Origin: Lobosporangium transversale
Lineage: Eukaryota; Mortierellomycota; Mortierellomycetes; Mortierellales; Mortierellaceae
Length of the DNA: 64,000 bases
Assembly: GCF_002105155.1 (NCBI RefSeq)
Contig: NW_019029015.1
Span: 186,001-250,000, forward strand
Direction: 5' to 3'
Shown here: positions 1 to 64,000 of the stretch, piece by piece
Layout of the letters: every line of letters starts with the position of its first letter
How positions within the stretch are numbered: position 1 is the stretch's first letter
The notes under the pieces: model-generated
Seen by the model: only the letters and a program-made list of their open reading frames with translations
What the model was told of the DNA's origin: nothing
Database searches by the model: none
Position numbers and translations under genes: made by a program

Positions 1-137
1 TACAAGGCTTTTTATTTTTTAATTCTTTCATTATCGATTCCGATCCACGGACTTGTATGGGAGAAAAGGAACAATGTCAAAGGAAAACCAATTGACCGGA
101 CTGACTGATGTCTGATGTCTGGTATTCGATTTTATAG

Positions 138-2214
138 TCCTTACCGTTCACAGGTCAGGTTTTATGGTAAGCTTTGCTTTTTTCTTATGCTGTTTGTAAT
201 ATGAAAAAAGTGTGAGTGCATGATGACGAAGATACAGCGAATATTATTGATTTACACTATAATCATCAATCGATACTTTTTTCCACTAGCCGATTATGTT
301 GTCAAGGTCCCCCATATGGCCGATTCCATCTCTGAGGGTTCTTTGAAGCAATGGAACAAGAGTACGTGAGCTTTATTTTTAATTTTCATTTTTCGGCTTT
401 CCCTGAAATGGACACGTAATTGCAGTTGCCGCGATCAAGTCCGAAATGAACTTTGTAAAAGTAACAAGACAACTGATCTCGACTTTATTTTTTTAAATCA
501 ATTCGCACAATCATTAGAGGTCGGCGACTTTGTTGCTTTGGATGAGGAAGTTGCAAGCATTGAAACTGACAAGGTAAAAAAAAAATAAATAAACAAAAAG
601 ATTCAAATGGAGCAACAGATCTCAACATTGGGAAGGGGGAATAATGCACAAAACGGCAATTCATGATGGGTTAGAGCCCATCTTACTCCGCAAGAATGGA
701 GCGCGATACAAAAAAAAAAGCAAATTCATGTTACAGGATAAAGACGTTAATTGCAACAAGAAGCCTTGTCTCCTTGGGAAAAGGCTATGCAAGGCAGAAG
801 ACAGGATTCAATTCTGGAAGAATGTTCATGTACACAGTGTCATAAAAAAAGGAAAAAAAAGACTTGGCTGTGTTTCAGATCACAATTGTAATGTTGAGCC
901 ATGTCAAAAGATTTTTTTTTGGCATATTCAATCTTGTCAAGCCTCGTCTGTGTTTTCTCCTGAGCCTACTGTCTTTTTTTTTTTTTTTTTTTTTTTGAAC
1001 AAACGCGTATTGGACACATTTTTAACTTTTTATTTTATTTTATTTTACAATATTGCTTTTGTCTATTGCTCTAGGTTGATGTTGCTGTCAACTCTCCCAA
1101 ATCTGGCACTATTGTCGAGTTGTATGCCAAGGAGGAGGACACCGTGGCTGTCGGCGCTGATCTTTTCAAGCTTGAGCTTGGAGATTCCCCATCTGGAGGT
1201 ACTTACCTGGTCTTTTTTGTTTTAAAAACTTTAATCTTTTAACATATTATAATGACTCTTTACAACACAAAAGTTCATTAACATCGTGATCGTGTTTTGA
1301 TCTTTATAGGTGCTGGTCCCGCCAAGGAGGAAAAGAAGGCAGAAAAGAAGGCAGAGCCAAAGGATGAGCCAAAGAAGGAAGAGCCAAAGAAGGAAGAACC
1401 CAAGAAGGAGGAAAAGAAGCCTGAGCCAAAGAAGGAGGCCCCAGCTGCTCCAAAGCCCGCCCCTGCCGCCTCAAAATCCAGCCCTGAGCCTTCGTCTGCA
1501 CCCGTCGCTTTCAGCCGCGAGGAACGCACTGTAAAGATGAACCGCATGCGTCAGACCATCGCCAAGCGCCTGAAGCAATCTCAAGAGAACGCTGCCTCTC
1601 TCACTACTTTCAACGAGGTCGATATGTCCAACTTGATGAAGCTCCGTGCCAACTATAAGGATGCTGTTTTGAAGAAGCACAACGTCAAGCTCGGATTCAT
1701 GTCAGCCTTCGTCAAGGCCTCATGCTATGCCTTGAAGGAATTGCCCGCCGTGAACGCCAGGATTGAGGGCGACAACATTGTCTATAATGACTATGTTGAT
1801 GTCTCCGTAGCCGTTGCTACCCCCAAGGGTCTTGTAACTCCCGTTATTCGCAACGCAGAGAGCCTTTCATTCGTCGAGGTGGAGAAGAGTATTGCTCAGT
1901 ATGGTGCCAAGGCACGTGATGGACAGCTTGCCATTGAAGATCTCAGCGGCGGCACCTTCACCATTTCGAACGGAGGTGTCTTTGGCTCCATGATGGGTAC
2001 ACCCATCATCAATATGCCTCAGAGCGCCATTTTGGGCATGCACGCCATCAAAGAAAGGCCCGTTGCTGTTGATGGCAAGGTCGAGATCCGCCCTATGATG
2101 TACATTGCCCTCACTTATGACCACCGTATTATTGATGGACGTGAGGCCACTACTTTCTTGGTCAAGGTCAAGGAGATCATTGAGGACCCTGTTCGCTTGT
2201 TGTTGGATGTTTAA
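138..2214 (+). CDS. KGD2: Dihydrolipoyllysine-residue succinyltransferase, E2 of 2-oxoglutarate dehydrogenase (5' partial)
   Basis: This mitochondrial E2 subunit transfers succinyl groups to CoA in the TCA cycle. Exons read as about 138-166 (end of the targeting peptide, QVRFYA), 290-361, 518-573, 1074-1198 and 1310-2214, all joined by GT-AG introns in consistent phase. The lipoyl domain comes first ([14 protein letters not shown]; lipoyl lysine in SIETDKVDVAVNS). A long Lys/Glu/Pro/Ala linker with KKEEP repeats follows, then the acyltransferase core ending with the catalytic DHRIIDG motif about 30 residues before the stop. There is no E3-binding domain, as is usual for eukaryotic KGD2. A stop lies in frame just upstream of 115, and a CTGAC branch site plus TAG at 135-137 suggest that an earlier exon lies before the window. 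It converges with RPT3. Identity is firm; the 5' end is inferred. Confidence 0.93.
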
Positions 2215-2739
2215 AAAGAACAAGAATTTTATTATTATTACCTTTTTTTTTTTCCAACTCATAGAAACAACAAATTTTACCAGACAAAAAAGAAAGAAAG
2301 AAAGAAAGAAAAAAAAAAATCATAATGTTCATTCAACACATATTTCAACTTTATCTCTCTTTTTTTCGTATTTGAATCAGTTTATTATTATTATTATTAT
2401 TGCAGAAACAAGGAACAGCGAAGAACAACATTTTCCCTCCTTGTCCGTGGATTTATGAAGTGTTGGTATTATACTCCAGGCATTTGGTGATGCTTGTATG
2501 CAGGAGGCTGAGTAATATTAAAACGTCAGTATATGGCATGATACTTTGATGGAGTCAAGGTGGAAAGAGATGGTTTTATTATGGATAGCATTACAGCCTC
2601 CCGAGGATGATAGTTAGAGAACTAAGATGCTGCTAAGCGTAAAAAAAAAAGACCCAAACGTTAAACAATGAAGAGATCTTGCAGGAGGGTAAAAGGCAAG
2701 TACTCATCGCTGCAGGCGCTTCAGTGTCAAATACGTTTA

Positions 2740-2775
<36 letters not shown>

Positions 2776-2951
2776 CTTCGTCATTGTAACAGTACAATAT
2801 TAGTAACCTACTGTAATAATAATAATAATAATAATAATATAGTAATAAAAAGCATCTCGAAACGCAATGTTGCTCTGTTCTGAGTTTTATTATCCTTGGA
2901 ATTCCAACTAAGAATGATGTGCTTGATATAGTTTTTTTTTTTTTTTTTTTT
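2215..2951. other. Convergent 3' intergenic region with homopolymers
   Basis: This gap separates the 3' ends of KGD2 and RPT3. It holds a GAAA microsatellite near 2290-2310, an A run of about 30 at 2743-2772, an AAT trinucleotide run at about 2813-2840 and a T run at 2932-2953 just after the RPT3 stop. No gene is visible. Confidence 0.7.
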
Positions 2952-3163
2952 TTACTTGTAAAATTCAAAATCAGTGTCCGTCTTCTTGACATTACTCTTA
3001 TAACCCTTCTCTAGATCCTTGGCCAAAATAACATAACGGTTCTTACGCACAGCAAGCATACCAGCCTCCTGGCAAATTGCTGCAATTTCTGCTCCTGACA
3101 ATTTGTCTGGTCGCGACACGACTACAGAAGTAAAAATAATAATAATAATAATGTACATATTAA

Positions 3164-3194
<31 letters not shown>

Positions 3195-3234
3195 AGAAAA
3201 TAATGCTTCATACTTTCATAAACACGATGTGGCC

Positions 3235-3265
<31 letters not shown>

Positions 3266-4488
3266 AACACTATAACTTACAGTCTTCCAGATCTACTTCG
3301 TCTGACAGGTTCATCTTGGCAGTGACGGTGGCAAAAATTAATCGCTTCTGACGGCGATCTGGTGTGGGGAACTCAATCTTACGATCCAATCGACCAGGAC
3401 GCAGGATAGCGGGATCAAGTGTATCGGCACGGTTGGTAGCCATAATGACCTTGACATTCGATCCTTGATCGAAACCATCCATTTGGTTCAACAACTCTAA
3501 CAGTACACGCTGGACTTCACGATCGGCTCCTGTCTGTGCATCGAAACGCTTAGTTGCAATAGCATCCACCTCATCAATGAAAATGATTGCAGGAGAGTTC
3601 TCTCGAGCCATCCTGAATGCATCTCTGACCATCCTCGGACCTTCGCCCAGGTACTTTTGCACAAATTCTGATCCAACCATACGGAAGAATGATGCTGAGG
3701 TATGGTGAGCAACTGCCTTGACCAACATAGTTTTACCTGTTCCGGGAGGGCCATAGAGTAAGACGCCTCGTGGAGGATCGATACCGATCTGACGATAGAG
3801 ATCGAAATGTGTGAGAGGTAATTCCACAGCTTCTCTAATCTCCTGCTTCTGCATATCCAGTCCTCCCACATCTGCGTAGGTCACATCGGGTTTCTCATCC
3901 TGTCCCAACATCTCGACACTCGAGTCTGCATTGGGTGGCAAGACATCGACCAGGGCATTGGAGTGGCGATGAAGAGCGACTGAGCAAGATGGTTTGAGCA
4001 ATTCACGATCGATCGTGCTCAGGATACGGACAACGTGTTGAGCGCCTGTGGTGGAGGAGACAATACCCGTGTGCTGATCAATCGGTTCCAAGAACTGCCC
4101 GATGACTAAGGGGACAGACTGGATCCTCTTCACTTCCTCCTGTGCACGGATCAACTCTCGCTTTAAATTCTTTTGCTCATCCTTGATGTATTCCTCCTGT
4201 AACTGTAAAAACTCAAGGTGACGCTGAAGGTTCTTGTAGCGGGTGTAGAGATCGTTTGAAGCCAAGTGAGCAAGGGGTCCTTGCTCAGGCTGGTCAATGC
4301 TGCTACTAGCCTCCTAATGAGAAAAAAAAAAAAAAGATAGAGCAAAAAGTAAAACATGTCAGTTCCTCGTCTACAATGAAACCTGGAAGAAGGCGAATTC
4401 GTCAAGGTAAAAAATGTGTAACACATCGCACCTTTTGCTTCAAGGTTGCCTCTGCAGTGACGGCGGGTTTAATTCCAAGTTCCTCCAT
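2952..4488 (-). CDS. RPT3: 26S proteasome regulatory ATPase subunit Rpt3 (PSMC4/Rpn base)
   Basis: This AAA ATPase of the 19S base ring unfolds substrates for the 20S proteasome. The model is complement(2952-3121, 3281-4313, 4432-4488), giving 419 residues, close to the family length. The start is the ATG at 4488 ([19 protein letters not shown]), because the second exon opens in phase with a TTAG acceptor. In order it shows an N-terminal coiled coil ([14 protein letters not shown]), the OB-like segment ([16 protein letters not shown]), Walker A GPPGTGKT near residue 205, Walker B IIFIDE, and a C-terminal helical domain. It ends in FYK, a HbYX-type tail that docks into the 20S alpha ring. The last intron carries two A runs of over 20 bases. 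It diverges from eIF3d. Confidence 0.95.
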
Positions 4489-4839
4489 GTGGAAAGTGTA
4501 TATGTGAGGGATTGGGAGGGAAAAATAGGTGTTTTCGGGAAGAGTAATGAGTGGGAGATAAAAATTGAAAATGCTTTTCGAATTTACAAAAGAGAAAAAG
4601 ACATTTCACTTTGCATTCTAATGAACTTGACACGCGTCGCCTAACCTTTTTTTAGTGACATGAGTAGCTGAATATACGCCACCTTACTAGTCACAAGGTG
4701 ACGTAATAGAGCTAGGATTGTGCCATGCTCTGATCCCTAACACACAGAGAAAAAAATAAAAAATTTGAAGGGAAGGGTATATGATCAGGGACATTGTTCG
4801 TCTGTATCATCCCCTCTTTCCATTCTCATTCACACAGCC
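4489..4839. promoter_or_regulatory. Divergent promoter between RPT3 and eIF3d
   Basis: This 351-bp spacer separates two divergent start codons and must hold both promoters. It contains a TGACGTAA (ATF/CRE-like) box at 4699-4706, an ACGCGT box at 4632-4637 and a GCCACC core near 4679-4685. The reverse of that core, GGTGGC, resembles the start of the proteasome element GGTGGCAAA known from yeast. Whether these sites act in this fungus is inference. Confidence 0.5.
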
Positions 4840-7003
4840 ATGTCTGCCTTTAAGCTGCCCCCTGTGTCCGACTCACAGAACGGATGGGGCCCTGTTGGTC
4901 TTAGTTCCCAGTTCCGTGACATTCCATATGCTCCATACTCCAAGGCTGACAAACTTGGCCGCATTGCCGACTGGTCTGCCGCCGAGGGCACCCAGGGCAA
5001 GGACGGCCGTGGGGCTGGTGGCGATCAACGTGGAGGTCGCTCAGGTTTCCGCAACTTTAGAGGTATCAGTACAACTTGTCACTCTACACATACATTTATT
5101 TTTTTTTTATTTTTTTTTTTTCTTTCCATCACCTTTAGATCAATCAAATCAAACCAGCATTTCCAACTCGAATTTGATCCAAAATCTGATTTATTAATTT
5201 AAAAATATTTATTACAATTATTATCAACAGATAACTATGTCCCATTCGGAAGCAATGCCGCCAATGCCTTCAACTACCAGCACACCGAGGATGAGGCATC
5301 TTTCTCGGTTGTAGACAATCGCTCAACTGCCCAAAAGAAAACAACTGGCTTCAAATCCTCCTCTGGCCAACGTGGAGGCCGTGGTGGATTCCGCCAGCAA
5401 GGCCAGCAGCGCACCCAGTTCCAACGTTTGGGTGCGAACCGTGGAGGCTTCGGAGGCGCCCGTCAGCAGCAGGGTGGGCAGCGTGGTGGTCGTCGCGGCT
5501 ACAGCAACTGGAGGGACTTTGACCGTAACCAACGTGTCCGAGATGCCTCTGTCAAGGTTGGCTCTGACTGGTCTATGCTCGAGGAGATTGAGTTCTCTCG
5601 TCTCAATAAACTTCAGTTTGAGGTCGAAGAGCCTGAAGATATGTATGTATCTGCACTTGACTACAGATTTCGTTTCTCTCTCTCTTTCTTTCTTTCTTTC
5701 TCTGGAGCAGCAAAGCATCGAAGAATAGCCTAATGGATAACCTAATGCACAACACCTACTCATTTACTCTGAACCTGCATCAATTGCAACTAGTGCGCTC
5801 TACGGTGCTGTTGGAACCTACGACAAGGCTTATGATCGCGTCAACACCAAGCAGGAAAAGATTCTTCAACAAGTGGATCGTGAGCGCGACAATGTTACCA
5901 CCTCAGAGGATCCTATTCTCAGCAACTTGGCATCTGAGCCTCTTGCCGAAGGAGAGCAGCGTGTTTTCGCTACCGATACCATTATTGGCGTTTTGATGAC
6001 TGCACCTCGTTCAGTTTATCCATGGGATATTGTCATCACAAAAACCGACAATAAGGTTATTTTTGATACTCGTGAAGGCAGTCAACTCGACTATGTCTCT
6101 GTAAATGAGAACTCAACTGACCCACCCATGGACACTGGTGACAAGGATAACATCAACTCACCCAGCGCTCTTTCCTTGGAGGCCACCTATATCAACACCA
6201 ATTTTGCAGCACAGGTTGCTAGCTCAGAGCAGGTTGTCGAATTGGAAAATGCCAATCCATTCTATAACCCTGATGAAGAGAATGTTCCTTTGGTTGGATA
6301 CCGCTACCGCAAGTTTGACCTTTCGACGACCGAGGAGGAGAATATCACGCTTCTTGTTCGTACTGAGGTAGACGCGGTCGTCAAGTCACCCCAGGGTGAA
6401 GACACATATATCACTGTCAAGGCATTGAACGAATTTGACTCACGTGCTCAAGGTGCAGGTGGAGCAATGGAGTGGAGACAAAAATTGGACTCTCAACGTG
6501 GTGCTGTTGTTGCAACAGAGATGAAGAACAACAGCTGCAAGCTTTCTCGTTGGATTGTTCAGACCATGCTTGCCGGTGCTGATCACTTGAAGTTGGGGTG
6601 AGTAAACCTAGGGTTGTTATTTATTTTATAGTTGTTATTATTGTCATCATCAAGTGTTGTTGATACTTAACAACAGACCGATGTAATAGACTGACGAGAT
6701 TTGCTATAATATGTTCTATGTAGATTTGTTTCCCGTACAAACCCCAAGGACGCTTCTCGTCATGCCATTCTTGGAACTCAGATTTGTCGTCCAAAGGAAT
6801 TTGCAACACAAATGAGTCTTCAGATCACGAACGGATGGGGTATTGTCAAGACTGTTGTTGACCTTGCTCTGAAATTGCCAGATGGCAAGTATGTGTTGGT
6901 CAAGGACCCTAACAAGCCCGTCATTCGTCTTTACTCCGTTCCCAAGAGTAGTTTTGAGGAAGCTGAGGAAGAGACTGAAGGAGCTGAGCCTGAAGCTGCT
7001 TAA
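4840..7003 (+). CDS. Eukaryotic translation initiation factor 3 subunit D (eIF3d)
   Basis: eIF3d is the cap-binding subunit of the eIF3 complex. The model is join(4840-5062, 5231-5642, 5794-6597, 6724-7003), 572 residues, phase-consistent throughout. Family hallmarks include the N-terminal GWGP...[21 protein letters not shown], the central [29 protein letters not shown], the VAYRYR-like [27 protein letters not shown]-like [16 protein letters not shown], and the C-terminal [16 protein letters not shown] with an acidic tail. Between roughly residues 65 and 165 the usual basic region is replaced by Arg/Gly/Gln-rich sequence with RGG and GGR motifs. It shares a promoter with RPT3. Identity is certain. 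Confidence 0.95.
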
Positions 7004-7143
7004 ATTTAAGTTGAGATATCGATATTGGTGAAGAGAAGTTTTTTTTTTATTTTTTTTTTTTTTTATTTTTAATTTTCTAGTTCAGAAGTTAGACATGGGG
7101 AGCTATTAAAAAAGAAAAGGAATCATATTTGTTTTTAGCATTT

Positions 7144-7177
<34 letters not shown>

Positions 7178-7840
7178 GCGAACAACTTTGGAAAGACATG
7201 CTTTATGTTACAATTGAAAGAAAATTTTGTCAAAATGAGTTTTCCTGATTTTTATTTTGAACCTGACAAACAGCTCATATGCGACATACATAAAGATCTC
7301 ATCAATCAAGATGGAAGTTTACACTTTTGTTAATGAGATCAATGTGGATAACCACTGAGGATTTTGGGCAACACTTCCTGAGGAAAAACGGCAAGCAAAA
7401 GAATTGAAGACAGTGCTTCTCTTCATAACCATTTCAAAATTTTATGTCCCTGACCTAATCTCCTTTCAAGCGAGTGCACCCCCAGAAGAAGTTTGGACAT
7501 GCCAAGATATGACTATGTTTGCTTCTCCACTAGATATCTCAGTCAAATGCTTGCCTTCATTCAAACTTTTCCGTCTTTGCAAAGAACTCAGTTAATACAA
7601 AAAGCTTTATTGGGTGTTCCTTTATTATGTACATCAAGGCGAGCTGTAACATATATATCAGGACCCTTGGACACGACAAAGTTTATACTCGTACGCACTA
7701 TTGATTATCAGGAGACCCCACAAAGGTCGAGTTAGCAAATGCATAGTTATACGCACAAGAAAAGCGAATATCCTTAAACATCATTGGAGAAACGAGCTTA
7801 CAGAAATACTTTGTGTCAGAGCGTCATGTCTCCTGAACAA
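7004..7840. other. Intergenic region
   Basis: This is the 3' flank of eIF3d, with T runs and an A run of about 31 at 7146-7176. A frame at 7493-7735 (80 codons, MDMPRYDYVCFS...) is open, but no intron context or known domain supports it. No confident gene is seen. Confidence 0.5.
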
Positions 7841-8080
7841 TTAGTAACAGACGCCTCCAACATAGCATCGGCTATACCACTCTGAATTGTCGCTGCCAAC
7901 ATCGCAATACCATATGCCTAAGAAATTCTGCACCATCGTGCCAATGTTTCTGCCGGGATTTCGTGTCGATGGGGTGCCGCAGAGAGATGAAGTGGGTAGG
8001 TCAATGCACTGACACCAGTTTGCTTCCACCACCATGCTTGACATGACAGCGGCAAGCAGGACAACAGCAGTGAATTTCAT
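7841..8080 (-). CDS. Small secreted cysteine-rich protein
   Basis: This is a single-exon gene of 79 residues. I chose the ATG at 8080 because it gives a clean signal peptide: MKFTAVVLLAAVMSSMVVEA, hydrophobic and Ala-rich, with probable cleavage after residue 20. The open frame extends upstream to 8230, but that stretch is not signal-like. The mature protein has about 59 residues with six cysteines (C23, C25, C34, C59, C72, C78) and is rich in Trp/Tyr/Gly near the end (GIWYCDVGSDNSEW). The size and even cysteine number fit a secreted, disulphide-bonded protein such as an effector candidate. I recognise no family. It lies about 145 bp from an inverted-repeat element. Confidence 0.6.
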   Translation of the reverse strand: MKFTAVVLLAAVMSSMVVEANWCQCIDLPTSSLCGTPSTRNPGRNIGTMVQNFLGIWYCDVGSDNSEWYSRCYVGGVCY

Positions 8081-8224
8081 TGTAGCAGTGTCAAAAACAC
8101 AACTGAGGCAATAAGGAAAACAAGGGATGTGGAGATGAGAAGTGGGTGTATGAGTATAAGGGTGTTCTTCTGGGAATGATCGTGCCAGGAAATTTACTGA
8201 GAGGAGGAGCATCTTTATCGCCAA

Positions 8225-8396
8225 TTTCATTTGGTCATGATACCTTATATTTTTAATCTAAAAACGATGATTGAATTGTTCTGGTGGCATTTCACTACGT
8301 GACGGACTTGCAACAATACTCGCAACAAGCGAGCCAATTGGCTGCCAATACACTCGAAAGTATTCAAAAAATATAAGGTATCATGACCAAATGAAA
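8225..8396. repeat. 172-bp element with perfect 30-bp terminal inverted repeats (MITE-like)
   Basis: Arm 8225-8254 (starts TTTCATTTGGTCATGATACC) is the exact reverse complement of arm 8367-8396. The 112-bp centre is non-coding. No clear target duplication is seen. It sits upstream of the secreted-protein gene, so it could affect its promoter (inference). Confidence 0.7.
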
Positions 8397-8844
8397 CGGG
8401 CTATATATAAAGAAATAAATAATAGTCGCCTTGTGTGGTCTACCGTCTACAATCTAGTGTGAGTGAGGTAAAGGAAAAGGAAGATCCTTTTGGTGAACTT
8501 CAGTCTCTTGATAAGGGATAAGACCAAGATCAGTCGCGTAGTCGCATGCAATTGCTCGTTTAGTACTAAAAAGGAAGGGGTGCATGTGTTAAAAGGATGG
8601 GTATAGAACTGGAGGAGCACAGCAAAAAAAAAAAAAAAAAAAAAAAAGTGGAGGGATGGGAGAAATAGTCCCAGGGATATCGGAAAGGAATGTGAAAAGT
8701 TCGTGCTCGTTCGGAAAGAAAGTCGAAAAGGAGAGGAACAGACGCAACCTCATCCAATCAATTAATAAATTAATTATTGTGAGGTTAGCAAAACATTAAC
8801 GATACAATGTTGGTCTGTGCTTTCATAGTTCTGAAATTAGTTCG

Positions 8845-8876
<32 letters not shown>

Positions 8877-9430
8877 ACATCGCCTGGCCGGCCGCTACAA
8901 GTCAGTTATAACATGCACTTCCTTCAGTAAGCCTGGTTCTCAAATCCCCGATTGAGCCAAGGAGGAAAGATATGCGAGTCCTATATTCGAGGTCGCAAGA
9001 ATTCGAAAGGAGTTGGTAACCATACCAAAGAGGATCACCCGATGAAGTTTCAATACACATGGTTAATGAAATGGAAGGGCCTTGCTTCTATTTAAAGAAG
9101 GGTCCGAATCAACATCCTAGCACACTCATTCATTGCCTGTGGACGCTTCAGAACATTCAGTCATCAATGATACAAGAGAGCTCGAAATCTCGAAGCAGGC
9201 TAAGATTGAAAGCGAAGGGCTAATATCTTTGGCTCCTCTAATTGCAGCATGCTGCCAAGTGGATGGCTCCTGATCCATATTATTTAACTTGGGCAAATAA
9301 AGAAGCCAAAGACATAGGCTTTATGATGGATTAAACAAAATAAAATAAAATAAAATAAAAAGAAAGTTTGCGGATTCCCCCTGCGAGTATTAAAGTTCTA
9401 GTATCCGACTAAACAATGGTCTATCCTCGC

Positions 9431-9461
<31 letters not shown>

Positions 9462-9954
9462 ACGCCATGAAGCACAGTGAAATGGCATTTTTTAAAGGTT
9501 CACTACAAGGAAAAGCCTTTCGTGTTATCTATCATCTTCAACGGATCCAGTGACACTTATTCGTGAGGATTCGGCCAATTCGGGATGAATATTGCTCAAG
9601 TCTTTCTGACACCTTCGTCAGAAAGAAATATCCATGCTCTTCACACAAGTAGCTCAATGAAAACCACGGTCGTTAGGGTTCTTGGGTAGCACTTACTATT
9701 ATTACTACTATTGTTCCCGATGGCTCTATTGAAGGCGATGAGGTTGCTGTTGTAGATACGGTTGTTATTGTTACTACTGTAGCTGCTATAGTTGCAGTAG
9801 CTGTGATAAATACCGTCGCTATTGTCGTTGTAGTTGGTGGAGCAACTCTGTCTTCTACTGCATCTGCAGCTGAAGACGCCTTCGAGCTTCAGGCGCACGT
9901 TCATCTTGCGGATTGTGACATATCAGTCATATGTAAGTAGTAAAGTAGTAATTT
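8397..9954. other. Gene-poor region
   Basis: No confident gene is seen. A runs of over 20 bases lie at about 8625-8647, 8844-8872 and 9431-9458, and a TAAAA pentamer tandem lies at about 9338-9362. On the plus strand a frame without ATG at about 9684-9935 encodes a Val/Ala/Ile-rich hydrophobic stretch (VVIVTTVAAIVAVAV) that could be a relic membrane segment. Confidence 0.4.
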
Positions 9955-10192
9955 CACTTATCAGAGATTGTCCTTTACCCTACTTAAATCAATAGGAGCT
10001 GATCAATAAAGGGATGAACGTTTCTCATCCACTTTCCTATCCATATGATTCATATTGATCAATGAATTAACCTCTCATCCTAAGCAAAAAAAAAAAAAAA
10101 TTCACACGCATATACAAATCAACAATCGCAAAGCTTTATTTCTTTCCTTTGCGGTTGTTATTTCTACTGGGAGTAAGACGCAGATTATACGT
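9955..10192 (+). repeat. Left arm of a long inverted repeat
   Basis: About 238 bp runs from TCACTTATCA to ATTATACGT. It matches the reverse complement of 12478-12738 with few differences: a 19-bp insertion near the outer end, poly(A) length and scattered substitutions. Together the arms bracket 2.3 kb with a decayed gene, as terminal repeats of a transposon or an inverted pair of one repeat would. Confidence 0.75.
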
Positions 10193-10904
10193 ATCTAAAA
10201 AAATGGCCACTAAGACATCGGAGAGACATAAAATGCACCGTTCTCGCTGATATCAATATTGAATATGTTATTAAGCTTTCCTGAGCAGCTTTTTGATTGA
10301 AACACTTACACAGAATAGCTATTCTTCTTTCGCGCACATAAAATAATAATAATAAAAAAACCAATATAAAAAGGACCCTTATTTTTTCTTTTCTCCCTTC
10401 ACACAATTTGTTATCCAATACCTTCATTATCGCCTCATTACCCATTCTTAATCCCCGATTATAAAAACTATTTAACTATTTACTATAACTTATAAAAATA
10501 TAGCCACTACACGACTAGGGCGAAGGCTCCTAAATATCTCTTATCAAGGTAATGGTGCATCTATCGTTATTTTATTGAGGAAAGTGCTTCATTCCTCTTT
10601 TTTTTGGGCGAAAGCATTGGTGACCAGTATCAGTAGCAACATCAAGTTCCTATCCATACTGTATTTGCTTCGATGCAATGCTCAATACGTTACACGCCGG
10701 AAAGGAAAGATATAGTTGTTGACATATATTCGCAACACGAAAACTCAGACTTCCTTGTTTGAGTTTCTTCCTCTCCCTGCCTGGAATGCAGTTATTGTGT
10801 AGTTGTTAACCATTACATTTTCTTTTTGGTATATAGTTAAAATGGGGATAAGAACCAACGCATCAATCGAATTAAAAGCACAGAACCAGGGATTGGCTAC
10901 TTCT

Positions 10905-12317
10905 TGAGCTTGCCAACTCCAACGAAACTCAGCGCAAAATATTTCGCTCTCGATTATCACAGCTTATTCCCGATGCCAGGGACAAATGCATCGTTGGCGA
11001 TTGGCACTATTGGAAGACTTTCTATTCCAATGACCACGAATGGACTCTGGCATTCACAAACAATAAATTATCGATCCAATGTACTAGACGTTGAAGGAAG
11101 GGTATGTCCAATCGATGTTTAAAAAATCTCAACAGATTTGACGGAGGCTCAACTGGATACCCTTCGGGTCCATTATTTTAGAGACAGTGGTAGGCCTGCT
11201 ACTTCGTAAGAGCAGTGTCCAGTTGTGGTCTCTAAACGTGAATTTTTAATTGAAAATTCCTATTAACGCCGCATTGCTCGTCAATAGAACGAAAGAAGCA
11301 AGAGCTTAATGCGAATAGACGGGTCACCAGGTCGTCCAACAATGGTCAGTGCTCCTATTCCATTCGAACATATCGAATTCGAATGGGTTTGAATGCATTC
11401 GAATCGAAAACGAATCATGGTAAGCTCGAATCGATTCGAATGACGCCTTAAGTTACAGATCTCTGGATATTTCGAGTCGTTCGATTACTTCGAGTATCGA
11501 ATTTAGATATCCATTCGAAAACGAATCGAATTCGAATGGTTCGAATAGAAGCACTGACAAGGGTCCGGACCTTGAAAAGGATACGCCAACCAACGATTCT
11601 GGCTTTGAACAGGAAATGTCTCATGAATTAACAAGTCCTGACGATATCTCGACATCCAGTTCGGTGCCGCCCGCATCTTCCACTTCGAGTTTATCTTCTG
11701 GATCAACGTCTTCGACTTCGAGCGGTTCCAGTCTTTCGCCTATTGGGATACTACATTTACGAGCTTTCTTCAAAGAAATTTATTATCGTTACCTTGGCCC
11801 AAGACGGCTCACAGATTCTGGAACAGATGTGGGCGAGGCTATGTTTCCATACATTATGGATATGGTTAGAGAGTCCTTGCTACATTCCTTCATCATCGCA
11901 GGCAATCCAGACCCTGCACCATTTCTTTCTGCTGAAGATCAGACTTACAGTCGAGAATACATCCAGACATCAGACAATAATCATATCGAAGCCGCCCTCC
12001 TCGAGGATTGGATGCAAAACGAGTTATCACAGTATCTTCTGTCTCCATCAGACTTAGGCACATTGCTACGGAATGGGGAAAGTAATCTCCAAACCCCGCA
12101 CAAATAAGCGACAGCATTGACCGTGATACTTTCGATAATTTCCGGCTCTCAACTTATCCGGCCATTTTAAAAATATGGAGAGTTTATAACAGAAATCAAT
12201 TCAAACTTCCAGCGAGTCTTGATACGTCAAAGAGCTCTGGGAATTTACTTATGAGATTCTCACCGAAGACGAGTTCAACCATGGCGAAAAATCCTCCACA
12301 GCATCAAGCATCCGTAA
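10905..12317 (+). pseudogene. Unidentified multi-exon gene relic interrupted by a hAT-type MITE
   Basis: Protein-like open stretches lie in order: about 10912-11090 (frame reading RSRLSQLIPDARDKCIVGDW), 11141-11207 (DLTEAQLDTLRVHYFRDSG), 11294-12090 and 12110-12317 (IDRDTFDNFRLSTYPAILK). The third stretch is split by a 210-bp MITE at 11347-11556. If the MITE and one copy of its 8-bp target duplication are ignored, the frame runs through. The largest intact part (11616-12107, 163 residues) has a Ser/Thr-rich head and a helical body (LHLRAFFKEIYYRYLGPRRL). A shift near the CCCC at about 12098 separates it from the last stretch. I recognise no family. It lies inside the long inverted repeat, so it may be a transposon gene. 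Confidence 0.45.
11347..11556. mobile_element. hAT-like MITE, complete copy
   Basis: This 210-bp element is bounded by CAGTGCTCCTATT at the left and AATAGAAGCACTG at the right, inverted repeats with 12 of 13 bases matching. Flanks ACAATGGT (11339-11346) and ACAAGGGT (11557-11564) match at 7 of 8 positions, fitting the 8-bp target duplication and CAGTG ends typical of hAT elements. The interior is rich in ATTCGAAT-type palindromes. It is non-coding and interrupts a gene relic. Confidence 0.75.
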
Positions 12318-12477
12318 CAGTGCTCCTATTCGAACCATACGAATTTGATTCGTTTTCGAATGGATATCTAAATTCGATACTCGAAGTAATCGAACGACTC
12401 GAAATATCCAGAGATCTGTAACTTAAGGCGTCATTCGATCATTCGAGCTTACCATGATTCGTTTTCGATTCGAATGC
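12318..12477. mobile_element. hAT-like MITE, truncated second copy in inverted orientation
   Basis: This starts CAGTGCTCCTATT and matches the reverse complement of about 160 bp of the 11347-11556 copy with few differences. It stops at 12477, where the right arm of the long inverted repeat begins, so its other end is lost. The junction suggests one repeat interrupted or replaced the other. Confidence 0.7.
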
Positions 12478-12738
12478 ACGTATAATCTGCGTCTTACTCC
12501 CAGTAGAAATAACAACCGCAAAGGAAAGAAATAAAGCTTTGCGATTGTTGATTTGTATATGCGTGTGAATTTTTTTTTTTTTTTTTGCTATAGGATGAGA
12601 GGTTAATTCATTGATCAATATGAATCATATGGATAGGAAAGTGGATGAAAAACGTTCATCCCTTTATTGATCAGCTCCTACTGATTTTAAGTAAGATAAA
12701 GGACAACTTCTGATTGATAACTGATAATTGATAAGTGA
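12478..12738 (-). repeat. Right arm of the long inverted repeat
   Basis: This is the reverse-complement partner of 9955-10192. The inner end (ACGTATAATCTGCG) is sharp; the outer end (TGATAAGTGA) is less certain. It includes a T run. The tryptophanyl-tRNA synthetase fragment begins just outside it. Confidence 0.75.
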
Positions 12739-12748
12739 TCTAATCCTC

Positions 12749-13054
12749 ATGACAACCGACGTTTTGCTCTACTGGTTAAAAAAGGAAGTCTTTTAGTTCT
12801 TTAATTTTTTTTTTTTTTTTTTTTGAGTGGAATTTTAGAGCCGACAAAATCCCAATGGGAGAACATCAAGTCGAGCACCCCGAGGCCAGTAAACAGTATT
12901 TTTTTTTAATATAACAATTGAATAGCTGAGACTAAAAGAATTATATCTTTGCGAGACCACACAAAGGAAATGTCCAAATCAGATCCATTCAGCCAGAGTC
13001 GTATTCACTTCGCTGATTCACCAGCTGGGCTTTCTTCAAAAATCAAGCGAGCTG
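12749..13054 (+). pseudogene. Broken fragment of a bacterial/mitochondrial-type tryptophanyl-tRNA synthetase
   Basis: Three short blocks lie in the order found in the enzyme. 12749-12777 reads MTTDVLLYW (cf. QAADILLY in the family). 12839-12897 follows a TTTTAG acceptor and reads ADKIPMGEHQVEHPEASK (cf. VPVGEDQKQHLELAR). 12946-13054 reads SLRDHTKEMSKSDPFSQSRI and continues to KIKRAV, containing the class I KMSKS signature as EMSKSD. KMSKS rather than KMSAS points to the bacterial-type, mitochondrial enzyme. The N-terminal Rossmann start, about 30 residues between blocks two and three, and the C-terminal domain are missing. It is therefore a captured or decayed gene piece, not a working enzyme. 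Confidence 0.72.
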
Positions 13055-14104
13055 TCATGGCACATTATGGTTTTGCCAACAGTGGTAAACGAGAAATTTC
13101 TAGTCGACCATGCCATCAGGCACTATATGTCATTGGAATAAAATCATCTATGTAGAGGCCACTCTTCTATGACAATGGTGTATGCATACTTTTTAATGGT
13201 ATTAGCTTCGCATGTGATATGCATACGCCAGCCACAGGCAGCCAAGCTCGCCTCTTGGCTAGAGATAGGAACCGAGGATTTTATCATAAATGCAACAAAT
13301 AAATAAATAAAACTGGAAACAGGGGTAACACAAGAATTGTGAATAGTAGTTGGCTGATAATGTCTCTCGTCTCATAGGAAGATAATATATAGACAACCTC
13401 GAGGCCCATGAAGACGGGCTATACTGCCAGGTCACACTCAGAGTGCAGGAACGTAGGCGGGCACTCATCGCGTAAGCATCTGCCTTGTGCAATGACGCCA
13501 AAGAGTTGTCTATTTGACAAGGAACGGGACCAGAGAATCCAAAATGTTTTTTAGGTTTTCTAAACAGGTTTCATATTTCTGGAGGGAAAGGGGGGGAGGG
13601 GTAAAATGGAAAAGAAGGTTTGTGCAAAATCTGGTTGCATTGGCTACGTGGTCTGTGCGCGGCGCCAGCGAGCCTGCTTATGAATGTTACATTAATGATT
13701 TAAAATTGGTTTGCTTATGTTGGATAGGGTAATAGGGTATGACAAATTTTCTGGGTGGCTTAATGGGTGTGGCTTTGGCTGGCTTCTGCTCTCGTCTCGC
13801 TTACACTTTTGGTTTGTAAAATTCATTATTCATTTCGTCTTAAAAAGAAAGGATCACACCACTAAAGACCCTAAAACTCTAAAATAGCCCTCTCTTCTTT
13901 ACTACCGGAAAAAAAAACACGTTGGGGTGAAAAAGAGTGATAATCTCATTGTATAAATAGTAGGCGATCTTCCTCTTTATTTTTTTGTTCCTCATCTTTC
14001 TCAACACATTTTCTCTTATTCACACAGTTTGAATCTCACATTTTCTTTACTCCACTCCAATTTCTTCTCACCTCTCTTTTATACATCTCTCCAAACATCA
14101 AACA
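13055..14104. other. Intergenic region and promoter of the LUD gene
   Basis: No gene is seen. The last 180 bp look like a promoter and leader: TATAAATAG at 13952-13960, followed by a CT-rich leader up to the ATG at 14105. Confidence 0.55.
13952..13960 (+). promoter_or_regulatory. TATA box of the LUD-domain gene
   Basis: TATAAATAG lies 145 bp before the start codon and precedes a pyrimidine-rich leader, as in many fungal genes. Confidence 0.5.
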
Positions 14105-15074
14105 ATGTCCGCCCCTCAGAATACCAACCTTGCTGAGACTCACGCTGAGTTGACCAAGAATGATAGCCAAGTACATGGCTTGGCTGCCTCCCACTACTCC
14201 AAGGCTGCCTCTGCCGATCGCATTAACACTGCCAAGGCTGCTCTTGAGGCCAATGGATTCAAGGTTCACGTCGTCAACACTCGTTATGATGCCTTTGAGG
14301 CCCTCAAGACCTTGATCCCAGCTGTAAGCGAAAAAAAAAAAAAAAAAAAAAAAATCAATTTCAAGCCACAACGTTAGAAGAAAGGGGTTAGCACCAATTT
14401 CATTTTGTCTTGCATTATTTTTCTAATGTAATGCTTCCTATTTTTTATTTTGATTCATCTAATAGGGCACCTCAATCAACAATGCTCACTCTACCACCTT
14501 GGAAGAGGTAAAAAAAAGATGAAAAAAACTTGAACAGGATGCCATCCTTTACTTATTATTATTATTCCCTATGGAAGTTGAACTACGATCATGATTTTAA
14601 ACTTTCACACGCTTTCTCATCTTTTAATAGATTGGTTTCATCACATACATCAAGGGCCAAACCCCCTGGAAGAATGTCCATGGTGAGATCTTGGCTGAGA
14701 AGGACCCCGCAAAGCAGGCAGAGCTTCGTCGCACCCTTGGTTCAACCGTTGATTATTACTTGACCTCAGTTGCTGCGATCACAGAGGATGGTCATCTGGC
14801 TCATGGTGATTTGTCAGGATCGAAGGTTGGAGGAGTTGCATTCGGCGCTGGTAACGTCATTGTGGTCGCTGGCTCCAACAAGATTGTGAAGGATGAAAGC
14901 GAGGCGTGGAAGCGTCAGGAGGAATATGCGTTGCCTTTGGAGAGTGCACGTGTGAGAATCGCTTATGGACTTCCTGCTTCTGCGATCACTCACTATGAAG
15001 TCATCCGCAAGGCCAACCCCTTCAATGCTAACCGCATTCAAATCATCATTGTCAACGAGGCTCTCGGATACTAA
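14105..15074 (+). CDS. LUD-domain protein (LutC/YkgG-like)
   Basis: The model is join(14105-14323, 14466-14507, 14631-15074), 234 residues, all GT-AG and phase 0; the middle exon is only 42 nt. The LUD fold shows in NNAHSTTLEEIGF (the family's substrate loop), GSTVDYYLTSVAAITEDGHLAHGD and GAGNVIVVAGSNKIVKD. LUD proteins in bacteria act in lactate utilisation (LutC). The role of the stand-alone fungal form is not established, so I assign none. There is no targeting signal (start MSAPQNTNLAETHAEL). Intron 1 begins with a run of A. It converges with the carbonic anhydrase gene. Confidence 0.85.
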
Positions 15075-15420
15075 GATCTTTTCCTCCTTTTTTTTTCTAA
15101 AAAGAAAGAAAATGTATAACAAAAAATAAACGAATGAAGGAAGACTCGTTTTTGAGAAAATTAAAGATTAATAAACCATAAAAGAATATATACTATAGCG
15201 AATGTTGATTGAACAATAATAGTCTATTCCTGTTTAATGGTGATAGAGGCAGTGCAGATGACCATGAAGGGGGAGTTAAGAGCAATGGCGTGTTCTGCCC
15301 AGGATATGAGGGCAATAGACAATTGATGAGATCTACACATGTAGATTTCTTTTTTCCTTGTGTTCAATAAATCGTCATCGTCATTTGTTCAAACGATTGG
15401 CTAATTGAAATCGGAAATTT

Positions 15421-15453
<33 letters not shown>

Positions 15454-15585
15454 CAATGCAAAGACAATCTTGGAAGAAAAGCTTTCATGACAATATACTA
15501 CGCCGATTAAGGGAGGTGGGTATTTTTATGCGTATATAAATATGAGTGTATGTATATATATGTAATTTTCTGTTATTTTTTTCTT
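15075..15585. other. Convergent 3' intergenic region
   Basis: 3' flanks of the LUD and carbonic anhydrase genes. It contains a T run of over 30 at about 15422-15453. No gene is seen. Confidence 0.6.
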
Positions 15586-16712
15586 TTACAATTTCTGCAG
15601 CTCAGCACACTCCTTGCGTGCTTCGAACAATTCATTCGAATTGACTTTCAAGTGGCAGGCCAAATCATCTGCATTCGAAACATGGTAACCCAACTCGGAG
15701 AGTAAACCTCTTTGGATGTCATAGACCATCCCAATGACTTCGATGGACTGTCCACGTTCCCATGCGGCTCTAATGATGGGCGATTTAGCAACAGTGAGGA
15801 CTGAGTTCCTGCAGTTGATCTCGACCAAGGCACGACAGCGATCCTCTTGGTCCCTAATCTTCTCTAGATTGAGGAGGTGTTGATGTTTGACTTCCTTAAT
15901 ATTGGCAAGCCAATGATCGATCAATCCATAGGACTGGTCACCAAGTGCAGCAGCGACGCCACCGCAGCCATAATGACCACAGACGACCACGTGCTCAACC
16001 TTCAGGACATCGACAGCGTACTGCAATACAGAGAGACAGTTGAGATCTGTGCTAACAACGACATTGGCGATGTTACGGTGAGTGAAGACTTCACCAGGCG
16101 CTAAATAGATTGGGATTATAGCAGGAGTGGAAAATGATAGTAATTCAGTTGAGTGCAAGATAAGGTTAGTTGTGCCGATCAAGTCCTGGGATGCATAACT
16201 TTGATACACAGATACGCAAAATTCTTATCCCCAAAAAAAAAAAAAAAATTACCGAGTTGAAGCAATTCATTCTCAGGGACACGGGAATCAGAACATCCGA
16301 TCCAAAAGACCTTGGGTTGTTGGCCTTTTGAACCTTTTTCAAAGAAATCAGGCTGGCGCTCTCGGATGGCTTTGGACCATTTGCGATTGTTCTTCAACAG
16401 ACGAGCCAAACCATGTTCATGACCGATTGATGGGCTAGGACCTAATGTAACTGGTGACCTTGGACAGCAAGCATCATCATCACTATCATCATCCTCTTCC
16501 ATGTGGTGATGAGTATGTTCTGGACTACCATATTTATGAAGCAAGGCGCTAGATTGATGGTGATGACTATGATTGTGCTGGTGTTTCTTTTCAGGAACCT
16601 CTGCTGGAAATGTTGGCGATAGGGCTTCGACATGACCGGCGACATCAGGAACCTCAGCAACTACAATAGAGCGAGGGAATCCGTTGGGGATAGCGGCCGG
16701 TGATGATGACAT
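15586..16712 (-). CDS. Beta-class carbonic anhydrase with His/Asp-rich N-terminal extension
   Basis: This enzyme interconverts CO2 and bicarbonate. The model is complement(15586-16100, 16253-16712), 324 residues, with one phase-1 intron. The beta-CA site is complete: the CSDSR motif (zinc Cys near residue 140, Asp-Arg dyad after it), HRNIAN, and GHYGCGG with zinc His about 196 and Cys about 199. Before the domain lies an unusual stretch at about residues 42-82 rich in His (HQHNHSHHH, HTHHH), then Asp (EEDDDSDDD) and a CC pair. Such a segment could bind zinc (inference). No clear mitochondrial leader is seen. The start at 16712 is the only ATG giving the full leader. Confidence 0.93.
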
Positions 16713-18296
16713 GACTTGACACTAGCAATCGGTGAAAGGAAGCTAAAAAATAAGAGTTCCAAAATTAGGAGACAAAGAGAGGGAAAGGAGAGAATGAAAG
16801 AGAAAGGAGGAAAAAAAAAAAAAAAGAAATGTGAACTGAGCCAAGGCTTCCTCTACATATTTGTACAAATATAAGACGTCCATAAGAGCTTTGAGAAGCG
16901 TGATTGTTTATATTACCTGAGGGGTAGGCTTACACAAATCTGGAACGGATGCTTTACACCTTTGTTTGATTGGATAAAAATGATAGGCTATAGAATAACG
17001 AAAAGATGAAGGAGTAAAATTAAGAGATAAAGAAATGAAAAGAAAAAAGAAAAGAAAAGAAGGTCAACGGTTGATTTATATAACAAATTTGAGCTATTTT
17101 ATTCTCGTAGATTACGTGGTTATCATTGCAAAAAAGAACAAGGTTCACCACCAATTGTTGGATCTCAATGCCTTCGAAGCCGAATGCTCAATTAGACTTT
17201 ATCCGGTCTGGACTAGACGTCGGCAATGATAAAAAAAAAAAAAAAAAAACTCCGCACATGCATGGAATCATGTATAAAGTAATCAATGAATAATGTAGCG
17301 TGTATCTCTTTGCATTTTTAAATAAATATATTAGATAAACCTTGCAATACTGTACGGTCGTTAAACTTTTTTGTTACCTAATGCATTAGTTGCAGGATTA
17401 GCATTGTGCATTGATTGTTTTATGTAGGTCAAGCAGAAAGTATTTTATCAGGGAAAATCTCGGACACTACGCAGCAGAATATCTATTTTGATCTATGAAG
17501 TGGCACACCGTACATGTAGCTAATGACAAGGTTTTTTTTTACCTGTGAAATTCATAGAATACAAGACAGAGTTTCCGTTCAATTAAACTCAAGCCTCAGG
17601 AACTTTAACATGATTATCATCGAACAAAATTTGACCGCGATTACAACCAGGTACATCCTTTGGATGCCCTGAAACATCAAAAGGAAAAATGGTGACCACA
17701 TGGCATGGGTACAACCACTTTGCAAGTTGTCGCTCAGTTGATTTAGACGTCAGCAAAAGGGTGTCCTGAGTTTTTGTGTCCAAATTATTTTGCTTTTAAG
17801 AAACAGTGTGGCACTTCATCAATTAGGAGCGAAATCTCTCTTACTTTGAGAAGAGTATTTAAAGACTTTGGTGAAAAATATTTTGCGGATAGATAGTAAC
17901 AGTAGAAAAAGTAAGTGAGAATAAGATGTGGGTCCACACACCACACCCATGGATTCTTTATTCATTTCTGGTAGAGGGGCTTGTACCAGATAACTACATA
18001 TCTATCTATAAGACAGCATGGGTTCTCATGTCAAAGATTTGTCGCGTCTTAGTGTGACGCTTTATTGCCACTAGTTTCTACTGCTAGTTTTATTTTTTTA
18101 TCGTACTATTTCAGTTGAAATTTCTCTAGTGTGTTTTTTTTAAGATCTTCCTTGTTTTTTAGTCGGACCATTATTAAATTGCATATTGAAATATGCAACA
18201 TTTGGATAATGGCGTGGTGTCTTTTGCCATTAGCAAATTATACACATATCGTGCGCCAAAAGTTTGGCCTACGGAATCACGTGGTTATGTTTAATT
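16713..18296. other. Intergenic region
   Basis: The first few hundred bases are the carbonic anhydrase promoter side. Farther on, no confident gene is seen. A minus-strand frame at about 17589-17660 (after a TTTCAG) ends in CNRGQILFDDNHVKVPEA and looks protein-like, but I cannot extend it into a gene. Confidence 0.4.
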
Positions 18297-18304
18297 CCAC
18301 ACAT
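18297..18304. repeat. Left copy of an 8-bp direct repeat (candidate target-site duplication)
   Basis: CCACACAT lies directly before the left terminal repeat and recurs at 25437-25444 directly after the right one. If the duplication is counted as 9 bp, the typical MULE length, 8 of 9 positions match. Confidence 0.55.
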
Positions 18305-18440
18305 GGAGTACAGCACAATCTTGGCCCTATTACATTACTGAAAACAGTCACGCAAATGGTCCTCGACGCCTGCACTCCGAACTAGACTAGTGTGTTTGCT
18401 GACACGCAGATATTGTCTACACTATGTAAAACTATGTGAG

Positions 18441-21237
18441 CTACATATGCTCAATGTGAATTCTCTTGCTACCTCTAGGCTCCTCTCCTTGCTCGGTCGG
18501 CGCCTGTCGCTTGATCGCTCTCTTTTCTCCGCTGTCCATGGAAATATTCTTATTTTTGTTTGGCACAAGGTAGGATGGTCGTTCTTGATAAAGTAGATGG
18601 CCTTGGACAATGTTGGCTATGTTATGCCCTGCCATGATGTCTCTGTGCATAAATGCCTTGCAGCTGCTGCAATACAGTCGACGGATCTCAACCTGACCAA
18701 CAAATTCTTGACAGATAGGACATTTTTTTGAGGTGTAGTATTCGTTTACGCCAACAACGATGTACCCAAAAGATCGGGCCTAATGAGGTAGGAGAGCAAG
18801 ATAAGTTACAATGTGACAACAACGGCAATATAAAGCAATGACCAACAGTTTTCCCATGGCTAGCTTGGCCGGCCACTGTTTCAACTACTACTTGAAACAG
18901 TATAGCCACCGGCCAAGTTTATTTTGTAATATTGAGCGAGTCCTTACCTTATTCACAAATACGATTGGAATGATTCGTGTAACGAAGACAGCCTGGTATT
19001 AGACGAAAACTTGCCAAGACCCACTCCGATCACCACCTTATCTCCTTCATTTACCTTCGCTCCAATTGACCCGCCAACTATCTTGAGCAGACTGTTGGCA
19101 ATCTTCTTGTATTCTTCAACCCGAGCCCTTTTCGCATCCCACCTATGTTTCTTGATGACATTGTTGCTGCTATAGAAGGAATCTAGGCCTTTCTCCACGT
19201 CTCTAAGCTTCTCAATGTAGTTTTTTATGCTTGCATCATTTCCACGAAGAGACGGTAGGCTACTCTCAATGTCACTAATGGACTGTGAACCGTAGACCGC
19301 TGCTGCCTTCCGCTGCTCCATCCAATGTCGGTATTTGAGAGTGGGCTGGTACGCTGCCTTCTGCTTGACGGCCAAGTTGTAAAATCTGGATGTCTGGGTC
19401 GCCGTGTTGGTGAGCTCACTACTTGGTAACAACGCGCTTGCTCCGACGATGAAAGACTGCCCTAAATCTAGACCTAAAATATTGATTTCTTCTGGCTTGC
19501 AGCCCAAAGGTCGGTGATATCTTGCTTAGTACTCACTACATTCCTTATCTCGGTCACGAAATAGTCTGTGCCGCCAAGAGTGGAATTGATCCTAAAAGGT
19601 AATCTTTCCTCGGGAAGTCGCCGATATTTTACCGCATTGAGTTCGTTCAATTTGAATGCTAGCAATTAGAGACGAAACCCATCAGTTCGAATTGACCCTC
19701 GTAAAATATAACCGCGCTTGTCGTAAGTCTGAGGCCCGGGCACGAAGTCATCCTCTCGAATGTATCGAATGTGCTCTCTCATCATGCTGAGTGGCATTAT
19801 GGAAGTTGTAGCCTTAAATCCTTTGTATTTCTTACGCTCTTCCTCTTCAAAGCCACCAATGTCAGTTAGCAGACTTGTAATGAGATACCCAGGGTCCCTG
19901 CCCGAGAGCCACACTCTAAGGTCGGCTTTCGAGGGTGTGCAAGTGAAGTCACCTCTGGCATAACTTGAAGTTCAGCTTTGAGTTCATTGTCTTGCCAAAA
20001 GATCTCAATCAGTTCTAACTCTGAGAGATTTATAAAGCCATCTTCAAAAGCGGACAACGGAGCAAGTTTTCGACTGTTATTGCAGCTTTTGTTCAGGCGA
20101 ACAAAGTTCTCTACTGCGGATATGCTAGGGTCGATACTGCTTGCTGTGTCTACAAGTAGCAGACCCTTGTTCTTGAGAGCTTCGATCTGTTATAAAAGGA
20201 ATGAAGATATTAGAATATCATTCGCCGTTATCTTACTCAATGATAAAACTTGAGTGGGGATGATAGCACTCATTAGAGCTAGGCGCGCATACCTTTTCAC
20301 AAAGTGCTTGTGCGCCCTCCTTATAATTCCTCCTTAACTCAACCTTGAGTTGCGTGGCAGTTGATCTCAGGACAACTGAGCCTGGATAGCGCATTCTTGT
20401 ATTGATCGAGCCAGCATCTGCCATAGCTGGCAAAAAGTCCTTGGCCTTATGGATGAAGTTGAGCACATGAGGATCCTTTACGTTGCCAGTTGGGGGCCTC
20501 TTGTTATAGATACACATGAGAAGTGATAGCAGGAAGGTCGTGTTGGCATCATTCGTTTCGTTCTCATCATTCTCTACATTATCCTTCTTCTCAGCTCCAT
20601 TGGGGCCTTCATTGCCGGCCACACTCTTGCTAAATATACGTGGGCAGATAAGATCGAGCAGTTTTCTGTCTGTGTTGCTGACATCGGTAGCTGAAAGCTG
20701 CTCAATGTACTGGCCAATAGCTCTCTCAAGTGCGCTTGGTCTTCGAAGCATGGCGAACGACTTCTTGGAGACAGGCTTTAATCTTGGATCTCAATTGGGG
20801 CTTATCAGTCAATATTCTATTCAGGTTGCCGTTGACCGCCCCAATGTCAAGAGTCCTAGTTGGGTGTTCATACTGCATAGCCCTAACCAAGTCTGTTTTA
20901 TCCATTCCGTCCACCGCTTTTTGTGGCTTTTTCGACTTTTCCTTCTCTTTCTTTTTCTTCTGCTTGCTAGAAGCAAGGGCATTCGTATTGGGATTGTCTT
21001 TGTATTTTTTCTGTTTGTATTGCTTCATGATCTCCGGAGGGACATGCTCGAGCTTTCGGGAGCGAGTTTTGAATGAACATCGCTCTCGGTACTTGCATTT
21101 TCTCCCTGAAGAGTGAGAAGGAGGCCATTGGACAGGAGCTCGGTCAACAGAGCGAAAGATATTGAATGTATCCGAGTGATTGTTCGACTGGGATGAACTA
21201 TCGACGGAACCAATGTCCATGTGAAGGCTGTAAAGGC
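18441..21237 (-). pseudogene. Fanzor (eukaryotic TnpB-like nuclease), copy A, decayed C-terminal part of an XPG-Fanzor gene
   Basis: Fanzors are RNA-guided DNA nucleases related to transposon TnpB. From the phase-2 acceptor near 21237 the frame reads a Lys-rich linker (KQKKKKEKEKSKK), helical recognition-like segments, then RuvC-I ILGLDLGQSF (19460-19490). RuvC-II-like VVIGVGLGKFS follows, then a zinc ribbon with CPIC and YCSSC and RuvC-III HRDIMAGHNIANI (about 18610-18650). Introns are seen at 20292, about 19970-19930 (43 nt), about 19550-19507 and 18952-18783. Damage includes a frame change near 20740, TAA at 19666-19668 where copy B reads on (LRL-stop-LLAF against LALTLLAF), and TGA at 18953-18955. 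The canonical RuvC-II glutamate position holds Gly, as reported for many Fanzors. The tail is basic and NLS-like (KRAIKRQ). Confidence 0.75.
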
Positions 21238-21304
21238 GGGTTAGTTCGATGAAAATGTAGGGAAAAGGGATAAAAAGTAAGGCTAATGTCAGTGCATTAC
21301 CTCT

Positions 21305-21536
21305 TATCTATTCTCCTATTCATTTTTAATTGCTCGCGGATTGACGCCAGTCTCTGTAGCAGGCTTTCATGAGTCACGGGAACGTGTATGGAAGTCTGAA
21401 ATGCAACAGGAAGAGATTTTCTCTGTTACAGATCCACGAAAACCCTTATAGAGTCTTCAAAATATCCGTCAGCTACCTCCTTTCCCCTCACCTCATTGTG
21501 TCTCAAGTATTCCTGGATCATGTTCCTGGGATCTTT

Positions 21537-21572
<36 letters not shown>

Positions 21573-22374
21573 AAAGAGAGAGTTTGATGTGAAATTCAGT
21601 CTTTTAGAAGCGTGCAATCCTGTGGTATACCATTGCCTTCTCCAACCTGCTCCTTGACAATTCTGTAGTTGGTGACACTTCCAAGCCGGGAAATGTTGCT
21701 TGTGTAGTCGTTCTTGCTCACGATACACAGTACCGTCAATTGGGATCGTGTAATGTTTAGGGTGGTGAGTACGTCTGCAAGCTTGTACACTAAAATGTGA
21801 TCTCTTGAGATAGGGCGCCAAACCGTTGAGATATTCTTGTATGCGAGCATGTCACTGTCTCGGGAGACAACTACATCCTCGAGCTGGCAATCAGTCGCAT
21901 GTATTTCGCGAATGATTCTCGTGCTTCTTTTGACCAATGAAAGGCCATATCCAACGCCTTTATTACGGCAACGAACTGTTCCTTTCGGACTCGACTCTTG
22001 CTTTGCACGCGTTGGTATAGTTCATCGAGCCCTTGTTGGGCGTCCATCAATGCCTTGGCTCGTACTTCCTCTCGATATATATGAGTATGTTTTTTTTCCT
22101 CACAGGCGTCACCGTCAAGATACAGGATAAGGTTTTCTGGTGTTCCATACTTCCCCAGCTCTCTTTCCATGATCTTGTGGGCTGTATCGAGGGAATGATT
22201 GGAATATGCGTTTTGAATTATGGGATGTAAGGTTCCTAGGACATCGAACCTTATGTAGGCGTTGCAATTGAAGGGATTGAAAGGATTAGAGGTGGCGCAG
22301 ATTAACGAATGGTAGTGGAGAGTTGCCTCGTAGCCTGTCTTTAGAAGAAAAGACCAGAGGCCCTCGATTCCCAT
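21305..22374 (-). pseudogene. XPG/FEN1-like nuclease domain, copy A, decayed N-terminal part of an XPG-Fanzor gene
   Basis: The start MGIEGLWSFL matches the MGI(K/E)GL opening of the FEN1/XPG family. Metal-site motifs remain: FDVLGTLH, LYLDGDACEEKK, VSRDSDMLAY and KNDYTSNISRLG. Between DMAFHWSKEARESFAKYM and ATDCQLEDVVVSRDSD the reading frame changes and the family's E-A-D block is lost, so the catalytic site is broken. Later exons (EYLRHNEVRGKEVADGYFED; THESLLQRLASIREQL) align with copy B. The last exon ends AAG AG at a GTAATG donor (phase 2), and the Fanzor exon resumes at the CCTTCACATG acceptor in the right phase. The two domains therefore appear to belong to one transcript. Start at 22374. 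Confidence 0.7.
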
Positions 22375-22748
22375 TGCTAAGAAGTGATATCAATATGGAT
22401 ATGGGAATATCGATGGAGCTGTTAGAGAGAAAGAGGTGTTGAAAAAAAATCGTGTGAATTTTTGCATGGTGTTTCACGTGGCATCTTTCCAAAAAAAAAA
22501 AAAAAAAAAAATTGACTGGTGTGAACGGGCATGGTGTTTTTTAACATAAAAATTGGCAAATACACTAGCGAGTCAGTGAAGCATCACACAAGGAACCGTC
22601 GGCGGCACTTGATGGTATTATCATTGTCAATATGAATATATATAGATATATATATATGCCTAGCGCGCTGCCGCACCGAAGCAAAACTTACCAGTGCTTG
22701 CTGCGTGTTCTTCTCTGCTCTGTTTGAAATCTTGATCATAACCTAGGC

Positions 22749-25393
22749 ATGGACCTCTTGACGATAAAATACATCTTACCATACTCGCTAAATTTTAATC
22801 CACATCAGTCGGTAGCCCCCTATCCCATTCCTAAGGAGATACCCGACCCTTTTACTACGGCTTTCACATTCAACGCGTTCCGTGAATTTTGGAGCCAAGA
22901 AAGACTTGCGTACCAATGGGCAGAGTGTTCGGAAAAGAACTCTCGATTCATTCTTGCCCACAAAGAGAATCTGGATAAACCACTTCCTACGCACAGTAAG
23001 GCATATCCTGGCCGCGGTCGTCCACGTGAATTCGATTGGACAATCAAGTACGTCTGTTGGCGCCAAGGTCCGAAAGAAGAGTTGACCATTCACCGGGAAT
23101 CAGTTGGTAATAAATGTCCGGTCTATATCAGGATTAAAAAACCTGTTGAGCAAGACTGGGTCATGGTGGAGTATTATAGACATCACAACCATGGAACTTC
23201 AACAAAGTCTAGGGTCGCTCTTCCTCTGAGCCCTAACGAGCGTAACTGGATGAAGTCAATGGTCTCCAGCAGCCATGACTGGAAATATATCAAGAATGAA
23301 CTGAGGCCAAGTGAAGAAGCTCTTCAGGCGGTAATGGTCGTCCAAGCATGTATTAAATATTTTTGCATTTACTTAGGCAATGACTAATATCCCATGACTT
23401 ACAGGTTGAGGCAGAGACGAAAAGTGTCCCTCCAAGCTTCCTTATCACTTACAACGATGCACGCGCAACGATTTATCGTAAACAGATAAAGGAATTTACA
23501 AGAGGTGATAGCGTTGTTACCAGTGTTGAGGGATGGATGAAGGAGATTCAAGCAAACGGGGGTAAAGGATAGTTTGCTAATGAAATTGATGTCAACGACC
23601 CTCAAAGCTATTTGATTGCCTGGTGTACGAAGTTCCAATTGGAGGTAAGGATTGCTCAGATCCGATATGATCCAACTGGCGTTAACGTTACTTATCGTCC
23701 TCGTTTCTGTCTTCAACAGGTCGCAAAGGACAATAGCTTGATAGCCTGCATGGACTCCACACGGAGAGTCGCTATGTCTCTGAGAGAAGATAAGGATAAA
23801 AAGGGCAATAAGGGAAAGGGCAAAAAGGATAGCAGTTCTTCAGCCTGCCTGTTTACGATCCTTGTCAAGGATCGAGTTTTGAGAAAGGCGTTCCAGTTGC
23901 CCATATGCTATGCAGCTCAGAGTCATCGTATGTTTGAGCATAGTCTAGTAACGATGTGAAGAAATTGTTTATCAAACTGAGACCATTGTATTATGTTCAA
24001 CAACAGGTTCCTCATAGAGAGATGGTTATCATGGCTCAGAACCGAGTGCGGTTTCAAGATGTCAAAGTTCATGGTAGACTGTTCTGTGACACAGAGTAAG
24101 GCCATTCAAGAGGTATTCCCTTCCGCATCAGTTTACTTCTGCCACTTTCATGTGCAGAAGTTATGGAAAGACCGCATGAGGGATGTGTTCAAGGTAAGAT
24201 ATATCATGTTAATGCTCAACCAAGATACCTTTGGCGATAATAACATTTTAACGCGACTCCATACTCTTTAGGAGCGATAGGTTTGCTTAAAGAAATGCGC
24301 ATTGCAAGGTCTGACGAAAAAGTTAATGACATCTGGAAAGGTATCAAGGACCAATTTTATGATCCGAGCAATGACAAAACAAGCCTCTTCTTTAACTATA
24401 TAGAAAAGAACTGGATCGCGAAAGAGAAGAGACCAAGATGGGTGCTTTTCCTGAGAGAGGTAAGATAAAGCACCAGTAAACGGCGGTATTAAATGACTTC
24501 TTCGACGAATTTCAATATCCGACATCCTAATACACCTAATAGGACTACCAACACGTAAATACACACAACCTTCTGGAGTCTTGGTTCAACGCTTTGAAGA
24601 CACATGCGCTGGAAGGGAAGCGCGGTTTACGAATTGATTTCCTCATATATAAATTGCAGGGACCCATTGACCAGGACTTCAGGACACAGTATTTCAAGGT
24701 CAAAAATTGAATACGACTCGCAACGCTTTCACAGTACGGCCAAGAAAGACTGGCGAGAGCAATGGCAGTAAGTCCCGTGGAGGCAAGGGCCATGGTATGC
24801 GAGAAGTTAGTCGAGAAAGAGGTATGTGTTGAAAATCGATAATATCAAAAGTTTGATTGTATATGGATAGGTTCTAATCTCTTTCGCTCTACAAAGTTCG
24901 CGGTAAAGTCGTCCGAAGAATCTGGAGTAGAGTATTCCGTTGCCGCGGATGTAGAGAGGGGCCTCCTTCAGTCATGTTCATGCCCCGACTATGTCCGACA
25001 GAAGATCCCTTGCAAACACATGTATTTAGTGTCAAGGATTTACGACGGCTTCGATGTTCAATATGCCGCTGCTCCTTCGCACATTGAACATTAGAACAGG
25101 CACTTAGAGTTCGACTTAGGGCCTCCTCTCGAGAGCTTTATCTCACCAGTTTTACTGCGTGAGCTGGATATGATGAGAACAAAAGAGAGGGAAGAAAAGA
25201 AGAGAAAAAGAGAAGAAGTCACCACCCAAGCGTTTGAAGAGTGTGAAGAAGAGCTTATGGTCCTGTGGAAGGAGCTGGGCCGTATAGTATATAATAGGAT
25301 ATGCGAGACTCAATAGCAGAACTGAGGAATGTAATCCGTACAATGACAGCGAGGGGTGTTCAAGCACCTGAACAAATTGACTATAAAAAGTAA
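22749..25393 (+). pseudogene. MULE-type transposase relic (zinc-binding N-terminus, MULE core, SWIM finger)
   Basis: MULE transposases cut and paste Mutator-like elements. Exons: 22749-23330, 23405 to about 23644, about 23721-23928, about 24009-24192, about 24272-24460, about 24541-24820 and about 24898-25393. The N-terminal part has a WRKY/FLYWCH-like pattern (CPVYIRIKK...VEYYRHHNHG). The core has FMVDCSVTQSKAIQEVFPSA...CHFHVQKLW, the second DDE acid and the C..H block. The C-terminus carries a SWIM finger (CSCPDYVRQKIPCKH) and a basic coiled tail. Damage: TAG at 23570, TGA at 24708, TAG at 25092 and frame changes near 24270 and 25285. It diverges from the XPG-Fanzor gene and shares its element ends. 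Confidence 0.8.
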
Positions 25394-25436
25394 CAAATCA
25401 GCTGATCTCTTTGTTTTTGGGCCATTGTGCTACACC

Positions 25437-25444
25437 CCACACAT
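25437..25444. repeat. Right copy of the 8-bp direct repeat
   Basis: CCACACAT follows the right terminal repeat of element A and is identical to 18297-18304. Confidence 0.55.
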
Positions 25445-25582
25445 GCAATGACGTAGATATGGCCGGTGAATTTGAGTTTGATTCCGCCCACTGATAGAAA
25501 GTTCTCTCCTCTTCTATTGTATTGCATCTTGCCTCGCCAAACAACACGCTTCAACTTTCACCTTAATCATCCTCATTTCACC

Positions 25583-27230
25583 ATGGCTACTGTTCAGGAC
25601 CTATTTGCTCAAGGCAGCCACGCCTTTGCGGACGAGGACTACGAAGAAGCCCTCAACTTTTACACAAAGGCCATTGAGATCAATGCATCTCATGTCGAGA
25701 TTTTCTTAAAAAGGTACTTATTTTTATTGTAACTTATTTCAAGGCAAAATTCATACTAAAAAACGTACCTTGAACCATTCACACGCTAACCTACATAGGT
25801 CGACTACCTATCAAAAGCTGGGTAAGGACAAAGAGGCTTACGAAGATGCACTTAAGGCATTGGAGTTAATCAAGGAAAGGCCTTCAGTCGATGTCTCTGT
25901 TGAGGCAAAAGCTCAGCTTCGAAAGGGGTAGGTGTCAACGCCAGCAATAGCCTTCAAGTAACTCTTTACGACTTTGTTGTATCTATGCAAATACGTCGGT
26001 GTTAACTTTCATGATTTCTTTTTGTTTTGCTTTGTTTTGTTTTCTTTACCACAGAGTTGCAGCTTATCATATCCAGGACTATCAAACTGCAAAGGCAGCT
26101 TTGGAAGCATGCCACGCTCTCAGCCCTGAGCAGAGAACGTTGGCAAGCTGGATGCGTAAGGTTGACCAGGAGCTTGCCAAACAGCCTAAAACTATCCCAG
26201 CCCCAACTCCTACCTCTGCGTCTGCTGCCACCTCGACTGCGGCAGCTGCCCCTGCACCTACCCCCGCTCCCGCCCCTGTTCCCGCTCCAGCAGTGACCCC
26301 CGCTGTTCACCGTGTCAGGTAAAGTTTTATAAATAAAGCTGACTTTTTTGCAGACGCGTTTTGTGTTCTGAGCATAGTGATTATTAACACCTTGCTCAAA
26401 GATAAACTGACAAGTTGAATGAAATTACCACACTTTTATTTTAATAGACATGAGTGGTACCAAAATGATACCTATGTTACTATCAGTGTTTTCATCAAGA
26501 ATGTCAAGAAAGAGTCTGTTGACATCAATATCACTGAGAATGCTGTAAGGAACTTGTTTTTTTTTTTTTTTTTTTTTTTTTTAATTCTCTCATCTTGACT
26601 CAAAACTAACCATTAGCTTTGTTTCTTATTTGATGCTAGTTGTCGGTTTCTGTCAAGATGCCTACTGGCTCGGATTATTCTCTGGAGCTTGATCCATTGA
26701 GCCACGCTATTGTGCCCTCAGAGAGTAAATATGAGGTGCTGTCGACCAAGATTGAGATCCAGCTCAAGAAGGCGAGCTTTGGTATCAAGTGGGGAGCTCT
26801 TGAGGGAGATGATGTGAATGCAGGTTCAATGGCCAGTACCACAGCATCCGCTGTGCCAGCTTATCCTTCCTCATCCAAAAAGTCAAAGAACTGGGATGCT
26901 TTGGAGAAAGAGGCTGCCAAGGAGGAGGAAAAGGCTGATGGTGATAAGGCTTTGAACCAGCTCTTTGCTCAGATTTACAAGGATGCAGATGATAACACAA
27001 AGCGCGCCATGATGAAGAGCTTCACTGAAAGTAATGGAACCTGCTTGTCAACCAACTGGGACGAGGTCAGCAAGGGAACTGTTGAGACTCGTCCCCCTGA
27101 GGGCATGATCGCCAAAAAGGTAACTTAAAAAAAAAGAAAAGGCATTTTTTTCTTCAACGTTTCTTACAGCGCAGTATCTTATTTTCGTTTTATTTTATTA
27201 TCTTTTTCGGACTCTTAGTATGCGGCGTAA
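25583..27230 (+). CDS. SGT1: SGT1 co-chaperone (TPR-CS-SGS protein)
   Basis: SGT1 links Hsp90 to SCF/kinetochore (Skp1) assembly. The model is join(25583-25713, 25799-25927, 26055-26318, 26448-26544, 26640-27119, 27219-27230), 370 residues. The start ATG gives MATVQDLFAQGSHAFADEDY, the first TPR helix. Three TPR repeats (to about residue 125) are followed by an Ala/Pro/Thr linker. The CS domain (HEWYQNDTYVTISVFIKNV to KIEIQLKKASFGIKW) and the SGS domain (KNWDALEKEAAKEEE to NWDEVSKGTVETRPPEGM) follow. The last exon is only 12 nt (YAA, stop), spliced after the MIAKK codons; reading on without splicing would end in VT instead. It converges with the membrane-protein gene 217 bp away. Confidence 0.93.
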
Positions 27231-27447
27231 AGCGCTTTTCAATAGTAACAATCCGAGAGATTGCGTTTGGTTTTTTTTTACCAATTGCAAATATACAAAT
27301 ACAAATCATTTAAGCTAGGCTAGTCTGAGAGATATATTTTTCTCAGGTCAATATAATAAATTTTTTTTTCTTTTTTTTTTCTGTGAAAGGAATCCAAGTC
27401 GGTATGAATGAGAAATAGAATGCTTCTTTTTTTCCTTCTTTTATCGA

Positions 27448-28805
27448 TTAGTGGCTATCCGTAAAGGATTCGACAGCCACTGTGATGTGAGAATCCGTTG
27501 GCATGGGGATAGCGTGTTTGTCGCTGAAAGCACCATTGTGATTACTCATGTAATGACTCTGCATATGGTTGGCACCTCCATTGCCATGTGCGCCGCATGT
27601 GCCGCCACCGCCACCGCCACCAGGCTTGTCACTTCTGCTTTGGCTTTTAGCGCGAGAGGTGACCCAGTGAATGGTACAGGCATTCAAAGTGACGTCTAAA
27701 GTACAAGAAAGCAAACAGAAGACAGAGTCCTCATAGCCTTGGAAGTAGACCAATGTGAAGACATTAGCAGAGCTTAAGACCAATGCAATGACAGAGCCAA
27801 GCAAAGTACGACGAGCCACTTGACGAAGTTTGCCTTTACTGGGTCCTTGAAGGACTGAGGTAGTGCTGATCAGAGGACGAACAAAGAGCAAGGTCAACCA
27901 AGAAGAGATGAAGATATCATAAAGAATCAAGGTGATGGACGCAATGGGTTTCAGACCGATATAGCAGTATTCTTCCTCGTTCAAGACTGCTACTCGGTTG
28001 AGGATCATCAATGCCAAAATTATGGAATATGGAGTCAAAAGTAGGATGTTGACACGATAGAGCTATATTTGGGAGGTGAAGAGGAAGAGAGAGCAGCAGG
28101 AGAGTAAAAATATAATAATTAATATCAGTAACAATTTAACTACCCCTCGAGGAGGAGGAGGAGGAAACCAAAAAAAAAAAGGGAAAAGGAGAATGGGGAG
28201 AGGAAAAAGGAGTTGTTGTTACTCACCATTGTGTCTCTCCGCGTAGTTGCAACGGAACTGACGACATAGACTTTTTCAATCAAGAAAAGGTAAATAATGA
28301 TCTTGGACATGGCATATAGAGACAGACAGACAAAGATGGAGATTGTACATGAGATAATGTTGCCTCTGTTGGTAGATGTCAAGATTGCAGCAATGGTTGT
28401 GAATCCCCAAGAGACGATGTATAGGGAGATGACGAGGCCGCGTGCGTAGTTGATGTTGGCCATCGATGTACTCGAGGTCTTTCGACCGAAGAGGACAGAC
28501 ATTAGAGAAATGGATAGTAGCGACACCATCAAGGAAATGATGGCTAATAAAGTATAAAGTTTCCATTGGAGGGAAGTTGGATGATTTTTTTTAAGACGTT
28601 ACGTGTGACAGGTGGAAGTAGAAGTAAGGTTAATTGTTAACCGAAAGAGGAAAGATGTATAAAAGATAATTAGAATCGACTATGGCTCTGAAAGAATAGG
28701 ACATGTGTCGTTGATGGCGATTATATTTTTTTTTCTTTTTTTTTTTCTAAAAAAAAAAAAAAAAAAAAAAGGTGACTCACTTGGAGGATCTTGCACTTGT
28801 GGCAT
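27448..28805 (-). CDS. Multipass (about seven-helix) membrane protein
   Basis: The model is complement(27448-28062, 28227-28543, 28781-28805), 318 residues. The first exon codes for only eight residues and one base (MPQVQDPP). About seven hydrophobic helices are visible, e.g. IISLMVSLLSISLMSVLF, GLVISLYIVSWGFTTIAAI, IISCTISIFVCLSLYAM, IILALMILNRVAVL, SITLILYDIFISSWLTLLF, LLGSVIALVLSSANVFTLVY and SVFCLLSCTLDVTLNACTIHW. A cytosolic-looking tail follows, with a seven-Gly run and His/Asn-rich sequence. The layout resembles receptor-like seven-helix proteins common in early-diverging fungi, but I see no diagnostic GPCR motif and assign no function. The first intron contains a pyrimidine-rich run and an A run. 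Confidence 0.75.
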
Positions 28806-30782
28806 TGTGATGGATGTTTGATTAATAGCAAGGAAATTATGAAGTTGTAAGAAGCAAAAAGAAAAAAGAAAGAAAGAAAGAAAGAAGCGGCGCGACAAAA
28901 AGCAGAGGTTTGCTAGAGCGCTGAGCAACTTCTCCTTGATAGAAATGAACGAAAGAGTAGGCAATTGTGCTCGGAAGTGTTGGTCGAGATGATATTACTG
29001 TTGATTGCTTTAAAAACAAAAAATGGCGTCGATCAAATATGAAAAGAGGGAGAGAAAGAAAAGAAAAGAAAAAGAAAAGAAAAAAGAAAAAAAAGCTAGA
29101 AGCAGATGAATTGTTTATATTTCTAGGTGTGGCAATGGGCTTTGTCGCGCTCGAAATTAATGTGATGTGGCTCTGCTATATGCATAAAATGATTAGGAAG
29201 TTTCTTACGAGGAACCACCATGTGCTAATGTGTCCCTCGGGATGGATTTATGTAATGTTGTTAATGTTGGACGACAGGGAAGGTGAAAGAAAAAGCGCGC
29301 GTTAAGAGAACATCAAAGGAAAAAATACAAAGAGGCGCTTTCAAATCCACAATTTGACTGCCCTTTTATATTTATCCAGCCAAGGACCTGGGGGGGTTTT
29401 TTTTTGTCCTGGGTACGGGAGCCAACAATGCAAGGCATCTCGTGCAGTTAAGCTTCTTTTTTTCCCAAAGGCGGCATAAGCCTATTAGGGACCATGCGAA
29501 GGACAAATGATATTACAGGAAACGGTAATTGTGTGGTGGGACAGTGCGGAAAGGGGTATTGTGAATGCATGAACAGATGTGTTGACCGTGCAACGCTACT
29601 CACCCCAAAACTTCGAAGACTCTCCTGTTCTTGAGGAAAAAATAAGGAGGTCGCAAAAGCGCTCATTTCCAAAGGATTATATGATTATATGATGATGTTG
29701 CTCTTACATTATCATATTCTTTCAACCGTGCCAAGTTTACATGTGTATTTCTAACACCAACCCAATGCCGTTTATTTTTTTATTTTTTTATTTTTTTTTT
29801 TTCAGGGGAGATTAAACTTGGCATCAAAACAGGGAGATGTATATCTAGAATGGACTTCAAGGCATTACCTTTATGATGCCTATTTTTCACCGTTGGTAAG
29901 GCAGAAAAAAAAAAAAGGAGGAAGGGGGAGAGATTGAGGAGGTATTCGGCCTCCATGATCTGTGCTCATAAAAAAATGAAGCGCCAGTTCTTATTGGCCA
30001 ATTATTTATCACGGAGAACGAGACAATTGATAAGCTACATGTTGATGCAGTGGAGCCGTTTTCTAATACTCAAAGGGTGCAAAACAGGCATTGAGAATGC
30101 ATCCATCTCTAGCCGTTAGCATATTAATAATTCAAACGGACATCTCGCAATAAAGACATGCATTGATCCTTTTTTTTTCTGGCTGACAGAGCACTTCACA
30201 CACACAAGCACCTCACCCCTTGTCGTTGCCATTTGTTTTGTTTTTGACCAATCTCTCTTCTTTTGATCCCTTGCTCCCTTCGTTCAATATCGTAATATCA
30301 ACCATATACCACTATTCTCTACTTCCCTTTTTATAAATAACAACGTCCATGCACGTTTAGTGTATTACCGTTGGATTTAACGGTTTTTCCTCACTCCACT
30401 TGCCCTTTTTTTTTAAAAGCCATGAAACCACGTTATTATAGAACATGCTTTATAATATTGTCTGGCATAAAAGGAGTAAAAGACCATGAAGAGAAAGGAG
30501 GTGTTTGTGTTGTGAGCTCTTTAGCACGTTCATCGTTCACATTCCCCTTATTAGTATTTAACCCTTCTACATTGTCGCATGGCATGTAACAATTGTAAGT
30601 AGGCGTGGAAAGCGACAAAAAAAAAAAAAAAAAAAAAAAAATGCAATATTTTCGTTGAGCATTCGGCATAATAGCCGTAACTTGGTGGACCTGGTGACAC
30701 GATCTACATGTCCATTTTTCATGTCGTTATCAATCCAGACCATCCAAGGAGGACAACAATTGTAGCCCTCGTGGCTAAATTC

Positions 30783-30813
<31 letters not shown>

Positions 30814-31130
30814 TGCTCCTTCTCTTTTGCTACAATGCCCCTACTACTCCTTGTTGAACTATCTTTAGTTTCTTTGGTATCTTAGAACTGAGGTACGCAA
30901 TTGTGTGAATGGAGCTGTAATTACAAAAACTGTTTTAGTATCCTATATGAAAAAAATACTAAAGAAGAGCAGGGGAGCTGTATTGTTATTTTATTTTTTT
31001 AATAACCTATTGTGCAATTGGATTGTAGAGGGGGAAGGTAAAAAAAGGCATAAGGGGAGAGGACCTAAACTAACATCCCTATTGACGCACTTTATCCTCT
31101 GATATTAGAGGGCATTTTCACCCTTGTAGT
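28806..31130. other. Gene-poor region
   Basis: No gene is supported. GA-rich and A-rich runs lie near 28855-28880 and 29040-29100. A runs of over 20 lie at about 30617-30641 and 30783-30809. The stretch at about 30180-30350 resembles a promoter and CT-rich leader (with a TATAAATAA at about 30332), but no open frame follows. Confidence 0.45.
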
Positions 31131-31194
31131 ACCACTACCTCTTCACCCACATCTGCACAATCACTACGACTATCGAGGTGGCTTCCTTTCCTGT

Positions 31195-31640
31195 TATAGT
31201 TGAACCGCCAGCTACACATCCTCCCCCTGCCATACCTCCATTACACGCGTCTACCAGAAGTGCGCAAGCTACTCAAAAGAAGTTCGCCGACTCGACTGCC
31301 CATCTGGATGCTACTTTTGATGAGATCGGGACTAATCATGCTTAGCGCCAACAAACCCAAAGGTATACTTCTGTCGAGCGACTTGCATACCAACAGAGGC
31401 ATCCGCAGGCTCTACAGGTGGCGCTACATATATAGACAGTCCCTCCTTCTTACACAATTCCGTTGCGCAATGAGCCTTCGGAGGAGACATGCACGACCAT
31501 TGGCCCAGTCTGCAAGGGTGACAAGGATATGCAAATCAATTTTTGACAATACCTCTTCATCGTCCTCTCTTTGGACGAGTCTATGATCAAGCTTGGCCCC
31601 ATGGCCTTCCAGTACCGTTGACATGCAGAGTCTTATATAC
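31195..31640 (+). pseudogene. Degenerate coding relic of unknown type
   Basis: One plus-strand frame reads protein-like sequence for about 145 codons (VEPPATHPPPAIPPLHAST, ERLAYQQRHPQALQVAL, EETCTTIGPVCKGDKDMQINF, LDESMIKLGPMAFQYR) broken by TAG and TGA codons. There is no ATG and no recognised domain. Its composition and decay suggest an old transposon or retroelement gene, but this is weak. Confidence 0.3.
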
Positions 31641-31802
31641 CGATATCCATTTGGAGAGACCCATGTTCAATTACGAGTTTTTTTACCTAACAGAATATTT
31701 GTATTTGACTAAAGTCTAACCAAAAAAGGAATCGGCACAAGGCACAAGACAGATCTTAGGTGGTGGCAGCTTCTACCATATACAGTTCGGTCTCACTTTT
31801 TT

Positions 31803-32147
31803 GACATGCATGTCAAAAAAAGTGGATTTTATATATTTTCCGTAACGCTTATTTTAAAAAATAAAATGAGTCAGAGAGGGAAGCTTGCATCTAAACGTGC
31901 AAGCCAAATTTTGTTGCAACGATATTTTGCTTCTCCTCTCAGCAAACTCGGCCTTCTACTATGCTCTGGCGATCATGTGATATTTTTACATGTAATTTCG
32001 GACGATACAAAAATATGGGCCTACCTGTGATGGGTGTTCTGTAATGCATTTTTAGAAGGAATATGATAAGCCAATAGAATCACCTCGTTTTTTTTTTTTA
32101 AAAAAAATAGGCGTTACATAAAAATCCACTTTTTTGACATGCATGTA
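31803..32147. repeat. About 345-bp MITE-like element with imperfect inverted ends
   Basis: The left end GACATGCATGTCAAAAAAAG (31803-31822) continues through GTGGATTTTAT and GTAACGC to about 31863. The reverse complement of 32100-32147 reads GTACATGCATGTCAAAAAAG, then GTGGATTTTTATGTAACGC. The left end is also the centre of a near-perfect palindrome (CACTTTTTTGACATGCATG and its complement), as if two copies met head to head. The interior is non-coding. Confidence 0.6.
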
Positions 32148-34519
32148 CAACAACAAGGATCTTATGCATCACTGGAGCACATAGTCAAAGATATCGATCG
32201 TGCATTTGATGCCGAATGGAGCTCCAACAGTCCTTATCCTACCAAGGCATTGCACTGTTTGATCTAATCAACAATTAGGGTTCTCTGTCCTTACAGTATG
32301 ACCGATCTCTTGCGATGTGATCCACAGGTTCGTTGGCTCCCATGAGCACTTCAAGCTAGGGAGTTGATTTGAATATCGTACCGTAAGGAAATCAGCACTT
32401 GCAAAGAGGATTGAAGCGTAAGACCGAGCCATGAACGGACACCGTACACTGAATCAAGAAGTGAATGAAGTGATGGATATGGCTCTTGTAACAGCTGAGG
32501 AATTTTTTGCTTGCAGGTCAGCAATGGATGTGCATTGCAACAGGCGCTGTTCAGGACTTTGTTCCAGACCCTGTTAGAATAGTGCCAGTTGACAATCATG
32601 GAAAGGATGAGAGTGATTCCTTTTCTGTAACAGTATGCTTTTGACGTCAAATGCAGTTACTGTACCAGTAGCCACACGTACCCGGAGGATCTACCAAGGA
32701 AAGGTAACTATAAAGCAATCCACTTGGTGGACGGAACATCAAGTACAGTACATTCTAGACTAGATCGTTTATAGGACACATTGTTTTACATCTGAAATAA
32801 CAGACATCAAAGGACATTTTATAAATACGTTCAGAACGCAGTGTTAGAGTGAAGTGCAACTGTCAGACTTGTCTGCCTATAGCCCAAAAAAAAAAAAAAA
32901 AAAAAAAAAAAACTTGATTAAGATTGAACCCAATCAGATCTGATTAATGTGATGGCTCTCAGGTTTTTTGTGCCCCAGCGGAAAAAAGAAGCTTGAGAAC
33001 ATGTTAACATTGGGATGTAGGATTAATGTTGTCACACGCCACAATACACCATTTGAAAAAATTAGAGTAAACAAAATGAATGCATGTTGCCATTGCTTTG
33101 ATATTTTGACATGACATGTATTACATGTCACAAAGTAAAACAGTAACGTGCTTCATTTATTTGTGCCATTTGCTAGGAAAGATAAAAATATCCTTTATTG
33201 TTGTAAGCATTTTTGCCTTTTAAGAAAAAGTAAAAAAAAGTGGTTTACTAAATCGCTAGGCTCGCTTGACTAAGCCAATAGGCCCTTGGTATAATATGGT
33301 TAACTAGTACAACAGTTTAGGTTCGATCATTTTATATGACTACATCAAGTCTTCCTGGATTTCAGTGCTAATGTAAAGTTTAGAAAGTAAAATGTAAAAA
33401 GAGGGGAAGACCAAGTCCGAAAATTGTGCAGTTTCTCTTTTACTCTAATTGTTGTAACCTTCTCTTAGGAAAATCAAAGAGCAAAGAAGTGAGAGCACAT
33501 GCGAACACTCTTACTCATTATATACTTTAGCCCAACGAAGGATACCCAGATTAGAGTCAAAAGCCATTATCACGTTATCTGTTTGTAAAAGGATGAAAGG
33601 ATGGAAGAACAAAAGAATAGAAGAAAGAGAGGGTCGTTGGTCTTGAACAATTGGTTTCCTGTGACTTTCTACAGATTCCGGGAGCCGACAGTGTGAGTTA
33701 TTGTATGGTTTTGAGGTCAAATAAGTTCAAAATAATAATAAAAAAAACTTGCTCTTAATAGGATTAGAGTCGGGTCCATTCATTATTACTGTAGCTGCTA
33801 CTTGTAGCTAATGCATGTTTGTGCACGAAAAAGAAATGTGTTTGCCTCAGCCATTGCTCTCATTCCCTCATGGCCTGACTCTCACGCACGAACAAATGGC
33901 GCTAAGCTTCCCAATACTCACCCACCTCTTTGCTTTCTAATCTTCTCTCTTTCTTTTCTACTTTTTCTTCTTTCTTGTTGCATTCTACACCTCCCTCCTT
34001 CCTTTCGCACATTTGTCCTTGTCTTTGACGCCCTGACTTTACTGTCGAGGGTAAAAGAAATAGACATTCCTGTCCTTGAATCTTCCCTTTTTCGCTGACA
34101 GATACTCAATCACCCCGAACCCGCCTCATCTTCTTCAGCACCCATTATTCACATATACACACTCTCTCTATTCCCTTTTCTCTTACCACTTCCGATATCT
34201 CAGCAACGATCCCAACCTTCTTTCAAGAAAAAGAAAAAAAAAAATTCTTCTCCCTCCCCTCCCCATCTCATCCTTTTTTATTTTACTTTATTTTTTTCAT
34301 TTCTTTCTATTCCAATATCTTGTATCTTTCGTCTCATAAGCGACTCCATTCAGGAACCGTTTGACGCTTTCTCTCTTGCCTCCAGACCCTATCCAATAGA
34401 ATTCCTTCGTAATCATTTTTCGTTGGATTGCAATAATAAATATTTGTGTTCGATAACAAATAGCATCAATACAATAACAACAACAATAATTTTAAAGAAA
34501 GAAATACAACCATTCCAGC
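32148..34519. other. Gene-poor region and leader of the 34.5-kb gene
   Basis: No gene is supported. A plus-strand stretch after a TTGCAG at about 32517, reading WMCIATGAVQDFVPDPVRIV (to about 32643), could be a lone relic exon. A runs lie at about 32885-32911. The last 600 bp are CT-rich and fit the promoter and leader of the next gene. Confidence 0.4.
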
Positions 34520-35953
34520 ATGCGACTGTCAGTGAAGAAAACTACTTCCTTGTTGGTATTATGTACTGCCGTACTTCTCGCCACTTCACCCTCGGTTACG
34601 ATTGCTCAAGTCACAATCACCACCCCTGGAGGAGGAACGCAGCCAACAACGACCGATAGACCAACGCCCACTACAACAACACAACCCTCGGTGCCTTCGA
34701 GAACTTCGACTCCTGCCCAGCCTCCCCCTTCTGTACCAACCCAATCACAAGTGCCTACAACAACCAATCCTATCCGGTCGACCACACCACCAGTATCGCC
34801 ACCCTCAGCCACGACCCCGAGCACACCGCCTTCGGACCAAACATCATGTATGAGCAGCGATAGCTGTCCCGTCAACCACATTTGTGCGTTGCAGAACGCT
34901 ACATCAACCACGGGCTACTGCCAGGTGATGTCTCAAGGATTAAGTGTCTGTGTCGCCAACCCTGCAACACCATGTGAGAGCCATAAGGATTGTAACAATC
35001 CTGAATACTCGTACTGTGGGCTCGAGGAAACGACTAAAAAAAGGGTTTGTTCGGGTCTGGGTCGCCCAGGAACTGCTTCGGAATGTAAGAGATCCGCAGG
35101 AGGTGGGAACACTACGAAAGGTGACGATGGTGACAAGCTATCCAACACTCTCAAATATGCGGGTATTGGTGTTGGATCCGTGGCTCTCTTGGCCATTATG
35201 TTTGCATTGGTGAGGTGGCGTCGGAACAAGAGTCGGTCCAAGGCCCCCAACTTCAGCGAGCTGGATTATGGTATGTCACGCCGACGTTCTGAGCCAAGAT
35301 CAAGCTTGGGTGCAGCAGCAGCTGGGGCTGCTGCCAGTGGAGGGGAACAACCCTATCCATTCTCGAATAGACCGAATGCGCGTACTGCAACAGCTACGGC
35401 GGGGCAGGATGGATTTTATGATGATCAATATTACGATGACAGTTACGCAAATATGCATCCGATGGCAGGCATGGCAGGTGGTGCGGTGAAGGGCCAACAA
35501 GATCACTACTATGATCAGTCATACGATCCCAACTATGACCAAGCATATGCTCAGCATGGTGGTTACGGTCAACAGAGTTATGATCAGCAGGGTTATGATC
35601 AACAGGGTTATGGTCAACAAGGATATGACCAGCAATATGATCAACAGTATTATCAGAATGGTGGATATGACCAGCAAGGTAACTACGGAGGATATTATGA
35701 CTCGAATGGATATGATGCCTATGCCAAGGATGAAACGTATGGTAACACAGCCCCCGTAAGCAGCAATGCGGGTACCACACCTGCAGTGCCTGCCCAAGCA
35801 GTGACACGTAATGGGTCTCGTCAAGGGGCAGCAACACAGGCTACGGGTGATTATTCGGTGGATCGATATGCTGTGGAGCCTTCAGAGCTGGACTTTGGTG
35901 GCCATAATAATGGAGCAGCACAACAGCAGGGTGGATATGGTCGCAAGTACTAA
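34520..35953 (+). CDS. Single-pass membrane protein with Cys-rich ectodomain and Gln/Tyr-rich cytosolic tail
   Basis: Single exon, 477 residues. The signal peptide (residues 1-29, LLVLCTAVLLATSPSVTIA) is followed by a Thr/Pro/Ser-rich stretch likely O-glycosylated. A cysteine-rich module at about 108-190 follows (CMSSDSCPVNHICALQ, CVANPATPCESHKDC, CGLEE). One helix lies at about 212-235 (YAGIGVGSVALLAIMFALV) with a WRRNKSR stop-transfer. The tail holds basic and Ala/Gly parts and then repeated YDQQGY/YGQQGYDQQ units (about 355-395). The topology resembles fungal cell-wall stress sensors, but the Cys module is not a recognisable WSC domain. The start is the first ATG and gives the signal peptide. 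It converges with the DUF1776 gene. Confidence 0.75.
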   Translation: MRLSVKKTTSLLVLCTAVLLATSPSVTIAQVTITTPGGGTQPTTTDRPTPTTTTQPSVPSRTSTPAQPPPSVPTQSQVPTTTNPIRSTTPPVSPPSATTPSTPPSDQTSCMSSDSCPVNHICALQNATSTTGYCQVMSQGLSVCVANPATPCESHKDCNNPEYSYCGLEETTKKRVCSGLGRPGTASECKRSAGGGNTTKGDDGDKLSNTLKYAGIGVGSVALLAIMFALVRWRRNKSRSKAPNFSELDYGMSRRRSEPRSSLGAAAAGAAASGGEQPYPFSNRPNARTATATAGQDGFYDDQYYDDSYANMHPMAGMAGGAVKGQQDHYYDQSYDPNYDQAYAQHGGYGQQSYDQQGYDQQGYGQQGYDQQYDQQYYQNGGYDQQGNYGGYYDSNGYDAYAKDETYGNTAPVSSNAGTTPAVPAQAVTRNGSRQGAATQATGDYSVDRYAVEPSELDFGGHNNGAAQQQGGYGRKY

Positions 35954-36177
35954 GCATCATACATATAATATATAAAAAAAACCCGGCGTTTTTCCCCTCT
36001 TTCTCTCTTCTTTTTTTTCTGTTTATGAAGTATTTAATGAATTCGCATATTGTTTTTCTTTTAATAAAAAGTAAAATAAAAAAAGACATAATGAATAATA
36101 ACCGATGCAAGCAGCGTAGCAGATACAAGGTATAAAAATTGGAATAGGACCATCTTTTTATTTGTTTATTGTTGTTA

Positions 36178-36828
36178 TCATGGGGATGTAGACGTTGCTG
36201 AGAGACCAACTGTTGATGCTGCCACCGAGTTGGTTGGATGGGCTCGGATAGCAGCGCGTTGAATAGCCCAGTCAAGGATTCTGGTAGGTGCTGCCCAACC
36301 AACAAAGGAGTATGCAGAGCTACCTCGTCCAACAGCTTGAGAGACTGCAGGTCTGATTGCAACCACTGCATTGAAGACCGCTTCACATAATGCGTCAGAT
36401 GTTGAGGGCTGTTTAGTTCTGAACCATGCCTCTTTTAGTAGCTCGATAGCGAGTTTAAATGAGGATGATAAAGGTGATGATGATAATGACGAAATTCTTT
36501 TAAAATATTCTTCTTGCTGTTGTCGTGCATCGGTCTTATGGTTACTGCTGCTGCTGCTGGTATCATCCGGTACACCTGGTTTCAATGAAACGATGTTGAT
36601 CCCTTGAAAGTCCACTTCGCGCCTTAATGAGTCAACTATCGATCCGATGGCATGATGACTGGCACAAACAGCAGATTGATATGGCAATCCAAGATTTCCA
36701 GTAATTGCGGAAGTAATAAATATTAACCGAGGATTACGAAATTTGTCTGAAGAGCCAGAAAGCATTGTTGTATGCTTCAGCTGTAGCGAGTTAACACAAA
36801 GAAAATTAATAATGAAAATAATAACAAT

Positions 36829-36864
<36 letters not shown>

Positions 36865-38149
36865 ACGCCCTCAACGAAAGCGACAAAAACTCTCTCATCT
36901 TACCAAAGGTAAAAATTGTTGACTGATCAAGATAGTACCAGTGACATTGACATCTAAACAATGGCGCCACACCTTAATATCCAGGGTCTCAATAGGGCCT
37001 TGAAGGGACAGATGTGGGTAAATAATCACAGCCGATAACCGGAAAAGAGGCTCACTGTTAGTAGTGATGGATGAACTCTGTACAATTTTTTGCTGCGCAT
37101 ACTCATGGCTTTGTTCCGTATTGGTAGACATAGGAATATCGGCAATAGATGGTGGTGAGGATGTTTCATCTTCTTCAAGAAGCATGAAGGAGGATGAAGT
37201 AGAGAGCACAGGTGAAGACATCTCTGCAGCCGTCGTCAATTTGGGCGATGATCCAGGTGATGCACGTCGCCTTGTCGTTGCAGTTGTTGCAGTTGTTGCA
37301 GTCGACGCCAATTTAGGCGATGATTCGGGAGATACAGGCCCCATTCGTCTTCCAAGTAAGACTGAATTTCGGTCTTGTAAAAAGAAAGAAACACTATGCA
37401 CAAAGTTTTCGATATCAGTGACTCCATAAGGGTTCTGAACCACTATAGGATGAATGTCAGATCGATCCCAGCTAAGAACTTTATCTGCCCATGCTTGGTC
37501 AGGAACACCCACAAAGACGATGAATCCACGTGCCTCTAGCTCCAGAGCCATTTCGATACTCTCGATTGTGTCCACATTGGTCAGGACTAAACAATAATAA
37601 ATTAAAAAAGGCAATTATCAGACTGTCGAAAATAAAAACAACAACAATAGCAATAAGTGAGCAATGGAAGAGTGACTAATAAGTGATTTTTTTACCAATG
37701 ACTTCACGCTTCGATCCATCCGACCCACGTATAACTCTTGTTCTTTTTAGTTGCTGAAGATAAATCTCTCCAGCCTTATAAGCAATGGATCCGCCAACTG
37801 CGACAGCGCTAAGAAGGGTTACAGCAAGAACCGTCTTCCTTGGGTTTTTTCGACTCCAGCTCAAGAGTTGAGACAGGGTTGAAGGTGGGGGAGGCGGTGG
37901 TTGTAAAGGAAGAGGAGGAAGAGGACGAGTGGATTCTTTGAGGCCAGGTATAGAAGCGATCATGGGCTTTGAATAGGCAACAATAGTTACACCCAAGTCC
38001 CCGAGTGCTTTGCCGATGGAGGCCAAAACCCGCAGAGGGACATTACGAAGATCTTCAAGCGATGGTAATGGAGGTGCTAGCGGCGGCACTGGCGGTGAGG
38101 ACTGTTTGACAGGCTCTGGGCGGGAGAATGTCGAGTTGGATTGACCCAT
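36178..38149 (-). CDS. DUF1776 family protein (short-chain dehydrogenase-like, membrane-anchored)
   Basis: The model is complement(36178-36780, 36904-37586, 37696-38149), 579 residues, phases consistent. The N-terminal third is Pro-rich with one likely membrane helix (TVLAVTLLSAVAVGGSIAY, about residues 105-125). The rest follows a Rossmann/SDR plan: VVLTN-like VIVLTNVDTIESIEMALELE, FIVFVGVP, LDVNVTGTILISQQFLPL, RLIFITSAITGNLGLPYQSAV (Ser and Tyr of an SDR site) and VSLKPG. This matches the fungal DUF1776 family of unknown function. Between about residues 215 and 300 is a Ser/Thr/Ala insert with two SP(E/G)SSPKL repeats. Whether it has catalytic activity is unknown. Confidence 0.8.
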
Positions 38150-39331
38150 GGCGTGTTATTTATAAAATAAAAGAGAAAAAAAAGAAAAAGTGAACATGAA
38201 GAATGGTGGTGTGTCAAAAAAAAAAAAAGAAAAAAGAAAACGTATTACGCAACGACACACGGGGACAACTTTAATGCACTCAAACAGTGCCACGATGTTT
38301 TACTTCAACCCTGAAGTGATTGGTTTTAAAGGATGCGTCCAATTGTCAATAGCCATGGCATTGACGGATAAAGGGCATTATAATTCGTTCGATGGATAGT
38401 TGGATGGAGAATGGAGCATCTTTAAACTCTTAAACTTCCCCTTCTTCAGAAAGTGAACCAAACATTAGCATTGAACAAAAGCCGTAATAAACTAGATATG
38501 CTCCTCTCCAACTTAAATTGCCTTTTAGATCGCCCGATATATATATAATTCTCATGCAGACACACCGACTTTTTTGAATAAAGAAATGGAGGCTGTGCTC
38601 TGCCATCGTGTGAAAAATAAATAAATAAAAAAATAATATTTTAAACACACAAAGACTTGCGACAATATGGAACAATTGTCAAGCACGGGGCAACCCAAGA
38701 GTCATCTTTACTGCGAGCTAAATAAAAAAAGAAAGTGCGGGTTAGATGTCAATGTTGAGATGATGTTGCTCTAAGTATAAAGAGTGATAGAAAGTAGACC
38801 AGGAAGGTCATCTCGAGCCGAGTCCAAATATTTTAAAAATAAAATAGCACACTAAGGGGCCTTGTATTCGGACCCACATGGTTGTTTGTGGCACTCTTTA
38901 ATGGCCGGGGGGAAGTAGAGCGCTCTCAAATGACAATGTCCCTTTTAGGGACTGTTTGGACTCGACCGGTCCAAAAGGAAAATAGTCTGCCATTTTGCAT
39001 TCAAAGAACATTCGCTACTTGCCATTTGCTCTCTGTAATAATGCATGCAACTTTATTTACCGATCAACCAACTTTTTCCTTTCTTTCTTTTCTTTCCTCC
39101 TTCCTTCTTTTTCAACATCCCTGATTCTTCCAATTCATATCCACTCCATTCCTTCAATCTATTCCCGCATTCGCCTCTTCTTGGCACTCTTGCCTTGACA
39201 TTTTCTGATTACTTACTCTTGACCTTTTTTTTTTTTTTCCTCTTCTATTTTTATTCTCGTGTATCAGCTCTATACACTCACCCCAACTTTCCAAGATTCG
39301 CGCTCAACCAATATCAAACCTCAGTCCGGCC
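38150..39331. promoter_or_regulatory. Divergent intergenic region between the DUF1776 and kinase genes
   Basis: No gene is seen in 1.2 kb. The side next to 39332 is a long CT-rich leader (about 39060-39300), typical of this genome. An A run lies at about 38216-38240. Confidence 0.5.
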
Positions 39332-41719
39332 ATGGTGCCGTTGACTATTACCATCCCTGCCTCAAAGGCAAATGGTAATTCCATGCCCATAACCATACTC
39401 AATAATGTTGATGCCTCAGATACGACTGATTCCGACCATAAAGCTCGTGCCTCTGAACCAAAACATGTAAACAATGATCAGAATAACCTAATCGAGGAAA
39501 AGAGTTGGCAGTCCAATAAGGAAAACAGCAATAGCAGCAGTAGTAACAGCAGCACCAGCAAGAGCAACAGCAATAGCGACTCCCTTCAATGCCTTGACGT
39601 TGATGATGAATCCATTCAGCACTATACCTTTCACAATTCACATGACTTTACAGTCAAGCCCCTTATCACAGAATCAGAATCTCCTTCGCCCATCCTCCCA
39701 ACCTGGTTACCAGCCCAACAGAATCCAGACTACCTTGCTCCTTATCATCCATCACTGCACAAAAACATCCATAACTGGTCTCAGGCTCTACTTACTCAGG
39801 TTCACCAAAAAAAGGCCCTCGCAGCAGCGAAAGCAGCCGTTGATACCAATCTTTCTGATCAACAGGCTAGCAGTGCCTCTTTCAACGTTTCTCTATCCCA
39901 CTTCCCTCTTCCTCCTTCTTCTACCCCTGAATCATCAGCTACACCTACGACTCAGAGTTCTGCTAATAATAACAGCACTGCGCCATCGTCATTTAAGGGA
40001 ATTACGATCTTACCATCTAATATAGAGGATGCAGGTGCTGTCAGCATCAATAAGCATTTTCTATTTCAAACTCACCATCGAGAGCCGCAGCAGGCAAAAC
40101 AACAAAATCAACAAAATCAACAACAACAGCAACAACAGCAACAACAACAACAGCAGCAGCAGCAACAGCAGCAACAGCAGCAACAGCAACAGCATCATCA
40201 TCGTCGTCATAGCAATAAACAAAAAAGACAAAAACAGAACAAGGACGATCAGGAACAGAAACAACATCAAAAAAAGCCTCAGCCTCGGCAACGTAACACA
40301 AACATCCGCAGGTCTGTCACACGGCCATTTAAGAGTGTAGCTCGCCTCTTTCGACGAATTGCTCGTCTTATAAAAGGAGATGGAGAGGGAAGGCCAAGAA
40401 GACATTCTTGTTTATCATCATCCTCACTTTCATCCCTACCTACACCTACCACTTCTCCTACCACAGCCACTCCTACTACAACCACTCCTACCACAACTAC
40501 TGAAGAGAAACCAATTGAACAAGTCAACTCCTCTTCGGATCCTAGTCCACAGTCGCTATCCTTACCAGAAGAGGACCAAAAAGCCCTCAATAATATCACT
40601 CAAGTTCATCAATCAGAAATAGAACAAGAACCAAAGATGATGAAAATAATTGACAAGATCGTTCACCACGTTCAGCATCATCATCATCAACACCATCATC
40701 AAGAGCCGACCCCTACAACTCCTGCTGATGCAAATGGAAATGCCGCTAGCACTGCCACCCCTAGCACCCCTATTAAGGAAATTGAAGCCGTCAAGGCTGT
40801 TGTCACTACAGCTGTGGCAACAGCTACAACATCCGTCCAAAGAAGGATAGACCGACATCGAGGACCACGGATGCATCCTAAACTACTAGAGCTGTACGAA
40901 ATCACAGACCATGTGTTGGGTGAAGGCACCTTTGCAGTTGTGAAGGAAATTAAGTTCAGAAGCACTGGTAAATCATATGCACTCAAAACTATCCTCAAGA
41001 AAAATGTGAAAGGTAAATTTTAAAAAAAAGTGTGGCGCAATGGAGATTTCATAAGCAATATTATTTATTTTTATCTTTAGGAATATTGCGACAGAGGAAG
41101 GAGCGTCTATAAATTTTGCACTAAAACAAACTTTTAACTTTTTTCTTTATTTTATTTTATTAAACAGGCAAAGGCTCAATGCTGAATACCGAAATCGCAA
41201 TCCTTTCCAAAGTCGATCATCCCAATTGTGTTTCACTTTTAGAGATGTTTGAGACTGAGGATGCAGTATACCTTGTGACAGATCTAGCGGAGGGTGGAGA
41301 GCTTTTTGAACAGCTCTTGCAAAAGGGTTATTACACAGAAGCAGATGCTGCCAGATTAGTTCAAGAGATCTTGTTGGGAGTTGAGTATCTACACGGCATG
41401 GGGATTGTCCATCGAGACCTCAAGCCCGAAAACCTGTTGTTTTCTGACAAGTCTGAAAATGCGCGATTGATGATCACAGATTTCGGACTGAGTAAGATCT
41501 TGACAGATGGGGATGATGTGTTGATGACTGCTTGTGGAACTCCTGGATATGTGGCGCCCGAAGTGTTGGAACAGATTGGACATGGCAAGCCTGTGGACAT
41601 GTGGAGTGTTGGTATCATTGCTTATACCCTGCTCTGTGGATACACACCGTTCTGGGGAGAAGGTAAAAAAAAAAAAAAAGTGTAATTCTATTTTCATTTA
41701 TGCTGATGGAGACAAAAAA

Positions 41720-41750
<31 letters not shown>

Positions 41751-42456
41751 CACTTGTGTAGATCAATCAGAATTGTTTGAAAACATTATTGCGGGAGAAT
41801 ACAGCTATGAGGAAGAATACTGGAAAGATATTTCGCCACTCGCAAAAAACTTTATTGATTCACTTTTGGTTCGACCTGCAGAACGACGATCAACTGCCAC
41901 ACAAGCACTGGCCCATCCATGGTTCCGTGCCATGCTCGATCATGATCTGTCTGTACCTTCCTCACCAACAGAGAGTGTCAATCTGTTGCCGAGCGTTAGC
42001 AAGAACTTTAATGCAAGAGGAGTGTTCAAGAAGGCTGTCAAGGCTGTGGGGCTTTTGAAGAAGATCCACGGAGCTCAATATCAGAATTTTGTTCAAGCCC
42101 GAAGACAACAAGAATTAACAACAGCGGCAGCGATAGCGACAGCAGAAGGAAGTTCGAGTCATGGAAATGCTTCTCCAACAGCTGAAGTACAACAGACTCG
42201 GATACAAGAACAAAAATTGAAGCCTGAGGAAGTCATTGTTACTGCAGGAGTCAATGGACCAAACCCGAATGCTAATAATCATGGATTGAGTTTTCATGAT
42301 GTAGTGGGCGTTGCTGTGTTGGCTAAACATGGTGTGCATGTGGATGTTGCCATTTCAGATGGTCCGGCAAGTCATATCAGAGATAGTGATGATAGCGAAA
42401 GGTGTCTTCAATATGCGAGCACTGCTTTGGAAGAGTTGGCTGTGAAAGGTGGATAG
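39332..42456 (+). CDS. CaMK-type Ser/Thr protein kinase with polyglutamine N-terminal extension
   Basis: The model is join(39332-41012, 41168-41662, 41762-42456), 956 residues. The first 515 residues are low complexity: Ser/Asn runs, a Gln tract of about 30 (near 260-290) followed by HHHRRHSNKQ, a basic Arg-rich patch and Thr/Pro runs. The kinase domain (about 520-782) is complete: GEGTFAVV glycine loop, YALKTI lysine, HRDLKPEN, DFG (ITDFGLSKI), CGTPGYVAPE and a final HPWF. The sequence is nearest to calmodulin-dependent kinases. Just after it, FKKAVKAVGLLKKIHGAQ is a basic amphipathic helix fit for calmodulin binding (inference). The introns hold A and T runs. Confidence 0.88.
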
Positions 42457-42464
42457 TCTTTTCT

Positions 42465-42499
<35 letters not shown>

Positions 42500-42786
42500 A
42501 TCCAAAATGTGTATATATGTAGTCATCTTTTTTTTTTTTTTTTTTTTTTTAACCCATTAAATTTAGCATATTCATCTCTCTCGTATAAAAAGAAATGCAT
42601 TTTATTTTATTTTCTTATCACTCATAAATGCGTCTGAACATTAAAAGAAAAGAATATTTACATTGGCGATTGTGGGTAAAGCAGAAATCATCATCTCCCT
42701 AGAATACATACTTGAAGAAATAAATTTACAAAAAAAAAAAAGAAAAGGACCCATTCTTGTTGTTTTGGTTCCTTGTTAGGGGTTTT
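42457..42786. other. Convergent 3' intergenic region
   Basis: 330 bp between the kinase and arrestin genes, with T runs of about 26 and 20 at 42470-42550. No gene. Confidence 0.7.
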
Positions 42787-45700
42787 TCACCTACGGCTGC
42801 GCCGACGCCCAGATCCAGCTGTTGCCTCATAAGGTGGACACTCACCCTGGTCGCCCAAATCATAATCAAACTCATCACCGCTGAACGCCAATCCCAAATT
42901 GTCTCGGGATAACATCCCCGGGCTATCTATTCCTGCACTCACCAGCAATGCTTCTTCATCCTCCTCCATCAAATCACCTTCTTCTGGTACGACCACCACA
43001 ATCGGGACCGACAGTCGGATTGTACGCGAATAAACCTTTTCTGCTTTGATTTTGATCACAATCTCATACGATACTTCCAAAAGAGGAGCATTCAAGATGG
43101 AATAGCCTGCACTGTGTGGGATTGGAACTAGGATCGTCTTTTGGATCTCACGATCAACTGCCAGACTACAATTGACTAGTGTTTTAGATTTCACCATCTT
43201 TTCACGCAGATGTTGGACAATCGGCAACGGTGCTTGCTGCTGCTGGTGTTGTTGTTGCTGTTGCTGTTGCTGCTGTGCAGAGGATGTCAGCGTAGAATGG
43301 CTTGATGGTGTAGGTGACGTCATACCAGAGCGGTTCTCAGAGCTATAAACAATGGTTCCTGAGCTGATAGGGGTCCCATTGCTATCACCGCTATTGGAAT
43401 GACTTGATTCCCATTGACTTGAAATCGATCTCGCCATCTGTGCACTATTGTCCTGTCCCTCACATGCATCGTCTCCTTCTGCTGGGAAGGTTGAACTGTT
43501 GGGCGATGCAGGAGGTGAAGGCATAGAGTTTTCTGGATACTGGCTTCGACTACCAGCTCTCCTCCGTCCCAATCGTCGTCTTCCACTGCCCACATTCCCC
43601 CCTTCTTCCTCTCCTCCTCCTTCAGGAATATTTCCATTATTGTTCGCAATCGGAGACACAATCTCTTCTGAAGGCTCAATGGGATCTGATTGTGTGAATG
43701 CTGAATCCAAGAGGTAACCCTGTCCTGCAATACCCATCGCACGGACCTTTGAAAGGCCAGAACCATAATGTAGGCACTTACAGAGCGTGGTCTCGACACT
43801 AACTTGCTTCGCATCTGAATGGTTCACAATATGAATCACGAGCGGGATTATCCTTCCGGGACGATACCCTTGTTTAGGAACCCATGCCCGGGCTTCCATA
43901 AACCCTGTGGACCAGACCCAATGTCCAACGTTTGCCCTCACAGCCTCTGTCCCAAATGGGATACTGTACAGAGGCATGTTCATAGGATCGTTCATGGGAA
44001 TTAGTTTGATGGCCTGAGTTGCAGAAAAAAAGGTAGGTTCGACTAACAATGCTTTGGAATTGCAAGGATCAGGACTTGGAAGGATTTGTTTCATAACCGC
44101 TTGAAGTTGGTAGTTGACACTACCAACGGGATCAGAGAATGAGCCCGGTAGGGACATGACTGAGTTGGCAGGGATTCGGATTGAGAAAGGGATCACATAA
44201 TTGCCAGGTTGCATCAACACTGCTTTAGGCTCTACTGGTTCTGCTGGAGGAGAAGCCGTTGTTACTGATGATGTAGTAGTTGTTGATGTGGTAGTAGTAG
44301 TTGTAGTTATTGATGAAGACGATGTCGATGGTGCAGTGGCATAGTCCGTTTGATCATTTTGAGAAGAGTGTCTTCTATCCATATTGACTAAAATTAAAGA
44401 CAATACAAAAAGTCAGCGTCTGCTTGGCTTTAAATCTTACAAACACACACACACAAAAAGTGATTACCATCGTCTGAGCTATGGGCAGAGTTAGCAATAG
44501 ATACTGCTGCTACTGTATCGTCAATTTGCTCCGATGTCCTCCTTTCTGAGCTACTATCGACAGTTACTGTGATAGCTTGCTCTGATGAGGTATCGGTCCT
44601 GGAAGAATCAGTTGAGGGTCGCTCGCCTCCGGTTGAGCCTACAGCGTTCTCATAATCTGGGGGGTCGTAAGATGGTGCTGCTGGCAAAGAAGGATCGTCT
44701 TCCATCATGGCATCGTGGTCATGAAATGTAGTACTAACGTTGACCATGCTCATACTGAATCCACTCCTTCCAAGGATCCCACCAGTATTACTAGTACCAC
44801 TACCGCCACTACCCCCACCACCATTGACGCTGAATCCAGCTAGCGTTGTGTCCACATTTGCAGAGAAACTCGTTCTCCTGCCACGGGAATTGGCAAGTGA
44901 AGGTGATACAGAACGGTGGAGAGACAGTGTTGAAACCGTTTGCGCTGCAGCGCCGGATGCGTAGTATGGTGAAGGATTTGACAAAGTCCTTGACATGAGC
45001 CTACTTCTGCATTCAATGGCGCCAGGTCCTCCTTGTGCTGCTAATGTAGCAGTCACAGCTGCAGCAAGAGTATTCTGGATAGGCATGGCTGGGAAGCGAG
45101 CCCTGTCCTGTGAAGTACCACCCATCATGCTGCTTCTGCGTGCACGTCCCCTATGGGAATGACCATCCTGAGAAGCAGAAGCAGTACCACTATTAGCTGT
45201 TCCTGTTGTGGGTGCGGGCGTCGTATGGCGACGGGTAGTATTTGTTCTCTGGTTTGTGATTGATGCTGTTGCCACAGTCTTGCACTCCTCCAATATCGTG
45301 ACCGTTTTCATCGAGCCCAGGCGTGTCCCATCCAATGCTGTCACAGTTCCTGTCAAGAGGACTTCAATCGAGTGTACTGGTGTGGCTTTGGGCAGCTCCA
45401 AGTGGATCTGTCCTCGAATGGACTCGCCAGGCGCCATTACTGGCGGTGAGAGAACAAGGTTCCCAGTAGAATCCTGTAATGATATGCGCAGTTGTGGTGT
45501 TCGAGAAGTCTTATACTTGGGAGGTGGCGGGTGGCTTGTACTGCGCGTGCGCTGCCTCCTGGAAGAAAAGCCCTCAGCTATTGTTGCTGATGAACCATTG
45601 TTGTTATTATACATTGAAGATCCACTGTTGTTACTGTTATTGGAGTAATTCCCAGTCGAAGAGACATTGATAGAGGAAGAACTGGCTGCTGGGTTAATGT

Positions 45701-45962
45701 GGACTGTAGAATTGGAGGAGCGGAAAAACGAGCTTTGTTGATAGAACCCGGAGCCATGTGCTGGGGGTGGAGAGGATCCGAAGAGAGAGGATGAAGCTAC
45801 TGTGTTGGCAACAGAGGCAGCTGTAAGTGAGAGACGTCGCGTGAAAATGCCGCTGGTTCGTATCCTTGTTGGTGCCGACGGGGCCATGGATGGGGAGGCC
45901 GAGCGAAGGTGGATGTCTTGTAGTTGCCCAGTGGCAGGGTAGACTACTCGAGAAGCAGCCAT
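42787..45962 (-). CDS. Alpha-arrestin family protein (arrestin N and C domains, PPxY motifs)
   Basis: The model is complement(42787-44387, 44468-45962), 1031 residues with one phase-1 intron. An arrestin-N-like start is seen at about residues 155-240 (PQLRISLQDSTGNLVLSPPV...GESIRGQIHLELP...SIEVLLTGTV). After a long Ser/Thr-rich insert, the beta-sandwich resumes (NYVIPFSIRIPANSVMSLPGS...VNYQLQAVMKQ) and the C domain ends in YEIVIKIKAEKVYSRTIRLSVPIVVV. PPxY-type motifs occur at about 149 (PPKY), about 434 (PPDY) and near the C-terminus (CPPY). In yeast, such proteins recruit the Rsp5 ubiquitin ligase to membrane transporters, and the same role is inferred here. A Gln/His tract lies in the second insert. 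Confidence 0.87.
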
Positions 45963-46268
45963 GCTGCTGTTGAAGGAATAAAATAAAGGAAAATAAGACG
46001 ACTGTCGATGAATAAAAAAGAAAAAAAAAAAAAAAAAAAAAAAAAAACTTTATTATCCGTGTCAAGAGAGTAAGGCAAAGTCGAGGAAGAAGGTATGGTA
46101 TACACAGACTTCAATGGGAGCTGCAGCAAGTATTTGAGCTGGCCAGATGGTAAATAGTTTTATTGAACAATAAAAGCTCAAGGAAGTGAAGCAACGTACA
46201 AGTTGAGGGATCATAAAGGGATAAGAAAAAAGGAAAGAGAGAGAGATAGACCAGAAAGCCAAAGGAAA

Positions 46269-46304
<36 letters not shown>

Positions 46305-47224
46305 GCAGAGTCATTGTCCACGATGCCTTGTTCTGTTATTTGTGCGGGTGTCTGGATTTGTGTTGGTGATGTCGTGCATGCATGTGGGCATTGACCCTGT
46401 TTGGAAGAGCCAAAAAAAGAGCAGACTTACATTAGCCTGACACAACACCGTTCTGTATGTATTGAGTGAATATCTTGCACAAGACACGTCTTGAGGTTGA
46501 CAAACATGAAGATGATATAGAAGGATTGCGACATGAACTTTCAGCTTCCTTTGAAGTCCCTATAGTGTAAGCCATGTGCTTCACGGATACACATGCTTGA
46601 TACATATGGAGGAGCTCATCAGGCAGATCATGGATTACGGAAAAAAAGAAGACAATACACTTGCTCTTTTTGTAGGTCCTATTTCCTTGGCTTTTTGCTT
46701 TAAGTACAGCTGCACGTGTAAGGCTAACCTTGTGTTCAGAGGAAAACAAACATACTGAATAGACCATCGGCTCAAAGTGGGACAGAAAAGCAATAAAAAT
46801 ATACATCGGGGAGTTTTCCTCTTCTGCATCAATGTTGTAAAGATTGACTACTGTAAAAAAAAAAAAGTTTGACAAAGGGGACAAAGGGGGTAAAGAAAAA
46901 GAAAAAAAAAAAATAGGAGAAGCCCATAGTAAAGTTTTGCAAGTCAATAAATAGAGATAGGAGGTCAGGATGTCATTTTTCAGGCACAGGCACAAACATC
47001 ACATTTCTAACGGGGATAGGTCACACGGACACACAAACACGACTTTATTAGTCAATTATACAAGGGGTGCAGTAGAATCTGTTCCCTCGCATCTAAATAA
47101 CCTAATAACATGGAAACACATAGGAGAGCTTGTTTGCAAATAAAAAAAGCTTTTATACTCTTAGCCTTGAGTCTTGATGAGGGTTGCTTTGATGTTGAGG
47201 CTGCGCCCAATCATAGGTCAGCAT
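45963..47224. other. Intergenic region
   Basis: Promoter side of the arrestin gene and 3' flank of the CYTH gene. A runs of about 27 lie at 46021-46047 and 46272-46301. No gene is supported. Confidence 0.5.
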
Positions 47225-48317
47225 CTAGAGCAATGTCCCATAGAACATATTCTCAAATTTATTTCGCTGGCTATAGCCATAGGAGATCCCGTGCTCGTCG
47301 AGAAGCGATGTCCTAATAAGTAAAGCCTTATCAATAAGCACAGTAATTGGCTAAGCACGTCATACGAATAAGGATAAAAAAGAAAGAAAGAAGAAAGCTT
47401 TACATGGACTCTTTTGCTTTCTCTGGTTCTGTTGATTCGATTTCAACCTCGTATGCAGTCCCATGTGGATACTATCAAGAGCAGAGGATTTTGAGTATTG
47501 GAATTGACTGACCGATCGTGAGGATGCTAACCAAATAATCAGGCTGTTGAGGCCGTGTTTTTATCATTACCGTTGTTCGATCCACTTCGACCAAGTATTC
47601 CCGCCATTGGAACTTGTGGCGTATGTTCTTAAAGCGACCCATATGTGAGTATCCATCTGGGCATGGCACCCGTTCAACGATTTTTTGAAGTAAGCGATGA
47701 CTATTGGGAAGAATAGGTTATGATCAGAGAGGGGCCATTCACGGTAACTGATGTTTTGCGAAGATAAACTAAAAGGGGCCAGCGAGTGTACTTACGATTT
47801 TGCCGCCTCTGGGATCAGATTGGGATTATCTATGATCTGTCTCGCGATAGCGATATCAATTGGTTCTTCTTCCTAGCAATCAAACAAAATAAAAGTAAAT
47901 AACGCGCAAAGGGGATGGAATAGCCCCTCAACTCCGCAACACCATGGTTGCTATAATGCTGCAGTCTTTTTCAATTGCTTGCCTCTTCGACAGTTGCAAT
48001 GCCGTTTACAAGAACTGCATTTCCTTTCAGAGCAACAACTGCAACAGGGACCTTGTCGGACTTTTGAATAATTCTGATACGAAAGACAAGTCGGCTCTTG
48101 ATCCTACAGGAAGAGGAATTAAGCTATTAGAATTTCATCTTTCCCATGACCAGTATGCCAAAGTAATATATTGCTCGTTAAAGACATACAGTTCTTTGTG
48201 AACTCCATCAAAGAAGACATTGTTCTGGTCCTCTGAAGCTATAGGACTACCAAGTGTCTTTTCTAACATACAAGTGGCATCTTCTGAGGGCAATCTGATT
48301 TTGATCTCAATTTCCAT
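47225..48317 (-). CDS. CYTH-domain triphosphate tunnel enzyme (TTM3/thiamine-triphosphatase-like)
   Basis: This six-exon gene is easily missed because no exon exceeds 130 nt: complement(47225-47312, 47404-47471, 47571-47700, 47796-47872, 47983-48103, 48190-48317), 203 residues. All junctions keep phase. The defining ExExK motif is at the start (MEIEIKIRLP). Further tunnel residues follow in order: NVFFDG, RLVFRIR, VVALKGNAVLVNGIATVEE, FKNIRHKFQW, LVEVDRTTYPHGTAYEVEIE, EHGISYGYSQRNKFENM. The order and spacing resemble plant TTM3. These enzymes hydrolyse inorganic or organic triphosphates with a divalent metal; the exact substrate cannot be told. The intron after exon 2 uses a GC donor (GAG|GCAAGC), the others GT. 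Confidence 0.88.
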
Positions 48318-49031
48318 GATGATTCAACAAAAATGAGGAAGAAAAATAGCCTTGGGTCCCTGAAATCCCTTGTCCCAAAAAACTACAGCAGTCACTGAGC
48401 CAATGCCAGTGTTGGCAAGTCGTGATGAATGAATTATATATTTATCTGGTCGACCTCAGGCATATTCAAGATAATCAAGGACCATCCCAACTCAATTACC
48501 GAACTGTTGGTCAAAGCAAGGCCTCTATGTAAAGATTCGGTCACTAACATTTTTTCCGCCATTACGCTTTGGTCGTGTACATGACCAAAAAAAAAAGGTT
48601 AAAAGATGACATCCCATGCAGAACACACATCTTGCTCCTTGTTCTCGTGTAATGTCATGATCAATCACAATTGTCATCTTTCAATTCAACAAATAAGCTC
48701 AAACAAACAACAACAACAATACCAATAGCAACAGCAGCAACAGTAACAGGAACAAAAACCAGAAACCAACACTCAACCGATCGCTAGAGCCAACAAACAT
48801 TTATTATTATCTTTTTTTTTTTTTATAAATACTCTCTTCTCCACACTTCGTTGCTTCTCTTTTCTCCTCCTCCCGCCCTTTTAATCCTCTTTTCCGTTTT
48901 CGTACTTTACTCTCTCTCCTGACATCATCACTTCCTGCATGAGATACGGTTCTTTACACCCAGCTCTCCTCTCTCATTTTTTTCTCCACTCCTTGTACAA
49001 CCAATCAATTTAAATAAGCTCTTACTCTTCA
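48318..49031. promoter_or_regulatory. Divergent promoter region of the CYTH and membrane-protein genes
   Basis: 714 bp without a gene. A CAA/CAG-rich stretch (48690-48770), a TATAAATA at 48823-48830 and a CT-rich leader precede the ATG at 49032. Confidence 0.55.
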
Positions 49032-49757
49032 ATGGCCGGTCGAAAACCACCAACGGATGGATTGACCACAAGGCATGTCATTTACCTTGTCGTCATGCAC
49101 ATGATTGGTGCAATGATTCTAGATGGCGGCATTAATTTTGGACTTGCCACTGCAATGTACAAGAATGGTAGCAAAGCTGTCAAACTCTGGCCTTTGCCAC
49201 AGACCTTGGCAGGGGATGCTGCTGTTACCATCATTATCCAACAAGCTCTTACTTGGATTTTAGACAGACGTGCTGTCGGTGGAGACCTCAAGAAAGGTTT
49301 GGTGGCGCCTTTGAAGATGCCCAAGAACGCTCATCCGATCATCCGTTGGTTTGTGGGTCTGGAACATATTAGTGCTGATGTGCCCAAGAACACTCTGGCT
49401 AACAAAGTCGCTCATTTATTTCGTTTCCATGGCCCCCGCATTGCCGTCTTGATCCTGGCAACATTTATTTTGTATTGGCCTATTACGATCGGCATCCTGT
49501 CAGGTCTGAAGATCCATGGTGTGGGCAAGGATTACAGCGGCCTAGGGGGTGACTTTAACCTTTGGCCACTTCCAGAGATCTTCAAGGGTGTATACGGCTT
49601 CGCAGTAGGCTTGACAACGCCCTTTGTCAGCTACATTGCACTCATCTATGAAGGAGAGACAGTGACTGAGGAGACAAACTCAGATCTGACAGAACTGTCA
49701 ACGAGCGCAGGGAAGGACATTGAACTACAAGAGACGGCCGCTTCGAATGGTGTATAA
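49032..49757 (+). CDS. Small multipass membrane protein (possibly DUF2456)
   Basis: Single exon, 241 residues. About four hydrophobic segments: VIYLVVMHMIGAMILDGGIN, AAVTIIIQQALTWIL, IAVLILATFILYWPITIGIL and VYGFAVGLTTPFVSYIALI, with an acidic soluble tail. The repeated LWPLP signature occurs in KAVKLWPLPQTLAGDAA and again in NLWPLPEIFKGVYG. This layout recalls the fungal DUF2456 membrane family, but I am not certain of the assignment. It converges with the esterase-like gene 214 bp away. Confidence 0.7.
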   Translation: MAGRKPPTDGLTTRHVIYLVVMHMIGAMILDGGINFGLATAMYKNGSKAVKLWPLPQTLAGDAAVTIIIQQALTWILDRRAVGGDLKKGLVAPLKMPKNAHPIIRWFVGLEHISADVPKNTLANKVAHLFRFHGPRIAVLILATFILYWPITIGILSGLKIHGVGKDYSGLGGDFNLWPLPEIFKGVYGFAVGLTTPFVSYIALIYEGETVTEETNSDLTELSTSAGKDIELQETAASNGV

Positions 49758-49937
49758 ATATTGCTCTCAGATTTTATAAATAGTCCCTTTTCACTGTATT
49801 AAGTATAATTTAAAAAGAAGGCGGCATTTCGAGAAGTGTTTAATGAGTTCTCATTTGGCTTGTATAAATTTATTGTTAATTTACAGAAGAAGCAAACAGC
49901 CCGAGATGAAAGTAGAATTCAGTTCAACGCATTGCCC

Positions 49938-49963
49938 TTGTCATGTCATGTCATGTCATGTCT
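49938..49963. repeat. GTCAT pentamer tandem repeat
   Basis: About five copies of a TGTCA unit lie in the short gap between two convergent genes. Confidence 0.7.
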
Positions 49964-49971
49964 TCTCTCTC

Positions 49972-51783
49972 TTATGAACACAAAACAAGCTTGTGGATAA
50001 GCTCGGCGGACAAACTATCGACGGGGGTTTCTGTAGTAAAATGTAGATGATCTTGCGTGATGTTCTTAAAGGGTACTGTGATTTCAAATGTTGATAAACG
50101 ATCGATCATGCCGTGTCCTCCCACTTGAGCATTGATATTGTCAATCATGCCATCCACAAGCTTGTTCCAATACAAAATTCGATGATTGGTCTTCCAGCCC
50201 GCAATGTCTCTTTGGTCGGCTGCTGTGTTATCTGTCCAAGCAGGCAGACCCATCCAGATGACCTTAAGACTGCTCATCTTGTCCTGTGGGGCACCAGCTT
50301 TAACTGCTTGTCTCATTTTTCGGAGTTCGACCAGGCCATCCAAAATGGCCTTGATTCGTTCTATAAACTGCGCTGTAGTCCAATGCCCAGCAAATGAACC
50401 AAATCCAACAACGACTGTGTCCATTTCATTCAGTACAGCTAGGTCAGGCACATTCACCTTGTCATCCTCTTGTCCATTAGCACTATATCGGATCCGAGCC
50501 AAGGTTTCATTAAGCGAAGGATCAAAGTCACTCCTTGCGACAATGTTGCCGATTTTCAACACGTGGCTCTTGCGGTCTTGGATAGGAGCATCCAGCTTGC
50601 CAGATCGTCCTTGGAGCCTCTGCATTAGTCCACTGAATAAGACCCTGACATGAGAATCACCAACGAAATAGATGGATCGTTTCAATTGCAAACATTTAGC
50701 TGCTTCTTCCTTCTCTGCCTTGACTTCTTCGCTGTCTGACTCGTCCACAGGCTCAAATGCTGTCTGAGCAGGATAGAATCGGCATCGTGGTCGGGCAGGG
50801 ATCCATTCATATGGGTGACTCACAGCCTGCCATAGCGATTCAATTGGCAATCTGGCACTGTAGATTCCGTACTGTCGTGATTGTGTGCTTGGGGTATTTG
50901 AGCAAATATCCTGTGTCCCTCCCAAACCTTCTGCTTCATCAATGGCCACCCAAGCAACGCAATGTGAACAAACATTAAATTGATAGAATCGCTGACTCTG
51001 TCGAGTTTCTTCTGCAATCAAGTCCGTATTCAAGTATTCTGGTGTCCATTGGCTCGACATGTTCTCGTTCAATGCGTCATATCCTTGGTAGGTATGCAAA
51101 ATCTTTTGGACCCAGAATCGTCCAGGTCGACTAATAAGATATGGAATTGCATATGTGCAACCTCCTAGAGGCTGCTGTTGCAACAGCGAGATCCGCTCAG
51201 GTCCAATAAGGACGATACGGAAGGTATCTGGGCCCAAATATCTGGATGTATATAAATTTGTGGTGGGGTCCTTTGCTAAAACTGTGTTGGGCTTAGGTTG
51301 GCACGCCTCGGTCTCAAGTAAAGTGTCCCCGATTCTCGCCTGTAATCGTTGAATTCGAAAGTATCCTCCAGGGTAACACTGAGCGGATGTAGGTTGCTCC
51401 TTCTCATCCTCCCTGGCCTCGTCCTCTTCCTGGATTATAGTAGTGCTCCCAGGGACAGTGCAATGTTGTACACTCCATCCTGGGATGGTCTTGAGTGATC
51501 GACACTCTGTCCATTGTCTGATAGGGCTCTTTGTAAAATCCGGTTGTGTAGCTGAATTGAAGGGTCGGTCCAGCAACATGCAGGCACGGTCCGTTTCTGC
51601 AGGATCGAGCGGATAATCTCGGGTGATGGTGTTAAGTGGTGACTGAGCGGTCTCAGCACTATAACTACTTGACCAACCGAAATAGTAAAACAGCCGAGCA
51701 GATCCAAGAACGCCGATAACGGCTATGATGCCGTACTTGAGTCGTTTCTGATGACTTGTTTTTGTTGCGACTATTTCCGACAT
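49972..51783 (-). CDS. PC-esterase/SGNH-like type II membrane protein
   Basis: Single exon, 603 residues from the ATG at 51783. An upstream in-frame ATG at 51861 would add 26 residues ahead of the anchor and is less likely. A short basic cytosolic start (HQKRLKYG) is followed by one helix (IIAVIGVLGSARLFYYFGW), then a large lumenal part. It holds a GDS block (IYFVGDSHVRVLFSGLMQRL, about residue 373), a VVVGFGSFAGHW block, IWMGLPAW, and DHLHF near the C-terminus (about 578) as the Asp-x-x-His pair. This is the plan of the PC-esterase/TBL/Cas1-like O-acetyl or polysaccharide-modifying proteins of the Golgi. Substrate and activity are inferred. Confidence 0.75.
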   Translation of the reverse strand: MSEIVATKTSHQKRLKYGIIAVIGVLGSARLFYYFGWSSSYSAETAQSPLNTITRDYPLDPAETDRACMLLDRPFNSATQPDFTKSPIRQWTECRSLKTIPGWSVQHCTVPGSTTIIQEEDEAREDEKEQPTSAQCYPGGYFRIQRLQARIGDTLLETEACQPKPNTVLAKDPTTNLYTSRYLGPDTFRIVLIGPERISLLQQQPLGGCTYAIPYLISRPGRFWVQKILHTYQGYDALNENMSSQWTPEYLNTDLIAEETRQSQRFYQFNVCSHCVAWVAIDEAEGLGGTQDICSNTPSTQSRQYGIYSARLPIESLWQAVSHPYEWIPARPRCRFYPAQTAFEPVDESDSEEVKAEKEEAAKCLQLKRSIYFVGDSHVRVLFSGLMQRLQGRSGKLDAPIQDRKSHVLKIGNIVARSDFDPSLNETLARIRYSANGQEDDKVNVPDLAVLNEMDTVVVGFGSFAGHWTTAQFIERIKAILDGLVELRKMRQAVKAGAPQDKMSSLKVIWMGLPAWTDNTAADQRDIAGWKTNHRILYWNKLVDGMIDNINAQVGGHGMIDRLSTFEITVPFKNITQDHLHFTTETPVDSLSAELIHKLVLCS

Positions 51784-52416
51784 GGAGAGGGGAGGGAAGC
51801 TGCTTCTGTGAATGGAGATGACAAGAGTGATGAAGTGAAGCGGGAGACAGCTGTGGACCACTCAAGAAGCCTGTAGCAGTAAAGCTAATTTTAATGGTGC
51901 ACTCGCCCGACGCAGCCCATGCGTTCAATACGTCTTCCTTATTGTGCTGCCTGTGTTATCGTAAAACTAATCCATGTTGCTGGTCAGAATGAATGACCAA
52001 AAACCAAATAATGAGACTTGAGCACATTGCATTGATTGAACATCAGACCTGAGGCAAAGCATGGATTGGTACCTCTATTTTCTCTACCTTTGCTTCAGGT
52101 TTCTCTCGACATCCGTGTTGTCTTGCCAATAAGAACTCTTGATTCTATCATCTGTCTTTCACCAGCACTCTTTGCTTCTCTGCTTCTCTGCTTCCCTGCA
52201 TCAACCCTTTCCACGTTAGTCACTGCCTTTTGTGTCCTTCAACAAAAGTCCCTCTCCTTGAACACTGAACGCCTCCTCTGCAGGATCTCACATGTCTCAC
52301 ACCAATTTCTTCTAACTCTCTAATCTTAGGATTTGTATCACTCGAATTGTATCTTTGAAGGATCTTTATAACCATGAAATGTGTGCATGGGTCCCAATGG
52401 GAATAAGGATGTTGAT
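51784..52416. other. Intergenic region
   Basis: 5' flank of the esterase-like gene. No gene is seen. Confidence 0.5.
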
Positions 52417-52732
52417 GCGACTCCCTACGCCGGAGTTCTGTCGGTAAAGGTCCGTTTAAACCGCGATTCCCATGTGGTGTGCCCTGTGCCCTAGATCTTC
52501 CTTGGCTGAGAGTTGGAAGCTCGTCAAAGCTCTCTTGTAGTCCGCGTGCTTGTCACATCTGCAGAGGTGAAGTACAACGCGATTCCCTACACCGGCGTTC
52601 TGTCGATGAAGGCCCGTTTAAACTACGACTTCCACATAGTGTGCTGTCTTTCCTTGAGCTTCCCTGACTGAGAACTGGGAGATCATTAAAGTCTGATGGC
52701 CCTCTTGTGGTCCGTGTGCTTGTTAGCGCTCA
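52417..52732. repeat. Diverged tandem direct repeat, two units
   Basis: Unit one (about 52417-52553) and unit two (about 52579-52732) share the order GCGA(C/T)TCCCTAC, CGGNGTTCTGTCG, GTCCGTTTAAAC, a TTCC(C)A block, a CTTGG/CTTCC stretch and a final CTTGTNGTCCGNGTGCTTGT. Many substitutions separate them. No open frame spans both. Confidence 0.6.
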
Positions 52733-52904
52733 TTTTTGTGGCTCCACCTAATATGTATAGACTTTGCGCCGAAGCATCCGTTTCTTTTCAAAATTCAACC
52801 TGGTCCAACCATAGCTTTTCGCATTCTCACTTTGTGCTCATTCGGAGCTATTTACTGGCAATTAGATTTGATTTGGGGCAATACAATCTCAGGAAAGCTT
52901 CATA

Positions 52905-53632
52905 GACATTAAGCAGTGCATACCTGCATACTCCTGATCAAGCCTTGAAACTGGGCTTGAAGATCGACTACCTCTGTCGGCAGGTGACACAAAGACAATT
53001 CCTGCATAAGGAACACATATGATATGCTATTGACTGGCCGAGCCTGGATGGTTGTGTAGTCGCAGCCTGTTTTGTAGGAGATGTGGCTGGTCGTCACACT
53101 TCTCACGCATAGTGTACATGTACAAGTTCCCCACTTACTACCGGTATAGCCGCTGAGTAAGTCAAACTATGCTAGCCATGATTCCCTTACCCACTGCGGC
53201 TCTGAAAGGTTGCTGGCGACAAATGGATGAGGACGTTTTGGTGTAGAGGAAGTGCATGTTGTGGTTAGCGGCCGTTTATTTAAGTTTTTACTACAGTTAG
53301 CCTTTTTTTTATTAAATGAAGATCTCTGGATTATAATAAAGATCATCCGTTCTCGTTACCTATTGTAATCCTGGCATATTTCAGTGCATTAAGAGAATTT
53401 GATTGATATGATCAATCAATATAGCCTCGAGAATGCCACTGAAAGGACTATGCTATTGAACATTACCATACAATGGCTGTCTTTGTGGCAATCGTACCGG
53501 TCCGCATCACTCATCGACTCGTCATCAGGAGGAGAGACACTGTGAGGGTGGCGACCTTGCAACGTGCAAAGTCGCAATCCATTCACATACTGCAGAATTG
53601 TAATAGGTAGTTCAGGCATATCAAACAATGGC
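52905..53632 (-). pseudogene. Probable third Fanzor remnant (relic C)
   Basis: The block 53284-53392 aligns with 60065-60177 inside the Fanzor B gene, sharing TGAAATATGCCAGGAT, GTAACGAGAACG and GATCTTC...AATAAAAA. Upstream on the same strand, YVNGLRLCTLQ matches FTNGLALTLLAF of copy B at the corresponding place. The rest is too decayed to align; an open stretch at 53106-52920 (CDYTTIQARPVNSISYVF) cannot be placed. There is no zinc ribbon or RuvC aspartate. Confidence 0.45.
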
Positions 53633-53639
53633 CTCTCCT

Positions 53640-56600
53640 TGATCCCACTCTACTCAGCGTGGTCTGGCAAGGAAAGTCATAGTGTAGGGCCTATCGTTAA
53701 TGTGGAAGATTAGGCATCAGCTACGGAACCTTTAAATAAATAATGACATCAGCAAGTTGGATTTTTACCTGACGGCAGCGCTATCCCTGATACTCGCCTC
53801 AAATAGCACACACTCAACTGCTCTACTCGATGACTACAGCACCCAGAAACGACTTTTGTAAAGACAGTTGAAGCGCTCTGTACGTCTCTGCTGTATAGTC
53901 TTTTTTCTGAGTTTCTCTTTTCTCCCTTGGTTACTAGTCTTCGCCCTTTCTCACCTTTCCTCCTCGGCCTTTATTTGCATGCTCCTTAGCATGATGCTTA
54001 CTTGTATAAAACGCTAGTAGAGACAAAAGCCTAAAGCGGTGAAATTAGTAGGGTTTGAAACCAGGATCTGTAGTAGAAATGGAGTAACGATACTTTAAAT
54101 ATACTATCTATTCCCGAGTCTTGCAGAGTATCATCTACAGGTTTCTGAAAAAAGTACCATATGATTGTTCGGTACCAGTGGGGGATCGGCTTTTCTTTGG
54201 AGGAGGAGGAGGAGGAGGAGGAGGAAAAGCAAACAATGCTGGAATCAGAAATTCTCGGAATATATTTAAATGATATTAGACTCAATTATGGTGAGAATCA
54301 ATTGCTAGATGCAACCATGGAGATCAAGGAACAGACAGAGTGCTTTTTTGACTTGGTGTATCAAGAAAGTTTTTTTATTTTTTTATTTTTTTATTTTTTC
54401 TATATTTTCATTGTTCGCTTCCTTTTAGTTCCTCAAGCAACTGGTCGACAGAATGCAAGGCACGCTGATATGCTTGGTAAAACATATACCAGAAAGCACA
54501 TGTACTGATAAAAATCAGCAACTGATAATCCGTCGCAAGTAGCGGAGTACTGTTGCGTTTGATCAATGATCCACAAAAGCTTGATTGATTGGATATGCTT
54601 GTAACAAAAGTATTTGAATTATTGACAACACGACACGATACAGCACACGAAAAAAAAAGGGTATAAATAAAAGCCGTTCTTCTATCTCCACTCATCTTAC
54701 GCTCTCATTAAAACTATGATCCTCCCATTATATATGCAATACTACTAGCAACATCCCTGCATATCATCGACGTCTCATTATCAACACGCGGATCGATGGC
54801 CCCTGGCCTTTCCTGCCTGAAAAAAGGATATGACTCCGTTGTCAGATATGGATCTACTAGGCCTCTCGGCTCGAATGTATATCTTGTTGATGTGCTTGGC
54901 ATCTTCTTTACTCTTATTCATAATACGTAATACGTATTCACCTCATACCTTGGATACCACACATCTTATTCTCGAAAAATAAAAAATAAAAAAAGCTTGA
55001 ATGCCCTCAAGATCTGGTTCTCTATTGGACGGCCCATTCGCCATTCCATGGCTCTATTAGGATCTCTTTGTTGTCACAGGTAATGAATCTGTCTCCCAGC
55101 GTGGTCATCGGAAGAATAGGCTATGTATACATTATGCGCTGGTTCCTTCTTAGTGGACCCTGTTTAGTTCGAGCGGAAAGGCGAGAATTTGAGTTAGAGG
55201 GATCATATGTTATGGATAAGTGGTTGGTTGGGCGCTTAAATCCTTGAAACAACTGTTAGCTGTTTATAGTCTCTTAACTTACTTCATTCTCTCTTACGGA
55301 CATTATTTGTCAGAATCAACTATTGCTGTTCAAGTTTAATTAGCTCAGTAATGGGACCAAGCTACGAGCATGTACACGATGCCAAGAATCGCCAAGAGCA
55401 CCTGGCAACGCAACCAGGGTGATGCTTACTAGGAGCATCAATCGGGAGTTCCGCAGATTGGCAGTCCAACAAGCAACCAGTGAAGGAAATAATTAGAGGG
55501 GCATCAGCGAGCGACTTATAAACCGCCATGTCCAGGATAAAATGAGATATCCGCTTGTTAGCCATTCTCAAGGTTTAACTGGGGAGCTGAGGAGTGGTAA
55601 GTCATTTACGGCATGTTCACATACTCTCAGATATTCATAAAATTATGTGCATTCATGTGGGGGGCAAATCATTCGAATAGAAATTACCGTAGAGTGGTGG
55701 CAATTTTATTACCAATGCATCACTTATCATGTCACTTTTGGTGTAAATGGATAGTGTATGTTCGTGTTTAATGGAAGCAAGGGAGAGTATGAGTACATTA
55801 CCAACGGCAGTGTATGCCTCCACCACGTCCCTCATGGTGTAAGGAAGAGAACAAGAATTGCTTTACGAAACGGAAGAACCCTTGCCATCGCTAATTTCGC
55901 CATCGACTAAGTTTGGAAGTCAATAGATTGTATTGTGATAGAGGCGTACTCATCTACCAACTGCGTTAATAGAGCGAAAGTGATGCCCCCACCCCTGCCG
56001 CTCTCTATCCAAAAATGAGCACTGCATATACTCATCTTTTCGAGCATGTCTCAAGAATTATCGGCCACTTAATAAAGATAGTCCTGCTACTTGAAGATGT
56101 ACAGTATGTGTTTGTATATGTCTATATGTTTATGTGCCATGTATTGGTGCTCTAGATGGCTTGATCTCACCAATAATACTTTTTTTTGCTTAGAGTGGTC
56201 GTGGGCTGCATTCTAGATACAGTGTCTCCAAATGCGCAGGAGTACTTCGAACATGCGCATCAAGGTCTGTTTGTTCACCCAGTATCATTGAAGGGTTTGA
56301 CGGGCGCCCATCCGCTTCGATCATCCGGGAGTATAAAGGCTGCCTGGTTAAGCATGGAAAGGCTCTTTTTTTTCTGCCATTCTCGCCGTAGAAAATGGCT
56401 TTTTTTCTAAGTCCAGACTAGGATATTGATTTGATTGAGAACGAACGAGGAATGAGAAAAAAGAATGGTATATTTCGCGTAAAAAGAGTCATCATGCTCT
56501 AATTAATCAATTAATTACCTTTAATTAAGATAGTGTGCTTAGAGATGGAAACGAGAATTGTGGAGTAGATTCAAATGTTAGAATAATAAAATGTTAGAAT

Positions 56601-56860
56601 AATAGATGGCAATGCAGATGATGGAAACAAGAGATGATTGGTAAAAATGAGGCTAGTGATTTGGGTGTGTGTGTAGGACCGATTAAAAAGCGCCATCCCG
56701 TTTGTCTAAAGGGTAAGTGGATAGTGATGGCTTCGTTCATAAAGGATGAACGATTGTAAAGAATACTCAATAGATATGGTATTTTCATTACAAGACAAAA
56801 TTCCTTTCACTTGATTGACATTCGACTCTTTTCTTCATGCTTGAACCTCGGCGGTCCTCC
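53640..56860. other. Gene-poor region
   Basis: No confident gene. A GGA trinucleotide run lies at 54198-54226, within a frame at 54161-54508 that reads LEEEEEEEEE and then LNDIRLNYGENQLLDATMEI. Minus-strand frames at 55362-55571 and 55653-55835 (start MRDVVEAYTAVGNVLILSLA) look protein-like, but I could not join them into a gene. Confidence 0.4.
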
Positions 56861-56942
56861 TGCATATGCGGTATTGATGTGAGTTTTTATGACACACTGT
56901 CCCGCATGTTTTAAATATTTAGGTGTTGCTTTAACATTCTGA

Positions 56943-57806
56943 CCATTGTTGATAACGAGCTTCTGAATCTTAAGCTTGACGTGTATGTCGCCTGGGACCA
57001 TGAAACAGAGGAATGTGATATTGTCACTTTTCTCCGAAGTTTGGTCGGTTTCTCTTCAAGCAGGTTCCAGTAATATTATCGGCCATCCAATTATCAAGTC
57101 CCAGAAAATAATACTGGCCAGGATCAAAGATGAGCGCCATCAGCAGATAGCTAATGCAAGAAGCCTGTCCTATGAGGATTTCATGGAGTTGTGCGAGTTG
57201 CCTGAGCTCACACATGCAGATAAGTATGCAGTGTCTAAATATCGCTTGATGAAAGCCTACAATATAGCCACACCTGACATTATGACGCCTGAGTGGGTCA
57301 AGGATTATGATAATGAGAAAGAGAAAAGCGTTTACAAGAACCTGTGCTCTCTATACACCACTAATAGCACCACTTTGGAAGATAGACTAGAGGCTGTCCG
57401 ACAAAGGGAGGAGGCTAGACTAGGATTATGCCCAAAAACCAAAGTGCATCACAATCTTGAAGGCTCGCGATATGTCAAATTGCGATATGCAGCGGATATC
57501 ATGACATCATGTGGATTCACAGATGTATTCGCCAGTAATACTGTGCAAGCACAGACTCTCAAAGAAGGAATCAGAAGGATATGGGAAGGCGTTTTGAAGG
57601 AAATGGATAACACTTGCATAGCACTGGATAGAAAGAAACCAACGCACAATAATTGGATATTCAAACACCAACTAGGGTATCTAAACAATATTTTACATGA
57701 TGTGCTTGGTGTTAAGATTGTGGGAGTCAACAAACGCTGTGCGAAATATCATCTGGTGCACTACTCAAAGGTTGCTTCACTACGGCAGATGTCCTTTGAT
57801 ATTTAA
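56943..57806 (+). pseudogene. Helicase/replication-origin-binding-like C-terminal fragment
   Basis: About 265 codons are open from about 57015 to the stop at 57806 (IIKSQKIILARIKDERHQQI, YNIATPDIMTPEWVKDYDNE, TSCGFTDVFASNTVQAQTL, HQLGYLNNILHDVLGVKIVG). A preceding stretch (TIVDNELLNLKLDVYVAWD, DIVTFLRSLVGF) lies in another frame and joins it only by a frameshift near 57060; no methionine opens it. The pattern recalls the C-terminal part of helicase or replication-origin-binding-like proteins found in fungal mobile elements and large DNA viruses, but this is a weak likeness, and no Walker motifs are present in the part seen. It lies next to the Fanzor B gene and converges with it. Confidence 0.35.
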
Positions 57807-58484
57807 AAAAATTGTGTTTAAATCACGGCAAAATGTCTATCCGGTGGGTAGACTTGCAAATGCATTCTATAAAAGAAAAAAAAATATTGGTCTCCTAACT
57901 AGTTTTTGAGTAAAACCTCTTTATTTGCAAATTGAGGAAAATCTGTAACAAATTTGTTCTGGAAACAGACGAAGGGATACAGCCCACATAAATAGGATAT
58001 CAATTTTATATAGAGAAAATGAATGAATAAATACTCGGAAATGTGCTGCGATCCACATTCAATTCTCACTGATCTAACAATTTCCGGTTATTATTTTCCA
58101 ATAATAATAATAATTGGTTTTGTACGTTACTACAGCCTTTAGATGACGATGACGATGACGATGGTGGTATGCTGGATGATGATATTGCTGTCGTTGCATT
58201 ATATACCGTTGCATTGTTTCGTTGCATTGCTTGCTGGCTGTTGATGATTGATGGAGCTTGATGGATTTGTTTCTGATATCCCTTCCTCTTCTTCTTCCGT
58301 CTATTATATATAGTCCGTCCCATTAAAAAACGAGACATTCCATCTATTGTAAAAAGAAGAAATGTATTAGAACACAGAAATAAATAAATTAACCAAGAAA
58401 AAAAAGTACTATCAAGCCAATACTTACAATTTTTTTAAGACGAAGGCCTTTCTGGACCTAGTCATGTTTGTAGTAGATTGTGTC
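57807..58484. other. Region downstream of Fanzor B
   Basis: 3' flank of copy B. A minus-strand frame at 58066-58338 (90 codons, poly-Ser tract) lacks a credible splice partner. By analogy with other TnpB/Fanzor loci, the guide-RNA part, if one exists, would lie here or at the 3' end of the gene. Confidence 0.35.
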
Positions 58485-61400
58485 CTACTGTTGTTGCCGG
58501 CTTGTCTCTCCCCCTCCTCCTGGACCCAGCAAAGGTCCTTTCGGTGGTCTTGATCCCTCTACTCCTCCTCCTCCTTCATCTGAAAATTTCCTTTTTCTGA
58601 TTCCTCCACTGCCACTTCCACCACTACCTCCCTCTCCTCCTCCTCCTTCCCCCGGGCTTAACAAAGGTTCCTTCGATGGTCTCGAACCCTCAACTTCCCC
58701 TCCTCCATCATCCGAGAATTTTCTTTTTGTGGTTCTGCCACTACCACTACCACTACCACTACCTCCTACCCCTGGACTCAACAAAAGCCCTTTCGGTGGT
58801 CTTGATCCCTCTACTCCTCCTCCTCCTCCTTCATCTGAAAATTTCCTTTTTGTGGTTCTGCTGCTACCACCACCACTGCCACCACTGCCACCACTACCTC
58901 CACCGCCGCCACTACCGCTAGAAGCTTGGCCTTGAGTTCCTCCGTCCGGCGGCATATATTTTGCAGGTCGTTTTTGCTCTCTTATCTGCGACTCACAGAC
59001 CCTTGCGATGTTCTCAGCACCAACAGCATCTCGATCAAAGTATGCTTTACAATTTCGACAGTACTTGGATCGAAAAGGAACATTCTCCAATATACTGTCA
59101 CAGTGAGGCCGTGGACACTTGGCAGATGTGTAGTATTCATGACAACCTGCAATGGGGTAGTCTAGAGATTTTGCCTGTTCGAGCCAGATTTAATACTCGT
59201 TAAAAAAGAGACTCAAAAATTGAATGTCATTGATCAAGGGATTTTTTTTTTACCTTTTCAACAAGCTTCTTCATCAATATCCCATGCTTCGATACTTGTC
59301 CTCGGTTTGTCTTGAATGATCCTAGTCCAATACAGATCACCACATTCGTATTGGCATCTCTTCTTCTTCCATTGCTTCCGCCCGCAAGCTTCAGAATTGC
59401 CTTGATCACATAATCAACGCATCCGTTCTGTGCTTTTCTATTATCCCAGCTATTCCGAACAAACCACCCGTCATTATAGAAATCGACAAGCGCCCTATAT
59501 ATAGTCTCCCTATTGTCGTCACTGGTCCCAGATCCACTGCTACTACTGGCCTCAACTCCACTGCTACTACCGGTCCCTGCTCCACTGCTACTACTGGCCC
59601 CAACCCCACTACCAGAGAAACTACCTCCAGTACTTGATGGAGCTTGATTTAGCGGCAAGCTCATATAAGCGAAATACTGTGTTAAAGTAGGCCTTGAGAA
59701 TGACGGAATATTGCTTTCAATCTCTGTAATTCCTCTTCTAAGCTTTCGCCTCTCTAGCTCGCCCTGAAACTTCTTGGATGGTTTGTAAAGGTACGCTCTA
59801 GAAATCCGGAGGATCTCACGTTCGTTAGGTTTCCTTGGATCCAACTTTGCAATTGTCATCGAGTACCTCTCGCCTGGATCGATCCCAATGATAATGGTAC
59901 TTTCGGGGGGAGGGCATGCTGCCTGGGTGTCATATTTAACTTCTACATTCTCGAGGAGACGGGATCTCTGCTTCCAGTTGATCTCACGCCGGGGACTGGG
60001 ACTCACCGGGGACAGTGGATTTGTGCTCGATGTACCTTTGTTGCGATTAGCAGTCATTTACATGGGTTTTTACTATAGCTAAGATTTTTACCCTTTTTAT
60101 TTAACGAAGATCCCCGGATCATAATAAACACATCTTTCTTTCGTTCTCGTTACTTATTATGATCCTGGCATATTTCAACCTTCTTCAGCTGCTTCTTCTC
60201 CCTCTTCGCCATCTAAGAATGGTTCATCAACTTCCAGCAAGTCAATATCGCTGATACCCAGCAAGATATCGTCATCTTCATTTCCGTCGTCGTCTCCATC
60301 ATCACCACCATCACCTGCACCATGGCCTGAAGACGAGGATCCCTGCTGAGCACTTGAAGAAGCCTGGACTGCTTGAGATCTTTGAGTATCCGAAGGTTGG
60401 GCAGCTTGCGAACCTCTACCTCTTTTTTGCTTCGATGTGTCAAAGGCAAGAAGTGTTAGGGCAAGGCCGTTTGTAAAGAACGATGTCCGTAGTTTCCTTC
60501 TAGGGCCATCATCAGATTGCAGTCCAACGTCCTTGTATCCTTTCAAGGAAAACAGCTCCTGCAACAATATCCCCTTGTAGTTAAGGATCTTGTCCTCTGC
60601 AGCCCCCTTGGTACTCATGTTTAGTTCCAACAATTGGACTATTTCCTCTCGAACTGTTGGATTAGACCATAATATATCCAGGAGACAGACTTCCGTTAAG
60701 CAGAGAGACCGAGGCAAGAAAGCAGACGTAGGGAAATCCAGATATTTTTTGGCAGTTGCATTTTGCTCAAAAAAGAATTGGATGGAACTTCTTCCATCGC
60801 CTGGAATATCTATGTCAAACTAGACATTATATTGAAGAAATGATTAGGAACATTTCTATAAACATATTATAAGATAACCTCAAAATATTATAATATTATA
60901 TTTACCTGCGCATTCCGATAGTGAGACCTTAGCGCTGCTTGAACAGGGACCATGACCATCCGAGACGACCTGCTGATCACCAAATCGGGATAGATCTGGT
61001 TTAAAGGACCAAGCCCTGTGTTTGCATAGAAGTTTTCGTATGCTTTGAGCTGGGACGGCTTGGCTACGTTCCCTTCGCCTTTTTTCTTCACTTCCCTGCT
61101 ATACCTAGATAATGGACTCATCACTCCGTGATACAACAACGCAGCAAGGCCGTAAATAAAGTCCCTGCTATCAAGAACTTCATCTAGGAGTTGTGGGAGA
61201 TCAGCTGGATTGGATGGCCCAGTGGTAAGCAGGTTATCGATCCACAAGGCGCAGGCCCAGAAAGCTCGAATCCGTGCCTCATTCAACATTTTAATAAATG
61301 ATTGAATGAGCCCTTGAATTGTTGCAGCAAGTTGCTCGGGATTGAGATTGGGATCGGAAGTAGAGTCCAGCTTGGCAACTACACATGTCTTCAACGTGCC

Positions 61401-61733
61401 CAGAGTTAATGCAACAGTGGGGTGGGCCCTCTTCAACCGTCGGTCCTCGGCAGTAGCCTCCTTCACTTTCCTGGTCTTATCAGTCTTTCTGATATACTTG
61501 GCCTTCCCTTTGTTCTTCTTTTTTTTCTTCTTTTCCTCCTTAACCTCCTCTTTGTCATCCTCTTTTTTTTCCTTTTCCTTTTTTTGGGGGACTTTCTTTG
61601 ACGGCTGGAGCTGACGGGACGGTCGTGTTGTTTGCAGTTGGTCAGGTCATATTTCTTAGGGGAAAGTTCCTTTTTCTGGGTAGGGAAAACAGGCCGATAG
61701 CGATTCGGCTTTGCGCGTTTAGGGATATAGAAT
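58485..61733 (-). CDS. Fanzor (eukaryotic TnpB-like nuclease), copy B, C-terminal part of an XPG-Fanzor gene
   Basis: Exons: 61733-60906, 60819 to about 60178, about 60057-59254 and 59174-58485. After a very basic linker comes a helical part (RAHPTVALTLGTLKTCVVAKL; RAFWACALWIDNLL), LALTLLAFDTSK, and RuvC-I IIIGIDPGERYSM. RuvC-II-like VVICIGLGSF (Gly, not Glu, at the usual spot) follows, then a zinc ribbon (EYYTSAKCPRPHC, YCRNCKAYF) and RuvC-III DRDAVGAENIARV. The tail has three repeats of a Gly-rich unit with KRKFSDEGGG. Two breaks are unresolved: a one-base frame change in the A/G homopolymers at 61518-61590, and stops in about 60177-60058 after an acidic stretch, perhaps an intron. It may be functional or recently dead. 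Confidence 0.78.
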
Positions 61734-61833
61734 CTAATTAGGAACAACAATGTCAAGGGTTAGATGACTTTTTTTTTTTTTTTTTTTTTTTTTTTGTATA
61801 TGCTTTGGAAAATGTTCATTTGAAGGAGCTTAC

Positions 61834-62855
61834 CTGGGTTGAGGTTGATTATTTTTATTCTGGTACCTAGCAGATATCGCAGTCCTCATTCTATCATGGT
61901 AATGAAGGAATCTTTCAGCGGTTGGTTGCTGTGAAGCCTGGGTTTGGATCCTACCAAAGAAAACATTAATTGAATGGTCAAACTGGCCTTCTGCAGGAGT
62001 TCGACGGCTACGGGCATGGACCTCACGAACATATGATACCGTCAACTTTTCGGCATCAGTGTCAGTGAGCGCAGAGATAATCTCAGCATTTGTAGCAAGA
62101 CCAAAGGTTGGGATATTTGGGGTGTAATCGTTATCGGATATAACGCCATAGACCAGGAGTTGACTGTCCCTTGAAAACCCAAGGGCTTGCAGGACCTCTT
62201 GTTTCTCATAGAGTGCAAACATGTGATGGCGACGAGGGATTGGACGAAGAACTCTTTTTATAGAAGGATAGATGAGAAGGTCAGAGTCCCCAGACACAGC
62301 GATACTGGTTGGTGTACATTTGGCGGCAATACACACATCAGCCTCATTTCTACAATGGCAAATCACAAAGTTATTGTATCGACCGAATGGCGCCGCGAGC
62401 TCCCTCTTCTCGTTATGACTGAATGTGAAGAGCTGTCGAAGATTCTTTTTAATGGCAATCATATGGCTTCGAGATTCCCATTTGCCTTCATTGGACTTGG
62501 TTTCCATGTTGGCTATGAGCGTATCGAGTTTTGCATCCGCTGCTGTACGCTTAGCATCTCGGTCCCTATAGGCGCGCGTTTTTTCTTCGCAGCGAGGCCC
62601 ATCAATGTGTATCGTCACTGTGGCAAGAGGACCAAAGATTTTTCGAATGATACTAGCCATAGCATGGCCGCAGGCAGTGAAAGAACTCTGCCGGCTGAAT
62701 CTCCTTAGGATGATATTATGTATATCGCTGTGGAAAGTGCCAAGCAGATCCAGCTCAAAAGATGAATGGGGTTCAGCAGCAAGCTCATGTACATCAATCT
62801 CCTTTGGTGGCAGGTCTCTCCTTGAAAGGTATGAATAGAGTCCTTTAATACCCAT
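61834..62855 (-). CDS. XPG/FEN1-like nuclease domain, copy B, N-terminal exon of an XPG-Fanzor gene
   Basis: One long exon of 340 codons plus two bases. The FEN1/XPG fold is well preserved: MGIKGLYSYL start, FELDLLGTFH (first metal Asp), VTIHIDGPRCEEKTRAYRDR (second Asp with the basic helix), CRNEADVCIAAKC (the EAxxDxC-like acid block), IAVSGDSDLLIY (DSD pair) and VISDNDYTPNIPTFG (the DYxxxIxxxG H2TH region). All visible catalytic acids remain. The frame has no stop before the GTAAGC donor at 61833-61828: the in-frame TAA is part of the donor. Splicing to ATTCTATATC at 61733 joins in frame (CAG AG|A TTC) to the basic Fanzor part. A separate short protein ending QPQPR is possible if the intron is retained. 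Confidence 0.85.
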
Positions 62856-63380
62856 CTAGAGAAAGTATAGTGTAAAACAGTGCAAGCAATGTTGGTTTAA
62901 GCGGCTAAAGATTGAAGCTGAAGTTGTTAGAGTAGAGATAGTTTACCTTTAAGAAAGCAAAAAGTTATGATCTGTGAGGGGATGAGGGTGTAAGAGTACG
63001 GGTGAGAGTGCGAAAGCAATGTCGTTGTAAAATGAGAGAGAGAGAGGGAAAAAGAGAAGGAGGCAGGACGTGTTTATAGGTGTATGAAAGAGAACGAAAC
63101 AAAAGGCTGATGAATTTGGAACAACTCGAAACAATAAGATTCTCAGCGACAAGTTTTAACTTTTTGGATTTCGAGTATTGTTTACAGCTCTTCTCCAATC
63201 ATCTACATTTACCAAATCAAGCCTTCGCCATGACAATCAACAAGAAATAAAAAAAACAGACTTCCTTACGTTCCCCCTCGGTATGTGTATCTGTCTGAAC
63301 ACGTCCTAACTGACATCCTCTCGACAATCCTTCCAAGGCTGCAGTGTTTGAATGTGTACAGGGAACAAAAGAGGTCTAGA
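62856..63380. promoter_or_regulatory. Upstream region of the XPG-Fanzor B gene
   Basis: A GA/CT-rich stretch (62975-63075, AGAGAGAGAGG) lies before the start codon at 62855. No gene or clear TATA box is seen. Confidence 0.4.
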
Positions 63381-63389
63381 TACAGGCTC

Positions 63390-63776
63390 TCTTTGTGACA
63401 TTGAAGGAGATCGCATGTTTCATGGCTATCGAGACAAGGTACCCCTACAGGCACAAGACAAAGGTATAACTCGGTTCAAACTCAAAGGAACGGTTTTGCC
63501 AATGGCCTTGTTCTGAATCCACTTGCCTATGACACAGTCCAGACGAAGAGACAGCAGCAGTCTGACGTAGATGAAGAAGATCTCAGCCAGGAATTGAAAC
63601 TTTCTCAAGGATTCCTTAACACGGCGTGTTTTAAAGGCAGCCGGTGAAGACCTGACAGATAAAGACTACGCAAACATAAACTGGAAGAGGAGCCCCAAAC
63701 TTCTTGAAAACGTTGGACTCATATTCCATGAGCTAGGGCGATGCTCATCTGCAAATACCACAACTACCGTCTAATG
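63390..63776 (+). pseudogene. Degenerate coding relic
   Basis: From about 63400 to 63639 one frame reads SHVSWLSRQGTPTGTRQRYN, GFANGLVLNPLAYDTVQTK and DVDEEDLSQELKLSQGFLN up to a TGA. A second frame then continues DLTDKDYANINWKRSPKLLE to a TAA at about 63776. It has no ATG and no recognised domain. It is probably a broken gene, perhaps of the same or a neighbouring mobile element. Confidence 0.3.
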
Positions 63777-64000
63777 CGATCCTGGTATTGTTAATGCCCT
63801 TACGTTTTCTTCGCTAGACCGTCACAACCCTGACCTGCGTCAAACGGTGAAGGTGAGAAGTAGGCTCGTCAACAGCCTGTGTGCCTTATATGCGTTGCAC
63901 CAATGCTCACTGACAGGTTGAGTCCAAATTCGAGATACCAAAATAGCCTTCTTTGAATCCATGGGGAGGAAAGACACCAAGCCGGCAACAACAATAGGAT

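Follow-up and report, generated by a model that had tools for sequence, protein, structure and literature searches.

A transposon-borne gene of Lobosporangium transversale is predicted to join an XPG/FEN1-like nuclease to a Fanzor nuclease in one protein, an architecture that is borne out by gene predictions in several genera and by the open frame of one copy in this genome. An earlier sequence-only reading of the 64,000-nucleotide stretch analysed here (the window) had interpreted the locus as one such gene, and that interpretation is supported. In the family-wide model favoured here, to which a probability of roughly 0.45 may be attached, mobile genes of the Mortierellaceae would encode, once spliced, a two-nuclease protein used for a guided cut and resection. 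The role of Fanzor proteins for eukaryotic transposons is an open question, discussed in the available part of PMC3627910, and fusion to a DNA-end-processing nuclease makes one answer directly testable, namely survival of the element through guided cuts at the donor site it has left and copying driven by resection. The fusion may show how elements persist in a genome through cut-and-repair, it offers a template from nature for a guided nuclease that also processes 5′ ends, and a base bias at the left flank of the element supplies a TAM prediction checkable in one assay.

Structure of the gene in the window

The window copy lies on the minus strand and consists of four exons. Exon 1 (61834..62855) holds the XPG/FEN1/EXO1-fold nuclease domain in a frame of 341 aa which, as had been claimed, is open from 62855 to 61834 with no stop before the GT donor. 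It is followed by a phase 2 intron (intron 1, 61734..61833, GTAAGC...AATTAG) with a junction that is identical in family 2 and is also found in the annotated protein P0001. Exon 2 (60906..61733) carries the FYIPKRAKPNRYRPVF motif, a Lys-rich linker and the N-terminal part of the Fanzor. Introns 2 (60820..60905) and 3 (59175..59253), both at positions common to family 2, delimit exon 3 (59254..60819), with the middle part of the Fanzor, RuvC-I (GIDPGE) and the RuvC-II region, and exon 4 (58485..59174), with E-alt (HEYYTS), a C4 zinc ribbon, RuvC-III (DRDAVGAEN) and a Gly/Ser-rich tail. The basic linker, RuvC-I, zinc ribbon and RuvC-III named in the sequence-only reading are all present, and the RuvC Asp residues are retained, the codon of the RuvC-I Asp lying at 59880-59878 and RuvC-III being in place; the codon of the E-alt Glu is at 59138-59136.

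Splicing had further been said to join the XPG-like exon in frame to a Fanzor. The acceptor at 61734/61733 does join exon 2 in frame, but in the window copy the spliced frame stops at 430 aa, within exon 2, because an A-run there lacks a base that 10 of the 15 family-1 copies have, and a TGA lies in frame in a 144-bp MITE-like insertion within exon 3 (60038..60181, ends approximate, strand unassigned). An uninterrupted XPG-Fanzor join is found in the sister copy L033. The insertion is without counterpart at the same place in all 14 other family-1 copies; repeats related to it occur at 53257-53383 of the window and at the loci L036 and L041.

One gene or two

Of the 81 XPG-like loci in this genome, 49 are followed within 4.5 kb by a Fanzor match in the same orientation, as against 2/81 upstream on the same strand, 0/81 downstream on the opposite strand and 2/81 upstream on the opposite strand. 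This is more than chance would give, and accidental proximity of two mobile genes was set aside on these counts. A third, more divergent XPG-like and Fanzor pair (copy A, 18441..22374, minus strand) shows the order unchanged.

The two parts could still be adjacent genes of one transposon, the XPG-like gene ending at a TAA within the splice donor and the Fanzor being separate. The Lobosporangium annotation contains a protein that corresponds to the XPG exon by itself (P0004, 341 aa, with 13 members) and includes a Fanzor-only model, P0013, that starts at an internal Met, and exon 1 is open even in copies where the Fanzor part is broken. The TAA itself is not evidence for two genes, because any phase 2 intron that begins with GTAAG after a G yields it. 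Several observations make this explanation very unlikely. The gap between the two parts is merely 83-100 nt, the position and phase of intron 1 are conserved across two families, and exon 2 is coding ahead of any in-frame Met, with dN/dS of 0.20-0.41 over 41-79 codons in three of four comparisons (undefined in the fourth). In the family-2 copy L047 a single frame of 512 aa runs through both parts without splicing, an outcome with a one-in-three chance for any deletion. A search for the same domain order in further genomes, as had been proposed, returned fused XPG-Fanzor predictions in three other genera.

The XPG/FEN1/EXO1-like domain

Seven carboxylates of exon 1, counted directly on the exon 1 protein sequences (D36, D85, E171, D173, D190, D192 and D243), account for the acids that had been claimed for copy B, where all are present; they are mostly conserved in relatives, the distant P0006 being without two of them. 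Their metal-binding role we take to be that of the corresponding FEN1 residues, and the MjFEN1 motifs FDG, DYD and TDY align with the domain. Structural alignments recover the FEN1/EXO1/XPG (Rad2 family) fold over about 280 residues, with 14-16% sequence identity to FEN1/EXO1-type structures in the ten best alignments. The Pfam XPG_I profile scores 13.5 bits, under its curated cut-off of 24.9, and the domain is therefore described as a divergent branch with the FEN1/EXO1/XPG fold, joined here to an RNA-guided nuclease, and not as an XPG or FEN1 orthologue. Prediction of the joined protein gave a mixed result: the XPG domain is confidently modelled, but the full-length Benniella model is weak as a whole (pLDDT 54.7, pTM 0.38) and confident mainly in that domain. 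When this model was used for a structure search, all 50 matches listed were FEN1/EXO1/XPG/Rad2-type chains. The models thus indicate a FEN1/EXO1 fold for the XPG-like part, and the assignment of the Fanzor part, for the same reasons, rests on sequence.

The Fanzor part

The C-terminal part bears the Fanzor fingerprint in its sequence. The RuvC-I motif contains DPG in family 1 (GIDPGE), family 2 (GCDPG), Podila P0012 (GMDPGE) and Benniella P0014 (GIDPG), and lacks it in copy A (GLDLG), in M. alpina P0003 (EPG) and in Benniella P0015 (DSG). In Fanzors an E-alt precedes the zinc finger by six residues (PMC10711439, in the text available), and this residue is found here in the forms HEYYTSAKC, HEFYTSARC, NEFWTSAKC and NEYYTSKKC; the P0014 sequence ends ahead of the region. 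A C4 zinc ribbon and then the RD of RuvC-III follow, and the Fanzor catalytic motifs are conserved in most distant relatives. The PF07282 profile, the Fanzor side of the proposed profile check, is above its cut-off in exon 4 of the window copy (27.0 against 26.3 bits), P0003 and P0012, and below it in P0001, P0013 and P0015. The best PDB matches lie close together, SpuFz1 of Spizellomyces punctatus at 1.4e-5 and a TnpB-like L79 protein at 2.2e-5, and do not set the Fanzor1 subtype clearly apart from Fanzor2 as the nearer one. Taken with exon 1, sequence and models indicate that the catalytic residues of both nucleases are present in the fusion.

SpuFz1, the best solved-structure match, is an example of the Fanzor1 proteins, which share with the protein described here the DPG of RuvC-I, E-alt, the C4 zinc ribbon, the RD of RuvC-III and the location of a fungal gene within a DNA transposon. 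Unlike here, no XPG/FEN1-type domain is mentioned for the Fanzors of PMC10432273, PMC11423790, PMC10711439 and PMC3627910, as far as the accessible text of these papers goes; the Fanzor of PMC11423790 is described there with a RuvC insertion of about 100 aa that binds cyclophilin. The Mucoromycota Fanzor1 elements of Bao and Jurka 2013 (ROr-4, PBl-3, MCi-4, MCi-2 and MCi-5; PMC3627910) are likewise fungal DNA elements, several without a complete transposase of their own; in the portion of that paper available they have MuDR-like ends and 9-bp or other duplications, whereas TATA and Sailor-like ends are found here, and a nuclease fusion is not described. The searched literature contains no Fanzor together with XPG, and the pairing of a flap nuclease and a Fanzor in one protein appears not to have been described in it. 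Jiang and colleagues have reportedly carried out a large Fanzor survey, which lies outside that scope and may hold an earlier notice.

The carrier element

From BLASTN of copies, boundary reading and a termini pattern search, the family-1 transposon copy occupies 58309..64000 (minus strand), its left (5′) end lying 942 bases past position 64000 (G000:C59:250942). Its ends read TATA-GCCCGTTCCAT ... ATGGGACGGAC-TATA. In family 1 the left and right termini are unlike in sequence and both ends are flanked by TATA, rarely TACA or TGTA, which places the family in a TATA-flanked element. The left terminus is common to ~7-kb elements of the genome. The Sailor element of L. transversale measures 6979 bp, has TATA duplications and a DD82E transposase of the IS630-Tc1-mariner group, and Sailor terminal inverted repeats usually begin with GT or CC (PMC8533490, available part). 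From this length and duplication we infer that the ~7-kb elements are Sailor. The XPG-Fanzor element shares the TATA, but its terminus begins with GC, and the L033 element has no second sense-strand open frame of at least 180 aa. No DD82E-type transposase was found in it, and it is at most a non-autonomous relative of Sailor.

Other carriers were considered. For DDE_1, MULE, KDZ or DDE_3, no match is listed inside six ~7-kb elements, a weak exclusion in that the KDZ profile is without a match in any control genome and DDE_3 was judged among the matches listed. Academ-type transposons with an XPG nuclease are known; a carrier of this type was set aside, and XPG is not mentioned in the accessible portion of the literature on it. 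The region 57000-64000 has no tRNA or Rfam matches.

The left flank and a candidate omega-RNA

Family-1 elements have an oriented G at the left flank, in the form (A)G-TATA, which could be an indirect sign of RNA-guided cleavage next to a TAM. Alternatively, the G would be a transposase preference at this particular left end, with the protein acting otherwise, in host break repair, regulation or anti-transposon cutting. The two termini differ, so that an end-specific preference is possible; G occurs at 5/14 ends of the ~7-kb type (6/14 taken as non-G by inference) and at 3/5 family-1 left ends without a downstream Fanzor among the matches listed. Against this stand short elements with a nearly identical left terminus, which have A in 25/36 and G in just 9/36, and the family-1 right flank, which keeps an A/T preference (T in 16/21). 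On these counts a transposase preference seems unlikely. Neither the left end of family 2 nor a TAM for it was located.

The 3′ non-coding end of the window copy (58313..58484, minus strand) closes with a hairpin and is a candidate for the omega-RNA. Its last 63 nt fold with z -2.2 (6/200 shuffles fold as well), the 148-nt form has z -0.86, the family-2 3′ end gives z +1.03 and -0.47, and the candidate has no Rfam match.

Proposed mechanism

In the model favoured here, the protein would have an XPG/FEN1/EXO1-type 5′-nuclease domain at its N-terminus and, beyond the Lys-rich linker, the RNA-guided Fanzor nuclease at its C-terminus. The element would be moved in trans by a transposase of the Sailor type (Tc1/mariner group), and an omega-RNA transcribed from the right end into the flank would be bound by the Fanzor. 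The complex would recognise the resealed donor site next to the TAM (A)G-TATA and cut it, the tethered EXO1/FEN1-like domain would trim or resect 5′ strands at the break, and repair would thereby be tilted away from end joining and towards homologous recopying of the element from the sister chromatid. That such elements form a self-contained cut-and-resect system, in which a transposon Fanzor brings its own EXO1/FEN1-type 5′-nuclease to steer homologous repair and (A)G-TATA is the TAM footprint, is put forward tentatively. As counterpoints, P0003, P0015 and copy A (DLG) depart from DPG, and the G preference could belong to the left end and its transposase.

The TnpB of IS200/IS605 cuts donor sites in a TAM-dependent manner. 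The motif at the left flank, with a guide that presumably comes from the right end, would work alike here; the carrier transposon is of another kind, and the nuclease domain is additional. The TAM of SpuFz1, CATA (PMC10432273, in the part available), resembles the G-TATA seen here.

State of the family-1 copies

Fourteen other family-1 copies, the window copy included, were compared with L033. Exon 1 is without frameshift or nonsense in 13 and broken in one, whereas exons 2-3 are interrupted by a frameshift or stop in 12; the remaining two, L030 and L034, have lost 558 bp that reach from exon 3 through intron 3 into exon 4, and their frame stops at 944 aa. This deletion, shared with L029, was labelled in-frame in the comparison, but it spans intron 3 and the frame ends after it; copies that carry it are not counted as open. 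In the assembly no copy among these 14 codes for the complete fusion. In seven copies a single-base break lies in an A-rich run and could be a sequencing error. With exon 1 broken in 1/14 and the Fanzor part in 14/14, the XPG half looks better preserved than the Fanzor half.

These counts are in favour of a further explanation, under which the fusion is real but the XPG-like domain serves transposition, as a module that binds or processes DNA structures, and its Fanzor partner is decaying and can be dispensed with. The deletion of RuvC sequence shared by L029, L030 and L034 is also in its favour, implying that a Fanzor-defective form has spread. Non-autonomous copies are, however, able to spread with help in trans, most of the distant relatives keep the Fanzor catalytic motifs, and the left-flank G suggests that a targeting function was once at work. 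Unique-change pN/pS, moreover, is similar throughout (0.49, 0.61, 0.47 and 0.42 for exons 1-4, 13 copies against L033), and a dispensable Fanzor is considered rather doubtful. The copy survey records no nonsense codon in exon 1, and a single-base comparison of the same copies has one exon 1 change that alone gives a stop.

Structure of the fusion gene

The XPG-like half and the Fanzor half of the gene each belong to a known family, and no description of an XPG-Fanzor fusion was found in the literature searched. As a two-nuclease machine that can be tested, the fusion bears on a standing question about Fanzor. The genome that contains the window (G000:C59:186001-250000), that of a host fungus of the Mortierellaceae, comprises 42.7 Mb in 127 contigs. 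The gene lies on the minus strand of the window and consists of exon 1 (62855-61834), intron 1 (61833-61734; the exon 1/2 junction, in phase 2), exon 2 (61733-60906), intron 2 (60905-60820), exon 3 (60819-59254), intron 3 (59253-59175) and exon 4 (59174-58485). Exon 1 is a 341-aa open frame, which bears out the sequence-only reading that the XPG-like exon is open up to its splice donor. The in-frame splice to Fanzor proposed there holds at the junction, across which an annotated protein of 675 aa (P0001) reads from a start within exon 1, and in the copy L033, which has no stop from the Met to RuvC-III (1164 codons examined), but not along the full window copy, where the frame after splicing ends at 430 aa.

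A second family of L. transversale (family 2), with an XPG part 31-32% identical to that of family 1, has the same arrangement. In two of its copies (L048, L049) an 84-nt GT-AG intron links exons 1 and 2 in the phase seen in family 1, and the junction directly precedes an FYI motif that is also found in family 1; introns 2 and 3 have equal positions in both families. Another family-2 copy (L047) is without intron 1, and its XPG part and Fanzor start form a single 512-aa frame. The first in-frame Met of exon 2 lies only inside the Fanzor N-terminal part, and the 5′ part of the exon gave dN/dS values of 0.20-0.41 in three comparisons with ~80% identical copies (41-79 codons), a fourth being undefined.

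Linkage within the genome

Two genome searches listed 105 XPG matches, representing 81 loci, and at least 150 typed Fanzor matches (157 counted), representing 74 loci. Among the matches listed, a same-strand Fanzor match lay within 4.5 kb downstream of 49 of the 81 XPG loci (2/81, 0/81 and 2/81 in the controls) and of 36 of the 41 XPG loci spanning at least 900 bp, and 49 of the 74 Fanzor loci had XPG upstream. At least one unlinked XPG locus is in fact paired: copy A (window 22374-18441, minus strand) was scored as unlinked, yet it is a divergent pair whose Fanzor was missed by the family-1 Fanzor query. The RuvC-I of this Fanzor reads GLDLG, not DPG, and the Fanzor is either of a separate type or has decayed.

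The fusion in other Mortierellaceae

The same domain order was found, as gene predictions, in Podila, Benniella and Mortierella alpina, all Mortierellaceae. Protein searches returned P0012 of Podila verticillata (1260 aa, 29% identity over 100% of the fused query), P0014 of Benniella sp. (1160 aa, 34% identity over 94%, five member sequences), and P0003 (1404 aa) and P0002 (811 aa) of M. alpina. These four predictions carry XPG motifs, a Lys-rich linker and Fanzor motifs on a single chain; the FY junction motif is present in P0012, P0002 and P0003 and absent from P0014. Catalytic positions of both nucleases are present in predicted P0012, predicted P0014 ends before the zinc ribbon, and predicted P0002 begins within XPG and ends past RuvC-I. 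All named matches of the three protein searches (Lobosporangium, Mortierella, Podila, Benniella, Entomortierella) are Mortierellaceae, as far as these searches reach, two of which scored only ~8,000 candidates.

P0008, a protein predicted on a 1696-base contig of Entomortierella lignicola, begins with a DDE_1 transposase tail (E 4.2e-6), and the start of XPG comes directly after it. In that species a transposase gene may adjoin the fusion gene, or an insertion may have occurred by chance.

Intactness of the copies

The A-run of exon 2 in the window copy (L046) is one base below most family-1 copies; among 15 family-1 rows it is short in L046, L027 and L031, longer in L029 and L040, and of the common form in ten. 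Exon 3 of the window copy also contains a 144-bp MITE-like insertion (about 60038-60181) with a TGA and a 21-bp internal inverted repeat; it is absent from this site in 14/14 other family-1 copies, and its relatives occur at window 53257-53383, in L036 and in L041.

When the 14 family-1 copies other than L033, the window copy among them, were compared with it as the reference, exon 1 had a breaking change in one (L040), and exons 2-3 had a frameshift or stop in 12. A 558-bp deletion that reaches from exon 3 over intron 3 into exon 4 is shared by L030, L034 and L029; the first two are open for 944 aa, from XPG through RuvC-I, and then stop. Because 12 copies are broken in exons 2-3 and these two stop, the whole fusion is encoded by one of 15 family-1 copies as assembled, and L033 itself has a one-base difference from most copies in the Gly-rich tail. 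Seven copies have a single-base break in an A-rich run, for which sequencing error is possible. In recent copies exon 1 is better preserved than exons 2-4. This favours a separate use of the XPG half and is the chief result against the full two-nuclease model.

The carrier element

Family-1 elements have sharp ends, TATA-GCCCGTTCCAT...ATGGGACGGAC-TATA, with flanks that differ between copies and with TACA or TGTA in place of TATA in a few. The L033 element is ~6.4 kb, and no further sense frame of at least 180 aa was found in it; the window element extends from 58309 to 942 bases past the window end. The left terminus occurs at 94 genomic places (control 0), among them six inverted pairs 6.8-7.2 kb apart, one of which spans 6979 bases. 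A published account gives the Sailor of L. transversale as 6979 bp with TATA duplications (PMC8533490), and we infer that the ~7-kb elements with paired left termini are Sailor.

The family-1 5′ region (window 63239-63867) includes a 553-bp stretch (63317-63867), antisense to the fusion gene and 86% identical to family-2 Fanzor exon 3, which was probably captured before the family-1 copies spread, since most fetched copies align through the region. In the 3′ non-coding end, near the right end, a GTAAGT...(C/T)AG-like stretch was noted by eye (window 58485-58309; L049:3775-3914); in both families it looks like a 3′-UTR intron that precedes what may be the end of a guide RNA.

Left-flank bias and a proposed mechanism

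The base before TATA is G in 14/16 family-1 left ends, a count of exact terminal cores that excludes rows with inexact ones. Of the 16, 11 are followed within 10 kb by a family-1 Fanzor match; the base is G in all of these (11/11), in three of the remaining five, and in 12/12 fetched XPG-Fanzor copies with a readable left end (L029 and L038 assigned by place). Short elements with a near-identical terminus (n=36) have A in 25 and G in nine, and the base after TATA at family-1 right ends is T in 16/21 and C in 3/21. Fisher tests gave 4e-5 for 14/16 against 9/36, 6e-5 when 5/14 ends of ~7-kb elements were added (six of the 14 inferred to be non-G), 1e-5 for 11/11 against 9/36, and 1e-5 for left G against right C. 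A symmetric transposase preference would not explain these figures, since the bias would then lack orientation; a preference tied to the family-1 left end in particular is possible. TnpB systems have the TAM on the left and the guide on the right, and by analogy an oriented G bias would be expected from such a left TAM and right guide. For SpuFz1, the published description gives CATA as the TAM and a guide drawn from the 3′ flank (PMC10432273).

Most likely, a Sailor-type transposase supplied in trans would excise the element, the Fanzor-RNA complex would cleave the resealed site at (A)G-TATA, and the EXO1/FEN1-like domain would trim the 5′ strands at the Fanzor cut. EXO1 resects breaks in eukaryotes. 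We propose that, because the 5′ strands are trimmed by this domain, the element would be copied from the sister chromatid in repair.

Both non-G left ends carry the prefix GGA, and one may be a duplicate of the other. Two loci, G000:C53:484283-485043 and G000:C59:2680-3439, each have a further left end ~150 bases beyond a Fanzor 3′ part. The GGA prefix is present in both cases, and the arrangement would fit duplication of a nested or tandem unit.
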